DNA from: Streptomyces sp. TG1A-8
GTDB taxonomy: Bacteria > Actinomycetota > Actinomycetes > Streptomycetales > Streptomycetaceae
NCBI RefSeq assembly: GCF_030499535.1
Contig: NZ_JASTLB010000001.1
Location: forward strand, 186,001 to 250,000
Direction: 5' to 3'
Length of the DNA: 64,000 bases
The first letter of the stretch is position 1, and each line of letters opens with the position of its first letter. A program made the translations under genes and the position numbers. Shown here piece after piece: positions 1-64,000 of the stretch. Under the pieces are notes generated by a model that was not told where the DNA came from, searched no databases, and was given only the letters and a program-made list of their open reading frames with translations.

Positions 1-569
1 TAGCGGGCGAGGGCGGCGTGGAGCTGCATCACGACCCCCAGCCGGAAGTCGGCGGCGTCGGAGATCCCGTACAGTGCCGCATCGGCGGGCTGCGGCCCGG
101 GGAAGGCCCGGCGCGCGAGGTTGCGGTCCTTGGGGGCGAGCGGGGCGAAGTCCTCCATGAGTGCGGCCGCGAGATCGTTCCAGGCGAGGACCTCGCATGC
201 GGCGGACATCACGAAGCCGGCCGTCTGCGGCAGCCGCTCCAGGAGCGCGAGGATGCTCGGGCGGACGTCGCGCCGGTGCAGTCCGGTACGGTTCGGCGCG
301 GTGCCCGCGAGGACGTGGAGGTGGTCGGACTCTGCGTCGGTGAGCCGCAGCGCTCCCGCGATGGCGGCCAGGACGTCGCCCGAGGGGCGTGGCGCTCGGC
401 CCTGCTCGAGCCGGATGTAGTACTCCGTGGAGATGTACGCGAGGACCGCTGCTTCCTCGCGGCGAAGACCTGGTGTGCGGCGTCGCGGGCCGGAGGGGAG
501 GCCGACGTCCTGCGGGCGGAGCCGCTCGCGGCGGCTGCGGAGGAACGCCCCGAGTTCCTGTTTGTCCAT
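1..569 (-). CDS. MmyB-like helix-turn-helix regulator, partial
   Basis: A minus-strand reading frame starts at the ATG at 569 (MDKQELGAFLRSRRERLRP) and runs off the left edge, so the C-terminus is missing. The N-terminal part is an XRE-type helix-turn-helix with the family's LRREEAA and YYxRLEQGR motifs. The following part (SDHLHVLAG..., VLAWNDLAAALMEDF) matches the MmyB-like ligand-binding domain of actinobacterial regulators. It is divergent from the SDR gene at 655 with an 85-bp spacer. That is the usual arrangement for a regulator controlling its neighbouring oxidoreductase. Control of the SDR is inferred from position only. Confidence 0.85.
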   Translation of the reverse strand, partial: MDKQELGAFLRSRRERLRPQDVGLPSGPRRRTPGLRREEAAVLAYISTEYYIRLEQGRAPRPSGDVLAAIAGALRLTDAESDHLHVLAGTAPNRTGLHRRDVRPSILALLERLPQTAGFVMSAACEVLAWNDLAAALMEDFAPLAPKDRNLARRAFPGPQPADAALYGISDAADFRLGVVMQLHAALAR

Positions 570-654
570 ACGCCCAGTGTGCGCGCGGCGCGGTGGCGGG
601 TCCTGGTACAGCCTGTGCCTGTATCCGGCTGGCAGCCAGCCGGACGCTGTTGCC

Positions 655-1446
655 ATGACGAACAACACGAACACCACCGACAGCGCACCCATCAGCCTGC
701 TCACCGGCAAGGTCATCTTCATCACCGGCGCCAGCCGCGGCATCGGGGCCGCCGCGGCCCGGCTCTTCGCCTCCGAGGGCGCCGCCGTCGTGCTCGCCGC
801 CCGCAGCACCGGCGCCCTCGAGACCATCGTGAAGGAGATCCGCGCCGACGGCGGCGTCGCCGACGCCGTCACCCTGGACCTGGCCGACCGTGCGAGCATC
901 CGCGCGGCGGTCGACCGCGTCGAGGAGCTGCACGGACGCCTGGACGGTGCCTTCAACAACGGCGCGGTGATCCAGCAGCCCGGCCCGGTCGACGCCACCA
1001 CCGATGAGGACATCGACGAGCAGTTCACCGTGAACTTCCGCGCACACTGGACCGCCATGAACGCCGAGGTCGCACTCATGCGGCAGGGCGGCGGCGGGGC
1101 CATCGTCAACACCTCCAGCATCGGCAGCCGCCGCGCCAATCCCGGCCTGCCCGCCTACGGGGCCATGAAGCGCGCGCTCAACAGCCTCACCGAGACCGCC
1201 GCGGTCGACCTGGCCCCCGCCAACATCCGGGTGAACGGCATCACCCCCGGCGGCACCGCTACCGAAATGATCGACGAATGGGAAGCGGCGACTCCCGGAC
1301 TCATCGAGGGAATGAGCGCAAGGATCCCGATGGGCCGGATGGGCGAGCCCCGGGAGATCGCCGAGGCAGCCGCCTGGCTGCTCAGCGACCGCGCCTCGTA
1401 CGTGACCGGTGCGATCGTCCCGGTCGACGGCGGCGCCGGCGCCTGA
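655..1446 (+). CDS. SDR family oxidoreductase
   Basis: 263-residue classical short-chain dehydrogenase/reductase. The NAD(P)-binding motif TGASRGIG is near residue 23, followed by an NNG element (usual NNAG), the catalytic Ser region (NTSSIGS), the YxxxK pair (YGAMK), and a C-terminal end (YVTGAIVPVDGG) typical of the family. The frame is open further upstream, but the ATG at 655 begins a normal N-terminus just before the Rossmann fold. Substrate cannot be predicted. It is divergent from the MmyB-like regulator and followed closely by a terminator hairpin, so it is probably monocistronic. Confidence 0.92.
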   Translation: MTNNTNTTDSAPISLLTGKVIFITGASRGIGAAAARLFASEGAAVVLAARSTGALETIVKEIRADGGVADAVTLDLADRASIRAAVDRVEELHGRLDGAFNNGAVIQQPGPVDATTDEDIDEQFTVNFRAHWTAMNAEVALMRQGGGGAIVNTSSIGSRRANPGLPAYGAMKRALNSLTETAAVDLAPANIRVNGITPGGTATEMIDEWEAATPGLIEGMSARIPMGRMGEPREIAEAAAWLLSDRASYVTGAIVPVDGGAGA

Positions 1447-1447
1447 A

Positions 1448-1478
1448 AAGGAGCGGCCGAAGCTCCGGGCCGCTCCTT
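1448..1478 (+). terminator. Rho-independent-like terminator after the SDR gene
   Basis: An 11-bp perfect inverted repeat (AAGGAGCGGCC / GGCCGCTCCTT) with a 9-nt loop starts 2 nt after the SDR stop codon. There is no long U-tract, as is common for Streptomyces terminators. Confidence 0.8.
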
Positions 1479-1639
1479 CACGACTCTGTACAGGAACGGC
1501 GACAGCATTTCGATCACCGGCGACGCGCTCGGTATGGCATTGTCGGGTTGAGTGGTGGTCTTCCCGGGCGGCGTGATCATCCGTCTGGTCGGATCGCCGG
1601 GGGCTTTCCGTGGTGACGCCGTCGTGCCGGGGTTTCCGC

Positions 1640-2114
1640 TTCCCTCCGGAGGTCATCTCCCACTGCGTGTGGTTGTAGCACCGCTTCGACCTGAGTCCGC
1701 GCGACATCGAGGAGCTGGTGCTCGAGCGCGGCATCGAGCTCGGCCACGAGGCAGTCACAGTGGACGCGCCGGTTCGGCCCGGCTTGTGCCGCTGCTCGGC
1801 GCCGGCGCCGTCCGGGGCCTGGTGACAAGTGGCACCTGGACGGGGTGTTCGTCAAAACCAACGGTGTGCAGCGGTACCTGTGGCGGGCCGTGGACCAGCA
1901 CGGGAACGTGCTCGACATCCTGCCGCAAAACCGGCGGGACCAGGCCGCGGCCAGGCGCTTCTTCCGGAAGCTGATGAAGAAGACCCGGCTGGTGCCCCGG
2001 CTGATCGTCACCGGCAGGCTCCGCTGCTACGGCGCCGCCCACCGCCACGAGATGCCGTCGGTCGAACACCGCTCACACCAGAGCCCGAACAACCGGCCCG
2101 AGAACTCTGAGCTT
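1640..2114 (+). pseudogene. IS6-family transposase remnant
   Basis: Translated pieces match actinobacterial IS6-family transposases: an N-terminal part (PPEVISHCVWL, then HRFDLSPRDIEELVLERG) and a DDE part (KWHLDGVFVKTNGVQRYLWRAVDQHGN..., RRFFRKLMKKTRLVPRLIVT). It carries an in-frame TAG after VWL, a frameshift or small deletion near 1,760-1,830, and loses its C-terminus near 2,114, shortly before the IS5 element. A more complete relative lies at 19.6-20.2 kb. Not functional. Confidence 0.85.
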
Positions 2115-2142
2115 CCCCCGCTGTGCGGGAGGTGCTGACTAA

Positions 2143-3030
2143 GAACTCCTATCGCAATGACGTCAGGCGCCTCCAGCAGATGAGCGCGCATCCGAGGGTG
2201 AGGAAGGCTTCGTGGATGTCGTCGCGGATCTCCCAGCGGATCCGCAGACGGCGGAACCAGTGCAGGTGGGCGAATGCGCGTTCCACGACCCAGCGTTGGG
2301 TGCCAAGTCCGGAGCCGTGTTCGGTGCCGCGTCGGGCGATCAGTGGCTTCACGCCCAGGTCCCGGACGAGCCGGCGGTACTTGTCGTGGTCGTAGCCGCG
2401 GTCGCCCAGCACCACGTCCGGGCGGCGTCGGGGCCGGCCTCGCTTGCCCCGCACCGGCGGTATCGCCTCCAGCAGAGGGATCAGCTGGGTGACGTCGTTG
2501 CGGTTGCCGCCGGTCAGCGTGGCGGCGAGCGGGATGCCGGTGGCGTCGGTGATCAGGTGGTGCTTGCTGCCGGTTCTGCCCCGGTCAACAGGGCTTCGTC
2601 CGGTCTTGGGACCCCCTTTAGCGCGCGGATGTGGGAGCCGTCGACGGCCGCTCGGGAGAAGTCCAGGGCGTTCGCGCTGCGGAGCTTGGCAAGGAGGACC
2701 TCGTGCAGTCGGGGCCACACGCCGGCCCCGGTCCACTCGGCCAGGCGTCGCCAGCAGGTCATGCCCGAGCCGAAGCCGAGTTCCTGCGGCAGGTGTTCCC
2801 AGGAGATCCCGGTGTGCAGGACGAACAGGATGCCCTGGAACACCAGCCGGTCCGGATGCCGCTTGCGCCCTGGGTGCCGGGCCCGACGCTCGACCTTGGG
2901 CAGCAGCGGTTCGATCACCGCCCACAGCTCGTCATCGACTTCCCACGGCTTCGGCCGTGCCACTTCGCACCCCCAGATCATCGCTGCCGTAATGATCCAA
3001 CCACCTCGAAAATCATTTCGTTAGGAGTTC
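2143..3030 (-). mobile_element. IS5-family insertion sequence, copy 1
   Basis: 888-bp element bounded by inverted ends beginning GAACTCCTA (left GAACTCCTATCGCAATGAC, right the complement of GAACTCCTAACGAAATGAT). It is nearly identical to copy 2 at 13,613-14,500; I noticed three base differences. The left flank is TAA and the right flank TTA. These fit the TNA target of the IS427-like group, but they are not the same triplet, unlike copy 2 (TAA/TAA). This suggests the copy has lost its original flank. Confidence 0.92.
2149..2981 (-). CDS. IS5-family transposase made by -1 frameshift
   Basis: Two overlapping minus-strand frames together encode a DDE transposase. The first (ATG at 2981, MIWGCEVARPKPW) contains the N-terminal domain and the first catalytic Asp (AAVDGSH). 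The second carries VVLGDRGYD (second Asp) and QRWVVERAFAHLHW (Glu) and ends at 2149. The frames join at the slippery heptamer A AAG GGG (2619-2613 on the minus strand), whose zero-frame codons fit the X XXY YYZ rule. A -1 slip gives a fusion of about 277 residues, normal for the family. Without the slip the first frame ends at 2553 as a 142-residue product. Confidence 0.85.
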
Positions 3031-3108
3031 TTACACCGACGTGGGACGACAGCTGAGCGTGGGCCCGGCCTAGTGGGCGCGCATCATGTTCGCCTGTTCC
3101 CACGTCTC

Positions 3109-3142
3109 AGTAGTCCCTCTCGGGTTCCCGAGCGAGACTACT
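3109..3142. promoter_or_regulatory. Long palindrome upstream of the Rrf2-like gene
   Basis: Nested dyad on one axis: outer arms AGTAGTC / GACTACT and inner arms CTCGGG / CCCGAG around a TT centre. It ends 38 bp before the Rrf2-like start codon, so it could be an autoregulatory operator or an upstream terminator. Its right edge runs into TGTAGCC, the same heptamer that forms one arm of the palindrome at 6675-6698. Confidence 0.5.
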
Positions 3143-3179
3143 GTAGCCACGATGGTGACAAGAATGGCAAGATGGGGTA

Positions 3180-3632
3180 ATGGCCCGCTCCACGAACACC
3201 CAATTCGCCGTCGCCGTGCACGTACTGGTCATCCTGACAGTCGCCACTGATGGCCAAGCCGTGAGTTCCGAGGAACTCTCCAAGAGTGCCAATGTCAACC
3301 CGGTCTATGTCCGCCGCGTGCTCGGGCCGATGCGCAACGCGGGGCTGGTCCGGTCCCGGCCCGGCGTGAACGGCGGCTGGGAGCTGGCAGCCGACCCTGC
3401 CCAGATCACGCTCGAACAGGTGTGGCTGGTGCTTCAGGGCGACGAACCCGTGCTCGGACTGCACGGCCCCGATCCGTCCTGCGTCATGGGCCGGTCCGTC
3501 CAGAAGTCCCTGGTCTCGATCGACCGTACGGTTGCCCATGCTGTGGCGGCGGCTTTGGGGCGCTTCACCGTGTGGGACATCTCGCAAGGTGTTCCGGGGG
3601 CGGCGCTGCTTCTGGAGGGTATGCGATTGTGA
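3180..3632 (+). CDS. Rrf2-family transcriptional regulator
   Basis: 150-residue protein with an N-terminal winged helix typical of Rrf2/YwnA regulators (FAVAVHVLVILTV..., SSEELSKSANVNPVYVRRVLGPMRNAGLVRS, GVNGGWELA). It has only one cysteine (DPSCVMGR), not the three-cysteine Fe-S site of IscR/NsrR, so it is more like the YwnA branch that senses by thiol chemistry or a ligand. The ATG at 3180 lacks a strong Shine-Dalgarno. It converges on the DJ-1-like gene across a terminator hairpin. The last 37 codons are repeated as a fragment at 56,681. Confidence 0.88.
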   Translation: MARSTNTQFAVAVHVLVILTVATDGQAVSSEELSKSANVNPVYVRRVLGPMRNAGLVRSRPGVNGGWELAADPAQITLEQVWLVLQGDEPVLGLHGPDPSCVMGRSVQKSLVSIDRTVAHAVAAALGRFTVWDISQGVPGAALLLEGMRL

Positions 3633-3700
3633 TCCTTTCCGCCGGCCGTGGAGGGCTGTGCCGTAAGGCGGTGGTCGGCTCGGGTCCGTTGCGCGTAGCG

Positions 3701-3738
3701 CTTCCGGCCCGCCGGGCTGGAGCCTGGCGGGCCGGAAG
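3701..3738. terminator. Bidirectional hairpin between convergent genes
   Basis: 13-bp perfect stem (CTTCCGGCCCGCC / GGCGGGCCGGAAG) with a 12-nt loop, between the Rrf2-like stop and the DJ-1-like stop. It probably serves both convergent transcripts. The same hairpin is at 56,865-56,902. Confidence 0.8.
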
Positions 3739-3753
3739 TACGGGAGAGACCTT

Positions 3754-4476
3754 TCACGCGGAGACGGACGGACTCTCCTTATCGACGGATCCGGCCCGAG
3801 CCGTGGTGAGTGCGATGAGCGCGTCGGCGGCGGGGCCGGAGGAGGCGGGGTTCTGGCCGGTGATGAGCAGGCCGTCCTGGACGACGTAGGGCTGCCAGTC
3901 GCCGATCTTGGAGTAAAGGCCACCGAGCTTCTTGAGTTCGTCCTCGACGAGGAAGGGGACGACGTCGGTGAGGGCGACGCCTTCCTCCTCGGTGTTAGTG
4001 AAGCCGGTGACCTTGCGGTCCCGGACCAGCGGGGTGCCGTCCTCGTTGACGGTGTGGCGCAGGACACCGGGGGCGTGGCAGACCAGGGCCAGGGGCTTGC
4101 CGGAACGCAGGGTCGTTTCGATCAGACGGGCGGAGTCGGCGTCCTCGGCCAGGTCCCACAGGGGGCCGTGGCCTCCGGGGTAGAAGACGGTGTCGTAGTC
4201 GTCGGCGGCGACCGAGTCCAGGCGCACGGTGGTGGCCAGGGCGCGGGTGGCTTCGGGATCGGCTTCGAAGCGGCGGGTCTGGTCGGTCTGGTTGGCGGGT
4301 TCGTTGCTCTTGGGGTCCAGCGGCGGTTGGCCGCCCTTCGGGGAGGCGAGGGTGATGTCCCAGCCGGCCTCCTGGAACCGGTAGTAGGGGGCGGCGAGTT
4401 CCTCCAGCCAGAACCCGGTCGTGCGGCCGGTGTCGCCGAGCTTGTCGTGCGAGGTGAGAACGATCAGAACCTTCAT
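3754..4476 (-). CDS. DJ-1/PfpI (type 1 glutamine amidotransferase-like) protein
   Basis: 240 residues of the DJ-1/PfpI superfamily, closest in pattern to the Hsp31/glyoxalase III-like group (GFWLEELAAPYYRFQEAGWDI near residue 21). The nucleophile elbow is LVCHAPG with Cys133 next to His134, and YPGGHGPLWDL precedes it near residue 100. Members act on glyoxals or protect proteins from carbonyl damage; which of these applies here is inference. The ATG at 4476 is followed by the standard MKVLIVLTSH start. The neighbouring hydrolase genes run in the same direction. A near-identical copy is at 56,918-57,640. Confidence 0.9.
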   Translation of the reverse strand: MKVLIVLTSHDKLGDTGRTTGFWLEELAAPYYRFQEAGWDITLASPKGGQPPLDPKSNEPANQTDQTRRFEADPEATRALATTVRLDSVAADDYDTVFYPGGHGPLWDLAEDADSARLIETTLRSGKPLALVCHAPGVLRHTVNEDGTPLVRDRKVTGFTNTEEEGVALTDVVPFLVEDELKKLGGLYSKIGDWQPYVVQDGLLITGQNPASSGPAADALIALTTARAGSVDKESPSVSA

Positions 4477-4607
4477 GATGACTTCCTGTAGATCAGTAGG
4501 CCGATCACCCCTGGCGAGGCGAGCGGTGCAGGGGACGTAATGAAGCGGGGCGCGAGGGTGCGGGCACGGCCCGCCTGCCGGAGCGGCCGGCCAGGCAGCG
4601 GTGCGGC

Positions 4608-5508
<901 letters not shown>

Positions 5509-5599
5509 ACCGTCAATCATGCCCGCGCCGACAAACCCGCCGATCACCCCACCGACGGCCGAAGACCGCAGGTCATGATCGACACAGACACCCCAGGGG

Positions 5600-6460
5600 C
5601 TACTCGGAGGTGGCTCGGACGGCCTGCTCGATGAGACGGGTGACCGCGCCGGGGTGAGAGACGGCGACCGCGTGCGAGGAGTCGACCTCGACGGTGTGCG
5701 CGTGGGCACGTTCGGCCATGAACCGCTGCTCGGCCGGCGCGATCGCATGATCCTCGGTGGTGACCAGATCCCAGGAAGGGATGGTCTTCCAGGCCGTCTT
5801 GGTGGTCTTCTCATCGAAGACGGAGGCGGCCAGCGGACGCTGGGTGACGGCCATGAGATCGGTGACCGACCTGGGCACGTCGGCGGCGAACGCGTCGTGG
5901 AACTTGCCCTTTTGGACGTAGAGATCGGTGCCGGTGCCTCCGCCGGGCAGCGGATAGGGCACGGCATCGAGGACCGAGGGGAGCGTCGCCCCCGGGAACC
6001 TGTCGCCGAGTTCGGCGAGGGTCTCACCCTTGTCGGGAACGAACGCGGCAACATAGACCAAAGCCTTGACCTGCGAATTGCCCGCAGCGGCATCACTGAT
6101 CACCGAACCACCGTAGGAGTGGCCGACCAGCACGATCGGACCCTTCACGCTTCGGAGGTAGCTCTCCAGGTAGCCCGAGTCACTCGCCACGCCGCGCAGC
6201 GGATTGGCGGGAGCCTCCACCGGATACCCCGCGCGCCGCAGACGCGTGATCACTCCGTTCCAGCTGGAGGAGTCCGCGAAGGCCCCGTGCACCAGCACCA
6301 CCGTGGGCTTCGCCCCCCGCCCGGCGGGCTCGGCGGTAACCGCGGAAGCCGGCATCACGGACGCCAGACCAAGGGCAGCCACACCCGCAACGGCCGCGAG
6401 CGCGGAAACACGCCGGCGAGACGGACGCAGCACACTCTTCATCTTCGCCTTCATATCCAT
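5600..6460 (-). CDS. Secreted alpha/beta hydrolase
   Basis: 286 residues. The N-terminus has a basic start, a hydrophobic stretch and an ASA cleavage site near residue 40, so it is probably exported. The mature part is a compact alpha/beta hydrolase of the EstA/salicylate-esterase-like type: VVLVHGAFADSSSWN at residue 54, nucleophile elbow VGHSYGG with Ser115, and a late His (DSSHAVAVSHPGA). The start at 6460 has AAGGAGATG just upstream. It is divergent from a small open frame across a palindrome at 6675-6698. Copy 2 is at 58,815-59,675. Confidence 0.9.
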   Translation of the reverse strand: MDMKAKMKSVLRPSRRRVSALAAVAGVAALGLASVMPASAVTAEPAGRGAKPTVVLVHGAFADSSSWNGVITRLRRAGYPVEAPANPLRGVASDSGYLESYLRSVKGPIVLVGHSYGGSVISDAAAGNSQVKALVYVAAFVPDKGETLAELGDRFPGATLPSVLDAVPYPLPGGGTGTDLYVQKGKFHDAFAADVPRSVTDLMAVTQRPLAASVFDEKTTKTAWKTIPSWDLVTTEDHAIAPAEQRFMAERAHAHTVEVDSSHAVAVSHPGAVTRLIEQAVRATSE

Positions 6461-6674
6461 CTACATCTCCTTGAGAGGTGTCGTTCATCGCTCTTCGAGT
6501 GGTAAGTGCCGCCACCCCACGGACACGGACCGGGGCAGTAGCCGACACGCCGGACACACCGGCACGCGCAGCGCCGAGCACGACGTCAGACGCGCCCAGC
6601 CGGTTCGAAGGGCTCCCCAAGCCGCCGCTCCCACCTGCGTGAATACGACGATCTCACCTTTCCGTCACCGGCGT

Positions 6675-6698
6675 GGCTACATTAACATAACTGTAGCC
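6675..6698. promoter_or_regulatory. Palindromic operator in divergent promoter, copy 1
   Basis: Perfect 7-bp arms GGCTACA / TGTAGCC around an A+T-rich 10-nt centre (TTAACATAAC), in the gap between the secreted hydrolase and the small plus-strand frame at 6723. The arm TGTAGCC also occurs at 3142-3148 before the Rrf2-like gene, so that regulator is a candidate; this is inference. It is repeated exactly at 59,890-59,913. Confidence 0.6.
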
Positions 6699-6722
6699 GA
6701 GACGATTACGAAAGTGGGTGAC

Positions 6723-6812
6723 ATGAAGATGACCAGCAACACCGACCCCCCAAGTCCGCACACCACACGGCCAGGACGCCGAGGCGAGAGCGCACGGATC
6801 GCATACCAATGA
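6723..6812 (+). CDS. Small open frame cut by the duplication boundary
   Basis: 29 codons beginning MKMTSNTDPPSPHTTRPG, 24 bp downstream of the palindrome. Its first 23 codons are identical to those of the frame at 59,938. The two then diverge exactly at the end of the duplicated segment, so at least one is truncated or chimeric. No domain is recognised, and it may be a remnant or untranslated leader. Confidence 0.3.
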   Translation: MKMTSNTDPPSPHTTRPGRRGESARIAYQ

Positions 6813-6843
6813 CGGGGTAGTCCACCCTCTCGGCCCGAACATC

Positions 6844-6862
6844 CATAGGGCTGGTCTACTCA
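6844..6862 (+). promoter_or_regulatory. Putative NemR-like operator, MFS copy 1
   Basis: GGGCTGGTCTACTCA aligns with the right part of the shared 19-mer; the left TATACGAC half is degenerate here. It lies 17 bp before the MFS start codon, as in copy 2. Weakest of the five sites. Confidence 0.5.
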
Positions 6863-6879
6863 TGGTTTGGGGTTGTGGC

Positions 6880-8243
6880 ATGGGTACTTCGAAGATCAAG
6901 GCTTCCCCGCACCGGCATGTCGCTGTCGACCTGCACGGCTCCCACCACAGCGGATTGAACCGCAGCACGGGGTCTTTCGACGCCGCGGCGCCGGCCGCGG
7001 CGGAGACGTCGCCTGTGGTTTCGCGGATGGCGTGGGTGCGGCCTGCGGCGGCTGTGTTCACGGTGGGATGGGGGCGAACATGTTCGCCTCGGTCCTTCAG
7101 GTCTACCGGGGCAGTCTGAGCGGTTTCCAGGTGAACGCTCTGTTCGGGGCCTACGCGGTGGGGCTCATCCCGGCGCTGCTGGTGATGGCGAAGGTCTCCG
7201 ATCGGCTGGGCCGGCGGCGCGTTCTGCTGGCCGCCCTGCTGTTGTCCGCGCTCGGCTCCGCGGTGATCCTCTTCTCCGGCGAAGCCTTCGGGACGATCCT
7301 GGCCGGGCGGATCCTGGTCGGGGTCAGCGCCGGTTCCGCGTTCGGGCCGGGAACGGCGTGGATCAAGGAGCTGTCCGACACCGGGAAGCCCGCCCGCACC
7401 GGGTCCGGGGCGGGGGCGCGGCGGTCGGCCGTCGCACTGACCGCCGGGTTCGCCGTGGGGCCGTTGCTGTCCGGGGTCGTCGTGCAGTGGCTGCCCTCTC
7501 CGCAGACCACGGCCTACCTGGTGCACATCGCCCTGGTGGCGCTGACGCTGCCGGTGGTGTGGCGCGCCTCGGAGTCGGCTCCGCCCGCCGCCGGACCCGC
7601 CGCCGGACCCGCGGCCGGTGCCGGGGCCGATGACGGGCTGCGGCGTGGTGCGGGAGCGATGAGCGTGCTGACCAGCCGCCTGTTCGTGACCGCGGTCCTG
7701 CCCACCGCGCCGTGGGTCTTCGGGGCCGCGACCGTCTCCCTCGCCGCGCTTCCCGTCCTGGTGCCCCTAGGCGGCTACGCGGCCGTCGGCGGCGGTGTGG
7801 TCGCCGCCGTCACCCTCGGCAGCGGCATCGCCGTGCAGCCCTTCGCCCGGCGGCTGGCCCGGCGCTCCCCGGCGGCACCGTTTCGCACCGGCATGGCATC
7901 CGTGACCGCCGGACTGCTCGCCGCGGCACTCACCGTCACCACCGGCTCACTGCTCCTACTGCTGGCCACCGCCGTCGTCCTGGGCGCCGCCTACGGCATC
8001 CTGCTGGTGAGCGGCCTGCAACTCGCCGAGTCCCTCGCCGGCCCCCAGACCATCTCCACGGTCATCGCCGCGTTCTACAGCCTCACCTACATCGGCTTCG
8101 CCTTCCCCCCACTCGTCCAGGTCCTGGGCAAACTCTGGGACCCGGCACCCGTCCTGATCACCGGCTCGGCACTCGCGGTCGGCGCCCTGACCACCACCCT
8201 GCTCGCCTGGCCGGCGCGACGGACCACACACGCCGCATCCTGA
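6880..8243 (+). pseudogene. MFS transporter, frameshifted (copy 1)
   Basis: Homologue of the intact MFS gene at 60,232. The N-terminus starts at ATG 6880 (MGTSKIKASPHRH) and reads to AVFTVGWG. A one-base loss in the G-run near 7,072-7,077 then shifts the frame, and the rest (MFASVLQVYRGSLSG... to TTHAAS) continues in another frame. The shifted part keeps many membrane helices and the conserved DRLGRRR loop, so the mutation may be recent. A shorter protein could restart at the internal ATG at 7080 but would lack the first residues before helix 1. The family exports drugs or metabolites by proton antiport. Confidence 0.8.
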
Positions 8244-8489
8244 ACCGGCCGGGGCACGACCGACCCCTGCGATAAAAACCACGGACGGACCCCGGCCGCG
8301 CACCGGTACCAGTGCGCTCGGGCCGGAGGGAACACCTGGGGATTGTGCTGGCCGACCACGGTCGGGCCGCGGCGGAACCTCTCCCGCAGCCCGGCTGCGA
8401 CAGACGGCAGGAAACCGTCGCCGCCGTCGGACCGGCCAAGTCGCCACCTAGGATTCCAACTCGCAAGGGCGAACCCGAACGGGTCGGAG

Positions 8490-8698
8490 CCGAGTTGTTC
8501 AAACCGCTGCACCAGCTGATCGAGTCCGTCAACGGGACTCTCAAAGCCCAACTGGACCTCGAACGCCACGGCGGCCGCACGCCCGGCGGGGTGGCCGTCC
8601 TCGTCCCGCAGCGGCTCCTCACTCTGACCACGGCGTTCTGGCACAACCACCACACCAGTAGCCCGATCACCCGCTCCCTGACCGCCTACGACCACTGA
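8490..8698 (+). pseudogene. IS982-like transposase C-terminal remnant
   Basis: About 68 codons (LFKPLHQLIESVNGTLKAQ, HGGRTPGGVAVLVPQRLL, WHNHHTSSPITRSLTAYDH) match the C-terminus of Streptomyces IS982-type transposases. The N-terminal and catalytic portions are missing. Confidence 0.7.
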
Positions 8699-8710
8699 CC
8701 TTGGAATCAA

Positions 8711-9095
8711 TCATCTAGGAGCTGTCGCAACCGGGCTCGTCGTTCGGCCGGTAGACGCCGACGAGGTGCCACCCTTCGTCGTCGGGACGCTGACCGGTTC
8801 CAGCGCGGTGGGGATCGCTCCGTCGGCGAACAGCCGCTTGCCGGTGCCGACGATCACCGGGTGGATGGTCAGCCGGTACTCGTCGACGAGACCGTGCCGC
8901 ATGAGGCTCTGGGCGAGGTCGCCGCTGCCGACAATATTGATGTCTCCGCCTTCGGACGCCTTCAACTCGCGTACGGCATCGGCGGCATCGCCAGCGAGCA
9001 GCGTGGAGTTCCGCCACTCGACGGATGTCAGGGTCCGGGACGCCACGTACTTGTGCCTGCTGTTCATCCGGTCGGTGAACGGGTTGCCGGCACTA
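8711..9095 (-). pseudogene. Dihydrofolate-reductase-family (RibD C-terminal) fragment
   Basis: Contains KYVASRTLTSVEWRNSTLL, GGDINIVGSGDLAQSLM and LVDEYRLTIHPVIVGTGKRLF, all hallmarks of the small RibD/DHFR-like reductases. The family's N-terminal roughly 80 residues are absent, and a stop precedes the remaining part near 9095. The ending HLVGVYRPNDEP is in another frame, so there is a frameshift near 8,770. Non-functional. Confidence 0.8.
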
Positions 9096-9339
9096 CCTCA
9101 GACCGGGATCGCCGGGGGGACCGACCACCAGGTGCCGCATTCGGTTTACGGCCGCAACACCCAGGTCCCACAGGAGGTGTACGGTCCCCCGCAGGGAATC
9201 GGCACGGACAGCCGAAACGTGCAGCGGTCCAGCGACCCGCGCGATCCGTCCGTCGACGCCGCTCGGCGCGAGTCGGTCCTCCACGGACGCCGGAACGTCC
9301 ACACGGTCGCCGCGTCGCGCGAAGCACGTGTGCGTGCCA

Positions 9340-9605
9340 TGGGCGGGAGCCCCGCGGCCCGGGTGAACGCCAACTGGGACCGGTGGTTCCTGGAGAAGGT
9401 CGCCACCGGTGACCTGGACGACGTGGCCGCCCTGGAAGACGAGTGCCTGGAGGAAGAGGCGGGCAGCGGCGGCCACGAGGTGCGCACCTGGCTGATCGGC
9501 CGGGCCGCGGTCGACGTCCCGCTGGTGTGGACCTGCTACGAACCCATCCCGGAGTGGATCACCGGAATGGGCACCGGCTCGACCTTCGCGGTGGAGGGGC
9601 CCTGA
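9340..9605 (+). pseudogene. Class III extradiol dioxygenase (LigB-type) C-terminal fragment
   Basis: The last about 88 codons (NANWDRWFLEKVATGDLD, GSGGHEVRTWLIG, VWTCYEPIPEWITGMGTG) match the C-terminus of protocatechuate 4,5-dioxygenase beta-like LigB proteins. The metal-binding N-terminal portion is missing, so it cannot be active. Together with catC at the right edge it suggests an eroded aromatic-degradation set. Confidence 0.6.
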
Positions 9606-9879
9606 GCAAGCGGGGGTGAGGAAGCTCGCCCTGCCGATCCCGCTGGCAAACCCGTCCTGCTCGGTGAACGCCGTTTTCCTTGAGCCGGCAGTTCCGAAGG
9701 ATCTTCCGGTTCTCCGTCGGGACAGAGCGCGTTCGACTGGCGCGCGCCCCGCGGTGGACGGTGTTCCCCGGCGGTCCGGGGCGATGAGCGTGCCGGACCA
9801 CGAGGTGGAAGAAGAACCAGCGTCTTTGGTATGTACGCGCAAAAGGGACCTGGGATACCTTCTCCTCGCACGCCTCGTT

Positions 9880-9891
9880 TGAATCGTTTCA
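9880..9891. promoter_or_regulatory. LacI-type operator before the rhamnosidase
   Basis: TGAATCGTTTCA is a near-perfect dyad with the central CG typical of LacI/GalR-family sites. It lies 25 bp upstream of the GH78 start codon. Sugar-responsive repression is inferred; no LacI gene lies in the window. Confidence 0.5.
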
Positions 9892-9916
9892 TTCCGATCA
9901 AGAAGGACAAGGTGTC

Positions 9917-12547
9917 ATGTCGTCGAGCCGCAACAACCCCCAGCCCCCGAGCGATCCCACCCGCAGAACCGTCGTGGCGGCGGGAGCCGGTCTGGCCGCA
10001 CTCACCGCCGTAGGACTCCCCCTGGCAGCGTCCACCACGGCCACGGCCGCACCCTCGGCAGGGTCGCCGAGGTCGGTCCCGCGCGGCGCGACGTCCTGGC
10101 ACCGTTACGTGCAGGGCCCGTCCAGCCGCACCGTACAGCCGGTCCGCGTCATCGCGTCCACCGGCGACGTACGCCTGCCCGACGCCCTGCTCAAGCGCGG
10201 TGGAGCCGTGACCGTCCTCGACCGCCCCGAGCCCGTCGCACCGCCGCGCTGGCCCGAAGGCACCACGGCCGAGGCCTCATCCTCGCACGCGGGCAACGGG
10301 GGCAACGACGGCAACCCGCGCACCTACGACGCGGGCAACGCCATCGACGGCAACCTCGACACCTTCTGGAACGACGACACGCTGGGCGTCTTCCCCGACA
10401 CGCTCACGATCACGACCCCGGCCGCCCAGCGGCTGTCGGGCATCACCGTCATATCCAACAGCGACGGCGTACCGACCGACTTCACCGTCGACACCTGGCA
10501 GGACGACGCCTGGCAGACCGTCGCCACGGTCTCTGGCAACGATGCCGTCCAGCGGGCCGTCACCTTCTCCCAGTCCGTCTCCACGACCCGGGTCCGCATC
10601 ACGGTCACGAACGTGCAGGACACCCCGCGCGGTGCGTTCACCCGGATCAACGAGGTGTGGCCCGCCGCCGTGCAGACGCCCGACGTCCCCAGCGTCACGA
10701 TCGACTTCGGCAAGGTCGTCGTGGGCTACCCCCGCATCCGCTTCGCCTCCGCGTCGGCCAACTCCCCCGGCGTACGCCTCGCGTTCTCCGAGACCAAGGA
10801 GTTCCTCACCGACCGCTCCGACTTCACCCGCTCCGACCAGTCCGGCGGCGCCGGCCAGGGCACCGACCAGTTCGCCGTTCCGCCCGGCGGCACCACCTGG
10901 ACGGACCACAAGGGATACCTGCGCGACGGCAAAGTCTACGCCGACGGACTGCACGGCTTCCGCTACCTCAAGATCACCCTCGACGCGCTGGCCACCGACG
11001 CCCCCGTCGCACAGCCCTGGGGCACCGTCCGGATCGACTCCGTCGACCTGGACTTCACCGGCTACGTCGGTACGCCCAGCACCTACCGCGGCTGGTTCCT
11101 GTGCTCCGACGACGACCTCAACCGGTACTGGTACGGCGCCTCCTACACCAACGAACTCGTCACGGACACCTTCCGCCAGGACGACGTGGACCCGCGCAAC
11201 GCCTGGAGCGCCTCCCTGGAAGGCAAGCTGGTTCTGCACGACGGAGCCAAACGCGACCGCGACCCCTACGTCGGTGACCTCGCCGTCTCCGCCCGCACGC
11301 TCTACCTCACCCATGACGACACCGCCGCGGCCGCCCGCAACGTCCTGGCCGATCTCGCCGACCACCAGCGTGCCGACGGTTGGATTCCCCCGGCCTCCAT
11401 CTCCGGATACGAACTGCCCCTGTTCGACTATCCCTTGTGGTGGGTGACGTGCAGCTGGGACTACGTCCTGTACACCGGTGACCGCTCCTACGCGGCCCGG
11501 TACTACCCCGCGCTGGTCAAGGTGCTGGACACCTGGTACCCGAGCGTCACCGACGAAGCGGGACTCCTGAGCAAGGGCCTCAACGACACCGGCCGCTACG
11601 GCGACTACGCCTTCCTCGACCGCACCGGTCAGATCACCTACTACAACGTGCTGTACGTGCAGGCCCTCAACGACAGCGCGGCGCTGGCCCGTTGGCTCGG
11701 CCACGAGGCGGACGCCAAGCGGTGGACCGCCCGTGCCCGGGCGGTCGCCGACGCGGTCAACGCCCACCTGTGGGACGACTCCGCGGGCGCCTACCTCGAC
11801 TCATCGACCGGAGCCGTACGGCACGCCCAGGACGGCAACTCGCTCGCCATCGTCTCCGGCGTCGCCGGGACCGAGCGGGCGGCCTCGGCGCTCGACCACC
11901 TCGACGCCACCACGCAACTGCCCTACGGCAACGCCTTCATGGACAACGACACCCTCTTCGGCGGCGCCTCCCAGCGCGTCTACGCGTTCACCTCGTATCC
12001 CGAAATCGTGGCCCGTTTCGAGAGCGGACGGGAGTCCTCGGCACTGGACCAGATCCGGCGCACCTACGGCTGGATGGACAGCCACGATCCGGGCGTCACC
12101 GACTGGGAGGGCATCGGCCCCGACGGTTCCCTCTACGAGGGCGGCTTCACGAGCATGGCGCACGGCTGGTCCACAGGCGTACTGCCGGCACTCACCCACC
12201 AGCTCCTCGGCGCCAGGCCCACCTCACCCGGGTACGCCACCTGGGAAGTGCGGCCCCACCCCGGCGACGTGACCTGGGCGCAGGGCGAGCTGCCCACACC
12301 CACAGGCCCGTTGGCCGTGGACTGGACGAACTCGGCCACGTCGTTCACGCTCACGCTCCAGGTGCCCCACGGCACCCGAGGCACTGCCTCGCTGCCCGTC
12401 AGCGCCTCACGCGGGGTGGTGCGGCAGGAAGGGCACGTCGTCTGGGACGGCCACCGCGCGCGCGGCCGCCAGGTGGCGAAAGACGGCGACCGGGTCACCG
12501 TCTCCGGTCTGGGACCGGGCCGTCACCGCTTCACCATCACCCACTAG
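9917..12547 (+). CDS. Secreted alpha-L-rhamnosidase (GH78)
   Basis: 876 residues. A twin-arginine type signal (TRRTVVAAGAGLAALTA, residues about 15-45) predicts Tat export. Residues about 118-250 form an F5/8 type C-like carbohydrate-binding domain (NAIDGNLDTFWND, INEVW). A beta-sandwich and the (alpha/alpha)6 catalytic barrel follow, with the GH78 signature region HDGAKRDRDPYVGDL near residue 440 and WWVTCSWDYVLYTGD. The C-terminal beta domain is typical (ATWEVRPHPGDVTWAQG). It should release terminal L-rhamnose from plant or bacterial glycans outside the cell. AAGGACAAGG precedes the ATG. Flanked by a LacI-type site upstream and a large palindrome downstream. Confidence 0.93.
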   Translation: MSSSRNNPQPPSDPTRRTVVAAGAGLAALTAVGLPLAASTTATAAPSAGSPRSVPRGATSWHRYVQGPSSRTVQPVRVIASTGDVRLPDALLKRGGAVTVLDRPEPVAPPRWPEGTTAEASSSHAGNGGNDGNPRTYDAGNAIDGNLDTFWNDDTLGVFPDTLTITTPAAQRLSGITVISNSDGVPTDFTVDTWQDDAWQTVATVSGNDAVQRAVTFSQSVSTTRVRITVTNVQDTPRGAFTRINEVWPAAVQTPDVPSVTIDFGKVVVGYPRIRFASASANSPGVRLAFSETKEFLTDRSDFTRSDQSGGAGQGTDQFAVPPGGTTWTDHKGYLRDGKVYADGLHGFRYLKITLDALATDAPVAQPWGTVRIDSVDLDFTGYVGTPSTYRGWFLCSDDDLNRYWYGASYTNELVTDTFRQDDVDPRNAWSASLEGKLVLHDGAKRDRDPYVGDLAVSARTLYLTHDDTAAAARNVLADLADHQRADGWIPPASISGYELPLFDYPLWWVTCSWDYVLYTGDRSYAARYYPALVKVLDTWYPSVTDEAGLLSKGLNDTGRYGDYAFLDRTGQITYYNVLYVQALNDSAALARWLGHEADAKRWTARARAVADAVNAHLWDDSAGAYLDSSTGAVRHAQDGNSLAIVSGVAGTERAASALDHLDATTQLPYGNAFMDNDTLFGGASQRVYAFTSYPEIVARFESGRESSALDQIRRTYGWMDSHDPGVTDWEGIGPDGSLYEGGFTSMAHGWSTGVLPALTHQLLGARPTSPGYATWEVRPHPGDVTWAQGELPTPTGPLAVDWTNSATSFTLTLQVPHGTRGTASLPVSASRGVVRQEGHVVWDGHRARGRQVAKDGDRVTVSGLGPGRHRFTITH

Positions 12548-12549
12548 AC

Positions 12550-12603
12550 GGATGAGTCCGATGTTCGTGCTGGTCGCGACCAGCACGAACATCGGACTCA
12601 TCC
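12550..12603. terminator. 54-bp perfect palindrome after the rhamnosidase gene
   Basis: From GGATGAGTCCGATG to CATCGGACTCATCC the sequence is its own reverse complement over 54 bases with no spacer; the centre is GTCGCGAC at 12,573-12,580. It starts 3 bp after the GH78 stop, so it probably terminates transcription from both sides. Its perfection is unusual for a terminator. Confidence 0.75.
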
Positions 12604-12680
12604 ATCTAGGAATCACGAAGCTGCACTGCAGCCCGTGCCAGGCAACCGCGAGCACTCCCGAACTACGTGAATCGAACCCG

Positions 12681-13244
12681 TCATACGGCGCGCCCCAGCA
12701 AGGAAAGAAGCTGAACGACGGGGTCGGTGCTGGTGGTGCGCACCGGAGCAGCGAAGATTCCCAGGCCTGCCACTCTCTCGGCGTTGGCGCGCGCGTAGGC
12801 CAGGCTGTGATCGACCGCGGCCGGGGCGAGCCACTCGGGCTGGCCGCACCCGCGGGCCAGGTCCCACTCGTGGACGGTCAGGTCGACGAGCATCTGGTCC
12901 GCGTACATGGTCAACGGCGCCTCCCCGAAGGAGAACCGAGCTGTCCCGGAAAGATCTGCGCCCTTCCACGCCGCGAGGGAGCGCTCCGCGGCCTCGTCCC
13001 ACGCCCGCACGGGATCTGCGCCGACCATGTCACCGTCGTAGCGGTCACCCACCTCCTCCAGGGACTCTCCGGCGAGCAGGTGCGGAACCCACAAGTGCTC
13101 GCTGACCAGGTGGTTGACGAGGTCCCGAACGGTCCACTCGGTGCACGGCGTCGCATCGTTCCACTGGTGGCCGTCGACCGCGTGTACTCGTGCGCCGAAG
13201 CGGTTGATGGCATCGGGAATTAACTGCAGAGATGAATTCGTCAT
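12681..13244 (-). CDS. TIGR03086-type mycothiol-dependent/DinB-like protein
   Basis: 187 residues of the TIGR03086 (maleylpyruvate isomerase N-terminal, DinB-like four-helix) family, abundant in actinobacteria. Motifs: ATPCTEWTVRDLVNHLVSEHLW (first metal-ligand His), then LTVHEWDLARG. Members bind a divalent metal and probably use mycothiol; the substrate of this one is unknown. It converges on the GH78 gene across the 54-bp palindrome. Upstream is an IS701 scrap. Confidence 0.85.
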   Translation of the reverse strand: MTNSSLQLIPDAINRFGARVHAVDGHQWNDATPCTEWTVRDLVNHLVSEHLWVPHLLAGESLEEVGDRYDGDMVGADPVRAWDEAAERSLAAWKGADLSGTARFSFGEAPLTMYADQMLVDLTVHEWDLARGCGQPEWLAPAAVDHSLAYARANAERVAGLGIFAAPVRTTSTDPVVQLLSLLGRAV

Positions 13245-13309
13245 GGCAGTACGCTATGCCATGACCTTCCACTCTCCCCGAACGGAGGTCAGACGACGGC
13301 GCCGTCGGT

Positions 13310-13470
13310 GGGCCGTCCGGGATCGCCGTCCGCGACGACCTGCGCGGCTTCGTCGTTGACCACCTCGGCACCGACGCGTCGTCCCGGTCGTCGACGAGAC
13401 CGGTGACCGAAGAAGGGCACGCCCAGGGTCGGTGTGCAGCGCCAGTACACCAGCACGGCCTGGTCCTTGT
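13310..13470 (+). pseudogene. IS701-family transposase scrap
   Basis: Frames read AVRDDLRGFVVDHLGTDA, VVDETGD and VGVQRQYTSTAW in succession, matching the region around the first catalytic Asp of the IS701 transposases at 40.6 and 41.7 kb. Several frameshifts; only about 50 codons remain. Confidence 0.6.
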
Positions 13471-13612
13471 GAGAGCGGTTCGGTCAGCCACGATGGAAGC
13501 GCGGTGACAGGGCTCCTCCGTGATCACAGAACGTCGCAACTCCATGATCACCAGACCTGTTCCCGTTCTGCTACCGAGGTCCCCTCACCACGCCTATCTG
13601 CGCGACCTCTAA

Positions 13613-14500
13613 GAACTCCTATCGCAATGACGTCAGGCGCCTCCAGCAGATGAGCGCGCATCCGAGGGTGAGGAAGGCTTCGTGGATGTCGTCGCGGATC
13701 TCCCAGCGGATCCGCAGACGGCGGAACCAGTGCAGGTGGGCGAATGCGCGTTCCACGACCCAGCGTTGGGTGCCGAGTCCGGAGCCGTGTTCGGTGCCGC
13801 GTCGGGCGATCAGTGGCTTCACGCCCAGGTCCCGGACGAGCCGGCGGTACTTGTCGTGGTCGTAGCCGCGGTCGCCCAGCACCACGTCCGGGCGGCGTCG
13901 GGGCCGGCCTCGCTTGCCCCGCACCGGCGGTATCGCCTCCAGCAGAGGGATCAGCTGGGTGACGTCGTTGCGGTTGCCGCCGGTCAGCGTGGCGGCGAGC
14001 GGGATGCCGGTGGCGTCGGTGATCAGGTGGTGCTTGCTGCCGGTTCTGCCCCGGTCAACAGGGCTTCGTCCGGTCTTGGGACCCCCTTTAGCGCGCGGAT
14101 GTGGGAGCCGTCGACGGCCGCTCGGGAGAAGTCCAGGGCGTTCGCGCTGCGGAGCTTGGCAAGGAGGACCTCGTGCAGTCGGGGCCACACGCCGGCCCCG
14201 GTCCACTCGGCCAGGCGTCGCCAGCAGGTCATGCCCGAGCCGAAGCCGAGTTCCTGCGGCAGGTGTTCCCAGGAGATCCCGGTGTGCAGGACGAACAGGA
14301 TGCCCTGGAACACCAGCCGGTCCGGATGCCGCTTGCGCCCTGGGTGCCGGGCCCGACGCTCGACCTTGGGCAGCAGCGGTTCGATCACCGCCCACAGCTC
14401 GTCGTCGACTTCCCACGGCTTCGGCCGTGCCACTTCGCACCCCCAGATCATCGCTGCCGTAATGATCCAACCACCTCGAAGATCATTTCGTTAGGAGTTC
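13613..14500 (-). mobile_element. IS5-family insertion sequence, copy 2
   Basis: 888-bp twin of the element at 2,143-3,030 with the same ends. It is flanked by a direct TAA on both sides (13,610-13,612 and 14,501-14,503), so this insertion keeps its target duplication. The target lay exactly at the stop codon of the NTF2-like gene to its right. Confidence 0.93.
13619..14451 (-). CDS. IS5-family transposase made by -1 frameshift (copy 2)
   Basis: Same organisation as copy 1. The first frame runs 14451 to 14023 (MIWGCEVARPKPW...AAVDGSH). It slips -1 at A AAG GGG near 14,083-14,089 into the frame carrying VVLGDRGYD and QRWVVERAFAHLHW, ending at 13619. The predicted fusion is about 277 residues and looks intact. 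Confidence 0.85.
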
Positions 14501-14901
14501 TAAAAGGCGTTGTCCGTCGTCAGGGTGAGCTCGGCGATCCGCCACCCACGGTCGGACCGGCACAGGCCGAACGTGTAGACCCCGGTCGAGACCATCTGGG
14601 TGCTCTCGCCGGTGTTCCTCGTCTGCACCAGATAGGCCCGCACCTCAGCGGTAGCGGCGTCCGTCGTCGTGACCACGACATTGCCCAGGTGGTGCCGCAC
14701 CCTTCCGGTCTGGGCCGTGTGCCCGTCACGGACGAAGTCGAGCACCGCCGCGCGTCCGGCGACCGGGCCGAGCACTCCCTGTCCGGGCATCGTGAAGGTC
14801 CAGGTGGTGTCTTCGGTCAGGACCGCTTCCAGCTCGGGCACATTCAGTTCGTCCAGGGCGTGGGCGTACTTCGCCACCGCCTGCTGGAGTTCGGCGATCA
14901 C
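14500..14901 (-). CDS. SnoaL/NTF2-like fold protein
   Basis: 133 residues of the nuclear transport factor 2-like superfamily (MIAELQQAVAKYAHALDELNVPELEAVL, DTTWTFTMPG, GRVRHHLGNVVV, GWRIAELTLTT). Such proteins are small enzymes or binding proteins; no function can be assigned. It overlaps the stop of the MDR reductase gene by 4 bp (ATGA), so the two are translationally coupled. Its TAG stop is at the IS5 junction. Removing the element restores the same TAG, so the protein is probably full length. Confidence 0.85.
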   Translation of the reverse strand: MIAELQQAVAKYAHALDELNVPELEAVLTEDTTWTFTMPGQGVLGPVAGRAAVLDFVRDGHTAQTGRVRHHLGNVVVTTTDAATAEVRAYLVQTRNTGESTQMVSTGVYTFGLCRSDRGWRIAELTLTTDNAF

Positions 14902-15896
14902 GAGACCACCGTCAGCACGATCTTGCCCTGGAGGTGACCCTGCGCGGCTCGCGTGTGTGCGTTGCCCGCTTCGGGCAACGGGTAGGTGCTGTCCACCCCG
15001 ACCTGGAGCTTGCCCTCGTCGAGCAGGCGCCCGATCTCGGCGAGCTGGGGGCCGTTGGAACGCACCTGAATGTTCGAGACTGTGATGCCCCGCCTCGCCG
15101 TCTCTTCCGGGTCGTACTCGGCGAAGAACACCGGAAGCATGGTGCCACCGCGCTTGAGCACGGCCAGAAAGCGTGAGCTGTCCGGGCCGCCGACGGCGTC
15201 GATCACCAGGTCCACACCGCTGACCACGTCCGCGGCCTGCGTCCTGGTGTAGTCGATGAACTCATCGGCGCCGAGCTTGCGCAGGAACTGCTCGTGCCGG
15301 CCCGAGGCCACCGCGATGACGTGTGCCCCCTTCCATTTCGCCAGCTGCACCGCGAAGTGGCCCACTCCACCGGCGGCCCCGTTGACCAGCACGGTCATCC
15401 CCGGCGTGATCGGCACCGGCTGGTGCACCTGGCCGGTGAAAGGAGACGGCACGTCGTGGCCGAGATCAATCAGGTACTGCCAGGCCGTAAGCACGGCCAT
15501 CGGTGCCCCGGCCGCCTGCACGTGGTCGATACCGGCCGGCTTGTGAGCCAGGTCCGAAGCCGGCGCGGCCACGTACTCGGCGTAGGTCCGGCCGTCGAAT
15601 CCGGGGAACCGCAGCATGCCGAAGACCTCGTCACCGACGGCGAACCCCAGCACGTCCGGAGCGACCGCCTGGACCACGCCCGACATGTCCGTCCCAGGGA
15701 TCAGGGGGAACTCCAGCGTCGGCCTCATCTCGGCCGGCATGACCTTCATCCCCTCACGCAGGTACCAGTCCGGCGGGTTGATGCCCGCCGCGTGCACCCG
15801 GACGAGCACCTCGCCCGGACCGATCTCGGGAACCGGCACCTCGTCATACCGCAAAACTTCCGGCCCGCCCGCTTCGTGGACCTGGATCGCCTTCAT
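14898..15896 (-). CDS. MDR-family NADP-dependent oxidoreductase
   Basis: 332 residues, medium-chain dehydrogenase/reductase of the zinc-free quinone-reductase type. It has a GroES-like N-terminal domain (PEIGPGEVLVRVHAAGINPPDWYLREG, FPLIPGTDMSGVV) and a Rossmann domain with VLVNGAAGGVGHFAVQLAKWKG and FIDYTRTQAADV. No zinc ligand set is seen. Heads a two-gene operon with the NTF2-like gene and is divergent from a LysR regulator, which is the likely controller. Confidence 0.92.
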   Translation of the reverse strand: MKAIQVHEAGGPEVLRYDEVPVPEIGPGEVLVRVHAAGINPPDWYLREGMKVMPAEMRPTLEFPLIPGTDMSGVVQAVAPDVLGFAVGDEVFGMLRFPGFDGRTYAEYVAAPASDLAHKPAGIDHVQAAGAPMAVLTAWQYLIDLGHDVPSPFTGQVHQPVPITPGMTVLVNGAAGGVGHFAVQLAKWKGAHVIAVASGRHEQFLRKLGADEFIDYTRTQAADVVSGVDLVIDAVGGPDSSRFLAVLKRGGTMLPVFFAEYDPEETARRGITVSNIQVRSNGPQLAEIGRLLDEGKLQVGVDSTYPLPEAGNAHTRAAQGHLQGKIVLTVVS

Positions 15897-16018
15897 CGCA
15901 CCTGTCGCTTTCCTGGGGAAACGTTGCCCCTTCAGTCAAGGCCCAGGACGGCATGGCCGTCCAAGACCGGTTCGGCAACCCGATCATTCCGAAACGGCAT
16001 GACGCGTACGCTGGAAGG

Positions 16019-16894
16019 GTGAACGATTTCGGACAGGACCTGGAATTGCGGCTGGTGCGCTACTTCACCGTGGTGGCGGCGCACCAGCACTTCGGCCGGG
16101 CGGCCGCCGACTTGCACGTGGCCCAGCCGGCGCTGAGCCGCCAGATCCAACGGCTCGAGAAATATCTCGGCGCACGCCTGCTGGACCGCACACCCCAGGG
16201 CGCCCGGCTCACTCCGGCCGGACAGACGTTCCTCCCCCAGGCCCAAGCCCTGCTGCAAGCCGCCCGCCAGGCCGAGCTGGCCGTGCGTGAACAAGCCGGG
16301 ACCGAACGAATCGCCATCGGCTACGTTGAAGACCTGGTGATCACTGCCGCCGTACGGGAACTGCGCCGCCGTTACCCGAACGCCGAGATCGCCACCCGGT
16401 ACCTGAGCTGCCGCGACGTCGGGGCGCTGTCCGACAAACGGGTCGACGCCTTGATCGCGCGGGCCCCGCTGCCGTTCGCCGCCGACGACGTGTTCACCAC
16501 CCCGCTGTACGAGGAGCCCCGGATGCTCGCGGTCCCGCGCGGCCACCCCTTGGCCGACCGCGCGTCGGTGACCGCGGAAGAACTGGCCGGCGAGGAGGCG
16601 GCGCCGTGCGCGTTCGAGACCGCGGACTGGACTTCCTACCGGATCCTCGGGACCGGCGTGCCGCCGATCGAGAGTTACGAGGACAAGCTCGAATTCGTCG
16701 CGAGTGGCAGGGCGATCGCCGTGCTACCGGTCGGCGATCGGCGTAGCTCACTGCGCCCCGACCTCGTCACCGTCCCGATCGAGGGCGCTCCCCCCAGCCA
16801 GGTCGTCCTGGTCAGCCGCAAGGGCGACCCGAATCCGATGATCAGGCATCTCCGGCTGGCTGCCAAGGCCGTCCTGACCGCCCCGGCAGCCTGA
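16019..16894 (+). CDS. LysR-family transcriptional regulator
   Basis: About 291 residues from the GTG at 16019. An ATG at 15953 in the same frame is possible but adds 22 residues without family similarity. Winged helix: LRLVRYFTVVAAHQHFGRAAADLHVAQPALSRQIQRLEKYLGARLL. The C-terminal part is a LysR substrate-binding fold (YLSCRDVGALSDKRVDALIARAPLP). It is divergent from the MDR/NTF2-like operon, the standard LysR-target layout. Confidence 0.9.
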   Translation: MNDFGQDLELRLVRYFTVVAAHQHFGRAAADLHVAQPALSRQIQRLEKYLGARLLDRTPQGARLTPAGQTFLPQAQALLQAARQAELAVREQAGTERIAIGYVEDLVITAAVRELRRRYPNAEIATRYLSCRDVGALSDKRVDALIARAPLPFAADDVFTTPLYEEPRMLAVPRGHPLADRASVTAEELAGEEAAPCAFETADWTSYRILGTGVPPIESYEDKLEFVASGRAIAVLPVGDRRSSLRPDLVTVPIEGAPPSQVVLVSRKGDPNPMIRHLRLAAKAVLTAPAA

Positions 16895-17099
16895 CCGGGA
16901 CCAGCCATCCCGCTTGGCGCCGAACTGCACCAAGCGGTGTTCACGCGCGCCGTGTTCGTCGCGCATCTGCCGGTATCGCCCGGGGTCAGGTGATGCCGGC
17001 TCAGCGTCCGACCCCATGGAACGGCGATCAAACACGCCGTCTCGACCGGGAACCGTTGGGCGGCCCGGTGCCGCCGGTAGGGCCAGGTCGTGGTGTCGG

Positions 17100-17446
17100 T
17101 GCCGGAGAGCCGGAACAGATCGAGGGCGCCTTGGCGCTGACGGACAGCATGACCCGCGAGGACCTGGAGGGTGAGGAGTTCCAGGACACCTGCACCGAGG
17201 CTCTGGAGCAGATCATCAAGGCGAAGCGGGAGCACCGCGAGCCGCCGGCCATGCCGCAGCCGGAGGGGGGCGGGCCAGATCGTCGATCTCATGGCCGCCC
17301 TGACCCAGTCTGTGCAGAAAGCACGGGCGGACAGGGGCGAGGACGCCGACGTGCACGACATGCCGAAGAAGACCACGAAGAAGCAACCCTCCAAGAAGGC
17401 CGCGGCGAAGAAGACATCAGGGCGTGAGCCGCGCAGGAGCGCGTGA
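17100..17446 (+). pseudogene. Ku (NHEJ) C-terminal fragment
   Basis: Reads ALALTDSMTREDLEGEEFQD and TEALEQIIKAKREHREPP. A frameshift near 17,265-17,275 is followed by IVDLMAALTQSVQKARADRG and a lysine-rich tail (PKKTTKKQPSKKAAAKK). This is the C-terminal arm and basic tail of actinobacterial Ku. The DNA-ring domain is missing, so it is a relic of an end-joining gene. Confidence 0.75.
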
Positions 17447-17659
17447 GGTCGGGCGCCGACGGCGCCGAAGCGTGACCGCGACGAGCAGCACGAGCCGGTC
17501 GGCAAACGACGACTACGGTCAAGGACTACGCCAAGGGCGAGGTCACTGGACGCCTACCGCGCCCGCCGCATTTCTCCTTGACCACGGCCCGTGTCAAGAC
17601 ATCTCAAGGGGATAAGAAGTCAAGAGGGACCGTGAACCGCCCCGGGTTCGGTAGAGATC

Positions 17660-18448
17660 TCAGATTGTGGGTGTGACCTGTGGTTTCGTGAGTTCCGTGT
17701 AGTAGTTGGTCTCGTACTCAACGGGTGGGACGTGGCCTATCTCACCGTGCAGGCGTCGGTGGCAGTACCAGTCGACCCACTCGGCGGTGGCCAGCTCGAC
17801 CTGGGAGAGTGTCTTCCAGGGTCGCTGTGGCTTGATCAACTCGGTTTTGAACAGGCCGATCGTGTTCTCCATCAGGGCGTTGTCGTAGGCGTCGCCGACG
17901 GAGCCGATCGAGGCCGCGATGCCGGCCGCGTCGAGGTGTTCGGCCAGCTTGAAACTGGTGTATTGGCTGCCCGCATCGCTGTGGTGTATCAACTCGCCCC
18001 GAATGTGGGGGCGTTCATCGCGGTCGCGCTGCCACAGCGCCATCTCCAGAGCGTCCAGGACGAGCTGGGTCTCCTTCGACGTCGCGGCGGACCAGCCGAC
18101 GATACGGCGGGAGAAGGTGTCCACGACGAAGGCGACGTAGACCACCCCGGCCCAGGTCGCCACGTGCGTGAAATCCGCGACCCAGCAGCGGTTCGGTGCC
18201 GTGGCGACGAAGTCGCGGTCCACCCGGTCCGGTGCCCGCCCGGCTTGCTGGTCCGGGACCGTAGTGATGACCTTCTTGCCGCGGACGGCGCCGGCGATGC
18301 CCAGCTCGCGCATCAGCCGCTCCACGGTGCAGCGGGCCACCTCATGACCCTGCCGGTTCAGTTCCCGCCAGATCTTCCGTGCCCCGTAGACACGGTAGTT
18401 GTCGGTGTAGACCTGCCGGATCAGCTCCTTGAGTTCCGTGTCCCGCAC
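17660..18448 (-). CDS. IS3-family transposase OrfB (integrase core)
   Basis: 262 residues from the first ATG. The natural product starts further upstream by -1 frameshifting from orfA, because the same frame is open back to about 18,600 (LVAFIDEHRDRFGGVEPICR). It has an HTH_21-like N-terminus (YRVYGARKIWRELNRQG) and a DDE integrase core: WVADFTHVAT (Asp), LIHHSDAGSQYTS (Asp), ALMENTIGLFKTEL (Glu). No stops, so likely functional together with orfA. Confidence 0.9.
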   Translation of the reverse strand: MRDTELKELIRQVYTDNYRVYGARKIWRELNRQGHEVARCTVERLMRELGIAGAVRGKKVITTVPDQQAGRAPDRVDRDFVATAPNRCWVADFTHVATWAGVVYVAFVVDTFSRRIVGWSAATSKETQLVLDALEMALWQRDRDERPHIRGELIHHSDAGSQYTSFKLAEHLDAAGIAASIGSVGDAYDNALMENTIGLFKTELIKPQRPWKTLSQVELATAEWVDWYCHRRLHGEIGHVPPVEYETNYYTELTKPQVTPTI

Positions 18449-18585
18449 GGTACGAGCGGACGGGGCGGCCAGTCGTTTCTTGTAGGCGTAGTAGGTGGAA
18501 GGGGCGATCTTGCAGTCGTGCTCGGTGAGCGTCCTGCAGATCGGCTCGACCCCGCCGAAGCGGTCCCGGTGCTCGTCGATGAACG

Positions 18586-18912
18586 CTACGAGCGCAGGTG
18601 TGGCCGGTCGAGCTCGGCCGCGAAGAAACTCGCCGCCGCCTTCAGGATCTCGTTCGCCCGCTTCAGCTCGGCGATCTCCTTCTTCAGCGCCTTGAGCTGG
18701 ACCGATTCCTCCGTCGTCGTCCCCGGCCGTGTCCCCGCGTCGATCTCCTGCTGCTTCAGCCAGTTCCGCAGTGTCTCGCGGGAGCCGATGCCGAGCTTGT
18801 CGGTGACCGCCTGCAGGGCGGCCGTCTCGTTCGGGTAGTCGTCGCGCACCTCGGCGACCATGCGCACCGCACGACGGCGGAGCTCAAGCGGGTAACGGGA
18901 AGGTCGTGCCAT
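18586..18912 (-). CDS. IS3-family transposase OrfA
   Basis: 108 residues. HTH_Tnp_1 helix-turn-helix (MARPSRYPLELRRRAVRMV, LGIGSRETLRNWLKQ) followed by a coiled coil (QLKALKKEIAELKRANEILKAAAS) that mediates multimerisation with OrfB. The end overlaps the upstream extension of orfB. Confidence 0.9.
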   Translation of the reverse strand: MARPSRYPLELRRRAVRMVAEVRDDYPNETAALQAVTDKLGIGSRETLRNWLKQQEIDAGTRPGTTTEESVQLKALKKEIAELKRANEILKAAASFFAAELDRPHLRS

Positions 18913-19007
18913 GACTCGATCCTTTCATGAAATCGAGTCTCTATTCGAACCGGGGCGGTTCACCGTGAGTCTTGATCGCTACTGAGGCCGCTGATTGGCT
19001 GGCCGAC

Positions 19008-19547
19008 ATGAATGATCTCGGACCCGTTGCGTGGCCGCCTGCACCGATCAAGACCGAGAGGCTCGTGTTGCGTGAGCCCGAAGCCCGGGACCGTGCGGCG
19101 TTCATCGAACTGCACGCCTCGTCGGAGGTGCACACCTACCTCGGCGGCCCCCGCCCGCGTGACGAGCTTGAGCGCGAGATGCCCGAGGTGCCCGGGCGGC
19201 GGCCCGGGAGTTTCGTCGTCGATCTCGACGGGGCGATGATCGGCCAGGTCCTGCTCAGGAGAGCAACGGAGCACCTTTGCCCCGCTGCCCTGGGGAAGGT
19301 GGATCTCGGCTACCTGTTCCTGCCGCGGGCGTGGGGATTCGGGTATGCCGCCGAGGCGTGCGCGGCGGCACTGGACTGGCTCGCCGGCGTCCTTCCGGGT
19401 GAGCCGGTGGTGCTCGCCACCCAGACCGCCAACGTCCGTTCGATGCGCCTCGCGGCAAAGCTGGGGTTCACCGAAGTGGAGCGGTTCCGGGCCTGGGACG
19501 CCGATCAGTGGCTCGGCCTGCGGGCCCCGGTAATGCCGTCCGGTTGA
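19008..19547 (+). CDS. GNAT-family N-acetyltransferase (RimJ/RimL-like)
   Basis: 179 residues from the ATG at 19008; a TTG at 18972 is in frame but sits at the edge of IS3. The N-terminal IKTERLVLREPEARDRAAFIELHAS is the RimJ/RimL-type beginning. The acetyl-CoA region is YLFLPRAWGFGYAAEACAAAL, and ANVRSMRLAAKLGF is the C-terminal signature. Substrate unknown. The native promoter may have been displaced by the IS3 insertion about 45 bp upstream. Confidence 0.85.
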   Translation: MNDLGPVAWPPAPIKTERLVLREPEARDRAAFIELHASSEVHTYLGGPRPRDELEREMPEVPGRRPGSFVVDLDGAMIGQVLLRRATEHLCPAALGKVDLGYLFLPRAWGFGYAAEACAAALDWLAGVLPGEPVVLATQTANVRSMRLAAKLGFTEVERFRAWDADQWLGLRAPVMPSG

Positions 19548-19599
19548 GCCCGGCACCTCGGATCTGTCGACGTGCTGTTGACGGAGCCGGGCGGGGTCG

Positions 19600-20165
19600 C
19601 GGGTGATGCAGGCGTTGGGAGGAGTGGCGCGAAGGCGCGCTGCGCCGCCGGCAGCCTCGGTCTGGAGACGAGTGGCATCTGGACGAGGTCTTCATCAAGA
19701 TCAATGGGGAACAGAAGTACCTGTGGCGGGCCGTCGGCCAGGACGGCAACGTCCTGGACATCCTCGTGCGGAGCCGACGGGACAAGGCCGCGGCCGGGCG
19801 CTTCCTGCGCCGCCTGCTGAAGAAGACCCGTACGGTGCCGCGGGTGATCGTCACCGGCAAGCTCCCCTCCTACGGCGCCGCCCGCCGCGAGGTCATGCCT
19901 TCCGTCGAGCACCGGCAGCCGAAGTACCCCAACAACCGGGCGGAGAACAGCCACCAGCCCACCAGGCAGCGCGAACGCGCGATGAAAGGCTTGCCGCAGC
20001 GTGGACGCGGCCCAGCGGTTCCTGGCCGCGTTCAGCGGCATCCCACCCCACTTCCGTCCCCGCCGCCACCTGATGCCCGCACACGACTACCGCGCCCAGA
20101 TGACCGTCCGCTTCGCCGTCTGGGAACACATCACCGGCGCCGCCGGCCTCGCAGCCACGGCCTGA
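19600..20165 (+). pseudogene. IS6-family transposase remnant
   Basis: Contains EWHLDEVFIKINGEQKYLWR (catalytic Asp region), RRDKAAAGRFLRRLLKKT, VIVTGKLPSYGAARREVMPS and NNRAENSHQPTRQRERAMKG. A frameshift near 19,993 is followed by AAQRFLAAFSGIPPHFRPRR. The N-terminal third is missing. Same family as the relic at 1.6-2.1 kb. Confidence 0.85.
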
Positions 20166-20260
20166 GCACAGTACGAAGCCGGGCTCCACCACGCCACGAC
20201 ACACCGTCAGGCACCTACCTACCCAACAACGTGACAGCACCTTCCCAAGCGTGAGGCGGG

Positions 20261-20276
20261 GCCTGCGGTCGCAGGC
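20261..20276 (-). terminator. Short hairpin downstream of rpsN
   Basis: GCCTGCG / CGCAGGC dyad 15 bp beyond the rpsN stop codon, between rpsN and the IS6 relic. Small but well placed. Confidence 0.45.
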
Positions 20277-20290
20277 GGTTCGGGTGCGGA

Positions 20291-20596
20291 TTACCAACTG
20301 CTCTTGGTCACGCCGGGGAGCTCGCCCGCGTGGGCCATCTCGCGCACGCGGATGCGAGACAGGCCAAAGGCGCGCAGGTGGCCACGGGGGCGCCCGTCCA
20401 CGGCATCGCGGTTGCGCAGGCGGGTGGCGCTGGCGTCGCGGGGCTGCCGGCGCAGTTCCCGCTGGGCGGCGGCGCGTTCCTCGTCCGAGGTTCCGGGGAA
20501 CGAGATGATCGCCTTCAGCGCGGCGCGGCGCGCGGCGTAGCGGGCCACGACAAGGCGCCGCCGTTCGTTCTTCGCGATCTTGCTCTTCTTCGCCAT
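20291..20596 (-). CDS. rpsN: 30S ribosomal protein S14, zinc-independent form
   Basis: 101 residues ([20 protein letters not shown]...[11 protein letters not shown]). It lacks the CxxC-CxxC zinc ribbon of the housekeeping S14, so it is the C-minus paralogue used when zinc is scarce. Its ATG overlaps the rpmB TGA by one base (TGATG), so the pair is translationally coupled. In Streptomyces these paralogues are Zur-repressed, and a Zur-box-like site lies upstream of rpmB. Confidence 0.95.
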
Positions 20597-20832
20597 CAGA
20601 CCTTCTCTCCCCGGGCGCGGATGCGGGCCACGGCGGCCTCGATGCCGATCGTGTCGACGGTCTTGATGCCCTTGGCGGAGAGCGTGAGCCGGACGTGGCG
20701 GCCTTCGCTGGGCAACCAGTAGCGCTTGCGCTGGATGTTCGGGTCGAAGCGGCGCTTGCTGCGCCGGTGCGAGTGGGAGATGTGATGGCCGAAGCCGGGC
20801 TGTCGGCCGGTGAGTTGGCAGTGGGCGGACAT
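20596..20832 (-). CDS. rpmB: 50S ribosomal protein L28, zinc-independent form
   Basis: 78 residues ([21 protein letters not shown]...). It has a single cysteine rather than the paired CxxC motifs, marking the zinc-free paralogue. The start at 20832 was chosen at the conserved MSAHC; the frame is open further upstream without similarity. GAGGAAC lies just upstream as a ribosome-binding site. First gene of the rpmB-rpsN pair, divergent from rpmG. Confidence 0.95.
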
Positions 20833-20879
20833 GGGGTTCCTCCTCTGTTGGCGGCAACAACAGCACACTAGCAAGTTAA

Positions 20880-20894
20880 TGAAAATGAAAACCA
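20880..20894. promoter_or_regulatory. Zur-box-like site between rpmB and rpmG
   Basis: TGAAAATGAAAACCA: the left half matches the Streptomyces Zur-box core TGAAAATGATTTTCA exactly, the right half is degenerate. It lies in the divergent promoter region of the two zinc-independent ribosomal-protein transcripts. Confidence 0.65.
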
Positions 20895-20915
20895 ATCTCC
20901 TGTATGGTGCCGTCC

Positions 20916-21080
20916 ATGGTCCGCACCGAACTCCGCCCGATCATCAAACTGAGGTCCACCGCCGGCACCGGCTACACCTACGTGACCCGCAAGAACCGCC
21001 GTAACAACCCCGACCGGCTGAGGCTGCGCAAGTACGACCCTGTCGCTGGCCGCCACGTCGACTTCCGTGAGGAGCACTGA
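20916..21080 (+). CDS. rpmG: 50S ribosomal protein L33, zinc-independent form
   Basis: 54 residues ([20 protein letters not shown]...). It has no cysteines, so it is the C-minus L33. First gene of a plus-strand run rpmG-rpmE-cobW-rpsR with very short spacers (5 bp to rpmE). Below the size usually predicted but unmistakable. Confidence 0.95.
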
Positions 21081-21085
21081 GAGCC

Positions 21086-21343
21086 GTGAAGCCCGGAATC
21101 CACCCCGCCTACCGCCCGGTCGTCTTCCGTGACCGGGCCGCCGACTTCGCCTTCCTGACCCGGTCGACGGCCACCAACGACAAGACCGTCGAGTGGGAGG
21201 ACGGCAACACCTACCCGGTCATCGACGTCGAGATCTCCTCGGCGAACCACCCCTTCTACACCGGCACCCAGCGGGTCCTGGACACCGCGGGGCGGGTCGA
21301 GCGTTTCGAGCGGCGCTACGGACGCGGAGGGAGCAAGCGGTGA
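21086..21343 (+). CDS. rpmE2: 50S ribosomal protein L31 type B
   Basis: 85 residues starting at GTG 21086 ([16 protein letters not shown]...). It is a type B L31 without the CxxC zinc site; type B proteins replace the zinc form under starvation. The stop TGA overlaps the GTG of the following CobW gene (GTGA), so translation is coupled. Confidence 0.95.
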
Positions 21344-22515
21344 GCGGGGACCAGGCGCGGATGCCGGTCGTGATCGTCGCCGGGTTGCACGTCGATGCCC
21401 GCCGGGCCGCCGTCGAGGAGATCCTGCGCACGGTCCCCGGCTCGGTCGCCCTGCACCACGACCTGACGTCCGCCGTCGACAGCGCGGTGCACCGCACCGT
21501 ACGTGATGCCGGCGGCCTGCTGGGCAGCGGTGACGCACCCCTGGTGAACGACTGTGCGTGCTGCGCGCTGCGCGAGGACCTGGTCCCCGAACTGCTGCGG
21601 CTCGCGCGGGAGGACAGGTACCGGCTTGCCGTCGTGGAACTGTGGGACTCCGTCGAACCCCAGGCCATGGCCGGAGTCATCACCGCCGCAGGCGCACCGC
21701 TCGCGCTGACCGGTGTTGCCACCGTGATCGACCCGGCCCTCGTCCTGCCGTACCTGTCCAACGGCGATGACCTGGCCGACGCCGGCCTCGCCGCCGCCCC
21801 GACCGACCAGCGCACCATCGCCGACACCTTCGCCCGGCAACTGGAGTACCCCACGCTCATCGCCGTCGGTGGGGACGGTTCACACGGGCAGGACGTCGAG
21901 GCCGCGGACGACACCGACCACGCGCTGCTCGCCCAGCTCACACCAGGCGCACGCAAGGTACGCGTGGACAGCGGCGCCCTGGGAGCAGTCCTGCTGGCGG
22001 GCTTCGACGTGGCAGCGGCCGCCGCCCGCGTGCACCCCGCGTGCGCGCTGCTGCCGCAGGAGGCCGACGAGCACGGCGTGAGCACCCTCGTCTGGCGGCG
22101 CGAACGGCCCTTCCACCCGTAGCGCCTCTACGCGGCGCTGGAGGACCTGACCTGCGCCGCCGCCCGCAGCCGTGGGCGGTTCTGGCTGGCGGACCACCCC
22201 GACACACTCCTGTCGTGGGATGCCGCAGGCGGCGCGCTGTGCGTGGAGTCGGCCGGCCCCTGGCTGGCCGCCCTGCCCGACGCCGCCTGGGAGATGGTGC
22301 CTGCCGAACGCCGCATCGCCGCCTCCCTGGACTGGCACCCCGAACACGGCGACCGCTGCCAGCACCTTACCTTCACCTCGCCCGGCCTGGACCGCGACGG
22401 CCTGTCGGCCCTGCTCGACTCGTGCCTGCTCACCGATGACGAGTACGCGGCGGGCAGGGACCGCTGGAAGCAACTTCCGCATGCTTTTGACGACTTGCTC
22501 GACCCCGTGACCTGA
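21340..22515 (+). pseudogene. CobW-like GTPase metallochaperone, nonsense-interrupted
   Basis: An in-frame TAG at 22120-22122 (after RRERPFHP) divides an otherwise continuous 391-codon CobW gene. The part before the stop holds the N-terminal domain with the metal-binding CxCC motif (NDCACCALREDL) and a divergent P-loop. The part after holds the CobW_C domain (RLYAALEDLTCAAARSRGRFW...CLLTDDEYAAGRDRWKQLPHAF). Related proteins expect Glu at this position (GAG to TAG is one change). COG0523 chaperones in Zur regulons are thought to pass zinc to key enzymes. The truncated product of 260 residues could retain partial function; I score it a pseudogene. Confidence 0.8.
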
Positions 22516-22535
22516 AAGAGAGGAACGATCTCACC

Positions 22536-22778
22536 ATGCCCCGACCCACAAGCACCCGGCGGCAGACCGGCAAGCGTCAGCGCACGAACCCGCTGGACGC
22601 CGCCGGCATCACCTACATCGACTACAAGGACACCGATCTGCTGCGGAAGTTCATCTCCGACCGCGGAAAGATCCGCAGCCGCCGAGTGACCCACGTGACG
22701 CGTCAGCAGCAGCGGCAGATAGCGCGGGCCATCAAGAACGCACGCGAGATGGCGCTCCTGCCCTACAGCTCCCGATAG
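22536..22778 (+). CDS. rpsR: 30S ribosomal protein S18, zinc-independent form
   Basis: 80 residues ([60 protein letters not shown]). It lacks the cysteines of zinc-type S18. AGAGAGGAACG precedes the ATG. Last gene of the plus-strand zinc-sparing run, followed by a strong hairpin. Confidence 0.95.
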
Positions 22779-22791
22779 CCGAGACGACTGA

Positions 22792-22831
22792 GGAGCCGTA
22801 CGGATGGAGTCACCGCTCCTCGTACGGCTCC
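22792..22831 (+). terminator. Terminator after rpsR
   Basis: 11-bp perfect inverted repeat GGAGCCGTACG / CGTACGGCTCC with an 18-nt loop, 14 bp after the rpsR stop. Confidence 0.8.
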
Positions 22832-22895
22832 GGAACAGTGTCCGTGCCGGGCCGGGCGGCGCCGTGGCCGCGTTCGCCGCCCGGCCGGGGGTCTT

Positions 22896-23160
22896 CAGAC
22901 GCCCGCCACGAGTTCGGGGTGCTCGTGCTCGCAGGTGTCCTCGATGCCATAGGTGTTCCAGGCAGGGAACGGGTCGGTGGGCGGCAGGCTCTCGCCGTCG
23001 GTCACAAGGCAGTCGGTCAGTGTCGCGTGCAGTGCGTCCGCACGCAGGTGCGTGCCGATGGAGATGAGAACGCCTCGGCCACGCGCTCGACGACCTGCGC
23101 ACCGCCGTGGCCGCCGTCGAGGGCGACCGGACGTGCGCCGACGCCGACGACAAGGGGTGC
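22896..23160 (-). pseudogene. CobW-like C-terminal fragment fused behind zur
   Basis: A minus-strand frame reads GVLISIGTHLRADALHATL, DCLVTDGESLPPTDPFPAW and ends NTYGIEDTCEHEHPELVAGV, the C-terminal pattern of CobW/COG0523 proteins. It has no start and no N-terminal domain, and continues, after a one-base shift, from the odd C-terminal extension of the Zur-like frame. A deletion that fused zur to a former downstream cobW is the simplest explanation. Confidence 0.6.
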
Positions 23161-23493
23161 GCCTGAGTCGACGGGCCGGCTCAGGCCGCATTGGGTGCAG
23201 AGGAGGTGGTGGCGGTGTTCGGGTCCCGGGCGGTAGCGGAAGAGGCGTTCACCACTGGTGTCGCGCACCATGTCGGCCCGGCCGACGCCGGCCAGGCCGG
23301 CCAGCGTGCGGTAGACCGTGGACAGGCCGACCGGTGAGCCGGCGGCGGCGAGCTGGTTGTGGAGGGCCTGGGCGCCGACGAAGCCGTCGGCCCGGATGAG
23401 CGCCTCGGCCACGATGGTGCGTTGCCGGGTGAGGCGGCCGATCAGCGTGATGTCGTGCGACGGGGTGGGGGTGCACTGGCGGTCGGGTGCCAT
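23017..23493 (-). CDS. zur: Zur-like Fur-family regulator with aberrant C-terminus
   Basis: 158 residues. The N-terminal winged helix is normal (TRQRTIVAEALIRADGFVGAQ, VGLSTVYRTLAGLA), followed by EHRHHLLCTQCGLSRPVDS, which supplies part of the sensing and structural zinc sites. After residue about 103 the sequence leaves the family: the usual C-terminal HTVEL and CxxC segment is replaced by glycine-rich residues and a tail ending CVRTHCTRH. Zur represses zinc uptake genes when zinc is bound. Loss of the second structural CxxC would be expected to cripple it. Last gene of the znu operon, starting 13 bp after the second permease. Confidence 0.75.
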   Translation of the reverse strand: MAPDRQCTPTPSHDITLIGRLTRQRTIVAEALIRADGFVGAQALHNQLAAAGSPVGLSTVYRTLAGLAGVGRADMVRDTSGERLFRYRPGPEHRHHLLCTQCGLSRPVDSGAPLVVGVGARPVALDGGHGGAQVVERVAEAFSSPSARTCVRTHCTRH

Positions 23494-23506
23494 CGGGTGC
23501 CTTCGC

Positions 23507-24376
23507 TCATGTGCCGGTGAGGACGGCGGTTCGCGTGCGGGGACCGGGGGCGGGTCGTCGTATCAGGAAGGTGGCGGCGTATACGGCCGTGGCGGCGGCC
23601 ATGATGGCGAAGCTCGGCGGCATCTTCGGCACCGCGTACGAGGCGAGCAACCCCGCCCACATCTCCAGCACCGCCAGGCCGGCCGAAAGGGCGAGCGCAC
23701 GGTAGGGGCGGTCGGTGAGCCGGATCGCGGCGCCGGCGGGGGCTGCGAGCAGGCCGAGCAGGAGCAGGGAGCCGACCGCCTGGGTGGCCTCGGCGGCGCT
23801 GATCCCGGCCAGGGCTAGGAAGCCGTAGCCGAGCAGCCGGACCGGTACCCCACGGGCGGCGGCCACGGCCTCGTCGAGCGTGGCGAACAGCAGTGGGCGG
23901 GCGATGAGGACCACCAGCAGGCCGACCCCGGCGGCCACCAGGGCGGTGACGGCCGCGCTGCTGGAGGAGATGCCGAAGATGGAGCCGAACAGCACACTCA
24001 CCCCGGCGGTGCCGTTCGTGGTGCTGCGCGAGGTCGTGTAAAGGGTGATGAAGAAGGCGCCCAGGCCCAGGATCCAGGAGAAGACGCTTCCGATGACCAC
24101 GTCGTCGGGCCGCGCTTTGCGGCCGAGGGTGCCGAAGAGCACCGCCACGGCGATGGTGGCGGCGAACAGCCCGAGGCGAAGGTCGGCGCCGAAGGCGAGG
24201 GCGGCCATCGCGCCGGTGAAGGCGACATGGCTGAGCGCGTCGCCGGTGAAGACCTGGGCCCGCAGGACCAGGAAGTAACCGACCGGTCCGCAGGCCGCGG
24301 CGATGGCGGTCCCGGTGAGAAAGGCGTGCAGGAAGAACGGGTGGGACAACGGGGAGGCGGCGAGCAGGACGGTCAT
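23507..24376 (-). CDS. Zinc/manganese ABC transporter permease (ZnuB-type) 2
   Basis: 289 residues, hydrophobic throughout with about 8 helices; ABC-3 family (PF00950-like). Signatures: VLRAQVFTGDALSHVAFTGAM, FGSIFGISSSS, LLGLLAAPAGAAIRL. It overlaps the upstream permease by 4 bp. Having two ABC-3 permeases suggests a heterodimeric channel, as in TroCD/MtsC-like systems, rather than the single ZnuB homodimer. Confidence 0.9.
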   Translation of the reverse strand: MTVLLAASPLSHPFFLHAFLTGTAIAAACGPVGYFLVLRAQVFTGDALSHVAFTGAMAALAFGADLRLGLFAATIAVAVLFGTLGRKARPDDVVIGSVFSWILGLGAFFITLYTTSRSTTNGTAGVSVLFGSIFGISSSSAAVTALVAAGVGLLVVLIARPLLFATLDEAVAAARGVPVRLLGYGFLALAGISAAEATQAVGSLLLLGLLAAPAGAAIRLTDRPYRALALSAGLAVLEMWAGLLASYAVPKMPPSFAIMAAATAVYAATFLIRRPAPGPRTRTAVLTGT

Positions 24377-25284
24377 GCGACCACCTCCCCGGCAGTGGGC
24401 GCGGCGCCGGCCCGGGTGCGACTGAGTACCTCGCGCAGGGAGCGCTGGCCCAGCGCGAGCAGGTATCCGGCGAAGGCGATGGTCGTCACGAAGAAACCCA
24501 AGGGGTAGGGCGAGTAGTAGGCGGCGGTCAGCCCCAGCCAGGTCGCGGCGAAGGCCAACAGGACGGCCAAGGCCAGACTCAACGCCGGGCGGACGGTCAG
24601 GACTTGCGCGGTGGCGGCCGGGATCACCATGAGGGCGAAAACCAGGAGGGTCCCGGTGATCTGGCTCGCCTCGGCGGTGGCCGCACCGAGCAGGACGAGG
24701 AAGACCACCGACAGGGTGCGGACCGGCACCCCGCGCCCCTCGGCGACCTGTGGGTCGACGGACGCGAACAGCAGCGGCCGTCCGATCAGCACCAGCACTG
24801 CGAGCACCGCCGCGCCGACCCCCGTCACCACGCTCACCTGGGCGGAGGTGATGCCCAGGAAGGTGCCGAAGAGGATGGTCTGCGGTCCCTCCAGCAGCCC
24901 CCGGTACAGGGCGGTGAACAGGAACCCGGACGCGAGCAGGAACGCCTGCACGGTCCCGGTCAGTGCGGAGTCCTCGTGGTCACCGCGGCCACGGAGGGCC
25001 GCGATGACCAGGGCGGCGGCCACGCACAGCGTGAAGTAGCCGTAGACCGCGCTGAACCCGAGCAGGAGCGCCCCGGCGGCGCCGGGGAAGGCGACCACGG
25101 AGACGGTGTGCGCGGCGAACGTCTGCCGCCGCAGCACCACGAACCACCCCACCATCGCGCAGACCACGGCCACGACCGCGCCCGCGCGGAACGCGTTGAC
25201 CATGAAGGGGTAGGACCATATGTCCTGGAAGTCGGTCAGGAGGTTCCACGACCAGGTTGGTGCCCCTGCCTCAGCTAGCCACAT
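24373..25284 (-). CDS. Zinc/manganese ABC transporter permease (ZnuB-type) 1
   Basis: 303 residues, ABC-3 family integral membrane protein (FMVNAFRAGAVVAVVCAMVGWFVVLRRQTFAAHTVSVVAFPGA, FGTFLGITSAQ, GTLLVFALMVIPAATAQ). It overlaps the ATPase gene by 14 bp and the second permease by 4 bp, so all are in one operon. Works with the binding protein at 26,222 and the ATPase. Confidence 0.9.
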   Translation of the reverse strand: MWLAEAGAPTWSWNLLTDFQDIWSYPFMVNAFRAGAVVAVVCAMVGWFVVLRRQTFAAHTVSVVAFPGAAGALLLGFSAVYGYFTLCVAAALVIAALRGRGDHEDSALTGTVQAFLLASGFLFTALYRGLLEGPQTILFGTFLGITSAQVSVVTGVGAAVLAVLVLIGRPLLFASVDPQVAEGRGVPVRTLSVVFLVLLGAATAEASQITGTLLVFALMVIPAATAQVLTVRPALSLALAVLLAFAATWLGLTAAYYSPYPLGFFVTTIAFAGYLLALGQRSLREVLSRTRAGAAPTAGEVVA

Positions 25285-26212
25285 GACCGCTCCCCGGGGT
25301 GGCGTGCCGGTCGGTGTGCACGGCCGGTGCCTCCGGCTGGCCCACCACGACCAGCCGCCCGTCCGAGGTCTGCAGCACCTCGACCGGAGTGCCGTACAGC
25401 CGGGTCAGCGTCTCGGAGGTGACGACCTCGGTCGGTGTGCCGGTGGCGGCGCCGCCTTCGGCCAGGTACACCACCCGGTCCAGGTGGTGGAGGATCGGGT
25501 TCACGTCATGGGCGACCATGACCACCGACACGCCATCCTGGTGGCAGATGCGCCCGATCAGCGCGGCGACGGCGCTCTGGTTGGGCAGGTCGAGGCTGTC
25601 CAACGGCTCGTCGAGCAGGAGCAGTTCGGGCCGTCGGACCAGTGCCTGGGCGATCAGCAGGCGCTGCTGCTCGCCGCCGGAACACTGCCCGATGGGCCGG
25701 TGTGCGTAGGCCGACGCCCCGACCAGCTCGATCACCTCGTCCACCCGCGCGCGGGCGGCCCGCCGACGCTCGCTGGGGAACGGCAGCGGTACTCCCCAGC
25801 GGTCGCCGTCCAGGCCCATGCGCACCACGTCGACACCGCGGATGCGCAGGTTGGCGTCGAAGCTGCGGCGCTGCGGCAGGTAGCCGATACGTTCGTTGGC
25901 CTGCCCGGGCCGGGCGCCGAGCACCCGAACCTCGCCGGCCGCCGCGGGCAGGGCGCCGAGCAGGACCTTGATCATGGTGGACTTGCCGACGCCGTTGGGA
26001 CCGAGCACGGCGGTGAACTCACCGGCCCCGATGCGAAGGTCCACACCCGACCACAACGTGCGGCCGCCGACCCGCACGGCGGCGCCGCGCAGGGCGACCA
26101 CCGGGTCGCTTCCTGTTCCTGTGGCCGTGTCGTGGCCGCCGCTTCGGCGGCCGGGGACGGTGTGGCCGCTGGTGTGGGTGACGGCTTCGCGGGCCTTCGC
26201 TGTCGCGTTCAT
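25271..26212 (-). CDS. znuC: Zinc ABC transporter ATP-binding protein
   Basis: 313 residues. Walker A GPNGVGKST near residue 73, Q-loop YLPQRRSFD, signature CSGGEQQR, Walker B ELLLLDEP and the switch His in MVAHDVN. About 35 extra residues precede the first strand and about 25 follow the last, including AVHTDRHATPGSGHVAS. Starts 10 bp after the binding-protein stop. Energises the permease pair. Confidence 0.92.
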   Translation of the reverse strand: MNATAKAREAVTHTSGHTVPGRRSGGHDTATGTGSDPVVALRGAAVRVGGRTLWSGVDLRIGAGEFTAVLGPNGVGKSTMIKVLLGALPAAAGEVRVLGARPGQANERIGYLPQRRSFDANLRIRGVDVVRMGLDGDRWGVPLPFPSERRRAARARVDEVIELVGASAYAHRPIGQCSGGEQQRLLIAQALVRRPELLLLDEPLDSLDLPNQSAVAALIGRICHQDGVSVVMVAHDVNPILHHLDRVVYLAEGGAATGTPTEVVTSETLTRLYGTPVEVLQTSDGRLVVVGQPEAPAVHTDRHATPGSGHVAS

Positions 26213-26221
26213 GGCTTCAGT

Positions 26222-27199
26222 TCACTTCCCGGTGGCCTTGGCCAGGGCCTGCTCGATGCCCTGCAGCTGGGTGGTCTGCCACTGTTGGAAGGTGGCCCCG
26301 GAGGGGGTGAGGGTCTCGGTGACGGTGGCGACCGGGATGCCCTGCGCCTTGGCCTCCTTGACCTGCGCCTGCACGTCCGGCGTGGAGTTCTGGGAGTTGT
26401 AGACGTAGATCTTGATCTGTTTGTTCTTGATCTGCTGGTCGATGGTGGCCTTGTCCTTGGCCGTAGGGTCGGAGCCCTCGCTCATCGCGTCCAGGAACGT
26501 CTCCGGGGTGAGCGTCTTCAGCCCCAGGCCCTTGGCGAGCGGCGTGACGATGGACTCCGAGGCACCGATCGGGGTACCCGCGTACTTCGCCCTGATGTCG
26601 GTGATGAGCTTGTTGTAACCGGCGAGCGTCTTCGTCTCGAAGGCCGTCTTCTGCTGGTCGAAGTAGGCCGCGTCGGCCGGGTCGATCTTCTTGTAGTCGG
26701 CGGTGATCTTCTCGATGACCTGATGGACGTTGTCCGGGGAGTACCAACGGTGCGGGTTGCCGCCCGGCTTGATGCCGACCAGGTCACCGACCTTGAGCTG
26801 AGTACGTCCGCTGCCGGGGTTGGCGGCCAGCAGCTTGTCGGCCCAGGCGTCGTAGCCGATGCCGTTGACGATCGTGTACTGGGCGCCGGCCACGGTGCGG
26901 GCGTCGGCGGCGGTCGGCTCGTAGTCGTGCGGGTCGGCGTCCGGGTTGTTGATGACGCTGGATACCTTCACGTGGCTGCCGCCGAGCTGGGAGGCGATGC
27001 TGCCCCAGAAGTTCTCCGCCGCCACCACCCGGATCGTCTTGCCCGAGCCGCTGCCGCCCCCGGTCGCGGCGGTGTCGGTGGTGTGCGAGGAGGAGGTCGA
27101 GCAGGCGGTCGCCGTCACGGCCGTCAGAGCGGCCGTCGCGGTGACCAGTGCGATCCTCGCGGTCGGCCAGGCGGAACGGGAGGCGGGGGCGGTGGACAT
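26222..27199 (-). CDS. znuA: Zinc ABC transporter substrate-binding lipoprotein
   Basis: 325 residues from the ATG at 27199, which has GAAGGAGC at the right distance; an upstream frame extension is not supported. Lipoprotein signal ending ALTAVTATACS. Cluster A-I binding protein of the TroA/ZnuA type with metal-ligand positions in DADPHDYEP, GNPHRWYSP and the later acidic region. It lacks the His-rich loop of enterobacterial ZnuA. First gene of the operon; a good Zur box lies 76 bp upstream. Confidence 0.92.
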   Translation of the reverse strand: MSTAPASRSAWPTARIALVTATAALTAVTATACSTSSSHTTDTAATGGGSGSGKTIRVVAAENFWGSIASQLGGSHVKVSSVINNPDADPHDYEPTAADARTVAGAQYTIVNGIGYDAWADKLLAANPGSGRTQLKVGDLVGIKPGGNPHRWYSPDNVHQVIEKITADYKKIDPADAAYFDQQKTAFETKTLAGYNKLITDIRAKYAGTPIGASESIVTPLAKGLGLKTLTPETFLDAMSEGSDPTAKDKATIDQQIKNKQIKIYVYNSQNSTPDVQAQVKEAKAQGIPVATVTETLTPSGATFQQWQTTQLQGIEQALAKATGK

Positions 27200-27274
27200 G
27201 CGGCAAGCTCCTTCGGGCGGTACCGGACGCGCGGCGCACACGCGCCGGCCGTGTAGCGACACTCCGACGTTAGA

Positions 27275-27289
27275 TGGAAATGATTTTCA
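27275..27289. promoter_or_regulatory. Zur box upstream of znuA
   Basis: TGGAAATGATTTTCA differs from the Streptomyces Zur core TGAAAATGATTTTCA at one position. It sits upstream of znuA in a short A+T-rich patch. A second, weaker GAAAAC...GTTGCC-like element follows at about 27,303-27,317. Confidence 0.85.
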
Positions 27290-27511
27290 GACCAATGGCA
27301 GATGAAAACCGTTGCCATCTTTTGACCGGGCGTACGACTCCTCCGGGCTGCGCGGGTAGGGGGTGCGGCGGATGCCTCCGGGACAAGCGTTGGCGGCCGT
27401 CGCTCGCAAGGACCGGGTGTCCTTGCGGGCTACGGCCGCCAAGGGGGCGAAGCGGTCGGCCTGATTGCCGAACGCCGGTTCCGGCGGTCGGCGGTCGCGA
27501 CCGGCAGTGGT

Positions 27512-27904
27512 TCAGCAGTCGCGGAACTCCGGTGACTGGTTGAGGATCTGCGCGCGCAGGGAGGTGAAGCGGGTGTGGGTGGCGCCGCCGCGCGCCTCGG
27601 GGTGGAAAGCGGCGACGCGGTGGCAGTTCTGGAAGGCGAGGGCGATGCCGAAGTGTCGTTCCAGGCTGCCCCGGATGGCGTCGCTGGACAGGGCGCGCAG
27701 CAGCTGGCCGCGCTCCGTCTCGGAAGGCGGCGGGGTCTGGTTGTCGGCGAACTCCGCAGTACCGGAACGCAGTTCTTCTGCCAGGCGGGCGATGAGGTCG
27801 TAGGCGTACGGCAGGGAGGTGCGCACCGTTCCCACGAAGTCCTGCTCTCGCACATCGCCGTTCTCGGCTTCGGCGAGCAGCTGCGGGGAGACGTCGAGTG
27901 ACAT
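27512..27904 (-). CDS. SCO5389-family protein
   Basis: 130 residues. MSLDVSPQLLAEAENGDV, FVGTVRTSLPYAYDLIARL, EFADNQTPPPSETERGQLLRAL and the C-terminal ILNQSPEFRDC are the hallmarks of the actinobacterial SCO5389 family, whose function is unknown to me. The conserved Cys pair (FQNCHRV, FRDC) could bind metal. Follows the CooC-like ATPase gene with a 44-bp gap, so it is probably co-transcribed and thus under the same Zur-like box. Confidence 0.85.
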   Translation of the reverse strand: MSLDVSPQLLAEAENGDVREQDFVGTVRTSLPYAYDLIARLAEELRSGTAEFADNQTPPPSETERGQLLRALSSDAIRGSLERHFGIALAFQNCHRVAAFHPEARGGATHTRFTSLRAQILNQSPEFRDC

Positions 27905-27948
27905 GACGGACTGTCCTGTTCTGTGGTTCTGGTCTTGATGGAGTGGGG

Positions 27949-28908
27949 TCAGGCGTGGGCGGTCAGCGCTGCGGGGCCGTGCCGGAAGTCCGGGTCGACC
28001 TGGGCGGCGAGGTCCTGGCCGGTGGCCGTGTTGGCCCAGGCGGCGGCGTTGCGCAGGTGGAACTCGACGGCGTGCTTCTGGAAGGCCGCCCAGTCCTTGG
28101 GCCGGGCGTCCACGGCCGCGCGCAACCGGTCCAGGGTGCGGGTGTTGTGCGGCTCCAGTTCCCCCCGGCCGCGGCCCTGCTCCTGGGCGCGCACGTAGGA
28201 GGACTGCTCGCAGTGGGCGAGCAGGTCGTCGCCGACGTGCTCCTTGAGGAAGAGCAGGTCGTCCTCACCGGTGATCTTGTTGCCGACGACGGCGATGGGG
28301 ATGTCGAACTCGGCGGCGTGGTCGCGGTACTGGCGGTACACGGCGACGCTCTTGCGGGTCGGTTCGACGACCAGGAAGGTCATGTCGAAGCGGGTGAACA
28401 GCCCGGAGGCGAAGGCGTCGGCGCCGGCGGTCATGTCGACGACGACGTACTCGCCGGGGCCGTCCACGAGGTGGTTGAGGTACAGCTCGACCGCACCCAG
28501 CTTGGAGTGGTAGCACGCCACCCCGAGGTCGCCCTCGTCGAAGGCGCCGGTCACCATGAGCGGTACGCCGCCGACCTCCTGGACGTGGTGACTGTGGATC
28601 TCATCGTCACCGAGCGGGCGCAGCAGCCGGGAGCCGCGTCCGGGCGGTGTCGTCTTGACCATGACGTCACGGGACGCGATCCGCGCGTTGGTGCCCCGCA
28701 GGTAGTCCTTGATCTCGCCGGTCCGCGCGCTGAGCGGCGGGGCGGCGAAGAACTCGTCCTCACCGAGACCGAGGGCGTGGGCCAGGTGCTGGTTGATGTC
28801 ACCGTCGATCGCGACGACCGGCGCTCCCGAGCGCGCCAGGTGGCGGGAGAAGAGGGCCGACAGGGTCGTCTTGCCACTGCCGCCCTTGCCGACGAAGGCA
28901 ACGCGCAT
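27949..28908 (-). CDS. CooC/MinD-like ATP-binding protein
   Basis: 319 residues. Deviant Walker A at the very start (VGKGGSGKTT), switch I-like DGDINQHLAHALGL, and VVVDMTAGADAF as the Walker B/switch II region, as in CooC/ArsA/MinD ATPases. CooC-type members insert nickel or other metals into enzymes; the exact client here is unknown. A Zur-box-like site 19 bp upstream suggests zinc-starvation control. Paired with the SCO5389-family gene downstream. Confidence 0.85.
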   Translation of the reverse strand: MRVAFVGKGGSGKTTLSALFSRHLARSGAPVVAIDGDINQHLAHALGLGEDEFFAAPPLSARTGEIKDYLRGTNARIASRDVMVKTTPPGRGSRLLRPLGDDEIHSHHVQEVGGVPLMVTGAFDEGDLGVACYHSKLGAVELYLNHLVDGPGEYVVVDMTAGADAFASGLFTRFDMTFLVVEPTRKSVAVYRQYRDHAAEFDIPIAVVGNKITGEDDLLFLKEHVGDDLLAHCEQSSYVRAQEQGRGRGELEPHNTRTLDRLRAAVDARPKDWAAFQKHAVEFHLRNAAAWANTATGQDLAAQVDPDFRHGPAALTAHA

Positions 28909-28927
28909 GGCTAGGCACCCCCCGTAT

Positions 28928-28942
28928 TGAAAATGGATGTCA
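28928..28942. promoter_or_regulatory. Zur-box-like site before the CooC-like ATPase
   Basis: TGAAAATGGATGTCA matches the Zur core at 12 of 15 positions and lies just upstream of the ATPase start, where it would overlap the promoter. Confidence 0.65.
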
Positions 28943-29112
28943 TGAGCATAGGTTGGTGGTGCGGCCAGGTGTTGTCAAATCATCAGAGCCTGAACTTGCC
29001 GATCGCTACGGCGTGTTGGGCCGCCCGGCGGCAAACAGGGGATCGCTTTCACTCATGCGGAGGTGAACCGCCCCGGGTGAAGTGGAGGCTCGATTCCATG
29101 TAAGGGTTGGTC

Positions 29113-29439
29113 ATGGCACGACCTTCCCGTTACCCGCTTGAGCTCCGTCGTCGTGCGGTGCGCATGGTCGCCGAGGTGCGCGACGGCCACCCGAACGAGA
29201 CGGCCGCCCTGCAGGCGATCACCGACAAGCTCGGCATCGGCTCCCGCGAGACACTGTCGAACTGGGTGAAGCAGCACGAGATCGACGCGGGGCAGCGTCC
29301 GGGGACGACGACGGAGGAGTCGGCCCAGCTCAAGGCGTTGAAGAAGGAAAACGCCGAGCTGAAGCGGGCGAACGAGATTTTGAAGGCCGCGGCGAGTTTC
29401 TTCGCGGCCGAGCTCGACCGGCCACACACGCGCTCGTAG
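29113..29439 (+). CDS. IS3-family transposase OrfA (copy 2)
   Basis: 108 residues, same organisation as copy 1: HTH (MARPSRYPLELRRRAVRMV, LGIGSRETLSNWVKQ) and coiled coil (QLKALKKENAELKRANEIL). Intact. Confidence 0.88.
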   Translation: MARPSRYPLELRRRAVRMVAEVRDGHPNETAALQAITDKLGIGSRETLSNWVKQHEIDAGQRPGTTTEESAQLKALKKENAELKRANEILKAAASFFAAELDRPHTRS

Positions 29440-29576
29440 CGTTCATCGACGAGCACCGGGACCGCTTCGGCGGGGTCGAGCCGATCTGCAGGACGCTCAC
29501 CGAGCACGACTGCAAGATCGCCCCTTCCACGTACTACGCCTGCAAGAAACGCCTCGGAACTCCCTCAGCCCGTTCC

Positions 29577-30362
29577 GTGCGCGACGCGGAGCTCAAAGAG
29601 CGGATCCAGGACGTCTATACGTCCAACTACCGTGTCCACGGGGCCCGTAAGATCTGGCGCGAGCTGAACCGACAGGGCCAACCGGTGGCCCGATGCACCG
29701 TCGAGCGCCTGATGCGCGAGCTCGGCATCCAGGGTGCGGTGCGCGGCAAACGCGTCATCACCACGCTCCCCGGCGGCCAGTCCGAGCGGGCGCCGGACCT
29801 GGTCGACCGCGGCTTCGCCGCCGCCCCGAACCGGTGCTGGGCAGCGGACTTCACCCACGTGAAGACCTGGGCCGGTGTCGTCTACGTCGCGTTCGTCGTG
29901 GACACCTTCTCCCGCCGGATCGTCGGCTGATCCGCGGCCACCGTGAAGGAGACGGTCTTCGTGCTGGACGCCCTGGAGATGGCGATCTGGCAACGCGACC
30001 GCGACCAACAGCCCCTCCAGCCAGGCGAGTTGATCCATCATTCCGACGCCGGGTCGCAGTACACGAGTTTCCGGCTCGCCGAGCATCTGGACGCCGCCGG
30101 CATCGCCACCTCGGTCGGATCGGTCGGCGACGCCTATGACAATGCCCTGATGGAGAGCATGATCGGCCTGTTCAAGACCGAGCTGATCAAACCCCGACGG
30201 CCGTGGAAGACGCTGTCCGACGTCGAGCTCGCCACCGCCGAGTGGGTCGACTGGTACAACCACCGACGACTCCACGCAGAGATAGGCCACATCCCACCCG
30301 TCGAATACGAAGCCAACTACTACACCGAACTCACGAAACCCCAGGTCATCACCACAATCTGA
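29577..30362 (+). pseudogene. IS3-family transposase OrfB with nonsense codon
   Basis: Equivalent to orfB of copy 1, but the Trp codon TGG in IVGWSAAT is TGA here (28 codons after the first catalytic Asp, at 29,928-29,930). The C-terminal half with LIHHSDAGSQYTS and ALMESMIGLFKTEL continues in the same frame. As in copy 1 the frame extends upstream toward orfA. Confidence 0.88.
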
Positions 30363-30582
30363 GATCTCCACCAAACCCGGGGCGGTTCAACGGCTGCTAC
30401 CCGCGGATCCGACATCAAGATGATCTCGCTCATCTCGTAATGATCCCTGAGCGCGGTCAACGACCACAACGTTACTCAACCACCCGGCGAACGTTCCTGG
30501 TCACAGCACTGGCTCTCGTGTCCGAGTCCGGTTAGCCGACTCAGCGCAGCCGTATGAGGATCACCGCTACTACGCTTGCTCC

Positions 30583-31125
30583 ATGCCCGATTTCTCGTCA
30601 CACTTCGCCGGCTACCTGCCGGGCCTGACGCCCCATCCGGCGCCGGCCTTCCCCGTACTGGTGCAGGCACGCCATGACGACGTTCATCATCTGGCCGTGC
30701 TGCAAACCGGTATACGGGGCGGCACCGTCTCACAGTGGGCCGATCGCATTGCCCGGACGGTCGACGGTGAGCGCAGTGCCGTGGTGCTCGCCAGGGTGGA
30801 CGGGGAGCTGGCCGGGTACGCCAACGTGGCTTTGCTTCCGGAGAATCCGGACGACGGCGCGCCGAGTGGGTACTACCTGACCGGGGTGACGGTGGCGGTC
30901 CGTTGGCGGCGGCGCGGGATCGGCAAGTCGCTGACTCGGTGGCGGATGGCCTGGGCCTGGCAGCGTGCTTCGGAGGTGTGGTGCTTCGTCTCCGCGCAGA
31001 ACCGGGCCTCCCTTGACCTCCATGACGCGCTCGGCTTCGCCGAGGTGCGGCGCGCGGACAGGCTGCAGGGGGTGTCCTTCGACTGCGGGGAGGGTGTCCT
31101 CCTGCGGGCTCATCCGCCGCGATGA
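30583..31125 (+). CDS. GNAT-family N-acetyltransferase
   Basis: 180 residues. GNAT core: AVVLARVDGELAGYANVAL, GYYLTGVTVAVRWRRRGIGKSL (acetyl-CoA pyrophosphate loop RRRGIGKSL) and FVSAQNRASLDLHDALGF. Substrate unknown. Its 3' end overlaps by 16 bp the end of the convergent last gene of the RiPP operon. Its cargo could be unrelated to the cluster. Confidence 0.88.
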   Translation: MPDFSSHFAGYLPGLTPHPAPAFPVLVQARHDDVHHLAVLQTGIRGGTVSQWADRIARTVDGERSAVVLARVDGELAGYANVALLPENPDDGAPSGYYLTGVTVAVRWRRRGIGKSLTRWRMAWAWQRASEVWCFVSAQNRASLDLHDALGFAEVRRADRLQGVSFDCGEGVLLRAHPPR

Positions 31126-31712
31126 CCGTTGATGCGCTGGAGCAGCTCTGCCAATGGGACCCGGTGCCAGTCCTGTTCGACCGCCGTGAGGTCGATGCCC
31201 GTGGCCTGGGCCAGGTTGATCTCTGGGGATTCGAAGAGCCAGTCGAGCTGAGCGACCAAGCCGCTGCGCGCTGCCGTTACCTGTAGTTTTCGGCCGATTG
31301 CCAGGCGACCCTTGAAGGTGAACGGTGACCCGGTGGCGAGGGTTCCGACCACGGCCTTCAGCATGGCGAATGATCTGCGAGGACTCGTCACCGTTAGGTC
31401 GGCGTCGGGGGGGACGATGACGGTCCAGCGGTTGCGCTCCGTCAGGCCGTCGGAAAGCGGGGAGGGGGAGAGAAATCCGTCGGCGGTGCAGGAGCCGCGG
31501 AGCCAGACTGTGAGAGGGATCTCGGTCAGGCACTGCTCGATCCGTGTCCGGTCTAGGTAGCCTCCGAGGCGCGGATCCTTGAACCGGAGTTCGGAGTACT
31601 CGTCGGTCACGTCCGCCTCTCCGTCGCGGACCCGAAAGGTGCCTTCCAGGTGGGGAGCGCTCAGCAGGCGGGCAACGGCGGCCGTGAAGGTCTGCTGTGT
31701 CGGGGTCGTCAT
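31110..31712 (-). CDS. Unknown protein, last gene of the RiPP operon
   Basis: 200 residues from the ATG at 31712, right after the stop of the JmjC gene. I do not recognise a family with confidence. The middle (WTVIVPPDADLTVTSPRRSFAMLKAVVGTLATGSPFTFKGRLAIGRKLQ) resembles the hydrophobic-ligand SCP2-like fold in pattern only. No signal peptide, membrane helix or metal motif is seen. Its position in a tight operon suggests a role in processing, self-protection or delivery of the peptide product. Confidence 0.75.
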   Translation of the reverse strand: MTTPTQQTFTAAVARLLSAPHLEGTFRVRDGEADVTDEYSELRFKDPRLGGYLDRTRIEQCLTEIPLTVWLRGSCTADGFLSPSPLSDGLTERNRWTVIVPPDADLTVTSPRRSFAMLKAVVGTLATGSPFTFKGRLAIGRKLQVTAARSGLVAQLDWLFESPEINLAQATGIDLTAVEQDWHRVPLAELLQRINGHRGG

Positions 31713-31714
31713 GG

Positions 31715-32449
31715 TCAAAGTCCCAGTCGGCGGACGGCGTTGAGCAGCACGGTGTCCGGGTGTGTTTGTCCGTTCACCAGGAGTTCCGTGGCAAGAGCTG
31801 ACGGATGCGGTCTGGTGATGGTGAAGGTCAGGTGCGTCGATCGGTTCGAACTGGTCCTGGCTCGGTGCGGCCAGCCGTGTGGCAGGTACAGCACGTCTCC
31901 GGGCGAGAGGACAAAGCTTGCCGGCTCCCCCTGCGGAGCGGGTTCAAGTCCGGCGTTCGGGTTGGTGCCGCCGACTGGCCGAACGATCTCCCAGTGCTTC
32001 TGTCCTTCGAGCTGGACGGCCACCACGTGGGAGGCATCCCGGTGAAAGCTCAGCCCTCGTGACTCTGCAGGAGTGACGAATGCGTAGGACGTCGTCGCAA
32101 GGCCGAAGTGATCCTGCAGTGCGATGGTCGTGGCCCGGACGGTGTCATCGAAGTCCTCGATACGCTGGTACTTCAAGGTGTAGCCGTCGGCGACGAGCCG
32201 GCTGAGCCGGTCGACATCGATAGTGCGCTGCCGGTAACCGGGGATGTCGGTGGTGAAGTCCCGGACGGCGGGCTGGGCGCTGGACTTGACCAGCGTCAGG
32301 TAGGGCCAGTGCATGCCCGGTGCTGTGACCAAACGCAACAGCGACTCTGCGCCAAGGCATTCGGCGGGCAGGCAGCCGCGGCCGATCCAGTGGCGCTCGT
32401 TCCAGTCGTCTGAGATGCGGTGCAGCACAGCAAGGGGAAGGATTGACAT
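31715..32449 (-). CDS. JmjC/cupin-type oxygenase
   Basis: 244 residues starting MSILPLAVLHRISDDW; the frame is open further upstream but overlaps the MFS gene. The double-stranded beta-helix carries an HxD...H iron triad: LSFHRDASHVVAVQLEG and LSPGDVLYLPHGWPHRAR. The surrounding sequence fits JmjC/RoxA-like Fe(II)/2-oxoglutarate hydroxylases, which modify proteins or peptides. In this context a side-chain hydroxylation of the RiPP is plausible; that is inference. Starts 5 bp after the MFS stop and ends just before the last gene. Confidence 0.85.
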   Translation of the reverse strand: MSILPLAVLHRISDDWNERHWIGRGCLPAECLGAESLLRLVTAPGMHWPYLTLVKSSAQPAVRDFTTDIPGYRQRTIDVDRLSRLVADGYTLKYQRIEDFDDTVRATTIALQDHFGLATTSYAFVTPAESRGLSFHRDASHVVAVQLEGQKHWEIVRPVGGTNPNAGLEPAPQGEPASFVLSPGDVLYLPHGWPHRARTSSNRSTHLTFTITRPHPSALATELLVNGQTHPDTVLLNAVRRLGL

Positions 32450-32454
32450 GTGCC

Positions 32455-33690
32455 TTAATCTCCAGCCGGCGAGGTGAGTACCTGGGAGGGAAGACGGCGG
32501 AGCCTGCAGAGGTAGCCGACCAGCACCATGCCGCTCAGCACGGCGGCGGCCAGTGAGCTGCTGCGGACGCCGGCAAGCGAGCCCAGCAGTCCGCTCGCCA
32601 GCGCACCCAGGGGCATGCCCGCCACCGACACGGTCCGGAACAGTGCCATGGTGCGACCGATCATCTCGCGTGGTGCCGTGGTCATCAGCAGCGTGGAGGA
32701 GGGTACGTTCCACAGGCCGCTGGCCAGTCCCAGCGTGGCGGTCCCCAAAGCAAGCGGCATCGGCGAGTGGGCGGCGCAAATCAGCAGGAAGCCGGGAAGC
32801 TTCATGCCGATCGCCAGGGCCGCGACGTGGTGGTGGGGTGTCCCGCGGTCGGCGAGCCGGCCGGCGAGGAGATTCCCCGCGACCATGCACGCGGCACCGG
32901 CGCCGGTCAGAAATCCGAAGGCGGCTGGGTGCAGGCCGACGGAGCGTATCGACAGGAGGGGCAGCATCGCACTGTTCAGGCCGTTGCAGAAGTTGTTGAC
33001 GGAGACGCAGAGCAGGAGCGTTGACAGCAGTCCCCGGGTCCGTACGGCTCCCAGACCGTCGCGGATGTCGCGGGCCAGTGTTCGGGGTGCCGCTCTGACG
33101 GGCTTCGCCTTGGAATGCCAGTCGGTGTCTCTTGGGAGTGCTGTCACCCAGCCCGCTGCCGCTCCGAAAGTGACCACGTTCAGCAGGAAGGGCAGTGCGG
33201 AAGAGACGATGGCGAGCCAACTGCCCAGCGGCGCGGCGACGATGCCGACGGTGGACTGGGAGGCACTCAGTCGTGCGTTGGCGGCACCCAGGTCCTTCTC
33301 TTCAACGATCGAGGGCAGCAGGCTGTTGAAGCAGCTGTCCGAGACCGTCTGCAAGGTCGTGAGAAGGAAGACGAAGACGATGAGGAGTGTGATCGACAGA
33401 CGTCCGGAAAGGGCCAGGCTGCACAGGAGCGCTGCTGCCGCGCAGCGGACGCTGTCCGCGGTGAGGAACGCACGACGCTTGTCCCAGCGGTCGACCAAGG
33501 CTCCGGCCGGCAGCCCGAACAGCAGCCAGGGCGCGAAGGACATCGCCAGGACGACGGAGACCGCAGCGGGGCTTCCCGTCAGCTTCGCCGCCAGCACGGC
33601 GACCGCCGAGGTCCGCGCAGCGTCGCCGAGTCGGGTGCCCACGGCGGCGGCATACAGTTTTTCGAAGGATGCCCCGTAGGTGCGGACCAT
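32455..33690 (-). CDS. MFS exporter in RiPP cluster
   Basis: 411 residues from the ATG at 33690 (MVRTYGASFEKLYAAAVGTR), with about 12 hydrophobic segments and the MFS loop ALVDRWDKRR between helices 2 and 3. Related to the MFS_3/enterobactin-exporter type. It starts 5 bp after the TfuA stop. Likely exports the mature peptide and may confer immunity. Confidence 0.85.
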   Translation of the reverse strand: MVRTYGASFEKLYAAAVGTRLGDAARTSAVAVLAAKLTGSPAAVSVVLAMSFAPWLLFGLPAGALVDRWDKRRAFLTADSVRCAAAALLCSLALSGRLSITLLIVFVFLLTTLQTVSDSCFNSLLPSIVEEKDLGAANARLSASQSTVGIVAAPLGSWLAIVSSALPFLLNVVTFGAAAGWVTALPRDTDWHSKAKPVRAAPRTLARDIRDGLGAVRTRGLLSTLLLCVSVNNFCNGLNSAMLPLLSIRSVGLHPAAFGFLTGAGAACMVAGNLLAGRLADRGTPHHHVAALAIGMKLPGFLLICAAHSPMPLALGTATLGLASGLWNVPSSTLLMTTAPREMIGRTMALFRTVSVAGMPLGALASGLLGSLAGVRSSSLAAAVLSGMVLVGYLCRLRRLPSQVLTSPAGD

Positions 33691-33695
33691 GTCGG

Positions 33696-34493
33696 CTACG
33701 CCTCCGCCAGCATGGCACCGATGCACTCGGGTACGGGGATGAGCTCAGTGGGAGCGCTCGTTGGGGCCAGCCCCAGGACGACGTCGCGGATTGCGCTTTC
33801 GGCATCGTGCCGCTTCGCATCCCAGTGTGCCAGCTGTGGCGGGGTCAACCGGTGGAGGACGAGTTCCAGGGTGCCGGGGGCGAGGCTGCTGCCGCTTGCG
33901 AAGCACGTCCGGGCGAGTTGGCGCAGTGCGGAGTAACTGCGATCACCGAAGTAGAGTTCCCGGGCCCGGCGCCTGAACTCCTCGCAGTGCCCCGCAGACA
34001 CTCCCTCGGCGGCCAGCAGCGTGCACAGCAGATCGACGTTGACCGTGGGCGCGGTCAGACTTCGGTAATGGTCGTCGTGCAGCAGGGCCACGTTCTCGTC
34101 GGCAGTGCGCCTGCCCGTGAGGTAGTCGGTGAAGATGACGCCCAGGCCGATCATGCCCCATGGTCGTGCTTCGACTGCCCGCAGGGCTCCCATGCTGCTG
34201 CAGCCGTACAGGCGCACTCCTCGGCCGAGGGTCTCCTGGATCTCCGTCAGGCTGACAGCCTGGCCGGCGCCGAAGTACCCGTCGATCATGAGCACGGTGG
34301 TGGGTGGCGGAGTGCGGGTCAGCAGGGCGGTGAGATCACCGTCCCGGACGGGAGGAAGGATCAGGTGGGCGGCCGGTGCGGTCAGGGGGGAGTCGGCGAG
34401 GCTCGGTCCGGCGTAGATCACGAGGTCGGCTTGGTCGAACTCAGCCAGTGCCCGGGACAGGGCGGGGTCGTTGACCGGCGAAGTGTGTGACAC
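33696..34493 (-). CDS. TfuA-like protein
   Basis: 265 residues of the TfuA family. Diagnostic pieces: DLVIYAGPSLADSPL near residue 23, HLILPPVRDGDL, VLMIDGYFGAG, VRLYGCSSMGALRAVEARPWGMIGLGVIF. TfuA proteins partner YcaO enzymes to install thioamides, probably by helping deliver sulfur. It starts 3 bp after the YcaO stop, so the two are co-translated. Together they are the best evidence that this cluster makes a thioamidated peptide. Confidence 0.9.
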   Translation of the reverse strand: MSHTSPVNDPALSRALAEFDQADLVIYAGPSLADSPLTAPAAHLILPPVRDGDLTALLTRTPPPTTVLMIDGYFGAGQAVSLTEIQETLGRGVRLYGCSSMGALRAVEARPWGMIGLGVIFTDYLTGRRTADENVALLHDDHYRSLTAPTVNVDLLCTLLAAEGVSAGHCEEFRRRARELYFGDRSYSALRQLARTCFASGSSLAPGTLELVLHRLTPPQLAHWDAKRHDAESAIRDVVLGLAPTSAPTELIPVPECIGAMLAEA

Positions 34494-34496
34494 GGA

Positions 34497-35789
34497 TCAG
34501 CGCACCTTCCGTGCTTCGCGGTAGAAACGGCTGCCTATCCGGGAGGGTTCGTTGGCCGCGAACTCCAGACCGGGGACGACGACCTTGACCACCCGTGGCA
34601 GCAGCTCGTCGGTGCGCGCGCCATTGCACAGGGTCAGATCGGCGACAAGAAGCCGTCGCAGTCCCGTGTCGGTCAGACGCCGGCAGATCGTCGCCAGGTC
34701 AGTTTCGAGGTCGCCGGCCGACTGGTTCGGGATCTCGTCGAAATCGATCTGCTCCCAGTCCTGTGACCAGCGGACCGCGCGATCGTGAGCTGCCTGGTAG
34801 GTCTCGTTGCGGCGCTCCCGGTAGCGGGTGCTGAAGTCCTCTCGAGCGCCGGAAATCACGCTCAGCCGGGACTGCGCGAGTTCGGTGAGCGCCCGGGAGG
34901 CACCGATCGCCGGGTTCAGGTGGCAGCCAGCGCCGGCATTCACCAGCATCGGGTTCTCCGCGAGGCGGTCATCGCCAAGCGCGAACAGGCTAAAGACCTC
35001 CAGGGATGAGCGGAACGCGAAGAGAGTCAGGGAGATCCCGGCGTCCTCGAAGGTCCGCGCGAGATCCCGCAGTTCGGGCGGCAGTGAGTCGATACGGACC
35101 TGGAAACCCTGCCGGAGCACTTCGCCGAAGGACCGGCTGTCCCGTTCGATCAGCTCGTAGAGCGCATGCAGGGTGGCCTCAGTCAGGCAGTTGCCGGACG
35201 CCAGGCCGTCGGAGTGGCTGGCGAAGAGCCGTGCACCGCGCGCCGCGTACGGTGAGAAGACCGCGTCGGCGGGGATTCGGACCACGTCCCCGCTGACCAG
35301 GTCCCGGGTGGGAATCCATTCCAACGGTGAGTCCAGGTTCCAGCCGGTGCGAGTGTCTAGGACAAGTTCTCGGGGGTCCAGCACCTCGCCGAAGTACTCC
35401 CGTGCCCGAGTAAGGGTCATGATGGCCCCGGAGCGGCCCTGCTGCTCTCCGCAGTACCGCTCGTGGGCCTCCATCAGCGCGGAGGCCAGCGCAGCCTCGC
35501 GCGTGCGTCCCTTTCCACAGGTCACGGTGAGGTTTCCGGGAGCTGCAGTGGTCCGGTACGTGTTGAACACCGGCACGCCCAGGCGGTCGAGCCCGGTGAT
35601 GTCAGCAACCCGGGAGACGCCCGAAATCCCCCGCAGCCGCCAGGCGGCCTCGATGGAGTCGGCCAGCGGGCGGTGGCGGCCGGTGCTGGCGTAGAGCTTC
35701 TTGTCGCAATGCGGCTGTGTGTCGACCAGGACGGTTTTGAAGTCTGGGACGAGCTGGTCCAGGGACTGCGTCGTTGGGGGGAGCGTCAT
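34497..35789 (-). CDS. YcaO-domain peptide-modifying enzyme
   Basis: 430 residues from the ATG at 35789, 10 bp after the radical SAM stop. ATP-binding YcaO motifs are present: ALMEAHERYCGE near residue 107, LASGNCLTEATLHALYELIERDS near residue 190, and ASRALTELAQSRL near residue 280. YcaO enzymes activate backbone amides with ATP to form azolines or, with TfuA, thioamides. There is no cyclodehydratase partner (E1/ocin-ThiF) in the cluster and no C-terminal PxPxP, which favours thioamidation over azoline formation. Confidence 0.92.
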   Translation of the reverse strand: MTLPPTTQSLDQLVPDFKTVLVDTQPHCDKKLYASTGRHRPLADSIEAAWRLRGISGVSRVADITGLDRLGVPVFNTYRTTAAPGNLTVTCGKGRTREAALASALMEAHERYCGEQQGRSGAIMTLTRAREYFGEVLDPRELVLDTRTGWNLDSPLEWIPTRDLVSGDVVRIPADAVFSPYAARGARLFASHSDGLASGNCLTEATLHALYELIERDSRSFGEVLRQGFQVRIDSLPPELRDLARTFEDAGISLTLFAFRSSLEVFSLFALGDDRLAENPMLVNAGAGCHLNPAIGASRALTELAQSRLSVISGAREDFSTRYRERRNETYQAAHDRAVRWSQDWEQIDFDEIPNQSAGDLETDLATICRRLTDTGLRRLLVADLTLCNGARTDELLPRVVKVVVPGLEFAANEPSRIGSRFYREARKVR

Positions 35790-35799
35790 TGAGCCGCCC

Positions 35800-37209
35800 T
35801 CAGATGAAGTCACGTAGATCGGCCGCCTGGTAGGCGGATTCCTGCGGTTCCGGCTGGGACAGCTGTCCGAGCGCCAGCTGGCGAAGTGCCTGGGGATTGC
35901 GCTTGGCAACTCGGGTGAAGGCGTCGAAGGCGAAGCCGATCAACGCCTTGCGCTCATGGCACGCTGCCGGCAGCGTGCCGAACTCGCCCGCGCCGGCGGA
36001 CAGCGATCGGTGATAGCACTCCCCACCACAGACATGCTTCGCCCAACAGCTTCGGCACGGTTCGCGCTCGTCGACCCTCTTGAAGTGCTTACTGCGGATT
36101 TCGACGATTGGAAGCCCCCGGCCGATGTGTCCCATCTCGAAAGCGGGCTCCTCAATGGCGTGATGGCAGGAATACACTCGGCCATCGGGTCCGACCGTGA
36201 CCGCATTTCTGGCCGCCAGGCAGGGGTACCAGGAACTGACCGCACGTCCTTGGTGCAGGATTTTTTGGAAAAACGCACCGAAGGGCATGATGTCCAGTAC
36301 CGTCCCCTTTTCGAGGTTGTCCGTCCACCAGTCCAAGAGCTCGATCATTTCGGATTCGCCGACAGAAGTTATTCCCTCGCCGTTGTACATCGGTTGTACG
36401 TGGACCTCATTGAAACCAAGAGCAACCAGATATTTGTGCAGGGCCAGCAGAGAGGTTCCGGGCTGGCTGACCGCGCGCACCCGCCGCATCGGTGAGGTCT
36501 GGGTCTCCATCAGACGCCGAATATTGCGCAAGACGATCTTGCTCGTTGGGCGCCCCGAAAGGAGCACGCGGTTGGTGTTCAGTGCGGGTGGCCCGTCCAG
36601 GCTGACGATCAACGAGATAGCGTGCTTCTCGCACCAGGCAAGCGTCCGCCCAGTGAGCAGGGTGCCATTGGTGTACACGTTGAAGCGGACCTTCACCCCG
36701 AGTGGAGCCGCGTATGCCTCGGCGTATTCGACGCTGCGCTCGAGGATCTCGCGCTCCAGCAGTGGCTCGCCGCCAATGAAGAAGATCCGCACGGGCCTGC
36801 CAGGGTCGGCCTGGTCGAGGACCTGCTCGATGCTGGTCCTGGCCGTCTCCCAGGTCATCCCTGTCGGGACCTCGGACCCCTTCTTCTCCTTGGTCTCCAG
36901 TTCGTTGTAGCAGTACGTGCAGCCCATATTGCAGTGGTAGGTATTACCGATGACCAGTTGGCTGATGCGGGTGCTGGCATTGTCCGCCGGCACCGGGAAG
37001 GAGGAGGCGGAGATCAGATGGGTCAGCTCTTGCCACTCCTGCAGTTCCTCGGCGGTCAGGTCCGCCCCGCCATGCCCAGCCGCCGCAAATCGCCGGGCGC
37101 GCTCGACCGCGTGCGGGGGCAGGCTGGCGAATGACATCCGGTCCGGGTCGTAGAGCGTTGCCCGCGAGCCGTCGGCACTCGGGAGAACCACTGCCTTGTC
37201 GGAAGCCAT
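35800..37209 (-). CDS. Radical SAM/SPASM RiPP maturase
   Basis: 469 residues from the ATG at 37209 (MASDKAVVLPSADGSRATLY), preceded by GAAAGGTGG; a GTG 27 bp upstream is possible. The radical SAM cluster is CNMGCTYC near residue 105. The C-terminal SPASM region has the complete pattern CLAARNAVTVGPDGRVYSC, then CRSCWAKHVCGGEC and a final C in CHERK, for two auxiliary Fe-S clusters. The first about 80 residues could be a PqqD-like leader-binding domain. Relatives form thioether or C-C crosslinks on precursor peptides. Second gene of the operon, directly after the precursor hairpin. Confidence 0.93.
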   Translation of the reverse strand: MASDKAVVLPSADGSRATLYDPDRMSFASLPPHAVERARRFAAAGHGGADLTAEELQEWQELTHLISASSFPVPADNASTRISQLVIGNTYHCNMGCTYCYNELETKEKKGSEVPTGMTWETARTSIEQVLDQADPGRPVRIFFIGGEPLLEREILERSVEYAEAYAAPLGVKVRFNVYTNGTLLTGRTLAWCEKHAISLIVSLDGPPALNTNRVLLSGRPTSKIVLRNIRRLMETQTSPMRRVRAVSQPGTSLLALHKYLVALGFNEVHVQPMYNGEGITSVGESEMIELLDWWTDNLEKGTVLDIMPFGAFFQKILHQGRAVSSWYPCLAARNAVTVGPDGRVYSCHHAIEEPAFEMGHIGRGLPIVEIRSKHFKRVDEREPCRSCWAKHVCGGECYHRSLSAGAGEFGTLPAACHERKALIGFAFDAFTRVAKRNPQALRQLALGQLSQPEPQESAYQAADLRDFI

Positions 37210-37257
37210 CCGCTGCGGCCACCTTTCGTATTGCACTGCTTATGAAGCGGACGCAAA

Positions 37258-37304
37258 GGACCTCAGGCCCGTCTGTTGGGCCCTTACTGACGGGCCTGAG
37301 GTCC
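37258..37304 (-). terminator. Attenuator-like hairpin between precursor and maturation genes
   Basis: 16-bp perfect stem GGACCTCAGGCCCGTC / GACGGGCCTGAGGTCC with a 15-nt loop, 30 bp after the precursor stop and 49 bp before the radical SAM start. Partial termination here would give many more precursor transcripts than enzyme transcripts, a common RiPP device. Confidence 0.85.
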
Positions 37305-37334
37305 CTATGAAATCGGAATCATCTGGAGTGGCCG

Positions 37335-37469
37335 CTAGGCGGAGATATCGCAGATGATACCGGGACGCTCAACCTGGTTCTCGGCGTAGATCTCGTCGAC
37401 GAGGTCGCTGAGGTCGATCAGTTCGATGTCCTGCTCGACGGTCTCGGTGGGGGTAACTGCACTGGCCAT
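37335..37469 (-). CDS. Putative RiPP precursor peptide
   Basis: 44 residues. The ATG at 37469 follows a near-ideal Shine-Dalgarno (GGGAGGTG), which decides it against in-frame upstream starts. The first about 33 residues are acidic and helix-prone (EQDIELIDLSDLVDEIYAEN) as in leader peptides. The C-terminal ERPGIICDISA is short with one Cys (residue 40) next to Asp, and is the probable core. It is the first gene of a minus-strand operon coding for radical SAM, YcaO, TfuA, MFS and JmjC proteins. I know no close named relative. The core boundary is a guess. Confidence 0.85.
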   Translation of the reverse strand: MASAVTPTETVEQDIELIDLSDLVDEIYAENQVERPGIICDISA

Positions 37470-37890
37470 TGGTTCGTTCACCTCCCTTAAATCGACGGTA
37501 AATGGCATACCCGGGCCTCGCCGCCGGAAACCATCAAATCGGAATGTCCGGTATATTAATGATGTGGTCATTGTTGCTAGAATGTCGATTCGACTTTTTA
37601 ATGGCATCCCCAACCGATCATGGTCGCAGTCGATTGATCGGGGAGACGCTGATCAGAGTCACTTAGCAGGTTAAGCGGCCGTTTATTGCGTCTTCCAGAG
37701 TCCGGAATGCTGCTAGGATTTGGCCGATCGATCAAGTCCGCAGCCGGATAACGAGGCCGCCGCAGTGACTATTGATCATTGGTCGGTAGGCGGATTTTAC
37801 GTCCCTCAACTGAGACCGAATCATCCGAACGAGTGACGTCGGTGGCGCTGATCTGCGGGGCACCGCCCTTCGTTCGGTGCGGGCCTGGGA
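37470..37890. other. A+T-rich upstream region of the RiPP operon
   Basis: About 420 bp without a credible gene. It is visibly richer in A+T than its surroundings and holds several GATC-containing, mutually similar words (TCGATTGATCGG, CCGATCGATCAAG, ATTGATCATTGG) between 37,630 and 37,785, possibly regulator sites. The promoter of the operon must lie here; TAATATACC near 37,549-37,557 on the minus strand is a candidate -10. Confidence 0.4.
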
Positions 37891-37974
37891 TCACGGCCGT
37901 ACCTCTTCCAGCTCCCCGGCGCCCAGGCCGATGCTCCGGGCGACCACGTGCCCGGGCCGCGGGGACAGGTCGAC

Positions 37975-38290
37975 GGCCTGGCCCTGGGTGCCGGCCCTCT
38001 CGGCCTTGACGAGCGCCTGGAATCCCGAGGCCACCGACGGCTTCTTCCCGGTGCTCTTACCAACCTTGATAACCAGCTTCCCCGCGATGTCCGACCCGGC
38101 ATTCCATTGGCCTTGAGCGCGAGGGCCAAAGGTCAGCATGTCGTCGTGGGACCTTGGGTCGGCCGCCGCGGTTGCCTCTGGCCGCGGCGATCTTTTGGCC
38201 CTCCAGCGCCTTCCCCGGATGCAGTTGGGCTCGATCTGGGCGGCGGCCAGCGCGGCGAGAAACTTCGCACCCATCCCATTCGGGGCGTAC
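37975..38290 (-). pseudogene. Serine recombinase (resolvase) C-terminal remnant
   Basis: Pieces in three frames read KFLAALAAAQIEPNCIR, EGQKIAAARGNRGGRPK, DDMLTF, LALKANGMP and DIAGKLVIKVGKSTGKKPSV. In order they reproduce the end of the catalytic domain, the GGRPK linker and the DNA-binding helix-turn-helix of Tn3-type resolvases. At least three frameshifts. It sits at the left edge of the RiPP island. Confidence 0.7.
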
Positions 38291-38639
38291 ACCGCGGAGG
38301 GGAGCTGCCAGCGGCAGGGGCAAGCGGACTGCCAGGGAAATGACGAGCATCGTGCGGCCCGTCGCTGTACCGACCCGCTGATCGGCGGTTGACCAACTCG
38401 CGCTGGCTTCTCATGAGCAGGGCTTTGCCACAGTTCGGGATCCGGTCGTTCAATCTGGCGGACCGAGCTCGAGAACCGGGGTGTCGGCAGGGGACAAGTT
38501 CGGGCGCATCCGGTGCCAGCGCACTGGGTGGCGCCGGCGCCCGGTACTGTCGCGGGCGACATCGACGCCGACCTCCACCACCAGCTCCGGCACAACGAGT
38601 GTGATGTGCAGCTTCTCGCGCGAGCCCCACCCTGCGCTG

Positions 38640-39407
38640 AACGTCCAGCCGGTCCAGGGGCGGTCTCGTGCCGGGAACGCAGCACCAGCCCCGGGATGCC
38701 CTGGTGGTTCTTGATCTCGTCCAGGGTGTTCTCGATCTCCCACCGCTGGGCATAGAGGGCGGCGAGCTCCTCGGCCGGTGCATGGTCGGGGTCGAGGACG
38801 GTGGTGATCAGCCGGTAGGCGGCGCCGTCGCCGCCGCGTGGGCCGAGGGTGTACTCAATCGCCCGCACCCGCTCGGGGTCCGCGCGCCGGTAGTGGTCCC
38901 GCGCGGCGACGATCTCCGACAGGTAGGAGCCGTCGGCGAGGGCTTCCAGGACCGGCAGCACTACGGTGCTGCGGACCCGCCAGAGCAGGTCCGCGCCGCC
39001 CGCTTTCGCGGCCCGCCACAGGTCGAAACCGCAAAAGCCCCGGTCGGCGAGTACGAGCATGCCCTTCGTCAGCGCGGGGAACAGTCGCCTGGCCAGAGCG
39101 GTCTCATGGAGCGACAAGGGGCCGCCCTCGGCCGCGAACACGGCATGGGTACCGCACTCGGCCAGGGCCGCCGCCCTCGCCTGCGGATACGCACTGCGGC
39201 CCTGCCCGCGACTGGTACCGGGACGCCCGAAGCACTGGGCGTTCGCCGGGGTGTCGGGGACATCGAAGACCGTCCCGTCCACCGCGACCAGCCGCCACCG
39301 CCGGTACCAGGCGCCTTGCGTCCGCGCGACCGCCACCGGCCGGCACACCCGGGCGAACAGGGCCCGCAACGGCTCCGGCCCCAGCCGCACCTTGGCCCTG
39401 CACGAGA
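38640..39407 (-). pseudogene. IS4-family transposase remnant
   Basis: A 250-codon open stretch matches Streptomyces IS4 transposases: RRWRLVAVDGTVFDVPDTPA (Asp), LADRGFCGFDLWRAAKAGGA (Asp), AALYAQRWEIENTLDEIKNH (YREK-like Glu region). The N-terminal domain is lost where it meets the relaxase relic near 39,407, and the C-terminus breaks off near 38,650. Core residues survive but the protein is incomplete. Confidence 0.85.
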
Positions 39408-40470
39408 ACACCGTGGCGGTCGACACCCTCTCCACCTTGTACTTCATGGAGGAGATGTCCGCCCGGCTCGGGTGGGCGTGGGAGCCACGCGAGGTGACGC
39501 CCGGCCGCCGGCCCGTCATGGAGATCGCAGGCCTCGACCAGCGGCTCATCGGCTGGCAGTCGACCCGCCGCCAGTAGATCGAGGACGCGCTGCCCGTCCT
39601 CACGGCCAAGTACGAGGAGAAGCAGGGGCACGCGCCGGGGGAGCGGGCCGCCTACGCACTGGCTTGCCGGGCCGCCGACCAGACGCGCCCGCCCAAGCGC
39701 ACGGAGCTGCTGTAGCTGACCGAGCTGCGCGAGCGATGGCGGGACTCAGCGATCCGGACCTACGGTGCCGACGTTGTCGACCGGCTTGCGGAGCGGGCGC
39801 GGGTGCGGCCGGTGGTCGACATAGCGCTGCCGGCCGCCGACGTCGTCGCCGTGGTGTATGTGATGTGCGGTGCGTTCAAGCGCCATCACCTGCTCGCCGA
39901 AGCGCGCCGCTACTTCTCTACATCCTGCGCGGCTGGCCCCACCAGACGGGCCTGGACGACCAGATCGTCCAGGCGGTCGTCGACGACTACACCCACTCCG
40001 TCGGCCGGGGCCGGATGATGACGGCTGACTTGCGCGCCCTGTACACCCGCGACACCGAGGACCAGACCACGCTGCGCCCGCTGACACGCAAGCGGACCGC
40101 CCCACCGTACGAGCGGGCCCGCCTCGCCGCCGACGCATTGACCGCCCGGGTCCACGCTGCGCGGCGTGCGGACCGTCTGGGCTCCCGCACCCGGCCCCGC
40201 ACCGTCGCCGTGCCCGCCGCCTTGGTCGCATCCGCGGCCTTTCCACACTGGCCGGGAGACCGGCCGCGTTCCAGAGCAGACGACCGACGTCGACACGGCG
40301 GAGCAGACCGGACGCTCGCCGAAGCCGGCCTCGCCAGGGTCCAGGAAGGCGCCGGGGAACGCGCCCTCACCCACGGCCCCGACCGCAGCCCACCCCGGCG
40401 ACCGCCCCGCCGCCGCACACCCAGCAGCCCGGCACCCAGCACACACCGGGCCGGACCACAGGAGGAGTCG
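39408..40470 (+). pseudogene. MobF-type relaxase remnant
   Basis: Reads FMEEMSARLGWAWEPREVTP, MEIAGLDQRLIGWQSTRRQ, then a TAG, IEDALPVLTAKYEEKQGHA, RAADQTRPPKRTELL, another TAG, LTELRERWRDSAIRTYGADV, and after frameshifts VDDYTHSVGRGRMMTADLRA. This is the middle part of the TrwC/TraA-like relaxase of actinomycete conjugative plasmids or ICEs. The N-terminal histidine triad is absent and there are several stops. It shows that a conjugative element once occupied this site. Confidence 0.8.
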
Positions 40471-40471
40471 C

Positions 40472-40624
40472 GTGAGCACCCCGGAAGAACAACCCAGCCC
40501 TGACGAAGCCCGCGCCCGCGCCGCCGCCAAGAAGACGGCTGCCGCGCTCGACTACGAACCCCACCTGCGAGCCGGACGGCTGGTGCTGGGGCTGCTGTCG
40601 GACCTGCCCCGCAAAAACTGCTGA
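40472..40624 (+). CDS. Small ORF downstream of the relaxase relic
   Basis: 50 codons from GTG 40472 with GGAGGAG 7 bases upstream, encoding VSTPEEQPSPDEARARAAA and HLRAGRLVLGLLSDLPR. The strong ribosome-binding site argues for a real start of a relaxase-associated gene. The frame ends at the junction with an IS701 relic, so it is probably truncated. Function unknown. Confidence 0.45.
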   Translation: MSTPEEQPSPDEARARAAAKKTAAALDYEPHLRAGRLVLGLLSDLPRKNC

Positions 40625-40639
40625 ACGATCACGGAGTAG

Positions 40640-41584
40640 GCCGGGGAGGCCAGCCCCACGGCATGCAGCACCTGTTGCGCCGGGCCGCCTGGGATGCCGA
40701 GGCCGTCCGCGACGACGTGCGCGAATACGTCGTCGAGCACCTCCACGACGATGCCGCGGTGCTCGTCGTCGACGAGACCGGCGATGTGAAGAAGGGCATC
40801 CACACCGTCGGGGTCCAGCGCCAGTACACCGGCGCAGCCGGACGGATCGAGAACTCCCAGGTCGCGGTCCACCTCGTCTACGCCGGCGCACGGGGACACG
40901 CGGCAGTCGACCGCGAGTTGTACATTCCGCGCTCTTGGACGAGTGATCTGGATCGCTTCCGGGCGGCGAGGCTCAGCAGGGACACCGTCTTCGCGACCAA
41001 GCCGGACCTGGCCCTCAGGATGATCGAACGGTTCTGGGATGCCGGCCACCGCGTCGGCTGGGTCACCGGGGTTCCGCGCCGATGCCCTGGTGAAGAAGGT
41101 GCCGAAGCGGGCATGGCAGAAGCTCTCGGCCGGATCCGGCGCGAAGGGACAACGGTTCTACGACTGGGCCGTCGTCGACCTCATCGACCCGACGCCAGGC
41201 AGCCACCAGCTCTTGATCCGCCGCAGCCGCACCACCGGCGAACTGACCTACTACCGCTGCCACTCACCCGAACCGGTGCCGCTGACCACCTTGGTGAAGG
41301 TCGCCGGCTCCAGATGGCGGGTGGAAGAGACCTTCCAGGCCGGGAAAGGGCTGGCGGGACTCCACGAGCACCAGGTCCGCCGCTACCGCTCCTGGATTCG
41401 TTGGACCACCCTCGCGATGCTCGCCCACGCCTTCCTCGCAGTAGTTCGCGCCGACGAACACGTCCGCAGACCCGCCCCGGACGGCCTGGTCCCGCTGTCC
41501 TGCAACGAGATCCAGCACCTCTTCATCACGCTCACCGTCCAGCCTCGCCACAACGCAGCTCACCGGCTCGGCTGGTCGCACTGA
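40640..41584 (+). pseudogene. IS701-family transposase relic (A)
   Basis: Lacks the first about 80 codons; begins around PHGMQHLLRRAAWDAEAVRD. It keeps VLVVDETGDVKKG and the following domain to GHRVGWVTG, then about 40 codons including the second Asp are deleted with a frameshift at 41,075. It resumes ADALVKKVPKRAWQKLS, GSRWRVEETFQAGKGLAG (Glu region) and ends NAAHRLGWSH. Its right end (…CTGGAGTA) abuts the TTAG used by the next element. Confidence 0.85.
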
Positions 41585-41678
41585 CGGCGGCTCCATCAGC
41601 AGCGATCCCTCGCCAGCCATTACCGGCGACAAGCCGTATCCCCGACCTGAAGATCGCGATCTACAGCTGGAGTATTAG

Positions 41679-43076
41679 TACTCCAGCAGCGGTTCGTGTC
41701 CTGAGCTGGTGGTTGTCGTTGTCCTGGTATGGAGGGGATGAGTGAAGCCGCTTGCTGGGCCGGCGAGTTGGAGTTGGTGTTCGCTCGGGTGGCGGGCAGG
41801 TTCACTCGGGCGGATCTGCGGTGGCGGATGCGGGACTACGTCCGTGGTCTGCTGGGGCGGGCGACACGCAAGAACGGCTGGCAGCTTGCGGAATGGGCAG
41901 GTCACCGCACTCCGGACGGCTTTCAGCGGCTGCTGAACAGCAGTGTCTGGGACGCGGACGCCCTGCGTGACGACGTCCGTGCCTACGTCGCCGAACGGCT
42001 CGGACCGGGCGGTGTGCTGATCATCGACGACACGGGATTCATCAAGAAGGGCACCACCTCAGCCGGGGTCAGTCGGCAGTACACCGGCACCTCAGGAAAG
42101 ATCGACAACTGTCAGATCGGCGTGTTCGGCGCCTACGCCACCAGCTCAGGCCGGGCCTTGGTGGACCGGGAGCTCTACCTGCCCAAAGCCTGGACGTCCG
42201 ACCGTGACCGCTGCCGGGCGGCCAAGATCCCCGACGGGCGAGGCTTTGCGACCAAGGGGGAACTGGCCCGGGACATCGTCCGCCGCTGCCTGGCCGCCGG
42301 CCTGCCGGCGTCGTGGGTGACCGCGGATGAGGCCTACGGGCAGGACTGGCACTTCCGCCGCCTGCTCGAGCAGACGGGCGTCGGCTACGTGGTGGCGGTG
42401 CCCAAGTCCCAGCAGATCAAGTCCCTGGCCGGCATCTGGCGCATCGACCATCTCATCGATGAAGCACCCGATGATGCCTGGCAGCGGCTGTCCTGCGGCG
42501 ATGGGGCGAAGGGCCCGCGGATCTACGACTGGGCCGGGGCCAAGTTGCCCGCCAACATCATCTTCGATCCGGATCCGCCGACCCATCACCGGTGGGTGAT
42601 GGCCCGCCGCAGCCTGTCCGACCCCGAAGATGTGGCCTACTACCTGGCCTACGCACCCGTGGGTGTCGAGATCGCCGAGCTGGTCCGCATCGCCGGCTCC
42701 CGCTGGGCGATCGAGGAGTGCTTCCAGGCCGCGAAGAACGAGTGCGGCCTGGACGAGTACGAAGTCCGCCGCTATGTCGGCTGGTATCGGCACATCACCC
42801 TGGCCATGCTCGCCCACGCCGTCTTGGCCGCACTCGCAGCACAAGCCCAGGCCGGCGGGGAGGCAAAGGGGGCTGCAGAAACGGATCAGCCACCGTCCCG
42901 CTCACCGTGGCAGAGATCCGGCGGCTCCTGGACACTCTCCTGCCCCACCCACGAGCCGACCGCGATCCCATCACCCACGCACTGAACTGGTCCGCCTGGA
43001 GAAGACACCGCCAGGCCATCGCCCGCCGCTGCCACTACCGAAAACGCACCTCAGGCCACGAACCGCTGCTGGAGTA
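41679..43076 (+). mobile_element. IS701-family insertion sequence (B)
   Basis: 1,398 bp with long, almost identical terminal inverted repeats (TACTCCAGCAGCGGTTCGTG at the left, its complement at the right) and a 4-bp target duplication TTAG on both sides (41,675-41,678; 43,077-43,080), fitting the YTAR rule of IS701. It inserted into the TTAG that already flanked relic A. Confidence 0.9.
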
Positions 43077-43080
43077 TTAG
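41729..43080 (+). pseudogene. IS701-family transposase with C-terminal frameshift
   Basis: Starts MEGMSEAACWAGELELVFAR. It carries VLIIDDTGFIKKGTTSAGV (Asp), SWVTADEAYGQDWHFR (Asp) and AGSRWAIEECFQAAKNECGL (Glu), so all catalytic residues are present in the first 380 codons. Near 42,870-42,900 the frame shifts: the unshifted frame ends at 42,985. The authentic tail PLTVAEIRRLLDTL to GHEPLLEY lies in the next frame and stops at 43,078-43,080. That TAG stop is formed by the target duplication. The 418-residue product might still work. Confidence 0.75.
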
Positions 43081-43083
43081 ATC

Positions 43084-43937
43084 GTGTTCTATGTGGTGGT
43101 GACTCGTTGGGCCGGTCATGGGACGGGGTACGTGGAGTTGGGTTGTTCCGGACGGGCTGTGGGAGATCGCCAAGCCGTTGATCCCGCCGTCGAAGGTGCG
43201 GCCGCAGGGCGGGAGAACGCAGGACACCCCTGATGAGACGCTGTTCGCGGCCATCATCTACGTGCTGGTCAGTGGGTGCACCTGGCGTCGGCTGCCGCCC
43301 TGCTTCGGCATATCGAAGCCGACGGCTCACCGCGGGTTCCTGATCTGGTCGAGAGCCGGTGTGGGGGGCCGCCTGCACGAGGCGGTGCTGCACCGGCTCG
43401 ACGACGCCGGCCTCATCGACGTCACCCGTGTGGTCCTGGACTCCGCCCACGTGAGGGCTGAAAAGGGGGCGGACACACAGGTCCGAGTCCCGTGGACCGG
43501 GGCAAGCCGGGTTCCAAAAGGTACATCCTGTCGGACGCGAACGGACTGCCCCTTCTCGTCGGCGTCTCCGCCGCGAACGTCCACGACGGCGAAGGGCTGA
43601 AGCCCATGGCCGAGGGGCACCAAACGAGACACGACCCCCGCCGCGGCCGCCACTTCAAGCCCCAGCCTCTGCATGCGGACAAGGCTTACGATGTGCCTCA
43701 CCTGCGTAAACGGCTACCTGGCAAACGCATCGGCGTGCGGATCGCCCGCAAAGGGATCGAGTCCAGCGAACGACCGGGCCGCCGCCGGGTCATCGAACGG
43801 ACCATCTCCTGGCTGTCCGGCTACCGCCGCCTGAGCCCTCGCTACGAGCGCGATCCCCGCGACCACCTGGCCTTTCTCGGCCTCGCCGCCGCCCTGCGCT
43901 GCTACAAACGACTCATCCGCCTCACCACATAGGACAC
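43084..43937 (+). mobile_element. IS5-family insertion sequence (third, different subgroup)
   Basis: Ends GTGTTCTATGTGGTG (left) and CACCACATAGGACAC (right, complement) form an imperfect inverted repeat of about 15 bp with one mismatch. It lies 3 bp beyond the TTAG of IS701 B. No clear target duplication. About 854 bp. Confidence 0.8.
43118..43932 (+). CDS. IS5-family transposase with -1 slippage site
   Basis: The first frame (MGRGTWSWVVPDGLWEIAKPL to VVLDSAHVRAEKG) holds the N-terminal domain and first Asp. The second holds VDRGKPGSKRYILSD, PLHADKAYDVPHLRKRL (Asp) and RRRVIERTISWLSGYRRL (Glu) and ends LTT at the inverted repeat. The join occurs at A AAG GGG near 43,462-43,468; a -1 slip yields RAEKGGGHTGPSPVDRGK, the expected family sequence. 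This is the same heptamer as in the two 888-bp IS5 elements. About 271 residues, apparently intact. Confidence 0.82.
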
Positions 43938-44083
43938 GGTCCACCCCCCCACCACGCCCAGACCAGGTCGAGCACCGGTCGGCCGGCGCACCCACTACGG
44001 CGTAACAGGTGAAGGCCCACAGAGTCGACCTGGAACACCGGACGGTGGTGAACGGGGTACCGTTCCGGCCCGCCCTGAAACCG

Positions 44084-44554
44084 TCAGCCCGTCGGTGTAC
44101 CGGTACGGTCGCGTTCGAGGGCCGCGCGCAGCGCCGCGAGGACCTGGGCCGCGGCCGTGGCCGAGGGGCCGTGGAGGACGGTGCCGAGCAGCTCGGACAG
44201 TCCCTCGGTAAAGGTTTCCTCCGCCGCGTCGACGAGCCGCGAGCCGTCGTCGGTCAGGACCAGCAGGGGGGAACGGCCGTCGGCAGGGTTCGGCTGCCGG
44301 GCGGCCCAACCTTGCTTCTGCAGACGGTCGACGCTCTTGCTGGCCGCCCCGACGCCGATGGCGAACTCGGCGGCGAGGTCCGCCACTCGGCACCCGGGAT
44401 GGTCGCGCAGGTAGCACAGGGCCTCGAACTGCGAAGTGACGATCCCGTGCCGCGCGCGGAGCCGGTCATTGAGCGCGTTGTACAGCCGTGTCTCACAGCG
44501 GACGAGGTCGGCGAAGAAGCCTGCGAGATCGAATGTGTTTGATTTATATGCCAC
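44084..44554 (-). CDS. MarR-family regulator
   Basis: 156 residues if started at the GTG at 44554 (VAYKSNTFDLAGFF); a GTG at 44581 is also in frame. Winged helix: VTSQFEALCYLRDHPGCRVADLAAEFAIGVGAASKSVDRLQKQGW with the wing RQPNPADGRSPLLVLTDDG. It is divergent from the lipase-like gene, and a perfect 18-bp palindrome overlaps its start. It likely represses both genes until a small ligand binds. Confidence 0.88.
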   Translation of the reverse strand: MAYKSNTFDLAGFFADLVRCETRLYNALNDRLRARHGIVTSQFEALCYLRDHPGCRVADLAAEFAIGVGAASKSVDRLQKQGWAARQPNPADGRSPLLVLTDDGSRLVDAAEETFTEGLSELLGTVLHGPSATAAAQVLAALRAALERDRTGTPTG

Positions 44555-44562
44555 GGCATATA
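44545..44562. promoter_or_regulatory. MarR operator palindrome
   Basis: TATATGCC / GGCATATA with a 2-bp centre, perfect dyad, between the MarR gene and the hydrolase gene. The adjacent TATAGTATAG could be the -10 of the hydrolase promoter. Confidence 0.75.
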
Positions 44563-44596
44563 GTATAGATGTATCGCTCACGAACGGAGTACATAC

Positions 44597-45523
44597 ATGA
44601 GCAAGGAACAGCGCGCCCAGGTCAACGCGATGCTACGGCAACCGCGGCCCGAGGGCCCCCGGACGGTCGAAGCGCTCCGCGCCGGTTTCGAGGCACTGAT
44701 GTCCCGGACGACAACCGTGCCGGACGGCATCCGCACCACACCGGCGACGCTCGGCAACCGGCCTGCGCTCCACGTTACGCCGACCGACGGTCCACGCCCT
44801 GGCCTAATCCTCTATTTCCACGGCGGCGGCTGGGTGGTCGGCTCCCCCGAGTCCACGATGTCGTTGACCGGGCGCCTTGTGACCGGCACCGGCTTCGAGG
44901 CATACTCGCTGGACTACCGGCTCGCCCCCGAGCACCCGTTCCCGGCCGCCATCGAGGACGGGGTGAGCGCCTACCGCGCTCTTCTCGACCGGGGACAGGA
45001 CCCTTCGGCCATCTTCTTCGCCGGTGACTCCGCGGGCGGTGGTCTGGCCGTCACCACCTGCCTCGCCGCACGGGACGCGGGTCTCCCGGTGCCCGCCGCG
45101 ATCGTGGCCTTCTCCCCCGGCCTCGACGCCACCCGCACGGGCGAGAGCATGGACACCAAGGAAGGCACGGACCCCATCTTCACCCGCGCGTCCGTCGAGC
45201 ACACCGGAGCCATGTACCTGGCCGGAGCCGACCCGCGCCAACCCCTGCTCAGCCCGGCCGTCCTCGCCGACCTAACCGGCTTTCCCCCCATGCTGATCCA
45301 GGTGGGCACCAACGAGATCCTGCTGGACGACTCTACGCGCCTGGCGGCACGGGCATGGGCCGCCGGGGTGGACGTCATCCTGGACGTCACCGCCGACGTG
45401 CCGCATGTGTTCCAGTCGTTCGCCGGCATCCTGGACGAAGCGGACGAAGCGCTGGACCGCGCGGCGCACTTCCTCAGCCAGCGACTCCGAGCCGCGGTCG
45501 CGCCGCGCCCGTCAGCGCAGTAG
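44597..45523 (+). CDS. HSL-type alpha/beta hydrolase (esterase)
   Basis: 308 residues of the hormone-sensitive-lipase family. HGGGWVVGSP oxyanion motif near residue 75, YRLAPEHPFPAAIED, nucleophile GDSAGGG near residue 143, Asp region QVGTNEILLDDS and His in VPHVFQSF. The ATG at 44597 has CGGAG upstream. Cytosolic. Controlled in all likelihood by the divergent MarR protein through the palindrome. Confidence 0.92.
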   Translation: MSKEQRAQVNAMLRQPRPEGPRTVEALRAGFEALMSRTTTVPDGIRTTPATLGNRPALHVTPTDGPRPGLILYFHGGGWVVGSPESTMSLTGRLVTGTGFEAYSLDYRLAPEHPFPAAIEDGVSAYRALLDRGQDPSAIFFAGDSAGGGLAVTTCLAARDAGLPVPAAIVAFSPGLDATRTGESMDTKEGTDPIFTRASVEHTGAMYLAGADPRQPLLSPAVLADLTGFPPMLIQVGTNEILLDDSTRLAARAWAAGVDVILDVTADVPHVFQSFAGILDEADEALDRAAHFLSQRLRAAVAPRPSAQ

Positions 45524-45529
45524 GTTAAA

Positions 45530-45630
45530 ACTCGTTCTTCGCGGCCTGGAAGCACTCCCCGATCGCCCAGCGCGTCCCGGCGACCCGCACAAGCTCCTGA
45601 ACGGTGGTCTCCAAAGGGGCGTAAGCGAGG
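45530..45630 (-). pseudogene. IS701 C-terminal scrap
   Basis: Minus-strand frame reads YAPLETTVQELVRVAGTRWA and IGECFQAAKNEF, the Glu-containing segment of the IS701 transposase. Only about 33 codons, joined directly to the IS630 relic. Confidence 0.7.
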
Positions 45631-45649
45631 TGTTGACCAGGAACTCAAA

Positions 45650-46696
45650 GGGTTCTCGTCCTGGACGTAGCGGACGTGGGGCCGCCGAAGTAGCCGCGGA
45701 CGATGTGCGGTTGTCGCTGGCGTCTGTGGGAGAAGCGGCGGGTCTCGGCGGCGGGTTCGGCCTGGTTCCGGGCCCGGCGCTGTCTGGGCAGGCCGTGCTT
45801 GAGGTCGGCGTTGACCGGTTCGTCGGGGTGAGCTCGGGTGAGTACGGCGGCGGGAAGTGCGGTTCGACGTCGTCGGGGTGGGCGGCGAGCCAGTCGCGGA
45901 CCTCCTTGGAGCGGTGGGCGCAGTGCCCGTCGACCACGAGGTGGACCTTGTGGTCGACGTAGTCGGCGAGCCGGTCCAGGAAGCGGCACATCACCTCGGC
46001 GGTGAAGTGCTCGGTGAAGACCATGAAGTGCATCCGGCCCTTGGTGCTGATCGCCGACATGGCGTTCACCGAGAACCGGTTCCCGCTCCGCCGCACCACG
46101 GGTGTCCTGCCCTTCTCGCCCCAGGTGCGGCCGGTGACCTGGTCGCAGCGGACGCCGACCTGGCCGGCGAACAGGACCTCGCCGCCGTCCTTCCCCGCCT
46201 TCGCACGGATCGCCGGCCAGGTCTCCCTCGTGCCGGCGGCACACGGTCTCGGGGTCCTGCTCGGCAACCCGCTTGTCCGGACGCTGGAAGGACAGCCCCA
46301 CCGCCTCAGGTACTTGCCCGCCCCGGACTCGGTCAGCCGCACCCGGTACAGCTTCACGATCAGCTCGCCCACCAGCCGCCGCGTCCACAGCTGCCCGCTC
46401 AGTCCCACGTCACAGGGCCGGTGATCGAAGACCGCCTGCCGGACGGCGCCCTGCCCGGCCTCCCCGAACACCTGGTGCACCCCGACCGGCTTGCCCCGCG
46501 GCCGCACGACCAGCGCCTCCCGCCCGCCGACCTGCCACTTCGCCCACCACGCGTCGGCCGCCTTCAGCGACACCCCGAAGACCGCCGCCACGCCCTCACG
46601 GTCCCGCTCCGCCACCAACGCGGCCACCGCCCGCAACCGCAGGACCTCCTGCGCCGACGGCGACAGATGCCGCGCGTCCCCCACCAGATCGTTCAC
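45650..46696 (-). pseudogene. IS630-family transposase, frameshifted
   Basis: Starts MNDLVGDARHLSPSAQEVLRL with an HTH (VSLKAADAWWAKWQVGGREAL). A first frameshift falls near 46,300 (LSFQRPDKRVAEQDPE in the other frame), then the DDE core reads EVLFAGQVGVRCDQV, HLVVDGHCAHRSKEV and FPPPYSPEL. A second shift near 45,830 puts NADLKHGLP and RRQRQPHIVRGYFGG in another frame. Inactive. Confidence 0.85.
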
Positions 46697-46732
46697 ACAC
46701 CACCAACGACCCAGAACCCAAACCCTCTCGAA

Positions 46733-46829
46733 TCAATACCAGCAGGCGACGCTGCCGCTCGTCGAGGTGCGGCAGAATCGCCTCGGACTCGGCTGCCAAC
46801 ACAGCCTGCTGCCCATCCAACCCGCTCAT
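46733..46829 (-). pseudogene. ISAzo13-type transposase N-terminal scrap
   Basis: About 32 codons (VLAAESEAILPHLDERQRRL) match the start of ISAzo13 transposases (FPHLDERQRRLLMGAEA-type). The rest is replaced by unrelated sequence. Confidence 0.55.
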
Positions 46830-46954
46830 GCCAGGCCAACGAACCACCGAACGAAAAGCCACGGGTTGAAAATCTGCACGTCCTAAGCGCTGTCCCGCAA
46901 ATGATCTACGGCATGCTGGCTGACCAGCGTTGTTTCCCGGTCATCCGGCAAGGG

Positions 46955-47575
46955 TGAGGGTGTGGAGCCGGGCGATGCCGAGCATGGCGTGGTGACGCCG
47001 TCGTCTTTCGAGCGGCAGTCACGGAGGATCTTCCAGGTCTTCATGCGGGCGAAGGCGTGCTCGACGCGGGCGCGGACTTTGCGGTGCGAGGCGTTGTGGC
47101 CCTCCTTCCAGCTCGGGAGTTCGGTCCGGCCGCGTTCGCGGCGGTGCGGAATGACCAGGCCGGTGCCGTGATAACCGCCGTCCGCGATCACTGTGGTGCA
47201 GCCGACGGCGTCCTTCGCGCCGGACTCCTCCCACGGCTTGCAGTCGTTGCGGTTGCCGGGCAGCGGCCGGCCGACGGCGACGACGAGCCGGGTGTCGGCG
47301 TCGATGACGACCTGGTGGTTGGTGGAGTACCGGTAGTTCTTCGGCTGCTCGGCGACCGCGTGGTGGCGCGTGGGCACCGAAGTGCCCTCCACGATCAGCA
47401 CGGCGTCTTTACGGAACCGTCTGCAGGGGCTGGAGCACGAGGGACGGGCCGAGGTGGTCGACGATCCGGTCGGCCGCGGACTTCGACACCCCGAACGACG
47501 GAGCCAGTGGGCGCAAGGTGAGGTACGTACGCCGGTAGGCGGCGACCAGGAGCGCACAAGCCTGCTGCCGTTCAC
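46955..47575 (-). pseudogene. DDE_Tnp_4-type transposase, frameshifted
   Basis: N-terminal piece CALLVAAYRRTYLTLRPLAP and FGVSKSAADRIVDHLGPSL in one frame. The core RRFRKDAVLIVEGTSVPTRH, NHQVVIDADTRLVVAVGRP, TTVIADGGYHGTGLVIPHRR and VEHAFARMKTWKILRDC lies in another, and the end HHAMLGIARLHTLTLAG in a third. Two frameshifts make it a pseudogene of the IS5-like DDE_Tnp_4 group. Confidence 0.8.
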
Positions 47576-48759
47576 TGGTCGAACACCTCGTAGGGAAGCT
47601 CGGAGAAGAAGCGTGCGGCCCGGATGAGCTGTGCGACGTCGATCCGCTCGTCGGTCTGGTGGGCGAGAGTGGGGTCGCCCGGACCGCACAGCAGTGTCGG
47701 AAGACCGGTCGGTGGCTGGAGGATCGAGCCGTCACTGAAGTAGCTGACAGCTGTCTTGTGCGGTGCGTCGTCACCGAGCGTTCGCAACACGCGGTCGGCG
47801 GCTGTCACGAGCGGGTCATCGGGTGCGGTCCCGACGGGCGGGTAATCACCGGTCACATGCAAGTCGAACTCGACGCCGTCGACGCGATGAGCGTCAACCA
47901 GGTGAGCGAGCATCGCGAGCAGCGTTTGGTGATCGACGGCGGGCGTCGTCCGAAGGTCGACCTGCGCCACGCAGCGGTCAGGGACGATGTTGACGACCGA
48001 CCCACCGGTGATCGTCCCGACGGTGACGGTCGGGCGGCCCAGCAGCGGGTACTCGCCGACACCGAAATCCAGTTCTTCGATGCGTCCGAGCAGACGCATC
48101 ATGTGGCTGACGGCATTGATTCCCTGTTCGGCCATCGCCGCGTGCGCCGCACGTCCTCGCGCTGTCAGTTCCAGGAACAGCGCACCCTTGTGAGCGACGA
48201 CCAGCTCCATGTTGGTCGGCTCGGCAATGACGAGCTGGCCGACACCGTCCATCGCACCGGCGTCGAGCGCGGCACGCGCGCCTGCGCAGTCGACTTCCTC
48301 ACCGATCGTGCCGAGGAACCGGATCTCGGCGGGAAATCGCGCTGACCTGCGCGCGAGCGCTGCCATACCGCACACCATCGCCGCGACACCGCCTTTCATG
48401 TCGACCGCGCCACGTCCCCACAGAACACCCTCGGGGCTGAGATGGGCACCGTGAGCAGCGTGCGTCCACGGGGCACCGCCGAGCGGCACGGTGTCGAAGT
48501 GCCCGCAGTACATCAGCGCCGGCCGATCGGCGCTGCAGCCGGGGAGCCGCAGCTGCAGGTTCGCCCTGTCTGCAGACAGCTCCACGATCTCACCCTCCAG
48601 ACCCCACTCAAGCGCGCGATCGAGCAGTAGCTGCGCCACCGCGCGCTCGTTGCCAGGTGGGTTGACGGTGTCGATCCCAATCAACGCCCGCGTGACTTCC
48701 ACGAGTTCGGCCGCCTCAGCCGAGCTGAATAGGTCGGTTTCGCCTTGCATCTGGTCCAT
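47572..48759 (-). CDS. M20-family metallopeptidase (ArgE/DapE-like)
   Basis: 395 residues from ATG 48759 (MDQMQGETDLFSSAEAAELV); ATG at 48750 is equally possible. Two-zinc M20 hydrolase: CGHFDTVPLGG (His, Asp), LWGRGAVDMKGGVAAM (bridging Asp), GTIGEEVDCAG (catalytic Glu-Glu), IAEPTN, and a late His in DPTLAHQTDERID. The dimerisation domain insert is present, so it looks complete. Substrate is an N-acyl amino acid or amide, not more precisely predictable. Its end abuts a transposase relic. Confidence 0.88.
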   Translation of the reverse strand: MDQMQGETDLFSSAEAAELVEVTRALIGIDTVNPPGNERAVAQLLLDRALEWGLEGEIVELSADRANLQLRLPGCSADRPALMYCGHFDTVPLGGAPWTHAAHGAHLSPEGVLWGRGAVDMKGGVAAMVCGMAALARRSARFPAEIRFLGTIGEEVDCAGARAALDAGAMDGVGQLVIAEPTNMELVVAHKGALFLELTARGRAAHAAMAEQGINAVSHMMRLLGRIEELDFGVGEYPLLGRPTVTVGTITGGSVVNIVPDRCVAQVDLRTTPAVDHQTLLAMLAHLVDAHRVDGVEFDLHVTGDYPPVGTAPDDPLVTAADRVLRTLGDDAPHKTAVSYFSDGSILQPPTGLPTLLCGPGDPTLAHQTDERIDVAQLIRAARFFSELPYEVFDQ

Positions 48760-48894
48760 GAGGTGCAAGGTGAAGCATGGGCCGCAGCTCGGCAAAGAGC
48801 CAATCGGACACAGGTGGCCCTGATCGTCGGCCGGAACGGCGCGTCCCGCGCTGTCGGGCACGATGACGAGCGAGCGCACCGAGCCATGCCGATC

Positions 48895-49290
48895 TGCCCA
48901 GCTGGAGATCGCCCCTGCGGGAGAAGACGCGGTGGGAGATGCTCTACGAGTTCGCCGCACGGGCCGATGAGGTGCTGTGCCTGAAGCTGTGCCTGAACAT
49001 GGAGGACCTGTACCCGCAGGGCAAACGCCGAAGGATCACCGCCAAGGACGGGCCGAAGAGATCTTCGAGGAGAACACCCGGCTGCTGGCCAACCCGCTCG
49101 CCTCGACCGAGGACATCGAGGACCTGGATGGGTGGACGCTCCGCCGGCTACGTCACAGTGCCCTGACACGACGCCGAGGTTGGCACCTCCACTCCGATGT
49201 TGCCGGCCCGCTCCCGCCACGCCTCCGTACGCTCCCCGGAGCGGTACGCCCGCCCCGGTCGTCGACGCGGTCGCCCGATGCGCCGCGAGT
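48895..49290 (+). pseudogene. Tyrosine recombinase (phage-type integrase) fragment
   Basis: Reads LREKTRWEMLYEFAARADEV (catalytic Arg region), LNMEDL, then after a gap FEENTRLLANPLASTEDIED, LDGWTLRRLRHSAL (HxxR-like) and SRHASVRSPERYARPG (with the catalytic Tyr). The middle of the catalytic domain and the N-terminal half are deleted. A relic of an integrated element. Confidence 0.75.
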
Positions 49291-49446
49291 CGCACTGACA
49301 CAGATCGTCAACTGATCGATTCTCACGGGACTGGTCGCTGCCCCGGTCCTGCATAGGGTTTCAAGAAGGCGGCAGTGCGGCGTTCGCACGCTCTCCGCTG
49401 CCACGCCGAGTGTTCCGGCGTTTTACGAGAGAAGGAAGCACATCAC

Positions 49447-50355
49447 ATGCGCGCCCTTGTGGTCGCTCACGGCGAGGCCGGACCCATCCGGTTCGCCGAT
49501 GTCGATGAGCCCGTACCGTCCGCCGGTGAGGCGTTGGTGGAGATACGGCACATCGGCCTCAACTTCGGAGAGTTGAACTACGCGCACCAGTGGCCGGCCG
49601 GCGCTGTGCACGGTCACGACGCGGCCGGCGTCGTGGTGCGCGCCGCATCCGACGGCTCGGGGCCACCCGAAGGTACGCGCGTCGCACTGGGAATGGCTCC
49701 CCACGCGTGGGCGGAGCGGGTGGCAGTCAGCCCCGCCTCGCTCGGCACCGTCCCCGCGGGCGTGAACCTGGCCGACGCCGCCGCGCTGGGGATCGCCGGA
49801 GTCACAGCACTCCGGGTGCTGCGCAAGCGTTCCCTGCTGGCGCGCAACGTCCTGGTCACCGGCGCCAGCGGGGGCGTGGGGCACTTCGCCGTCCAGTTGG
49901 CGGCGCTGGCGGGCGCCCGGGTGACGGCACTCGTCGGTTCGCCGGGCCGGGCCGCCGGACTCCGCGAACTCGGCGCCGACGAGGTCCTGACCGACCTGGC
50001 TGGGACCGAGTACCGGTTCGACCTCGTCCTGGACACGGTCGGCGGGCCGCTGGTGGCCCAGGCGTGGAGTTCCCTCGCCGAGGGCGGCACCATCCACCTG
50101 GTCGGTTACTCCTCGGGGCAGGAAACCACTTTCCCGTCAGGAGCCTTGTTCGGCTTCGGCGAACCCCGCAGCATCGCCACCTACGGCGACATGACGCCGA
50201 CCAGCGGGGAGCTGACGGACCTGCTGGGCCTCATGGCCGCCGGGAGGCTCTCGGCACCGGTCGGACTGCGAGGCGACTGGCAGGACGTGGACGACGCCGT
50301 CCAGGCGCTGTTCGCACGGAAGGTGCACGGAAAGATCGTTCTCGACGTGACCTGA
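49447..50355 (+). CDS. MDR-family zinc-binding-type dehydrogenase / quinone reductase
   Basis: 302 residues from ATG 49447 (MRALVVAHGEAGPIRF), with GAGAAGGAAG upstream; the longer frame is not supported. GroES-like domain (GEALVEIRHIGLNFGELNYA, VHGHDAAGVVV) and Rossmann domain (VLVTGASGGVGHFAVQLAALAG, LVLDTVGGPLV). NADPH-dependent reduction of quinones or enones is the family's usual role. Followed by a divergent-function AraC regulator in the same direction after 71 bp. Confidence 0.9.
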   Translation: MRALVVAHGEAGPIRFADVDEPVPSAGEALVEIRHIGLNFGELNYAHQWPAGAVHGHDAAGVVVRAASDGSGPPEGTRVALGMAPHAWAERVAVSPASLGTVPAGVNLADAAALGIAGVTALRVLRKRSLLARNVLVTGASGGVGHFAVQLAALAGARVTALVGSPGRAAGLRELGADEVLTDLAGTEYRFDLVLDTVGGPLVAQAWSSLAEGGTIHLVGYSSGQETTFPSGALFGFGEPRSIATYGDMTPTSGELTDLLGLMAAGRLSAPVGLRGDWQDVDDAVQALFARKVHGKIVLDVT

Positions 50356-50426
50356 AGCTCTGGATGAGGACACATGCGCCGTCGCCCGCCGGTGGACGGT
50401 GCGCGGCGATGGACGAGAATGGACCC

Positions 50427-51344
50427 ATGGATGTGCTGGCGGAGGTCTTGCGTGTCTCGGGTGCGCGCGGGGCGCTCGGAGGCGTGCTGAAGGCCGGAGG
50501 AACCTGGGGCCTGTGGCTGGACTCCTATCCAGGAGCGGCACTGCACGTGGTGTCCCGCGGCACGATGTGGCTCCACGTCACAGGCGAGAAACCTTTTCAG
50601 GCGCAGGCCGGAGACGCCGTCCTGGTGTCGCCGGGCACCGCACACGGGATAGCCAGCGGCACCAGCGTGACGATGGGTTCCTGCGACCGTGAGGCGGCGG
50701 CCAGGGCTTTTGGCGATGGCCGAGCCCTGCTGCTGGGCTCGGTGCCGGTGCAGACAGAAGTGATCGTCCTGCACTATGAGAAGGACCCGGAGGTGAGCAC
50801 ACCGGTGTTCACCTCCCTCGCCCGGCCGATGCACGTCACAGCCCGCCAGAACGCGCAGCTCAGAAGGACCGTCGAACTCCTCAGGGCGGAACTCGCACAG
50901 CCCCAGATCGGCACCACCGCCGCCATCAACAGCATCGTCGACCTTCTGCTCGTCCAGTTCGTACGCGCCTGGCTGGCCCGCCACCCGGAGGAGCAGTCCG
51001 GCTCGTGGCTGGGAGCGATGCGTGATCCGGTCGTGCGCGACGCCCTGGCATGTGTCCACGCCCAACCGGAACACCCCTGGACCACGGAGACCCTGGCCGC
51101 CGCGACGAGCGTCTCCCGGGCGACGCTGTCCAGGCATTTCCAGTCCGCCCTCGGACAGACGCCGGGCGCGTACGTGACGCAGTGGCGCATCGACCTGGCA
51201 TCAGTCCGGCTCCGCGACACCGATGAGCCGGTCGAGTCGATCTCCAGCGCGGTCGGCTACGCCTCTCCGCACGCTTTCAGCCGTGCCTTCAGACGTGTCC
51301 GAGGCACGGCCCCGGGCGAGTACCGTTCTCGACTTCGCCAATGA
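50427..51344 (+). CDS. AraC-family regulator with cupin sensor
   Basis: 305 residues from ATG 50427; ATG 50409 adds six residues. N-terminal cupin-6 sensor domain (GLWLDSYPGAALHVVSRGTM, AQAGDAVLVSPGTAHGI). Two C-terminal HTH motifs: TETLAAATSVSRATLSRHFQ and ESISSAVGYASPHAFSRAFR, ending GTAPGEYRSRLRQ. It lies directly behind the MDR reductase and may control it, as in many cupin-AraC/oxidoreductase pairs. Confidence 0.92.
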   Translation: MDVLAEVLRVSGARGALGGVLKAGGTWGLWLDSYPGAALHVVSRGTMWLHVTGEKPFQAQAGDAVLVSPGTAHGIASGTSVTMGSCDREAAARAFGDGRALLLGSVPVQTEVIVLHYEKDPEVSTPVFTSLARPMHVTARQNAQLRRTVELLRAELAQPQIGTTAAINSIVDLLLVQFVRAWLARHPEEQSGSWLGAMRDPVVRDALACVHAQPEHPWTTETLAAATSVSRATLSRHFQSALGQTPGAYVTQWRIDLASVRLRDTDEPVESISSAVGYASPHAFSRAFRRVRGTAPGEYRSRLRQ

Positions 51345-51659
51345 TCAGGGGAAACGAGAGGGACGCCCGGAGACGGGACGGGACCTGGGGCTGAACGGGG
51401 TGAAGGACCTGGTAGCCGAGAGGAAGGCGCGACACACTTCCTGCGCAGCGCCGGCGGCACCTGGATCCTGCTGAGGGGGCACAAAATCCTCGTCGGCACC
51501 ACCGGGCCTACGGCTCACCCACCGAAGGCGGTATCGCCTTGACCACTCCCCGTCTCGACCGCCGGCGTAACCCGATCGTCCCTTACGGGCTGGTGCGTGA
51601 TTGCGGGTGGGGTGTCCTTGCCGGTGGTGGCATGATCCTGCTGTGACGGCCATGGTCAG

Positions 51660-51965
51660 CCGGACGGTTCCCACGCATCGGGTGTTCACGGGGAGCTCCT
51701 GGGAACACCTGGCCTGTCCGGTTGGGGAGCTGGCCGGCCCGTGGCCGAGAGGCATCGCCACGAAGTTCGCGGCGGGGCCGGAAAGCGTGCGGCAGGTGTC
51801 CGGCATCGGCCGGTGTTCGCCGACCGGCTGGTGGCCACGCCGATCCATCTGCGGCACGATCTGCCGCACGCGGTGCTGGGACTGCTGTTCGGTGCCGACC
51901 GCTCCGCCCTCACCCGCGCGATCGGCGAGATACGCGGGCTGCTGGCCGATGGGGGATGTGCAGTC
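51660..51965 (+). pseudogene. Transposase N-terminal fragment
   Basis: Pieces HRVFTGSSWEHL, then (other frame) KRAAGVRHRPVFADRLVATP, IHLRHDLPHAVLGLLFGADR and SALTRAIGEIRGLLADGGCAV match the HTH-containing N-terminus of actinobacterial IS5-like transposases. The DDE domain is absent. The following 51,966-52,333 stretch shows no convincing gene. Confidence 0.65.
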
Positions 51966-52333
51966 GTCTGTAGTGCGAAGGGCGGCCAGAACCGCACCGA
52001 CCCTGGCGAGCCAGGCGGTGAGGCGGTCCGGCCGGAGTACGGCCACGAACGAACGCACCATGCCGATCGTCAGGGAACGCAAGGCGGCCGCGAAGGCCAC
52101 ATGACACAGCGGGAGAAGAACCTCCGAACGCCGGTCAGTCCAGGCCGGCACTGGCCAGGGGTGACCGCGGGCGTGAGTGCGGAACGGCGCGCCAGCAGAC
52201 TTCCACCGTCGTGTCCGGGTCGGATGCGGTGCGCACCTCACCGGGGGGTTCGGGCGCCGGAAGAAAGATGAAAACGCCGTGCCGGGGCATCCGCTGTTCG
52301 ACCGGAGGGACGGATGAGGGCAGGTGGCGGCGG

Positions 52334-53212
52334 ATGGACTTCGACGACAACGCGGGGCTGGACACCTCGCAGGTGGACGACCGGCGCGGCATGGGCCGTG
52401 GCGGCCTGGCCGTGGGCGGCGGAGCGGTCGGCATCGTCGGGCTGCTGATCGCGCTGTTCTTCGGCATCGATGCGACCGGCGGCGGTGACGACGGCAGCCC
52501 CGCGGGCCCTGCGGCGTCCGGCACGCAGGATGTGCGCAACGACTGCCGCTCGGGTGCGGACGCCGATGAGCGTACGGACTGTCGGGTCGTCGGCGTCGTT
52601 AACAGTGTGCAGGAGTATTGGACGTCCGAGTTCAGGGCCGAGAACCGCGCGTACGAGCCGGCGAAGACCGTGCTGTTCGCGTCGAGCACCCAGAGCGCGT
52701 GCGGGACCGCCAGCAGCGACGTCGGGCCTTTCTACTGTCCCGGCGACAAGGAGGTCTACCTCGACGTCGGCTTCTTCCGTGAGCTCACCTCGCGCTTCGG
52801 CGCCAGGGGCGGCCCCTTCGCCCAGGCGTATGTCGTCGCCCATGAGTACGGGCACCACGTCCAGGACCTGCTCGGCACGATGGGCAAGGTCGGAGACGGC
52901 CGCCGGGGCGCGGACAGCGCGTCGGTGAAGCTGGAACTCCAAGCGGACTGCTACGCGGGCGTGTGGGCCCACCACGCCCAGTCCACGCCCGACCGGAAAA
53001 CCGGCCGCCCGCTCCTCGACAAGGTCACCCCGGCCGACATCGACGACGCTCTCGACGCCGCGGCCGCCGTGGGCGACGACCGGATCCAGCAGGGTTCCCA
53101 GGGCCGCGTCGACCCCGACACCTGGACCCACGGATCGTCGGCGGAACGCAAGCGCTGGTTCGCGACGGGCTACCGCTCGGGCAAGCCGGCGTCCTGCTCG
53201 ACCTTCAGTTGA
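52334..53212 (+). CDS. YpfJ-type neutral zinc metallopeptidase
   Basis: 292 residues from ATG 52334 (MDFDDNAGLDTSQVDDRRG); upstream in-frame starts lack similarity. One transmembrane helix (GLAVGGGAVGIVGLLIALFFGI, residues about 24-46) after a short cytosolic tail. Then an extracytoplasmic domain of the PF04228 family with the zinc motif HEYGHHVQ near residue 174 and LELQADCYAGVWAHH (third ligand). Typical ending SGKPASCSTF. Physiological substrate unknown. Confidence 0.92.
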   Translation: MDFDDNAGLDTSQVDDRRGMGRGGLAVGGGAVGIVGLLIALFFGIDATGGGDDGSPAGPAASGTQDVRNDCRSGADADERTDCRVVGVVNSVQEYWTSEFRAENRAYEPAKTVLFASSTQSACGTASSDVGPFYCPGDKEVYLDVGFFRELTSRFGARGGPFAQAYVVAHEYGHHVQDLLGTMGKVGDGRRGADSASVKLELQADCYAGVWAHHAQSTPDRKTGRPLLDKVTPADIDDALDAAAAVGDDRIQQGSQGRVDPDTWTHGSSAERKRWFATGYRSGKPASCSTFS

Positions 53213-53284
53213 CGCCAAGGGGTGTCCCGCAACGTTGAGGTGGGCGGTTGAGAGACCGAGGGGTTCGCCGCCCATCCTCCTGTT

Positions 53285-53941
53285 GTGCAGTTGCCTCGTG
53301 ATCCGTCGAACGTCGCCCGCGCCCTGGTGGCGGCATTTCCGACCCGTCTTGCCGGTGAGGTGCTTCGTGTCCTGGCGGTCATGCCGGAGGCCAGCTCCGC
53401 ACCGATGATGCCCTTCGAGGTCGAGGTGCGGGGCGAGACCGTCGCCATTCCACCGCGCATCTACAACGAGGAGCCGGACGCCGGAACCGAGCGGGCCCTG
53501 TCCGGAACCCAGCAGATGATTTTGCACTGCCGGTACTCCCGGCACCACGATGGCCGGGTCCGCCAGCGGCGCCTCGAGCGGATGACGGCGTCGGATGAGC
53601 CGTGGGCGGTCCCGTCCCTGGTGCGGTTGGCCGGCGAATATGTGTTGCAGACCATTGGGTCGATCGGCCGGGGGCTGCCCGGGTTAGCGGAGCCGGGCTC
53701 AACCCAGCGCCGACTCTACGGGGAGTTCATCGCTCGCAACCCGGCCTTCTTCGCACGCACTGAGCGGCGCGCGGTGAGCTACTGGTCGTGCTACTACCGC
53801 TGGGAGTACGGAGCGTTCGGGATGTATCCCGGATGCGTTCTCTTGGAGGCGTTCCGGGCCGCTGTCGTGGAACAGGTGGGCGCGCAGTGGCCGCGGCACG
53901 CGCCGCCCCCGCTGACGGGCGCGAGTGAGGCACCTGCCTGA
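53285..53941 (+). CDS. Hypothetical protein
   Basis: 218 residues from GTG 53285 (MQLPRDPSNVARALVAAFPT). Not recognised with confidence. It has an Arg-rich middle with HCRYSRHHDGRVRQRRLERM, and Trp/Tyr-rich AVSYWSCYYRWEYGAFGMYP near residue 170. The style (regular codon bias, EIPP-like loop, no signal) fits a cytosolic protein of about the size seen. It might pair with the preceding peptidase or be independent. Spacer to that gene is 72 bp. Confidence 0.6.
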   Translation: MQLPRDPSNVARALVAAFPTRLAGEVLRVLAVMPEASSAPMMPFEVEVRGETVAIPPRIYNEEPDAGTERALSGTQQMILHCRYSRHHDGRVRQRRLERMTASDEPWAVPSLVRLAGEYVLQTIGSIGRGLPGLAEPGSTQRRLYGEFIARNPAFFARTERRAVSYWSCYYRWEYGAFGMYPGCVLLEAFRAAVVEQVGAQWPRHAPPPLTGASEAPA

Positions 53942-54144
53942 GTTCGGCCATGGTCTTATCCAGCAAGGACGAGATCGTGCAATCGCCTTCGTGTTCCCGT
54001 CCGGCGGCTCACTGTCCCTGTGGGAGCTGCGGGAGCACCTGGCCGGCGCGACTACCGGGCCGCTGACCTGCCCACCATCAGCTCCGGAAGACGAAAGAAC
54101 CCACCGACTCCGTCGGCGGATCCTCACGAAAAATCGAGGCCGGG

Positions 54145-54921
54145 CTATGACTTGGCCAGGAACGGGTCGATCGCCGCCCAGGTCGCGTCCGGGGCTTCGA
54201 GGTGCGGGAGGTGTCCGGCTTCCGGGATTTCGGCGAACTGCGCGCCCGGCACCACATGTGCGACGGCCCGCCCGTATGCCGGCGTGACGATCCGGTCGCT
54301 CTCGCCCCACACGACGAGCGTCGGGACGTTCACCGTGCCGAGCCGGCCGAGCAACGTCGGGTCGCTCATGCTCGTGCCGGCGATGGCGGCCATCGCGCGT
54401 CCGTTCGCCTGCTGGATCGCGCGCTGCTCATCGGTGAAGCCGGCCGGGTCGACGTATCCGCGCTCCGGGTCGTGCCAGGCGGCCTCGGCGAGCCCGCGGG
54501 CATCGAGGGCGAAGAAGTCCGCGACAGGCTCGCCCTCCACAACCGCACCGACGCCGTCGATATCGACCACGGACCCGATCAGTCCTGCGTACCGCTCGTC
54601 GGCGGCGGCCTGCACCGCCATCTCAAGGGCGATCCACCCGCCGATCGAGGACCCGATCAGTACGACGTCATGCTCTCCGTGCTCGAGCAGGCGCGTGAGG
54701 TAACCGGTCGCGAGTTGCGCGACCGAGGTGATGGAGTCGGGGCGTGCTGTGCCCTCCCAGCCGGGATGCGTCGGCGCGAGCACGTGCATGGTGTTCGCGA
54801 GGTGTCCCACTATGGGCGCGACGGTCCGGGGCCCGCCGCCGCCGTGCAGCACGAGTGCCGTGCGTGACTCGGGGGCGCCGGCCTGAACGACGGGAAGGTC
54901 CTCGGGAAGGGAGATGTCCAT
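54145..54921 (-). CDS. Alpha/beta hydrolase
   Basis: 258 residues from ATG 54921 with AGGAGC upstream. LVLHGGGGPRTVAPIVGHLA, APTHPGWEGTARP, nucleophile elbow IGSSIGGW (Ser), WGESDRIVTPAYG (Asp) and PEAGHLPHLEAPD (His), a complete triad. Cytosolic. It is divergent from a MarR gene across an inverted repeat, so it is probably repressed by it. Confidence 0.9.
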   Translation of the reverse strand: MDISLPEDLPVVQAGAPESRTALVLHGGGGPRTVAPIVGHLANTMHVLAPTHPGWEGTARPDSITSVAQLATGYLTRLLEHGEHDVVLIGSSIGGWIALEMAVQAAADERYAGLIGSVVDIDGVGAVVEGEPVADFFALDARGLAEAAWHDPERGYVDPAGFTDEQRAIQQANGRAMAAIAGTSMSDPTLLGRLGTVNVPTLVVWGESDRIVTPAYGRAVAHVVPGAQFAEIPEAGHLPHLEAPDATWAAIDPFLAKS

Positions 54922-54936
54922 GATGCTCCTCAATGA

Positions 54937-54964
54937 ATCAACATGTTTATATACCGGTGTTGAT
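54937..54964. promoter_or_regulatory. MarR operator inverted repeat
   Basis: ATCAACA / TGTTGAT, perfect 7-bp arms with a 14-nt A+T-rich spacer, in the 54-bp gap between the hydrolase and the MarR gene; a site for the latter is inferred. Confidence 0.7.
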
Positions 54965-54975
54965 ACCGTAGCACC

Positions 54976-55389
54976 ATGACGACCGACCTAGAAGCCCTCG
55001 GGCAGGCGATCAAGCGTGCGCAGCACCGGAACCACCGCGCGATGGATGCCGCGCTGCGCGAAATCGGGGTCAGCCTCGTCCAGTGGGACGCCCTGCGCGC
55101 CATCGAGCGAATGCCTGGGGCCTCCGGGCACGAACTCGCCGTCGCGACGTTCCAGAGCGATCAGGCGTTCGGCACCCTCGCGAGCCGCCTTGTGGATCGT
55201 GGACTCATCGCTCGGTCCGCAGGCCGCGGGCGACGCCTCGAGCACGTCCTCACCGAGGCGGGGCATGCAGTGCTCGCGCAGGGTCGACGGCTGTCGACCG
55301 GCGTGCTGCAGGACCTCTTCGCACCTCTCGACGAGGCACAGCGTACGGAATTGCTTCGATCACTGCGGGAACTCACCGAGGACACGTGA
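54976..55389 (+). CDS. MarR-family regulator
   Basis: 137 residues (MTTDLEALGQAIKRAQHRNHRAMDAALREIGVSL). Winged helix with SGHELAVATFQSDQAFGTLASRLVDRGLIARS and wing RGRRLEHVLTEAG. Slightly short for the family but complete. Divergent from the hydrolase gene. Confidence 0.88.
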   Translation: MTTDLEALGQAIKRAQHRNHRAMDAALREIGVSLVQWDALRAIERMPGASGHELAVATFQSDQAFGTLASRLVDRGLIARSAGRGRRLEHVLTEAGHAVLAQGRRLSTGVLQDLFAPLDEAQRTELLRSLRELTEDT

Positions 55390-55647
55390 TCGGGCATCAC
55401 GCGACCCAATCACCCCGGGACGCCACCTCAAGGAGCAGGGGAGGACGCGACGGCAGTTGACGGACGGCATACGGCGGCGGACCCGGACCGGGCCCCCTGG
55501 GGCGTGACATGCCGGGAAGGTGCGGCTACGGGACCGGGGTTGACGACCTGTTCCGGTGCTGGCGGCGCGACGGCACCTGGGCGAGAACCCTGACCCAGGT
55601 GCAGGTCGGGAGCGAACGGCTACGGTCGGCACTTTCGCAACAATATC

Positions 55648-55666
55648 TATACGACTGGTCTATTCA
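55648..55666 (+). promoter_or_regulatory. Putative autoregulatory operator of the NemR-like gene
   Basis: TATACGACTGGTCTATTCA, the variant of the shared 19-mer, 18 bp before the regulator's start codon, followed by an A+T-rich CATAGAATAGAG stretch likely to be the -10. Confidence 0.75.
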
Positions 55667-55684
55667 TAGAATAGAGTATGGAAC

Positions 55685-56281
55685 ATGCCAGTCATCACAG
55701 CACGCAGTGCCGACACCCGTCGGAACATCCTCAACGCCGCTCAGCGAATCATCGCGCATAAGGGCTACTCCGCGGTCGGTCTCAACGAGGTGCTCGCGGA
55801 GGCCAGCGTACCGAAGGGGTCCTTCTACCACTATTTCTCCTCCAAGGACGCCTTCGGTGAGGCCCTGCTGAAGAGCTACTTCGACGAGTACCTCGCCGAC
55901 ATGGACCAGGTACTCACACAGCCCGGCCGGTCCGCCGCCGAGCGACTGATGTCCTACTGGCAGGTGTGGCGGGAAACGCAGAGCTTCGACGAGTGCCAGG
56001 GCAAGTGTCTCGCCGTGAAGCTCGGAGCCGAGGTCTCCGACCTCTCCGAACCGATGCGACTGGCCCTCAGGGAGGGCACAAGCGCGATCGTCGACCGCCT
56101 TGAGCGGGCCATCACCAGTGGCCTCACGGACGGATCGGTCGTGATTGACGGCGCTCCGCGCGAGACGGCACAGATCCTCTACGACATGTGGCTCGGTGCC
56201 AGTGTCATGGCCAAGATCCATCGGAGTCTCGAGCCCCTCGACGCCACTATGGCGATCACTCGCCGGCTCCTGCACGTGTAG
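55685..56281 (+). CDS. NemR-like TetR-family regulator
   Basis: 198 residues. HTH: TRRNILNAAQRIIAHKGYSA, VGLNEVLAEASVPKGSFYHYFSSKDAFGEALL. The ligand domain is strikingly like E. coli NemR: GKCLAVKLGAEVSDLSEPMR near residue 107 and AQILYDMWLGASVMAKIHRS, ending like the enterobacterial protein. Cys108 aligns with the reactive Cys106 by which NemR senses electrophiles and hypochlorite; a second Cys is at 104. Probably a redox/electrophile switch for the hydrolase/MFS cluster that follows. A terminator hairpin follows. Confidence 0.9.
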   Translation: MPVITARSADTRRNILNAAQRIIAHKGYSAVGLNEVLAEASVPKGSFYHYFSSKDAFGEALLKSYFDEYLADMDQVLTQPGRSAAERLMSYWQVWRETQSFDECQGKCLAVKLGAEVSDLSEPMRLALREGTSAIVDRLERAITSGLTDGSVVIDGAPRETAQILYDMWLGASVMAKIHRSLEPLDATMAITRRLLHV

Positions 56282-56299
56282 GAGCAGACACACACGTCG

Positions 56300-56328
56300 C
56301 CCGTGTCCGGCGAACCGCCGGACACGGG
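56300..56328 (+). terminator. Terminator after the NemR-like gene
   Basis: 13-bp perfect stem CCCGTGTCCGGCG / CGCCGGACACGGG with a 3-nt loop, 19 bp after the stop. The next 350 bp up to the duplication show no gene I can defend. Confidence 0.85.
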
Positions 56329-56680
56329 TGTTCTACGCCAGTCCGTAAGTGACGCCGGGCGGACCTGGGTTCCGTCGTACAGGTCCCTCTCGATTCGGCG
56401 CATTTCGCCGACCTGCGCGTCGACCGTCTCAGCCCGTGACGCCGTCAGCCGGCTCACCTGGGTCCGCAGCCTGGCCCGCGGTGGGGGCCGGGAACGACCG
56501 GATCACCGCCGCATTCGTTCGCCGGCGGCACCGCGCTGACGTGCCAGAGCGCCAGGAGCACGAAGCCGAGCGGCGGTGCCGCGCTGGCCACGGTGCTGGT
56601 GCGCTGATTCGCCGACAGGCACCGGGACTGGGACTGGGGCCAGTGCCTCTATGCCCGCCACCTTCCTGTCGCCGGTCGGC

Positions 56681-56796
56681 CGATCGACCGTACGGTTGCC
56701 CATGCTGTGGCGGCGGCTTTGGGGCGCTTCACCGTGTGGGACATCTCGCAAGGTGTTCCGGGGGCGGCGCTGCTTCTGGAGGGTATGCGATTGTGA
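56681..56796 (+). pseudogene. Rrf2-like regulator, C-terminal fragment
   Basis: The last about 37 codons of the Rrf2-like gene at 3180 (DRTVAHAVAAALGRFTVWD...LLLEGMRL) brought along by the duplication. No start or HTH. Confidence 0.9.
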
Positions 56797-56864
56797 TCCT
56801 TTCCGCCGGCCGTGGAGGGCTGTGCCGTAAGGCGGTGGTTGGCTCGGGTCCGTTGCGCGTAGCG

Positions 56865-56902
56865 CTTCCGGCCCGCCGGGCTGGAGCCTGGCGGGCCGGA
56901 AG
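56865..56902. terminator. Hairpin, copy of 3701-3738
   Basis: CTTCCGGCCCGCC / GGCGGGCCGGAAG stem downstream of the DJ-1-like stop. Confidence 0.8.
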
Positions 56903-56917
56903 TACGGGAGAGACCTT

Positions 56918-57640
56918 TCACGCGGAGACGGACGGGCTCTCCTTATCGACGGATCCGGCCCGAGCCGTGGTGAGTGCGATGAGCGCGTCGGCGGCGGGGC
57001 CGGAGGAGGCGGGGTTCTGGCCGGTGATGAGCAGGCCGTCCTGGACGACGTAGGGCTGCCAGTCGCCGATCTTGGAGTAAAGGCCACCGAGCTTCTTGAG
57101 TTCGTCCTCGACGAGGAAGGGGACGACGTCGGTGAGGGCGACGCCTTCCTCCTCGGTGTTAGTGAAGCCGGTGACCTTGCGGTCCCGGACCAGCGGGGTG
57201 CCGTCCTCGTTGACGGTGTGGCGCAGGACACCGGGGGCGTGGCAGACCAGGGCCAGGGGCTTGCCGGAACGCAGGGTCGTCTCGATCAGACGGGCGGAGT
57301 CGGCGTCCTCGGCCAGGTCCCACAGGGGGCCGTGGCCTCCGGGGTAGAAGACGGTGTCGTAGTCGTCGGCGGCGACCGAGTCCAGGCGCACGGTGGTGGC
57401 CAGGGCGCGGGTGGCTTCGGGATCGGCTTCGAAGCGGCGGGTCTGGTCGGTCTGGTTGGCGGGTTCGTTGCTCTTGGGGTCCAGCGGCGGTTGGCCGCCC
57501 TTCGGGGAGGCGAGGGTGATGTCCCAGCCGGCCTCCTGGAACCGGTAGTAGGGGGCGGCGAGTTCCTCCAGCCAGAACCCGGTCGTGCGGCCGGTGTCGC
57601 CGAGCTTGTCGTGCGAGGTGAGAACGATCAGAACCTTCAT
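56918..57640 (-). CDS. DJ-1/PfpI protein, copy 2
   Basis: 240 residues, with the same translation as the gene at 3754 over its whole length (Cys133-His134 nucleophile elbow). The few base changes are silent, indicating purifying selection or recent conversion. It has the same likely role in carbonyl detoxification or repair. Confidence 0.9.
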   Translation of the reverse strand: MKVLIVLTSHDKLGDTGRTTGFWLEELAAPYYRFQEAGWDITLASPKGGQPPLDPKSNEPANQTDQTRRFEADPEATRALATTVRLDSVAADDYDTVFYPGGHGPLWDLAEDADSARLIETTLRSGKPLALVCHAPGVLRHTVNEDGTPLVRDRKVTGFTNTEEEGVALTDVVPFLVEDELKKLGGLYSKIGDWQPYVVQDGLLITGQNPASSGPAADALIALTTARAGSVDKESPSVSA

Positions 57641-57763
57641 GATGACTTCCTGTAGATCAGTAGGCCGATCACCCCTGGCGAGGCGAGCGGTGCAGGGGAC
57701 GTAATGAAGCGGGGCGCGAGGGTGCGGGCACGGCCGGCCTGCCGGAGCGGCCGGCCAGGCAGC

Positions 57764-58723
<960 letters not shown>

Positions 58724-58814
58724 ACCGTCAATCATGCCCGCGCCGACAAACCCGCCGATCACCCCACCGACGGCCGAAGACCGCAGGTCATGATCGACAC
58801 AGACACCCCAGGGG

Positions 58815-59675
58815 CTACTCGGAGGTGGCTCGGACGGCCTGCTCGATGAGACGGGTGACCGCGCCGGGGTGAGAGACGGCGACCGCGTGCGAGGAGTCGA
58901 CCTCGACGGTGTGCGCGTGGGCACGTTCGGCCATGAACCGCTGCTCGGCCGGCGCGATCGCATGATCCTCGGTGGTGACCAGATCCCAGGAAGGGATGGT
59001 CTTCCAGGCCGTCTTGGTGGTCTTCTCATCGAAGACGGAGGCGGCCAGCGGACGCTGGGTGACGGCCATGAGATCGGTGACCGACCTGGGCACGTCGGCG
59101 GCGAACGCGTCGTGGAACTTGCCCTTTTGGACGTAGAGATCGGTGCCGGTGCCTCCGCCGGGCAGCGGATAGGGCACGGCATCGAGGACCGAGGGGAGCG
59201 TCGCCCCCGGGAACCTGTCGCCGAGTTCGGCGAGGGTCTCACCCTTGTCGGGAACGAACGCGGCAACATAGACCAAAGCCTTGACCTGCGAATTGCCCGC
59301 AGCGGCATCACTGATCACCGAACCACCGTAGGAGTGGCCGACCAGCACGATCGGACCCTTCACGCTTCGGAGGTAGCTCTCCAGGTAGCCCGAGTCACTC
59401 GCCACGCCGCGCAGCGGATTGGCGGGAGCCTCCACCGGATACCCCGCGCGCCGCAGACGCGTGATCACTCCGTTCCAGCTGGAGGAGTCCGCGAAGGCCC
59501 CGTGCACCAGCACCACCGTGGGCTTCGCCCCCCGCCCGGCGGGCTCGGCGGTAACCGCGGAAGCCGGCATCACGGACGCCAGACCAAGGGCAGCCACACC
59601 CGCAACGGCCGCGAGCGCGGAAACACGCCGGCGAGACGGACGCAGCACACTCTTCATCTTCGCCTTCATATCCAT
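58815..59675 (-). CDS. Secreted alpha/beta hydrolase, copy 2
   Basis: 286 residues with the same translation as the gene at 5600, including the signal peptide and GHSYGG elbow. Confidence 0.9.
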   Translation of the reverse strand: MDMKAKMKSVLRPSRRRVSALAAVAGVAALGLASVMPASAVTAEPAGRGAKPTVVLVHGAFADSSSWNGVITRLRRAGYPVEAPANPLRGVASDSGYLESYLRSVKGPIVLVGHSYGGSVISDAAAGNSQVKALVYVAAFVPDKGETLAELGDRFPGATLPSVLDAVPYPLPGGGTGTDLYVQKGKFHDAFAADVPRSVTDLMAVTQRPLAASVFDEKTTKTAWKTIPSWDLVTTEDHAIAPAEQRFMAERAHAHTVEVDSSHAVAVSHPGAVTRLIEQAVRATSE

Positions 59676-59889
59676 CTACATCTCCTTGAGAGGTGTCGTT
59701 CATCGCTCTTCGAGTGGTAAGTGCCGCCACCCCACGGACACGGACCGGGGCAGTAGCCGACACGCCGGACACACCGGCACGCGCAGCGCCGAGCACGACG
59801 TCAGACGCGCCCAGCCGGTTCGAAGGGCTCCCCAAGCCGCCGCTCCCACCTGCGTGAATACGACGATCTCACCTTTCCGTCACCGGCGT

Positions 59890-59913
59890 GGCTACATTAA
59901 CATAACTGTAGCC
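59890..59913. promoter_or_regulatory. Palindromic operator, copy 2
   Basis: GGCTACA / TGTAGCC around TTAACATAAC, exact copy of 6675-6698. Confidence 0.6.
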
Positions 59914-59937
59914 GAGACGATTACGAAAGTGGGTGAC

Positions 59938-60216
59938 ATGAAGATGACCAGCAACACCGACCCCCCAAGTCCGCACACCACACGGCCAGGACGCCGAGGC
60001 GAGAGCGCGGAAATCAGCACCCGACGAAGAGGTCCCTCAGCGCGGTCCCCACACGTCGACCGACCTCCGGCTGTTCGCACAGCCGGGCGTCGGACGCGGC
60101 GCGGCGCGGCGCGGCAGCCGAGTCGCACGCCGGTGACGGAGCGGTCCACTCCCCGGCCCTGGGGGCGGACCGGCTCAGAAAAAACCGCGAGCTATATACG
60201 ACCGGTCTACTCATAG
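59938..60216 (+). CDS. Small open frame after palindrome, copy 2
   Basis: 92 codons starting MKMTSNTDPPSPHTTRPG. Beyond codon 24 it is Arg/Pro-rich with no family, and its end runs through the operator of the MFS gene at 60,195. The later part is therefore probably not genuine coding sequence. Shown for completeness; see the 29-codon version at 6723. Confidence 0.25.
   Translation: MKMTSNTDPPSPHTTRPGRRGESAEISTRRRGPSARSPHVDRPPAVRTAGRRTRRGAARQPSRTPVTERSTPRPWGRTGSEKTASYIRPVYS
60195..60213 (+). promoter_or_regulatory. Putative NemR-like operator, MFS copy 2
   Basis: TATACGACCGGTCTACTCA, 18 bp before the MFS ATG and followed by TAGTTTAG, which could be a -10. The absence of a Shine-Dalgarno suggests a leaderless transcript. 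Confidence 0.7.
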
Positions 60217-60231
60217 TTTAGTGTCGTGGCC

Positions 60232-61557
60232 ATGGATACTTCAGAGATCACGGCTCCCCCTCGTCAGCACGCCGCTATCCGCCCGCGAAGCACCGGTGAC
60301 GGCGGGCGGAACCGAGGCGCGGGGCCTTCCGGCATCGTCACGCCGGCCACGGCAAGGACGTCGGCAGCAGTCACGCGGGCCGCGTGGACACGGCCCGCGG
60401 CCGCTGTCTTCACCGTGGGGTGGGGCGCGAACATGTTCGCCTCCGTCCTCCAGGTCTACCGAGGAAACCTGAGCGGACCCCAGGTCAACGCCCTCTTCGG
60501 GGCCTACGCGCTGGGGCTCATTCCGGCGCTGCTGGTCATGGTCCGGGTTTCGGACCGGCTCGGCCGGCGGCGCATTCTGCTGGCCGCCCTGCTGTTGTCC
60601 GCACTCGGCTCCGCGGTGATCCTCTTCTCCGGCGGGGCGTTCGGGACGATCCTGGCCGGGCGGGTCCTGGTCGGAGTCAGCGCCGGTTCCGCGTTCGGGC
60701 CGGGAACGGCATGGATCAAGGAGCTCTCCGACACCGCGAGGGCCGCGGGGGCGGGAGCGCGCCGTTCGGCGGTCGCGCTGACCGCCGGGTTCGCGCTCGG
60801 ACCGTTGCTCTCCGGCGTCATCGTCCAGTGGCTACCCTCTCCGCAGACCACGGCCTACCTGGTGCACATCGTTCTGGTGGTACTGACGCTGCCGGTGGTG
60901 TGGCGTGCTCCTGAGTCGGCTCCGCCCGCCGCCGGACGTGACAGTCACTCGTCGAACCACGGTGACGGGCCCCTGAAGGTGCTGACCAGCCGTCTTTTTC
61001 TGACGGCGGTGCTCCCGACCGCGCCCTGGGTCTTCGGGGCCGCGACGGTGTCGCTCGCCGCGCTGCCCGTCCTGGTGCCTCTGGGCGGGTACGGCGCCGT
61101 CGGCGGAGGCGTGGTCGCCGCCGTCACCCTGGGCAGCGGCATCGCGGTGCAGCCCTGGGCGCGGCGTCTGACCCGGCGGTCCCCGGCGGCACCGTTCCGG
61201 ACCGGCATGGCATCAGTGATCGCCGGACTGCTCGCCGCGGCGCTCACCGTCGCCACCGGTTCGCTGGTCCTGCTGCTGGCGACGGCCGTCGTCCTCGGCT
61301 CGGCCTACGGTCTTCTGCTGGTGAGCGGTCTGCAGCTCGCGGAGTCGCTCGCCGGCCCGCGGAACATCTCGACCGTCATCGCCGTGTTCTACAGCCTCAC
61401 CTATGTCGGATTCGCCGTCCCCGTCCTCGTGCAGGTGCTGGGCAAGCTCTGGGATCCGGCAGCTGTCCTGGTCACCGGCTCGGCGCTCGCGGTGGCCGCC
61501 CTGGCCGTGACCCTGATCGCCTGGCCGGTACGACGGGCGTCCCGTACCGCGTCCTGA
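60232..61557 (+). CDS. MFS transporter (intact copy)
   Basis: 441 residues from ATG 60232 (MDTSEITAPPRQHAAI); a GTG at 60226 adds two. About 12 membrane segments follow a 55-residue cytosolic N-terminus. Loop 2-3 reads RVSDRLGRRR. GRVLVGVSAGSAFGPGTAWIKEL resembles motif C of drug/H+ antiporters. This is the functional version of the frameshifted 6880 gene. It likely exports a toxic compound or product that also induces the NemR-like regulator. Confidence 0.9.
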   Translation: MDTSEITAPPRQHAAIRPRSTGDGGRNRGAGPSGIVTPATARTSAAVTRAAWTRPAAAVFTVGWGANMFASVLQVYRGNLSGPQVNALFGAYALGLIPALLVMVRVSDRLGRRRILLAALLLSALGSAVILFSGGAFGTILAGRVLVGVSAGSAFGPGTAWIKELSDTARAAGAGARRSAVALTAGFALGPLLSGVIVQWLPSPQTTAYLVHIVLVVLTLPVVWRAPESAPPAAGRDSHSSNHGDGPLKVLTSRLFLTAVLPTAPWVFGAATVSLAALPVLVPLGGYGAVGGGVVAAVTLGSGIAVQPWARRLTRRSPAAPFRTGMASVIAGLLAAALTVATGSLVLLLATAVVLGSAYGLLLVSGLQLAESLAGPRNISTVIAVFYSLTYVGFAVPVLVQVLGKLWDPAAVLVTGSALAVAALAVTLIAWPVRRASRTAS

Positions 61558-61858
61558 CTCCGCCTCGGGCACGGCCGGGCGGGTGCGATGAAATCCGCGG
61601 ACGGGCTCGGCGCCGTACCTGTAGCGGTGTGTTCGGGCCCGGAGGGAACACGGGTCCTCCGGGCGAATCCGTGCGGTCGTACCGGACCCGGCGGACGGCG
61701 TCGCCGGCTTTCCGCCTCCCGGTTCGTCCCTCGGTTCGCAGGCCGGACCGGTGGTCCCGGCCAGGTCGGGCAGCCGGGCTCCGGCGGCGGCGAGGCGGAG
61801 CCGTCCGAGGCGCGTCCGGCGCAGGCGGGCGCAGGTGACACAATTGGCGTGACAGGAC

Positions 61859-61898
61859 ACTGAGTTGCCGGACCCGCGACTGAGTTGCCGGACCCGCG
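61859..61898. repeat. 20-bp tandem duplication downstream of the MFS gene
   Basis: ACTGAGTTGCCGGACCCGCG occurs twice in direct succession. The whole gap 61,558-62,122 holds no convincing gene. Confidence 0.85.
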
Positions 61899-62122
61899 GT
61901 CGAGCGTGCGCCGTACCTCTGCCACCATGGCCCCGCGGTGCCACGACGATCACGGTGGTCCGCCCCCTCATGAATCGAACCCGCGTGGCGCCGCACCGAA
62001 ATCCATGAATCGAAACGTGACAGGTACGTCTGCTCCGGGCCTGCGTATGTATTCTGACCACTCGACGCGGAACAGAGGCGCCGTCCGACCGAAGAGGCCC
62101 GGAAGGAAAAGGAACTTGAAGC

Positions 62123-62929
62123 ATGAGTAATAATTTTCATCCTGTGCACCACAGGGACCGAAGTGTTTCCATAATTGATGCCGACACAGCGGACAGTGAA
62201 TCCAGGTTTTTTTCCTCCGTTCCAGGCTACAGCCTGACGGTTGCCGACCGGGACGAAGTGCGCGAAGCTCAGCAGTTGCGTCACGATGTGTTCGCAGCTG
62301 AATTCGGCGCCCATATGTCCAGCCTGACCAATGGATTCGACGCCGACGAGTTCGACGAACACGCCGCCCATCTGATCGTGCGCGAGAACAGCAGCCGGAA
62401 GATCGTCGGAACGTACCGCATGATGACACCGCGCTGCGCAGCGCTCGTGGGAGAGCGGTTCGGGGACCGGACCTTCGACCTCGGCCCCCTGCGGCCCATC
62501 TCCGCCGATCTGGTGGAGACGGGGCGCTCGTGCGTACACCCCGACCACCGGAGCGGCGCGGTCATAAATTTGATCTGGAGTGGTATCGGTCAGTACATGC
62601 GCAGGACCGGGTATCGCTGGCTGGGTGGCTGCGCCTGGGTTCATCTACGGGGCGGCGAAAGTGAATCCACTGTCACATGGAAAACGCTGCGCGAGAAGTA
62701 CATGGCGCCGCCCGAATTTCGGGTCGCCGCGCATGAGCGCCTCTTGAGTGATGACACTGTCGATGTGGACAGTCTCGCCATTCCACCACTGTTGCGCGGG
62801 TATTTGCGGTTGGGTAGTTGGATCTGTGGCGAGCCGGCGTACGATCCGGATGTCAGAGTGGCCTCGTTCTATGTGCTCCTTTCCCTGGATCATATGAACC
62901 CGCGCTACCGTCGTCATTTCTTCGAGTGA
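62123..62929 (+). CDS. OlsB-like GNAT N-acyltransferase
   Basis: 268 residues of the Acetyltransf_5 / OlsB family: VREAQQLRHDVFAAEFGAHM, EFDEHAAHLIVREN, IVGTYRMM, FDLGPLRPI, VETGRSCVHPDHRSGAVINL, and the C-terminal FYVLLSLDHMNPRYRRHFFE. OlsB makes lyso-ornithine lipid from 3-hydroxyacyl-ACP and ornithine. The O-acyltransferase partner (OlsA) is not in the window. A strong AAGGAAAAGGA lies upstream. The first 60 codons are poorer in GC than the neighbours, hinting at a distinct origin. Confidence 0.8.
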   Translation: MSNNFHPVHHRDRSVSIIDADTADSESRFFSSVPGYSLTVADRDEVREAQQLRHDVFAAEFGAHMSSLTNGFDADEFDEHAAHLIVRENSSRKIVGTYRMMTPRCAALVGERFGDRTFDLGPLRPISADLVETGRSCVHPDHRSGAVINLIWSGIGQYMRRTGYRWLGGCAWVHLRGGESESTVTWKTLREKYMAPPEFRVAAHERLLSDDTVDVDSLAIPPLLRGYLRLGSWICGEPAYDPDVRVASFYVLLSLDHMNPRYRRHFFE

Positions 62930-63066
62930 TCTCGAGTCCCTCACCTGGAGGGCAAACCGCTCCGGCCCGGCCCGGCCGGGACAGCGAAACGGTCGAGCCC
63001 GTGCGACGGAGGGGCTCTGGCCACCGGCTACCTGCCGGTGCTCGGCATCGCCGTGCCGCTCAGTAC

Positions 63067-63290
63067 CTAGGTGTATTGCCCTGTGAGGTGGGGGACGCGG
63101 CTGGCGGGTGGTCGGCCTTTCAGTGCGGTGTGTCCGCGGTGGTGAGTGTAGGTGTGCAGCCGGTCGGGGAATGCCGCACGTCGTTCGGCTTCTGAGCGGT
63201 GGGGGCGTGCGTGGGCCCATTCGTGGAGCAGGGTGCGGTTGAAGCGTTCGACCTTACGGACGGGGCCCACGGATTCGAGGCCGGCTTCGC
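63067..63290 (-). pseudogene. IS481-family transposase C-terminal remnant
   Basis: Minus-strand GPVRKVERFNRTLLHEWAHA, RSEAERRAAFPDRLHTYTHH and GHTALKGRPPASRVPHLTGQ match the C-terminus of actinobacterial IS481 transposases. The catalytic N-terminal part is missing; 63,290-63,690 shows no defensible gene. Confidence 0.8.
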
Positions 63291-63690
63291 AGCCATGACC
63301 GCGCCGGTGACACCGGGCGCGCCGGCTCGACGGTGACCCACGCTTTCGGGCTGCTGGTGGTACGTGGCATGCCTCGGGCGGGTCGGTACCCCGCCGCCGC
63401 ACCACTCGGACGACCCCGTGGTCGTCAACGTCGGCAGCAGCACGGACTCCCCCACCCATTCCCGCCCACGGTCCGGGCCGGGCGTAGTCGCGCCGCGGTG
63501 CGCCGCCCGGAGGCGGCACCGACGATGCCGGCCACCCGGTACGTCGGGGCACCGCGGGGCATCGGTGTCCATGCCGCCGGCTCCGGCTGCGGCTGCGGCG
63601 ACCGGCCTGAAGGATCACGACACCCCTCGGACCGCCACCGAGCGCCATGGGGGGCGGCCCGTCAGGTCCCGGGTAGGCCGCGCCGCCCCG

Positions 63691-63999
63691 TCAACCGCTG
63701 TGGCACACCCAGGCGCCGGGATCCTCCTTCACCATGGCGAGCGTGGCCAGCGCGGTCACCTCTATCTCCGCGTACGGCCGGATCGGCAGGCTCTCCAGCG
63801 CCCCCTCCAGGGCGTCCGCGTCCGCGGCCGACCAGATGCCGACATTGGCACGCGTACCGGGCACGCGCCAGATGTGCCGCAGCACCCCCTCCGCGTGCAG
63901 CTCACGGCCCCGGGTCTGTTCCCGCTTGATCAGGTCGGCCCTCTCCTCGGCCGAAAGGTCATAGGCGCGGCGCACATCGATACGTACCAAAAAATCCAT
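63691..63999 (-). CDS. catC: Muconolactone delta-isomerase family protein
   Basis: 102 residues (MDFLVRIDVRRAYDLSAEER...VPGTRANVGIWSAADADALE...LPIRPYAEIEVTALA), a close fit to CatC in length and motifs. CatC converts muconolactone to 3-oxoadipate enol-lactone in the catechol branch of the beta-ketoadipate pathway. Its partners catA/catB would lie to the right of the window, since it reads leftwards and starts 2 bp from the edge. Confidence 0.85.
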   Translation of the reverse strand: MDFLVRIDVRRAYDLSAEERADLIKREQTRGRELHAEGVLRHIWRVPGTRANVGIWSAADADALEGALESLPIRPYAEIEVTALATLAMVKEDPGAWVCHSG

Positions 64000-64000
64000 C

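Follow-up and report, generated by a model that had tools for sequence, protein, structure and literature searches.

The window, a 64,000-nucleotide stretch of the genome of Streptomyces sp. TG1A-8 (contig NZ_JASTLB010000001.1, positions 186,001 to 250,000), was found to carry a run of minus-strand genes in the order precursor peptide, radical SAM/SPASM enzyme, YcaO, TfuA, MFS transporter, JmjC_2 protein and a 200-aa protein. Translations and Pfam matches placed all seven at 31110-37469 on the minus strand, as the original prediction had proposed. The genes and associated features are:

37335..37469, minus strand: precursor peptide gene, 44 aa, MASAVTPTETVEQDIELIDLSDLVDEIYAENQVERPGIICDISA (translation; nine other family members; dN/dS)
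37347-37352, minus strand: Cys40-Asp41 of the precursor (Cys in 10/10, Asp or Glu next in 10/10)
37338..37361, minus strand: proposed core GIICDISA after Arg-Pro (inferred cut site)
37256..37306, minus strand: hairpin between the precursor and radical SAM genes, with TTT after it (z -4.57)
35800..37209, minus strand: radical SAM/SPASM maturase, 469 aa from ATG (Pfam Radical_SAM and SPASM)
34497..35789, minus strand: YcaO (Pfam YcaO, 237 bits)
33696..34493, minus strand: TfuA (PF07812, 95 bits)
32455..33690, minus strand: predicted MFS exporter (Pfam MFS)
31715..32449, minus strand: predicted JmjC_2/cupin oxygenase (PF08007, 70 bits)
31110..31712, minus strand: 200-aa protein of no Pfam family (conserved in 5/5 loci)
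30583..31125, plus strand: convergent GNAT acetyltransferase (PF00583; counterparts in 4/4 comparison loci)

Within the run of enzyme genes the spacing calculated from the coordinates is 2-10 nt, and an interval of 125 nt separates the precursor from the maturase gene. The hairpin in this interval is probably a partial terminator, by which the precursor would be produced in excess; hairpins following the precursor had z values of -2.7 or lower in five of the six loci folded, the remaining value (-0.65, L008) being not significant. In the three related loci that include a 5' end, nucleotide sequence similarity sets in 16-20 nt before the precursor ATG; in 4/4 loci it stops at 30731-30761, within the convergent GNAT gene. 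As the similarity passes 31110 into this gene, which overlaps the gene for the 200-aa protein by 16 nt and has counterparts (54-63% identical) in each of the four comparison loci, the block was taken to comprise eight genes. The acetyltransferase may serve self-protection or N-acetylation of the product. The gene content agrees with the original description of a complete RiPP pathway, but "complete" is too strong because no recognisable peptidase is encoded in the block; the GNAT gene had also been overlooked. ThiS and ThiF genes are likewise absent from the block. Transposase genes (DDE_Tnp_1 and DDE_5) occupy 37891-39609 and 40663-42985 of the window, adjoining the precursor side, and the G+C content dips to 61% at 36-38 kb compared with 65-72% elsewhere (2-kb windows).

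The precursor matched no Pfam family. Ten precursor sequences share the motif Q-x-[ED]-R-P-G-[IV]-[IL]-C-[DE]-[IT], and each has a single Cys four or five residues before the C-terminal end, in line with the single-Cys core foreseen for the 44-residue peptide. The residue directly after Cys is Asp in one and Glu in nine of the ten, and with two divergent clades pooled C-[DE] occurs in 16 of 16 sequences. The precursor evolves under purifying selection (dN/dS 0.16-0.34 over six pairs of four precursor DNA sequences). It lies beside the enzymes in all three relatives whose 5' end is present (L002, L003 and L017), a neighbourhood whose loss had been named beforehand as grounds for abandoning the prediction. 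Used alone as query, the precursor retrieved one of 295 genomes of the genus, that of the strain itself.

A search of 84,980 species genomes with a maturase profile gave 10 loci. The operon recurs with the same gene order in Kitasatospora humi (L002) and Kitasatospora sp. MAA4 (L003), and it was also found in a third Kitasatospora genome (L017) and, cut at its 5' end, in a Streptomycetaceae MAG (L007). Protein identity across six genes (enzymes, transporter and 200-aa protein) ranges from 56% to 86%. In the bacterial family the maturase family is present in four of 394 genomes, namely the strain's own and three of one other genus (3/70 genomes of that genus); in the strain's own genus it occurs in this genome alone among 392, and in a sample of the phylum the profile matched 1/396. 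Two further matches in the genus (L019 and L020, E 2e-63 and 1e-61) are 28-31% identical over part of the maturase and were placed outside the family, as were L010/L011 (23% identical). The maturases of L004 and L009 are 36-38% identical and have no YcaO/TfuA match beside them, L009 being a contig piece of 3.3 kb. L004 comes from a Myxococcaceae MAG, where the maturase (L004:10001-11368, 36% identical) has no YcaO/TfuA match within 17 kb and no RiPP enzyme was found among nine ORFs scanned; the maturase family therefore may not be tied to thioamidation everywhere. In plasmids, tblastn with the maturase matched 140 of 72,556 records, all below 60% identity, and the 25 best matches (27-31% identical, 14 annotated as the QhpD homologue PeaB) included no family member. 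The block is almost certainly a RiPP gene cluster, conserved and rare.

The open frame of the maturase extends to a GTG at 37236; as matches to relatives begin at query residue 10, ATG 37209 is most likely the start of a predicted 469-aa protein. At least 52 relatives lie above a gap in E-value (1.8e-77 versus 2.5e-45) among the best 120 of 470 matches in the protein collection, a search that scored the 8000 candidates with most shared words. When 35 of these 52 relatives were aligned with the protein, the CxxxCxxC motif (102/106/109) and seven more Cys (339, 357, 394, 397, 403, 407 and 426) were invariant in 36/36, and the radical SAM and SPASM cysteines reported from the translation were thereby confirmed. 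The enzymes QhpD and PapB link Cys sulfur to side-chain carbons of Asp or Glu. With curated models the maturase reached 168 bits for PapB (cut-off 340) and 117 bits for SCIFF (cut-off 425), below the ranthipeptide cut-offs in both cases. QhpD or PapB models ranked top in all seven maturases scanned, each well below the respective cut-offs of 453 and 340, while the nif11 model stood above PapB in P0048 and above QhpD in an Alicyclobacillus protein. As the curated cut-offs are not passed, the enzyme may work like the ranthipeptide enzymes rather than being one of them, and it is fairly probable that it makes a Cys-based thioether on the precursor, a reaction that the original prediction had not specified.

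YcaO scored 268 bits with the model for McrA-glycine thioamidation, under its cut-off of 365 bits, and among solved structures MJ1094 was the best match (152 bits), followed by 6ci7 (60 bits) and the azoline-former TruD (48 bits). The protein ends in ...REARKVR and lacks the proline-rich C-terminal end of azoline formers, and the eight genes of the block gave no Pfam match to an azoline-type cyclodehydratase partner. The ycaO and tfuA genes are adjacent and accompanied by a precursor ORF, an arrangement conserved in relatives. TfuA matches the solved TfuA 6xp8 (51 bits) and retains SMGALRA; a Ser-Lys pair is reported for TfuA (PMC13185837, accessible text), and a Ser is kept within that segment. 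Sulfide delivery by TfuA is described as hydrolysis of ThiS thiocarboxylate in the accessible parts of PMC13185837 and PMC13063428, and five ThiS matches were found elsewhere in the genome. Thioamidation, originally deduced from YcaO and TfuA without a cyclodehydratase, gained support from the McrA model, the ranking of MJ1094 above TruD, the lack of a partner gene and the ThiS/ThiF and JAB genes beside the YcaO-TfuA pair of a distant relative. Judged by sequence, YcaO-TfuA very probably performs backbone thioamidation.

Alignment of the JmjC_2 proteins showed residues H136, D138 and H195 to be invariant in 5/5; these supply the HxD...H arrangement that forms the metal triad of JmjC_2 oxygenases. 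The best PDB matches are the ribosomal oxygenases MINA/NO66. Hydroxylation of the core by this enzyme appears somewhat likely, and its mass shift (+15.995 Da) lies 17.8 mDa from that of thioamidation (+15.977 Da). The 200-aa protein was considered as a cupin and as a JmjC relative. Neither assignment was retained: the fold matches were weak and cupin-like, from a model of low confidence (mean pLDDT 65), and no relation to JmjC was found.

The genome contains another TfuA gene, which led to a sister cluster, L027 (C1:371001-390000, genes L027:8227-15059), with the order precursor, two JmjC_2, S9 prolyl oligopeptidase, YcaO, TfuA and PhyH. Its YcaO, TfuA and JmjC are 42%, 39% and 34% identical to the proteins of the window. 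A like arrangement occurs in two other Streptomyces genomes (L031 and L032; 246 searched with the sister precursor), where the gene content established by tblastn adds a third JmjC after TfuA and lacks a PhyH match. No maturase relative was detected in the three clusters (best E 0.42). Their precursors are devoid of Cys, ...HERPMVIGVINEA occurring once and ...HSRPMVIENINEA twice, so that YcaO-TfuA stands beside a Cys-less precursor in 3/3 sister clusters; Arg-Pro and x-[IV]-I are retained, the profile match to the window's precursor being not significant (P 0.069). Split transketolase genes lie directly upstream of the sister precursor (L027:15139-16846, L031:41-946 and L032:13249-14154); the one adjoining the precursor is 75-76% identical in L031 and L032 and could form part of the cluster.

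Two Actinomycetota MAG contigs, L008 and L005, were read as one locus because they share a 120-bp overlap (95% identity) at their ends, which lie within the maturase gene. The order is a 68-aa precursor (...RLVTACEINANGG), maturase, another GNAT, YcaO and TfuA, after which the contig soon ends. The GNAT-domain protein between maturase and YcaO (L005:533-1609) is not recognisably related to that of the window and was rejected as its homologue (28% over 43 aa, E 0.55). All six precursors listed for this type retain RLVTACEI; among them, P0140 is identical to another over its shorter length, and P0138 carries a further Cys close to the N-terminus. Alignment between the two Cys-bearing precursor families is weak (hhalign P 0.015, probability 3%), with the ICDI end placed against the ACEI end. 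In Alicyclobacillus suci (L006:9197-15624) the order is TfuA, maturase (34% identical), YcaO, a 31-aa ORF, a hairpin (z -9.81), ThiS-ThiF-rhodanese, JAB and MFS. A candidate precursor is the 31-aa ORF, which has a good ribosome-binding site and a single Cys (NACNQDAPLKK) that is not part of C-[DE]. This Firmicute relative thus has its own sulfur-carrier genes, with integrase/transposase pieces upstream; their presence is in keeping with the way in which TfuA is described to deliver sulfide (accessible text of PMC13185837 and PMC13063428).

Maturase and C-terminal Cys are both present in three cluster types and both absent from one. Two types have both JmjC and Arg-Pro and L006 has neither, while the MAG contig ends before a possible JmjC gene. 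From this co-occurrence across few types, the Cys end would be the target of the maturase, and the Arg-Pro/Ile part that of the JmjC enzyme and a peptidase. A cut at Arg-Pro is proposed because the sister clusters contain an S9 peptidase and their Cys-less precursors retain Arg-Pro; the chances that the core begins after Arg-Pro, perhaps as GIICDISA, are about even.

A thioamidated RiPP whose single Cys carries a thioether is considered an evenly balanced proposition. The adjacent Asp or Glu as acceptor of the thioether is a tentative assignment, somewhat short of even, and it is weakened by the small seven-membered ring that a Cys-Asp thioether would close; the natural motif of PapB is CX3D, and within PapA CX4D is not accepted and CX2D mostly not, according to the accessible part of a review (PMC8172795). 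The maturase of the same cluster could instead make a different Cys-based link or reaction: a C-C bond, a sactionine at an alpha-carbon, or a thioether to Glu34, which lies six residues upstream. This is unlikely though of appreciable weight, since in the distant clade Met or Leu stands six positions ahead of Cys, whereas Cys-Glu-Ile is kept in 6/6, and since QhpD or PapB models lead in 7/7 maturases scanned.

The YcaO superfamily performs both azoline and thioamide reactions and the core has a single Cys, so that YcaO could turn Cys40 into a thiazoline rather than form a thioamide, TfuA being an accessory. Given the presence of TfuA, the lack of a cyclodehydratase partner gene in the block, a YcaO sequence nearest to MJ1094 and the thioamidation model, and YcaO-TfuA retained beside Cys-less precursors in 3/3 sister clusters, this is very improbable. 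It is improbable, too, that the precursor is a scaffold from which the modified Cys-acidic end is cut off as a small amino-acid-derived metabolite. The location of Cys so near the C-terminus (four or five residues away) would suit such a role, as would a small carrier with an exporter and an acetyltransferase, and 3-thiaglutamate is assembled on a 50-residue scaffold peptide (PMC9016710, accessible text); yet further residues follow the Cys, and the sister precursors have similar residues around that place without it. A reading in which the enzymes target some larger protein of the cell, or the genes are in decay, and the 44-aa ORF is something else would agree with the lack of a peptidase and with the adjoining transposase genes, but is extremely unlikely given frames open in relatives, purifying selection, the conserved C-terminal Cys and the hairpin layout.

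For the thioamidated, thioether-bearing RiPP, we infer the chemical steps, their order and the cut site from what was observed: the gene content, the conserved precursor with its invariant Cys and acidic neighbour, the maturase-Cys correlation and the limits of the block. The hairpin after the first gene would supply the 44-aa precursor in excess, and the radical SAM enzyme would bind its acidic leader, probably through its own N-terminal domain. It would then bond the Cys40 sulfur to a carbon in an acidic side chain (-2.016 Da), in the way PapB and QhpD act on their substrates; the likeliest acceptor is the residue directly following, at the beta-carbon of Asp41 (the Glu gamma-carbon in relatives). 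TfuA would free sulfide from the ThiS thiocarboxylate of the host, and YcaO, with ATP, would convert at least one backbone amide of the core to a thioamide (+15.977 Da each). Side-chain hydroxylation by the JmjC enzyme may fall in the segment that the Cys-less sister precursors have in common with this one (RP-x-[IV]-[IL]-x-x-[IT]). Cleavage after Arg-Pro by a prolyl peptidase encoded outside the block would leave about eight residues, GIICDISA, which the MFS pump would export and the GNAT enzyme acetylate, for protection or as the last step. Calculated [M+H]+ values for GIICDISA are 791.397 for the bare peptide, 805.358 after a thioether and a single thioamide, 821.353 when a hydroxyl is added and 863.364 when an acetyl group follows.

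Thioamitides and thiovarsolins resemble the cluster in the YcaO-TfuA pair, the short precursor gene and the expected thioamidation; the cluster differs in its radical SAM/SPASM and JmjC_2 enzymes and in another precursor with one Cys. The thioviridamide-like class is marked by its own core type and by aminovinyl-(methyl)cysteine enzymes; no Pfam match to the latter was found among the eight genes, and the precursor ends in GIICDISA. Ranthipeptides (PapB/freyrasin, CteB) and QhpD are closest to the maturase by profile (PapB, QhpD) and solved fold (CteB), and like them the precursor offers a Cys donor that has an acidic residue on its C-terminal side. Unlike them, it has one Cys instead of several and an adjacent acidic residue instead of CX3D, the scores fall under the cut-offs and YcaO-TfuA is added. 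The sister cluster (L027, L031, L032) shares YcaO, TfuA, JmjC and Arg-Pro, and differs by having no maturase, no Cys and its own S9 peptidase.

The TfuA-YcaO-radical SAM families of Malit et al. 2021 (PMC8120280) have the same three gene types together, for which the authors suggest combined modification. In the accessible text they are assigned to Burkholderia thailandensis, Sphaerisporangium/Microbispora/Herbidospora, Bradyrhizobium, Desulforegula and archaea, some with stand-alone PqqD, P450 or B12 domains. This co-occurrence was therefore already known from several other genera; the precursor family itself was not met in the accessible text of the papers. The words "Kitasatospora", "cupin" and "JmjC" are absent from the main text of PMC8120280, and Kitasatospora is unnamed in the main texts of Santos-Aberturas 2019 (74 networks) and Malit 2021 (613 families), supplements aside. 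Neither this precursor nor a RiPP with thioamide and thioether is described in the accessible text of PMC6511847, PMC8120280, PMC13185837, PMC9576775, PMC13063428, PMC9413430 and PMC8172795, and TfuA together with JmjC gave no match in the open-licence literature.

Neither backbone thioamides nor radical-made thioethers are common in peptides, and a characterised product with both was not met in the accessible literature. With a block of eight genes and a sister cluster without radical SAM gene in the same genome, the target of each enzyme is testable by expression. Rather unlikely as a whole is the fullest version of the reading, in which one core would combine a backbone thioamide, a radical-made thioether to the adjacent Asp or Glu (seven- or eight-membered ring) and hydroxylation, and in which the family would be modular, the Cys-acidic pair and the radical SAM gene being gained or lost together on a YcaO-TfuA-JmjC chassis. 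PapB reportedly accepts n=0 spacing in vitro, and the adjacent Cys-Asp/Glu thioether, if true, would be an instance of this spacing in nature.
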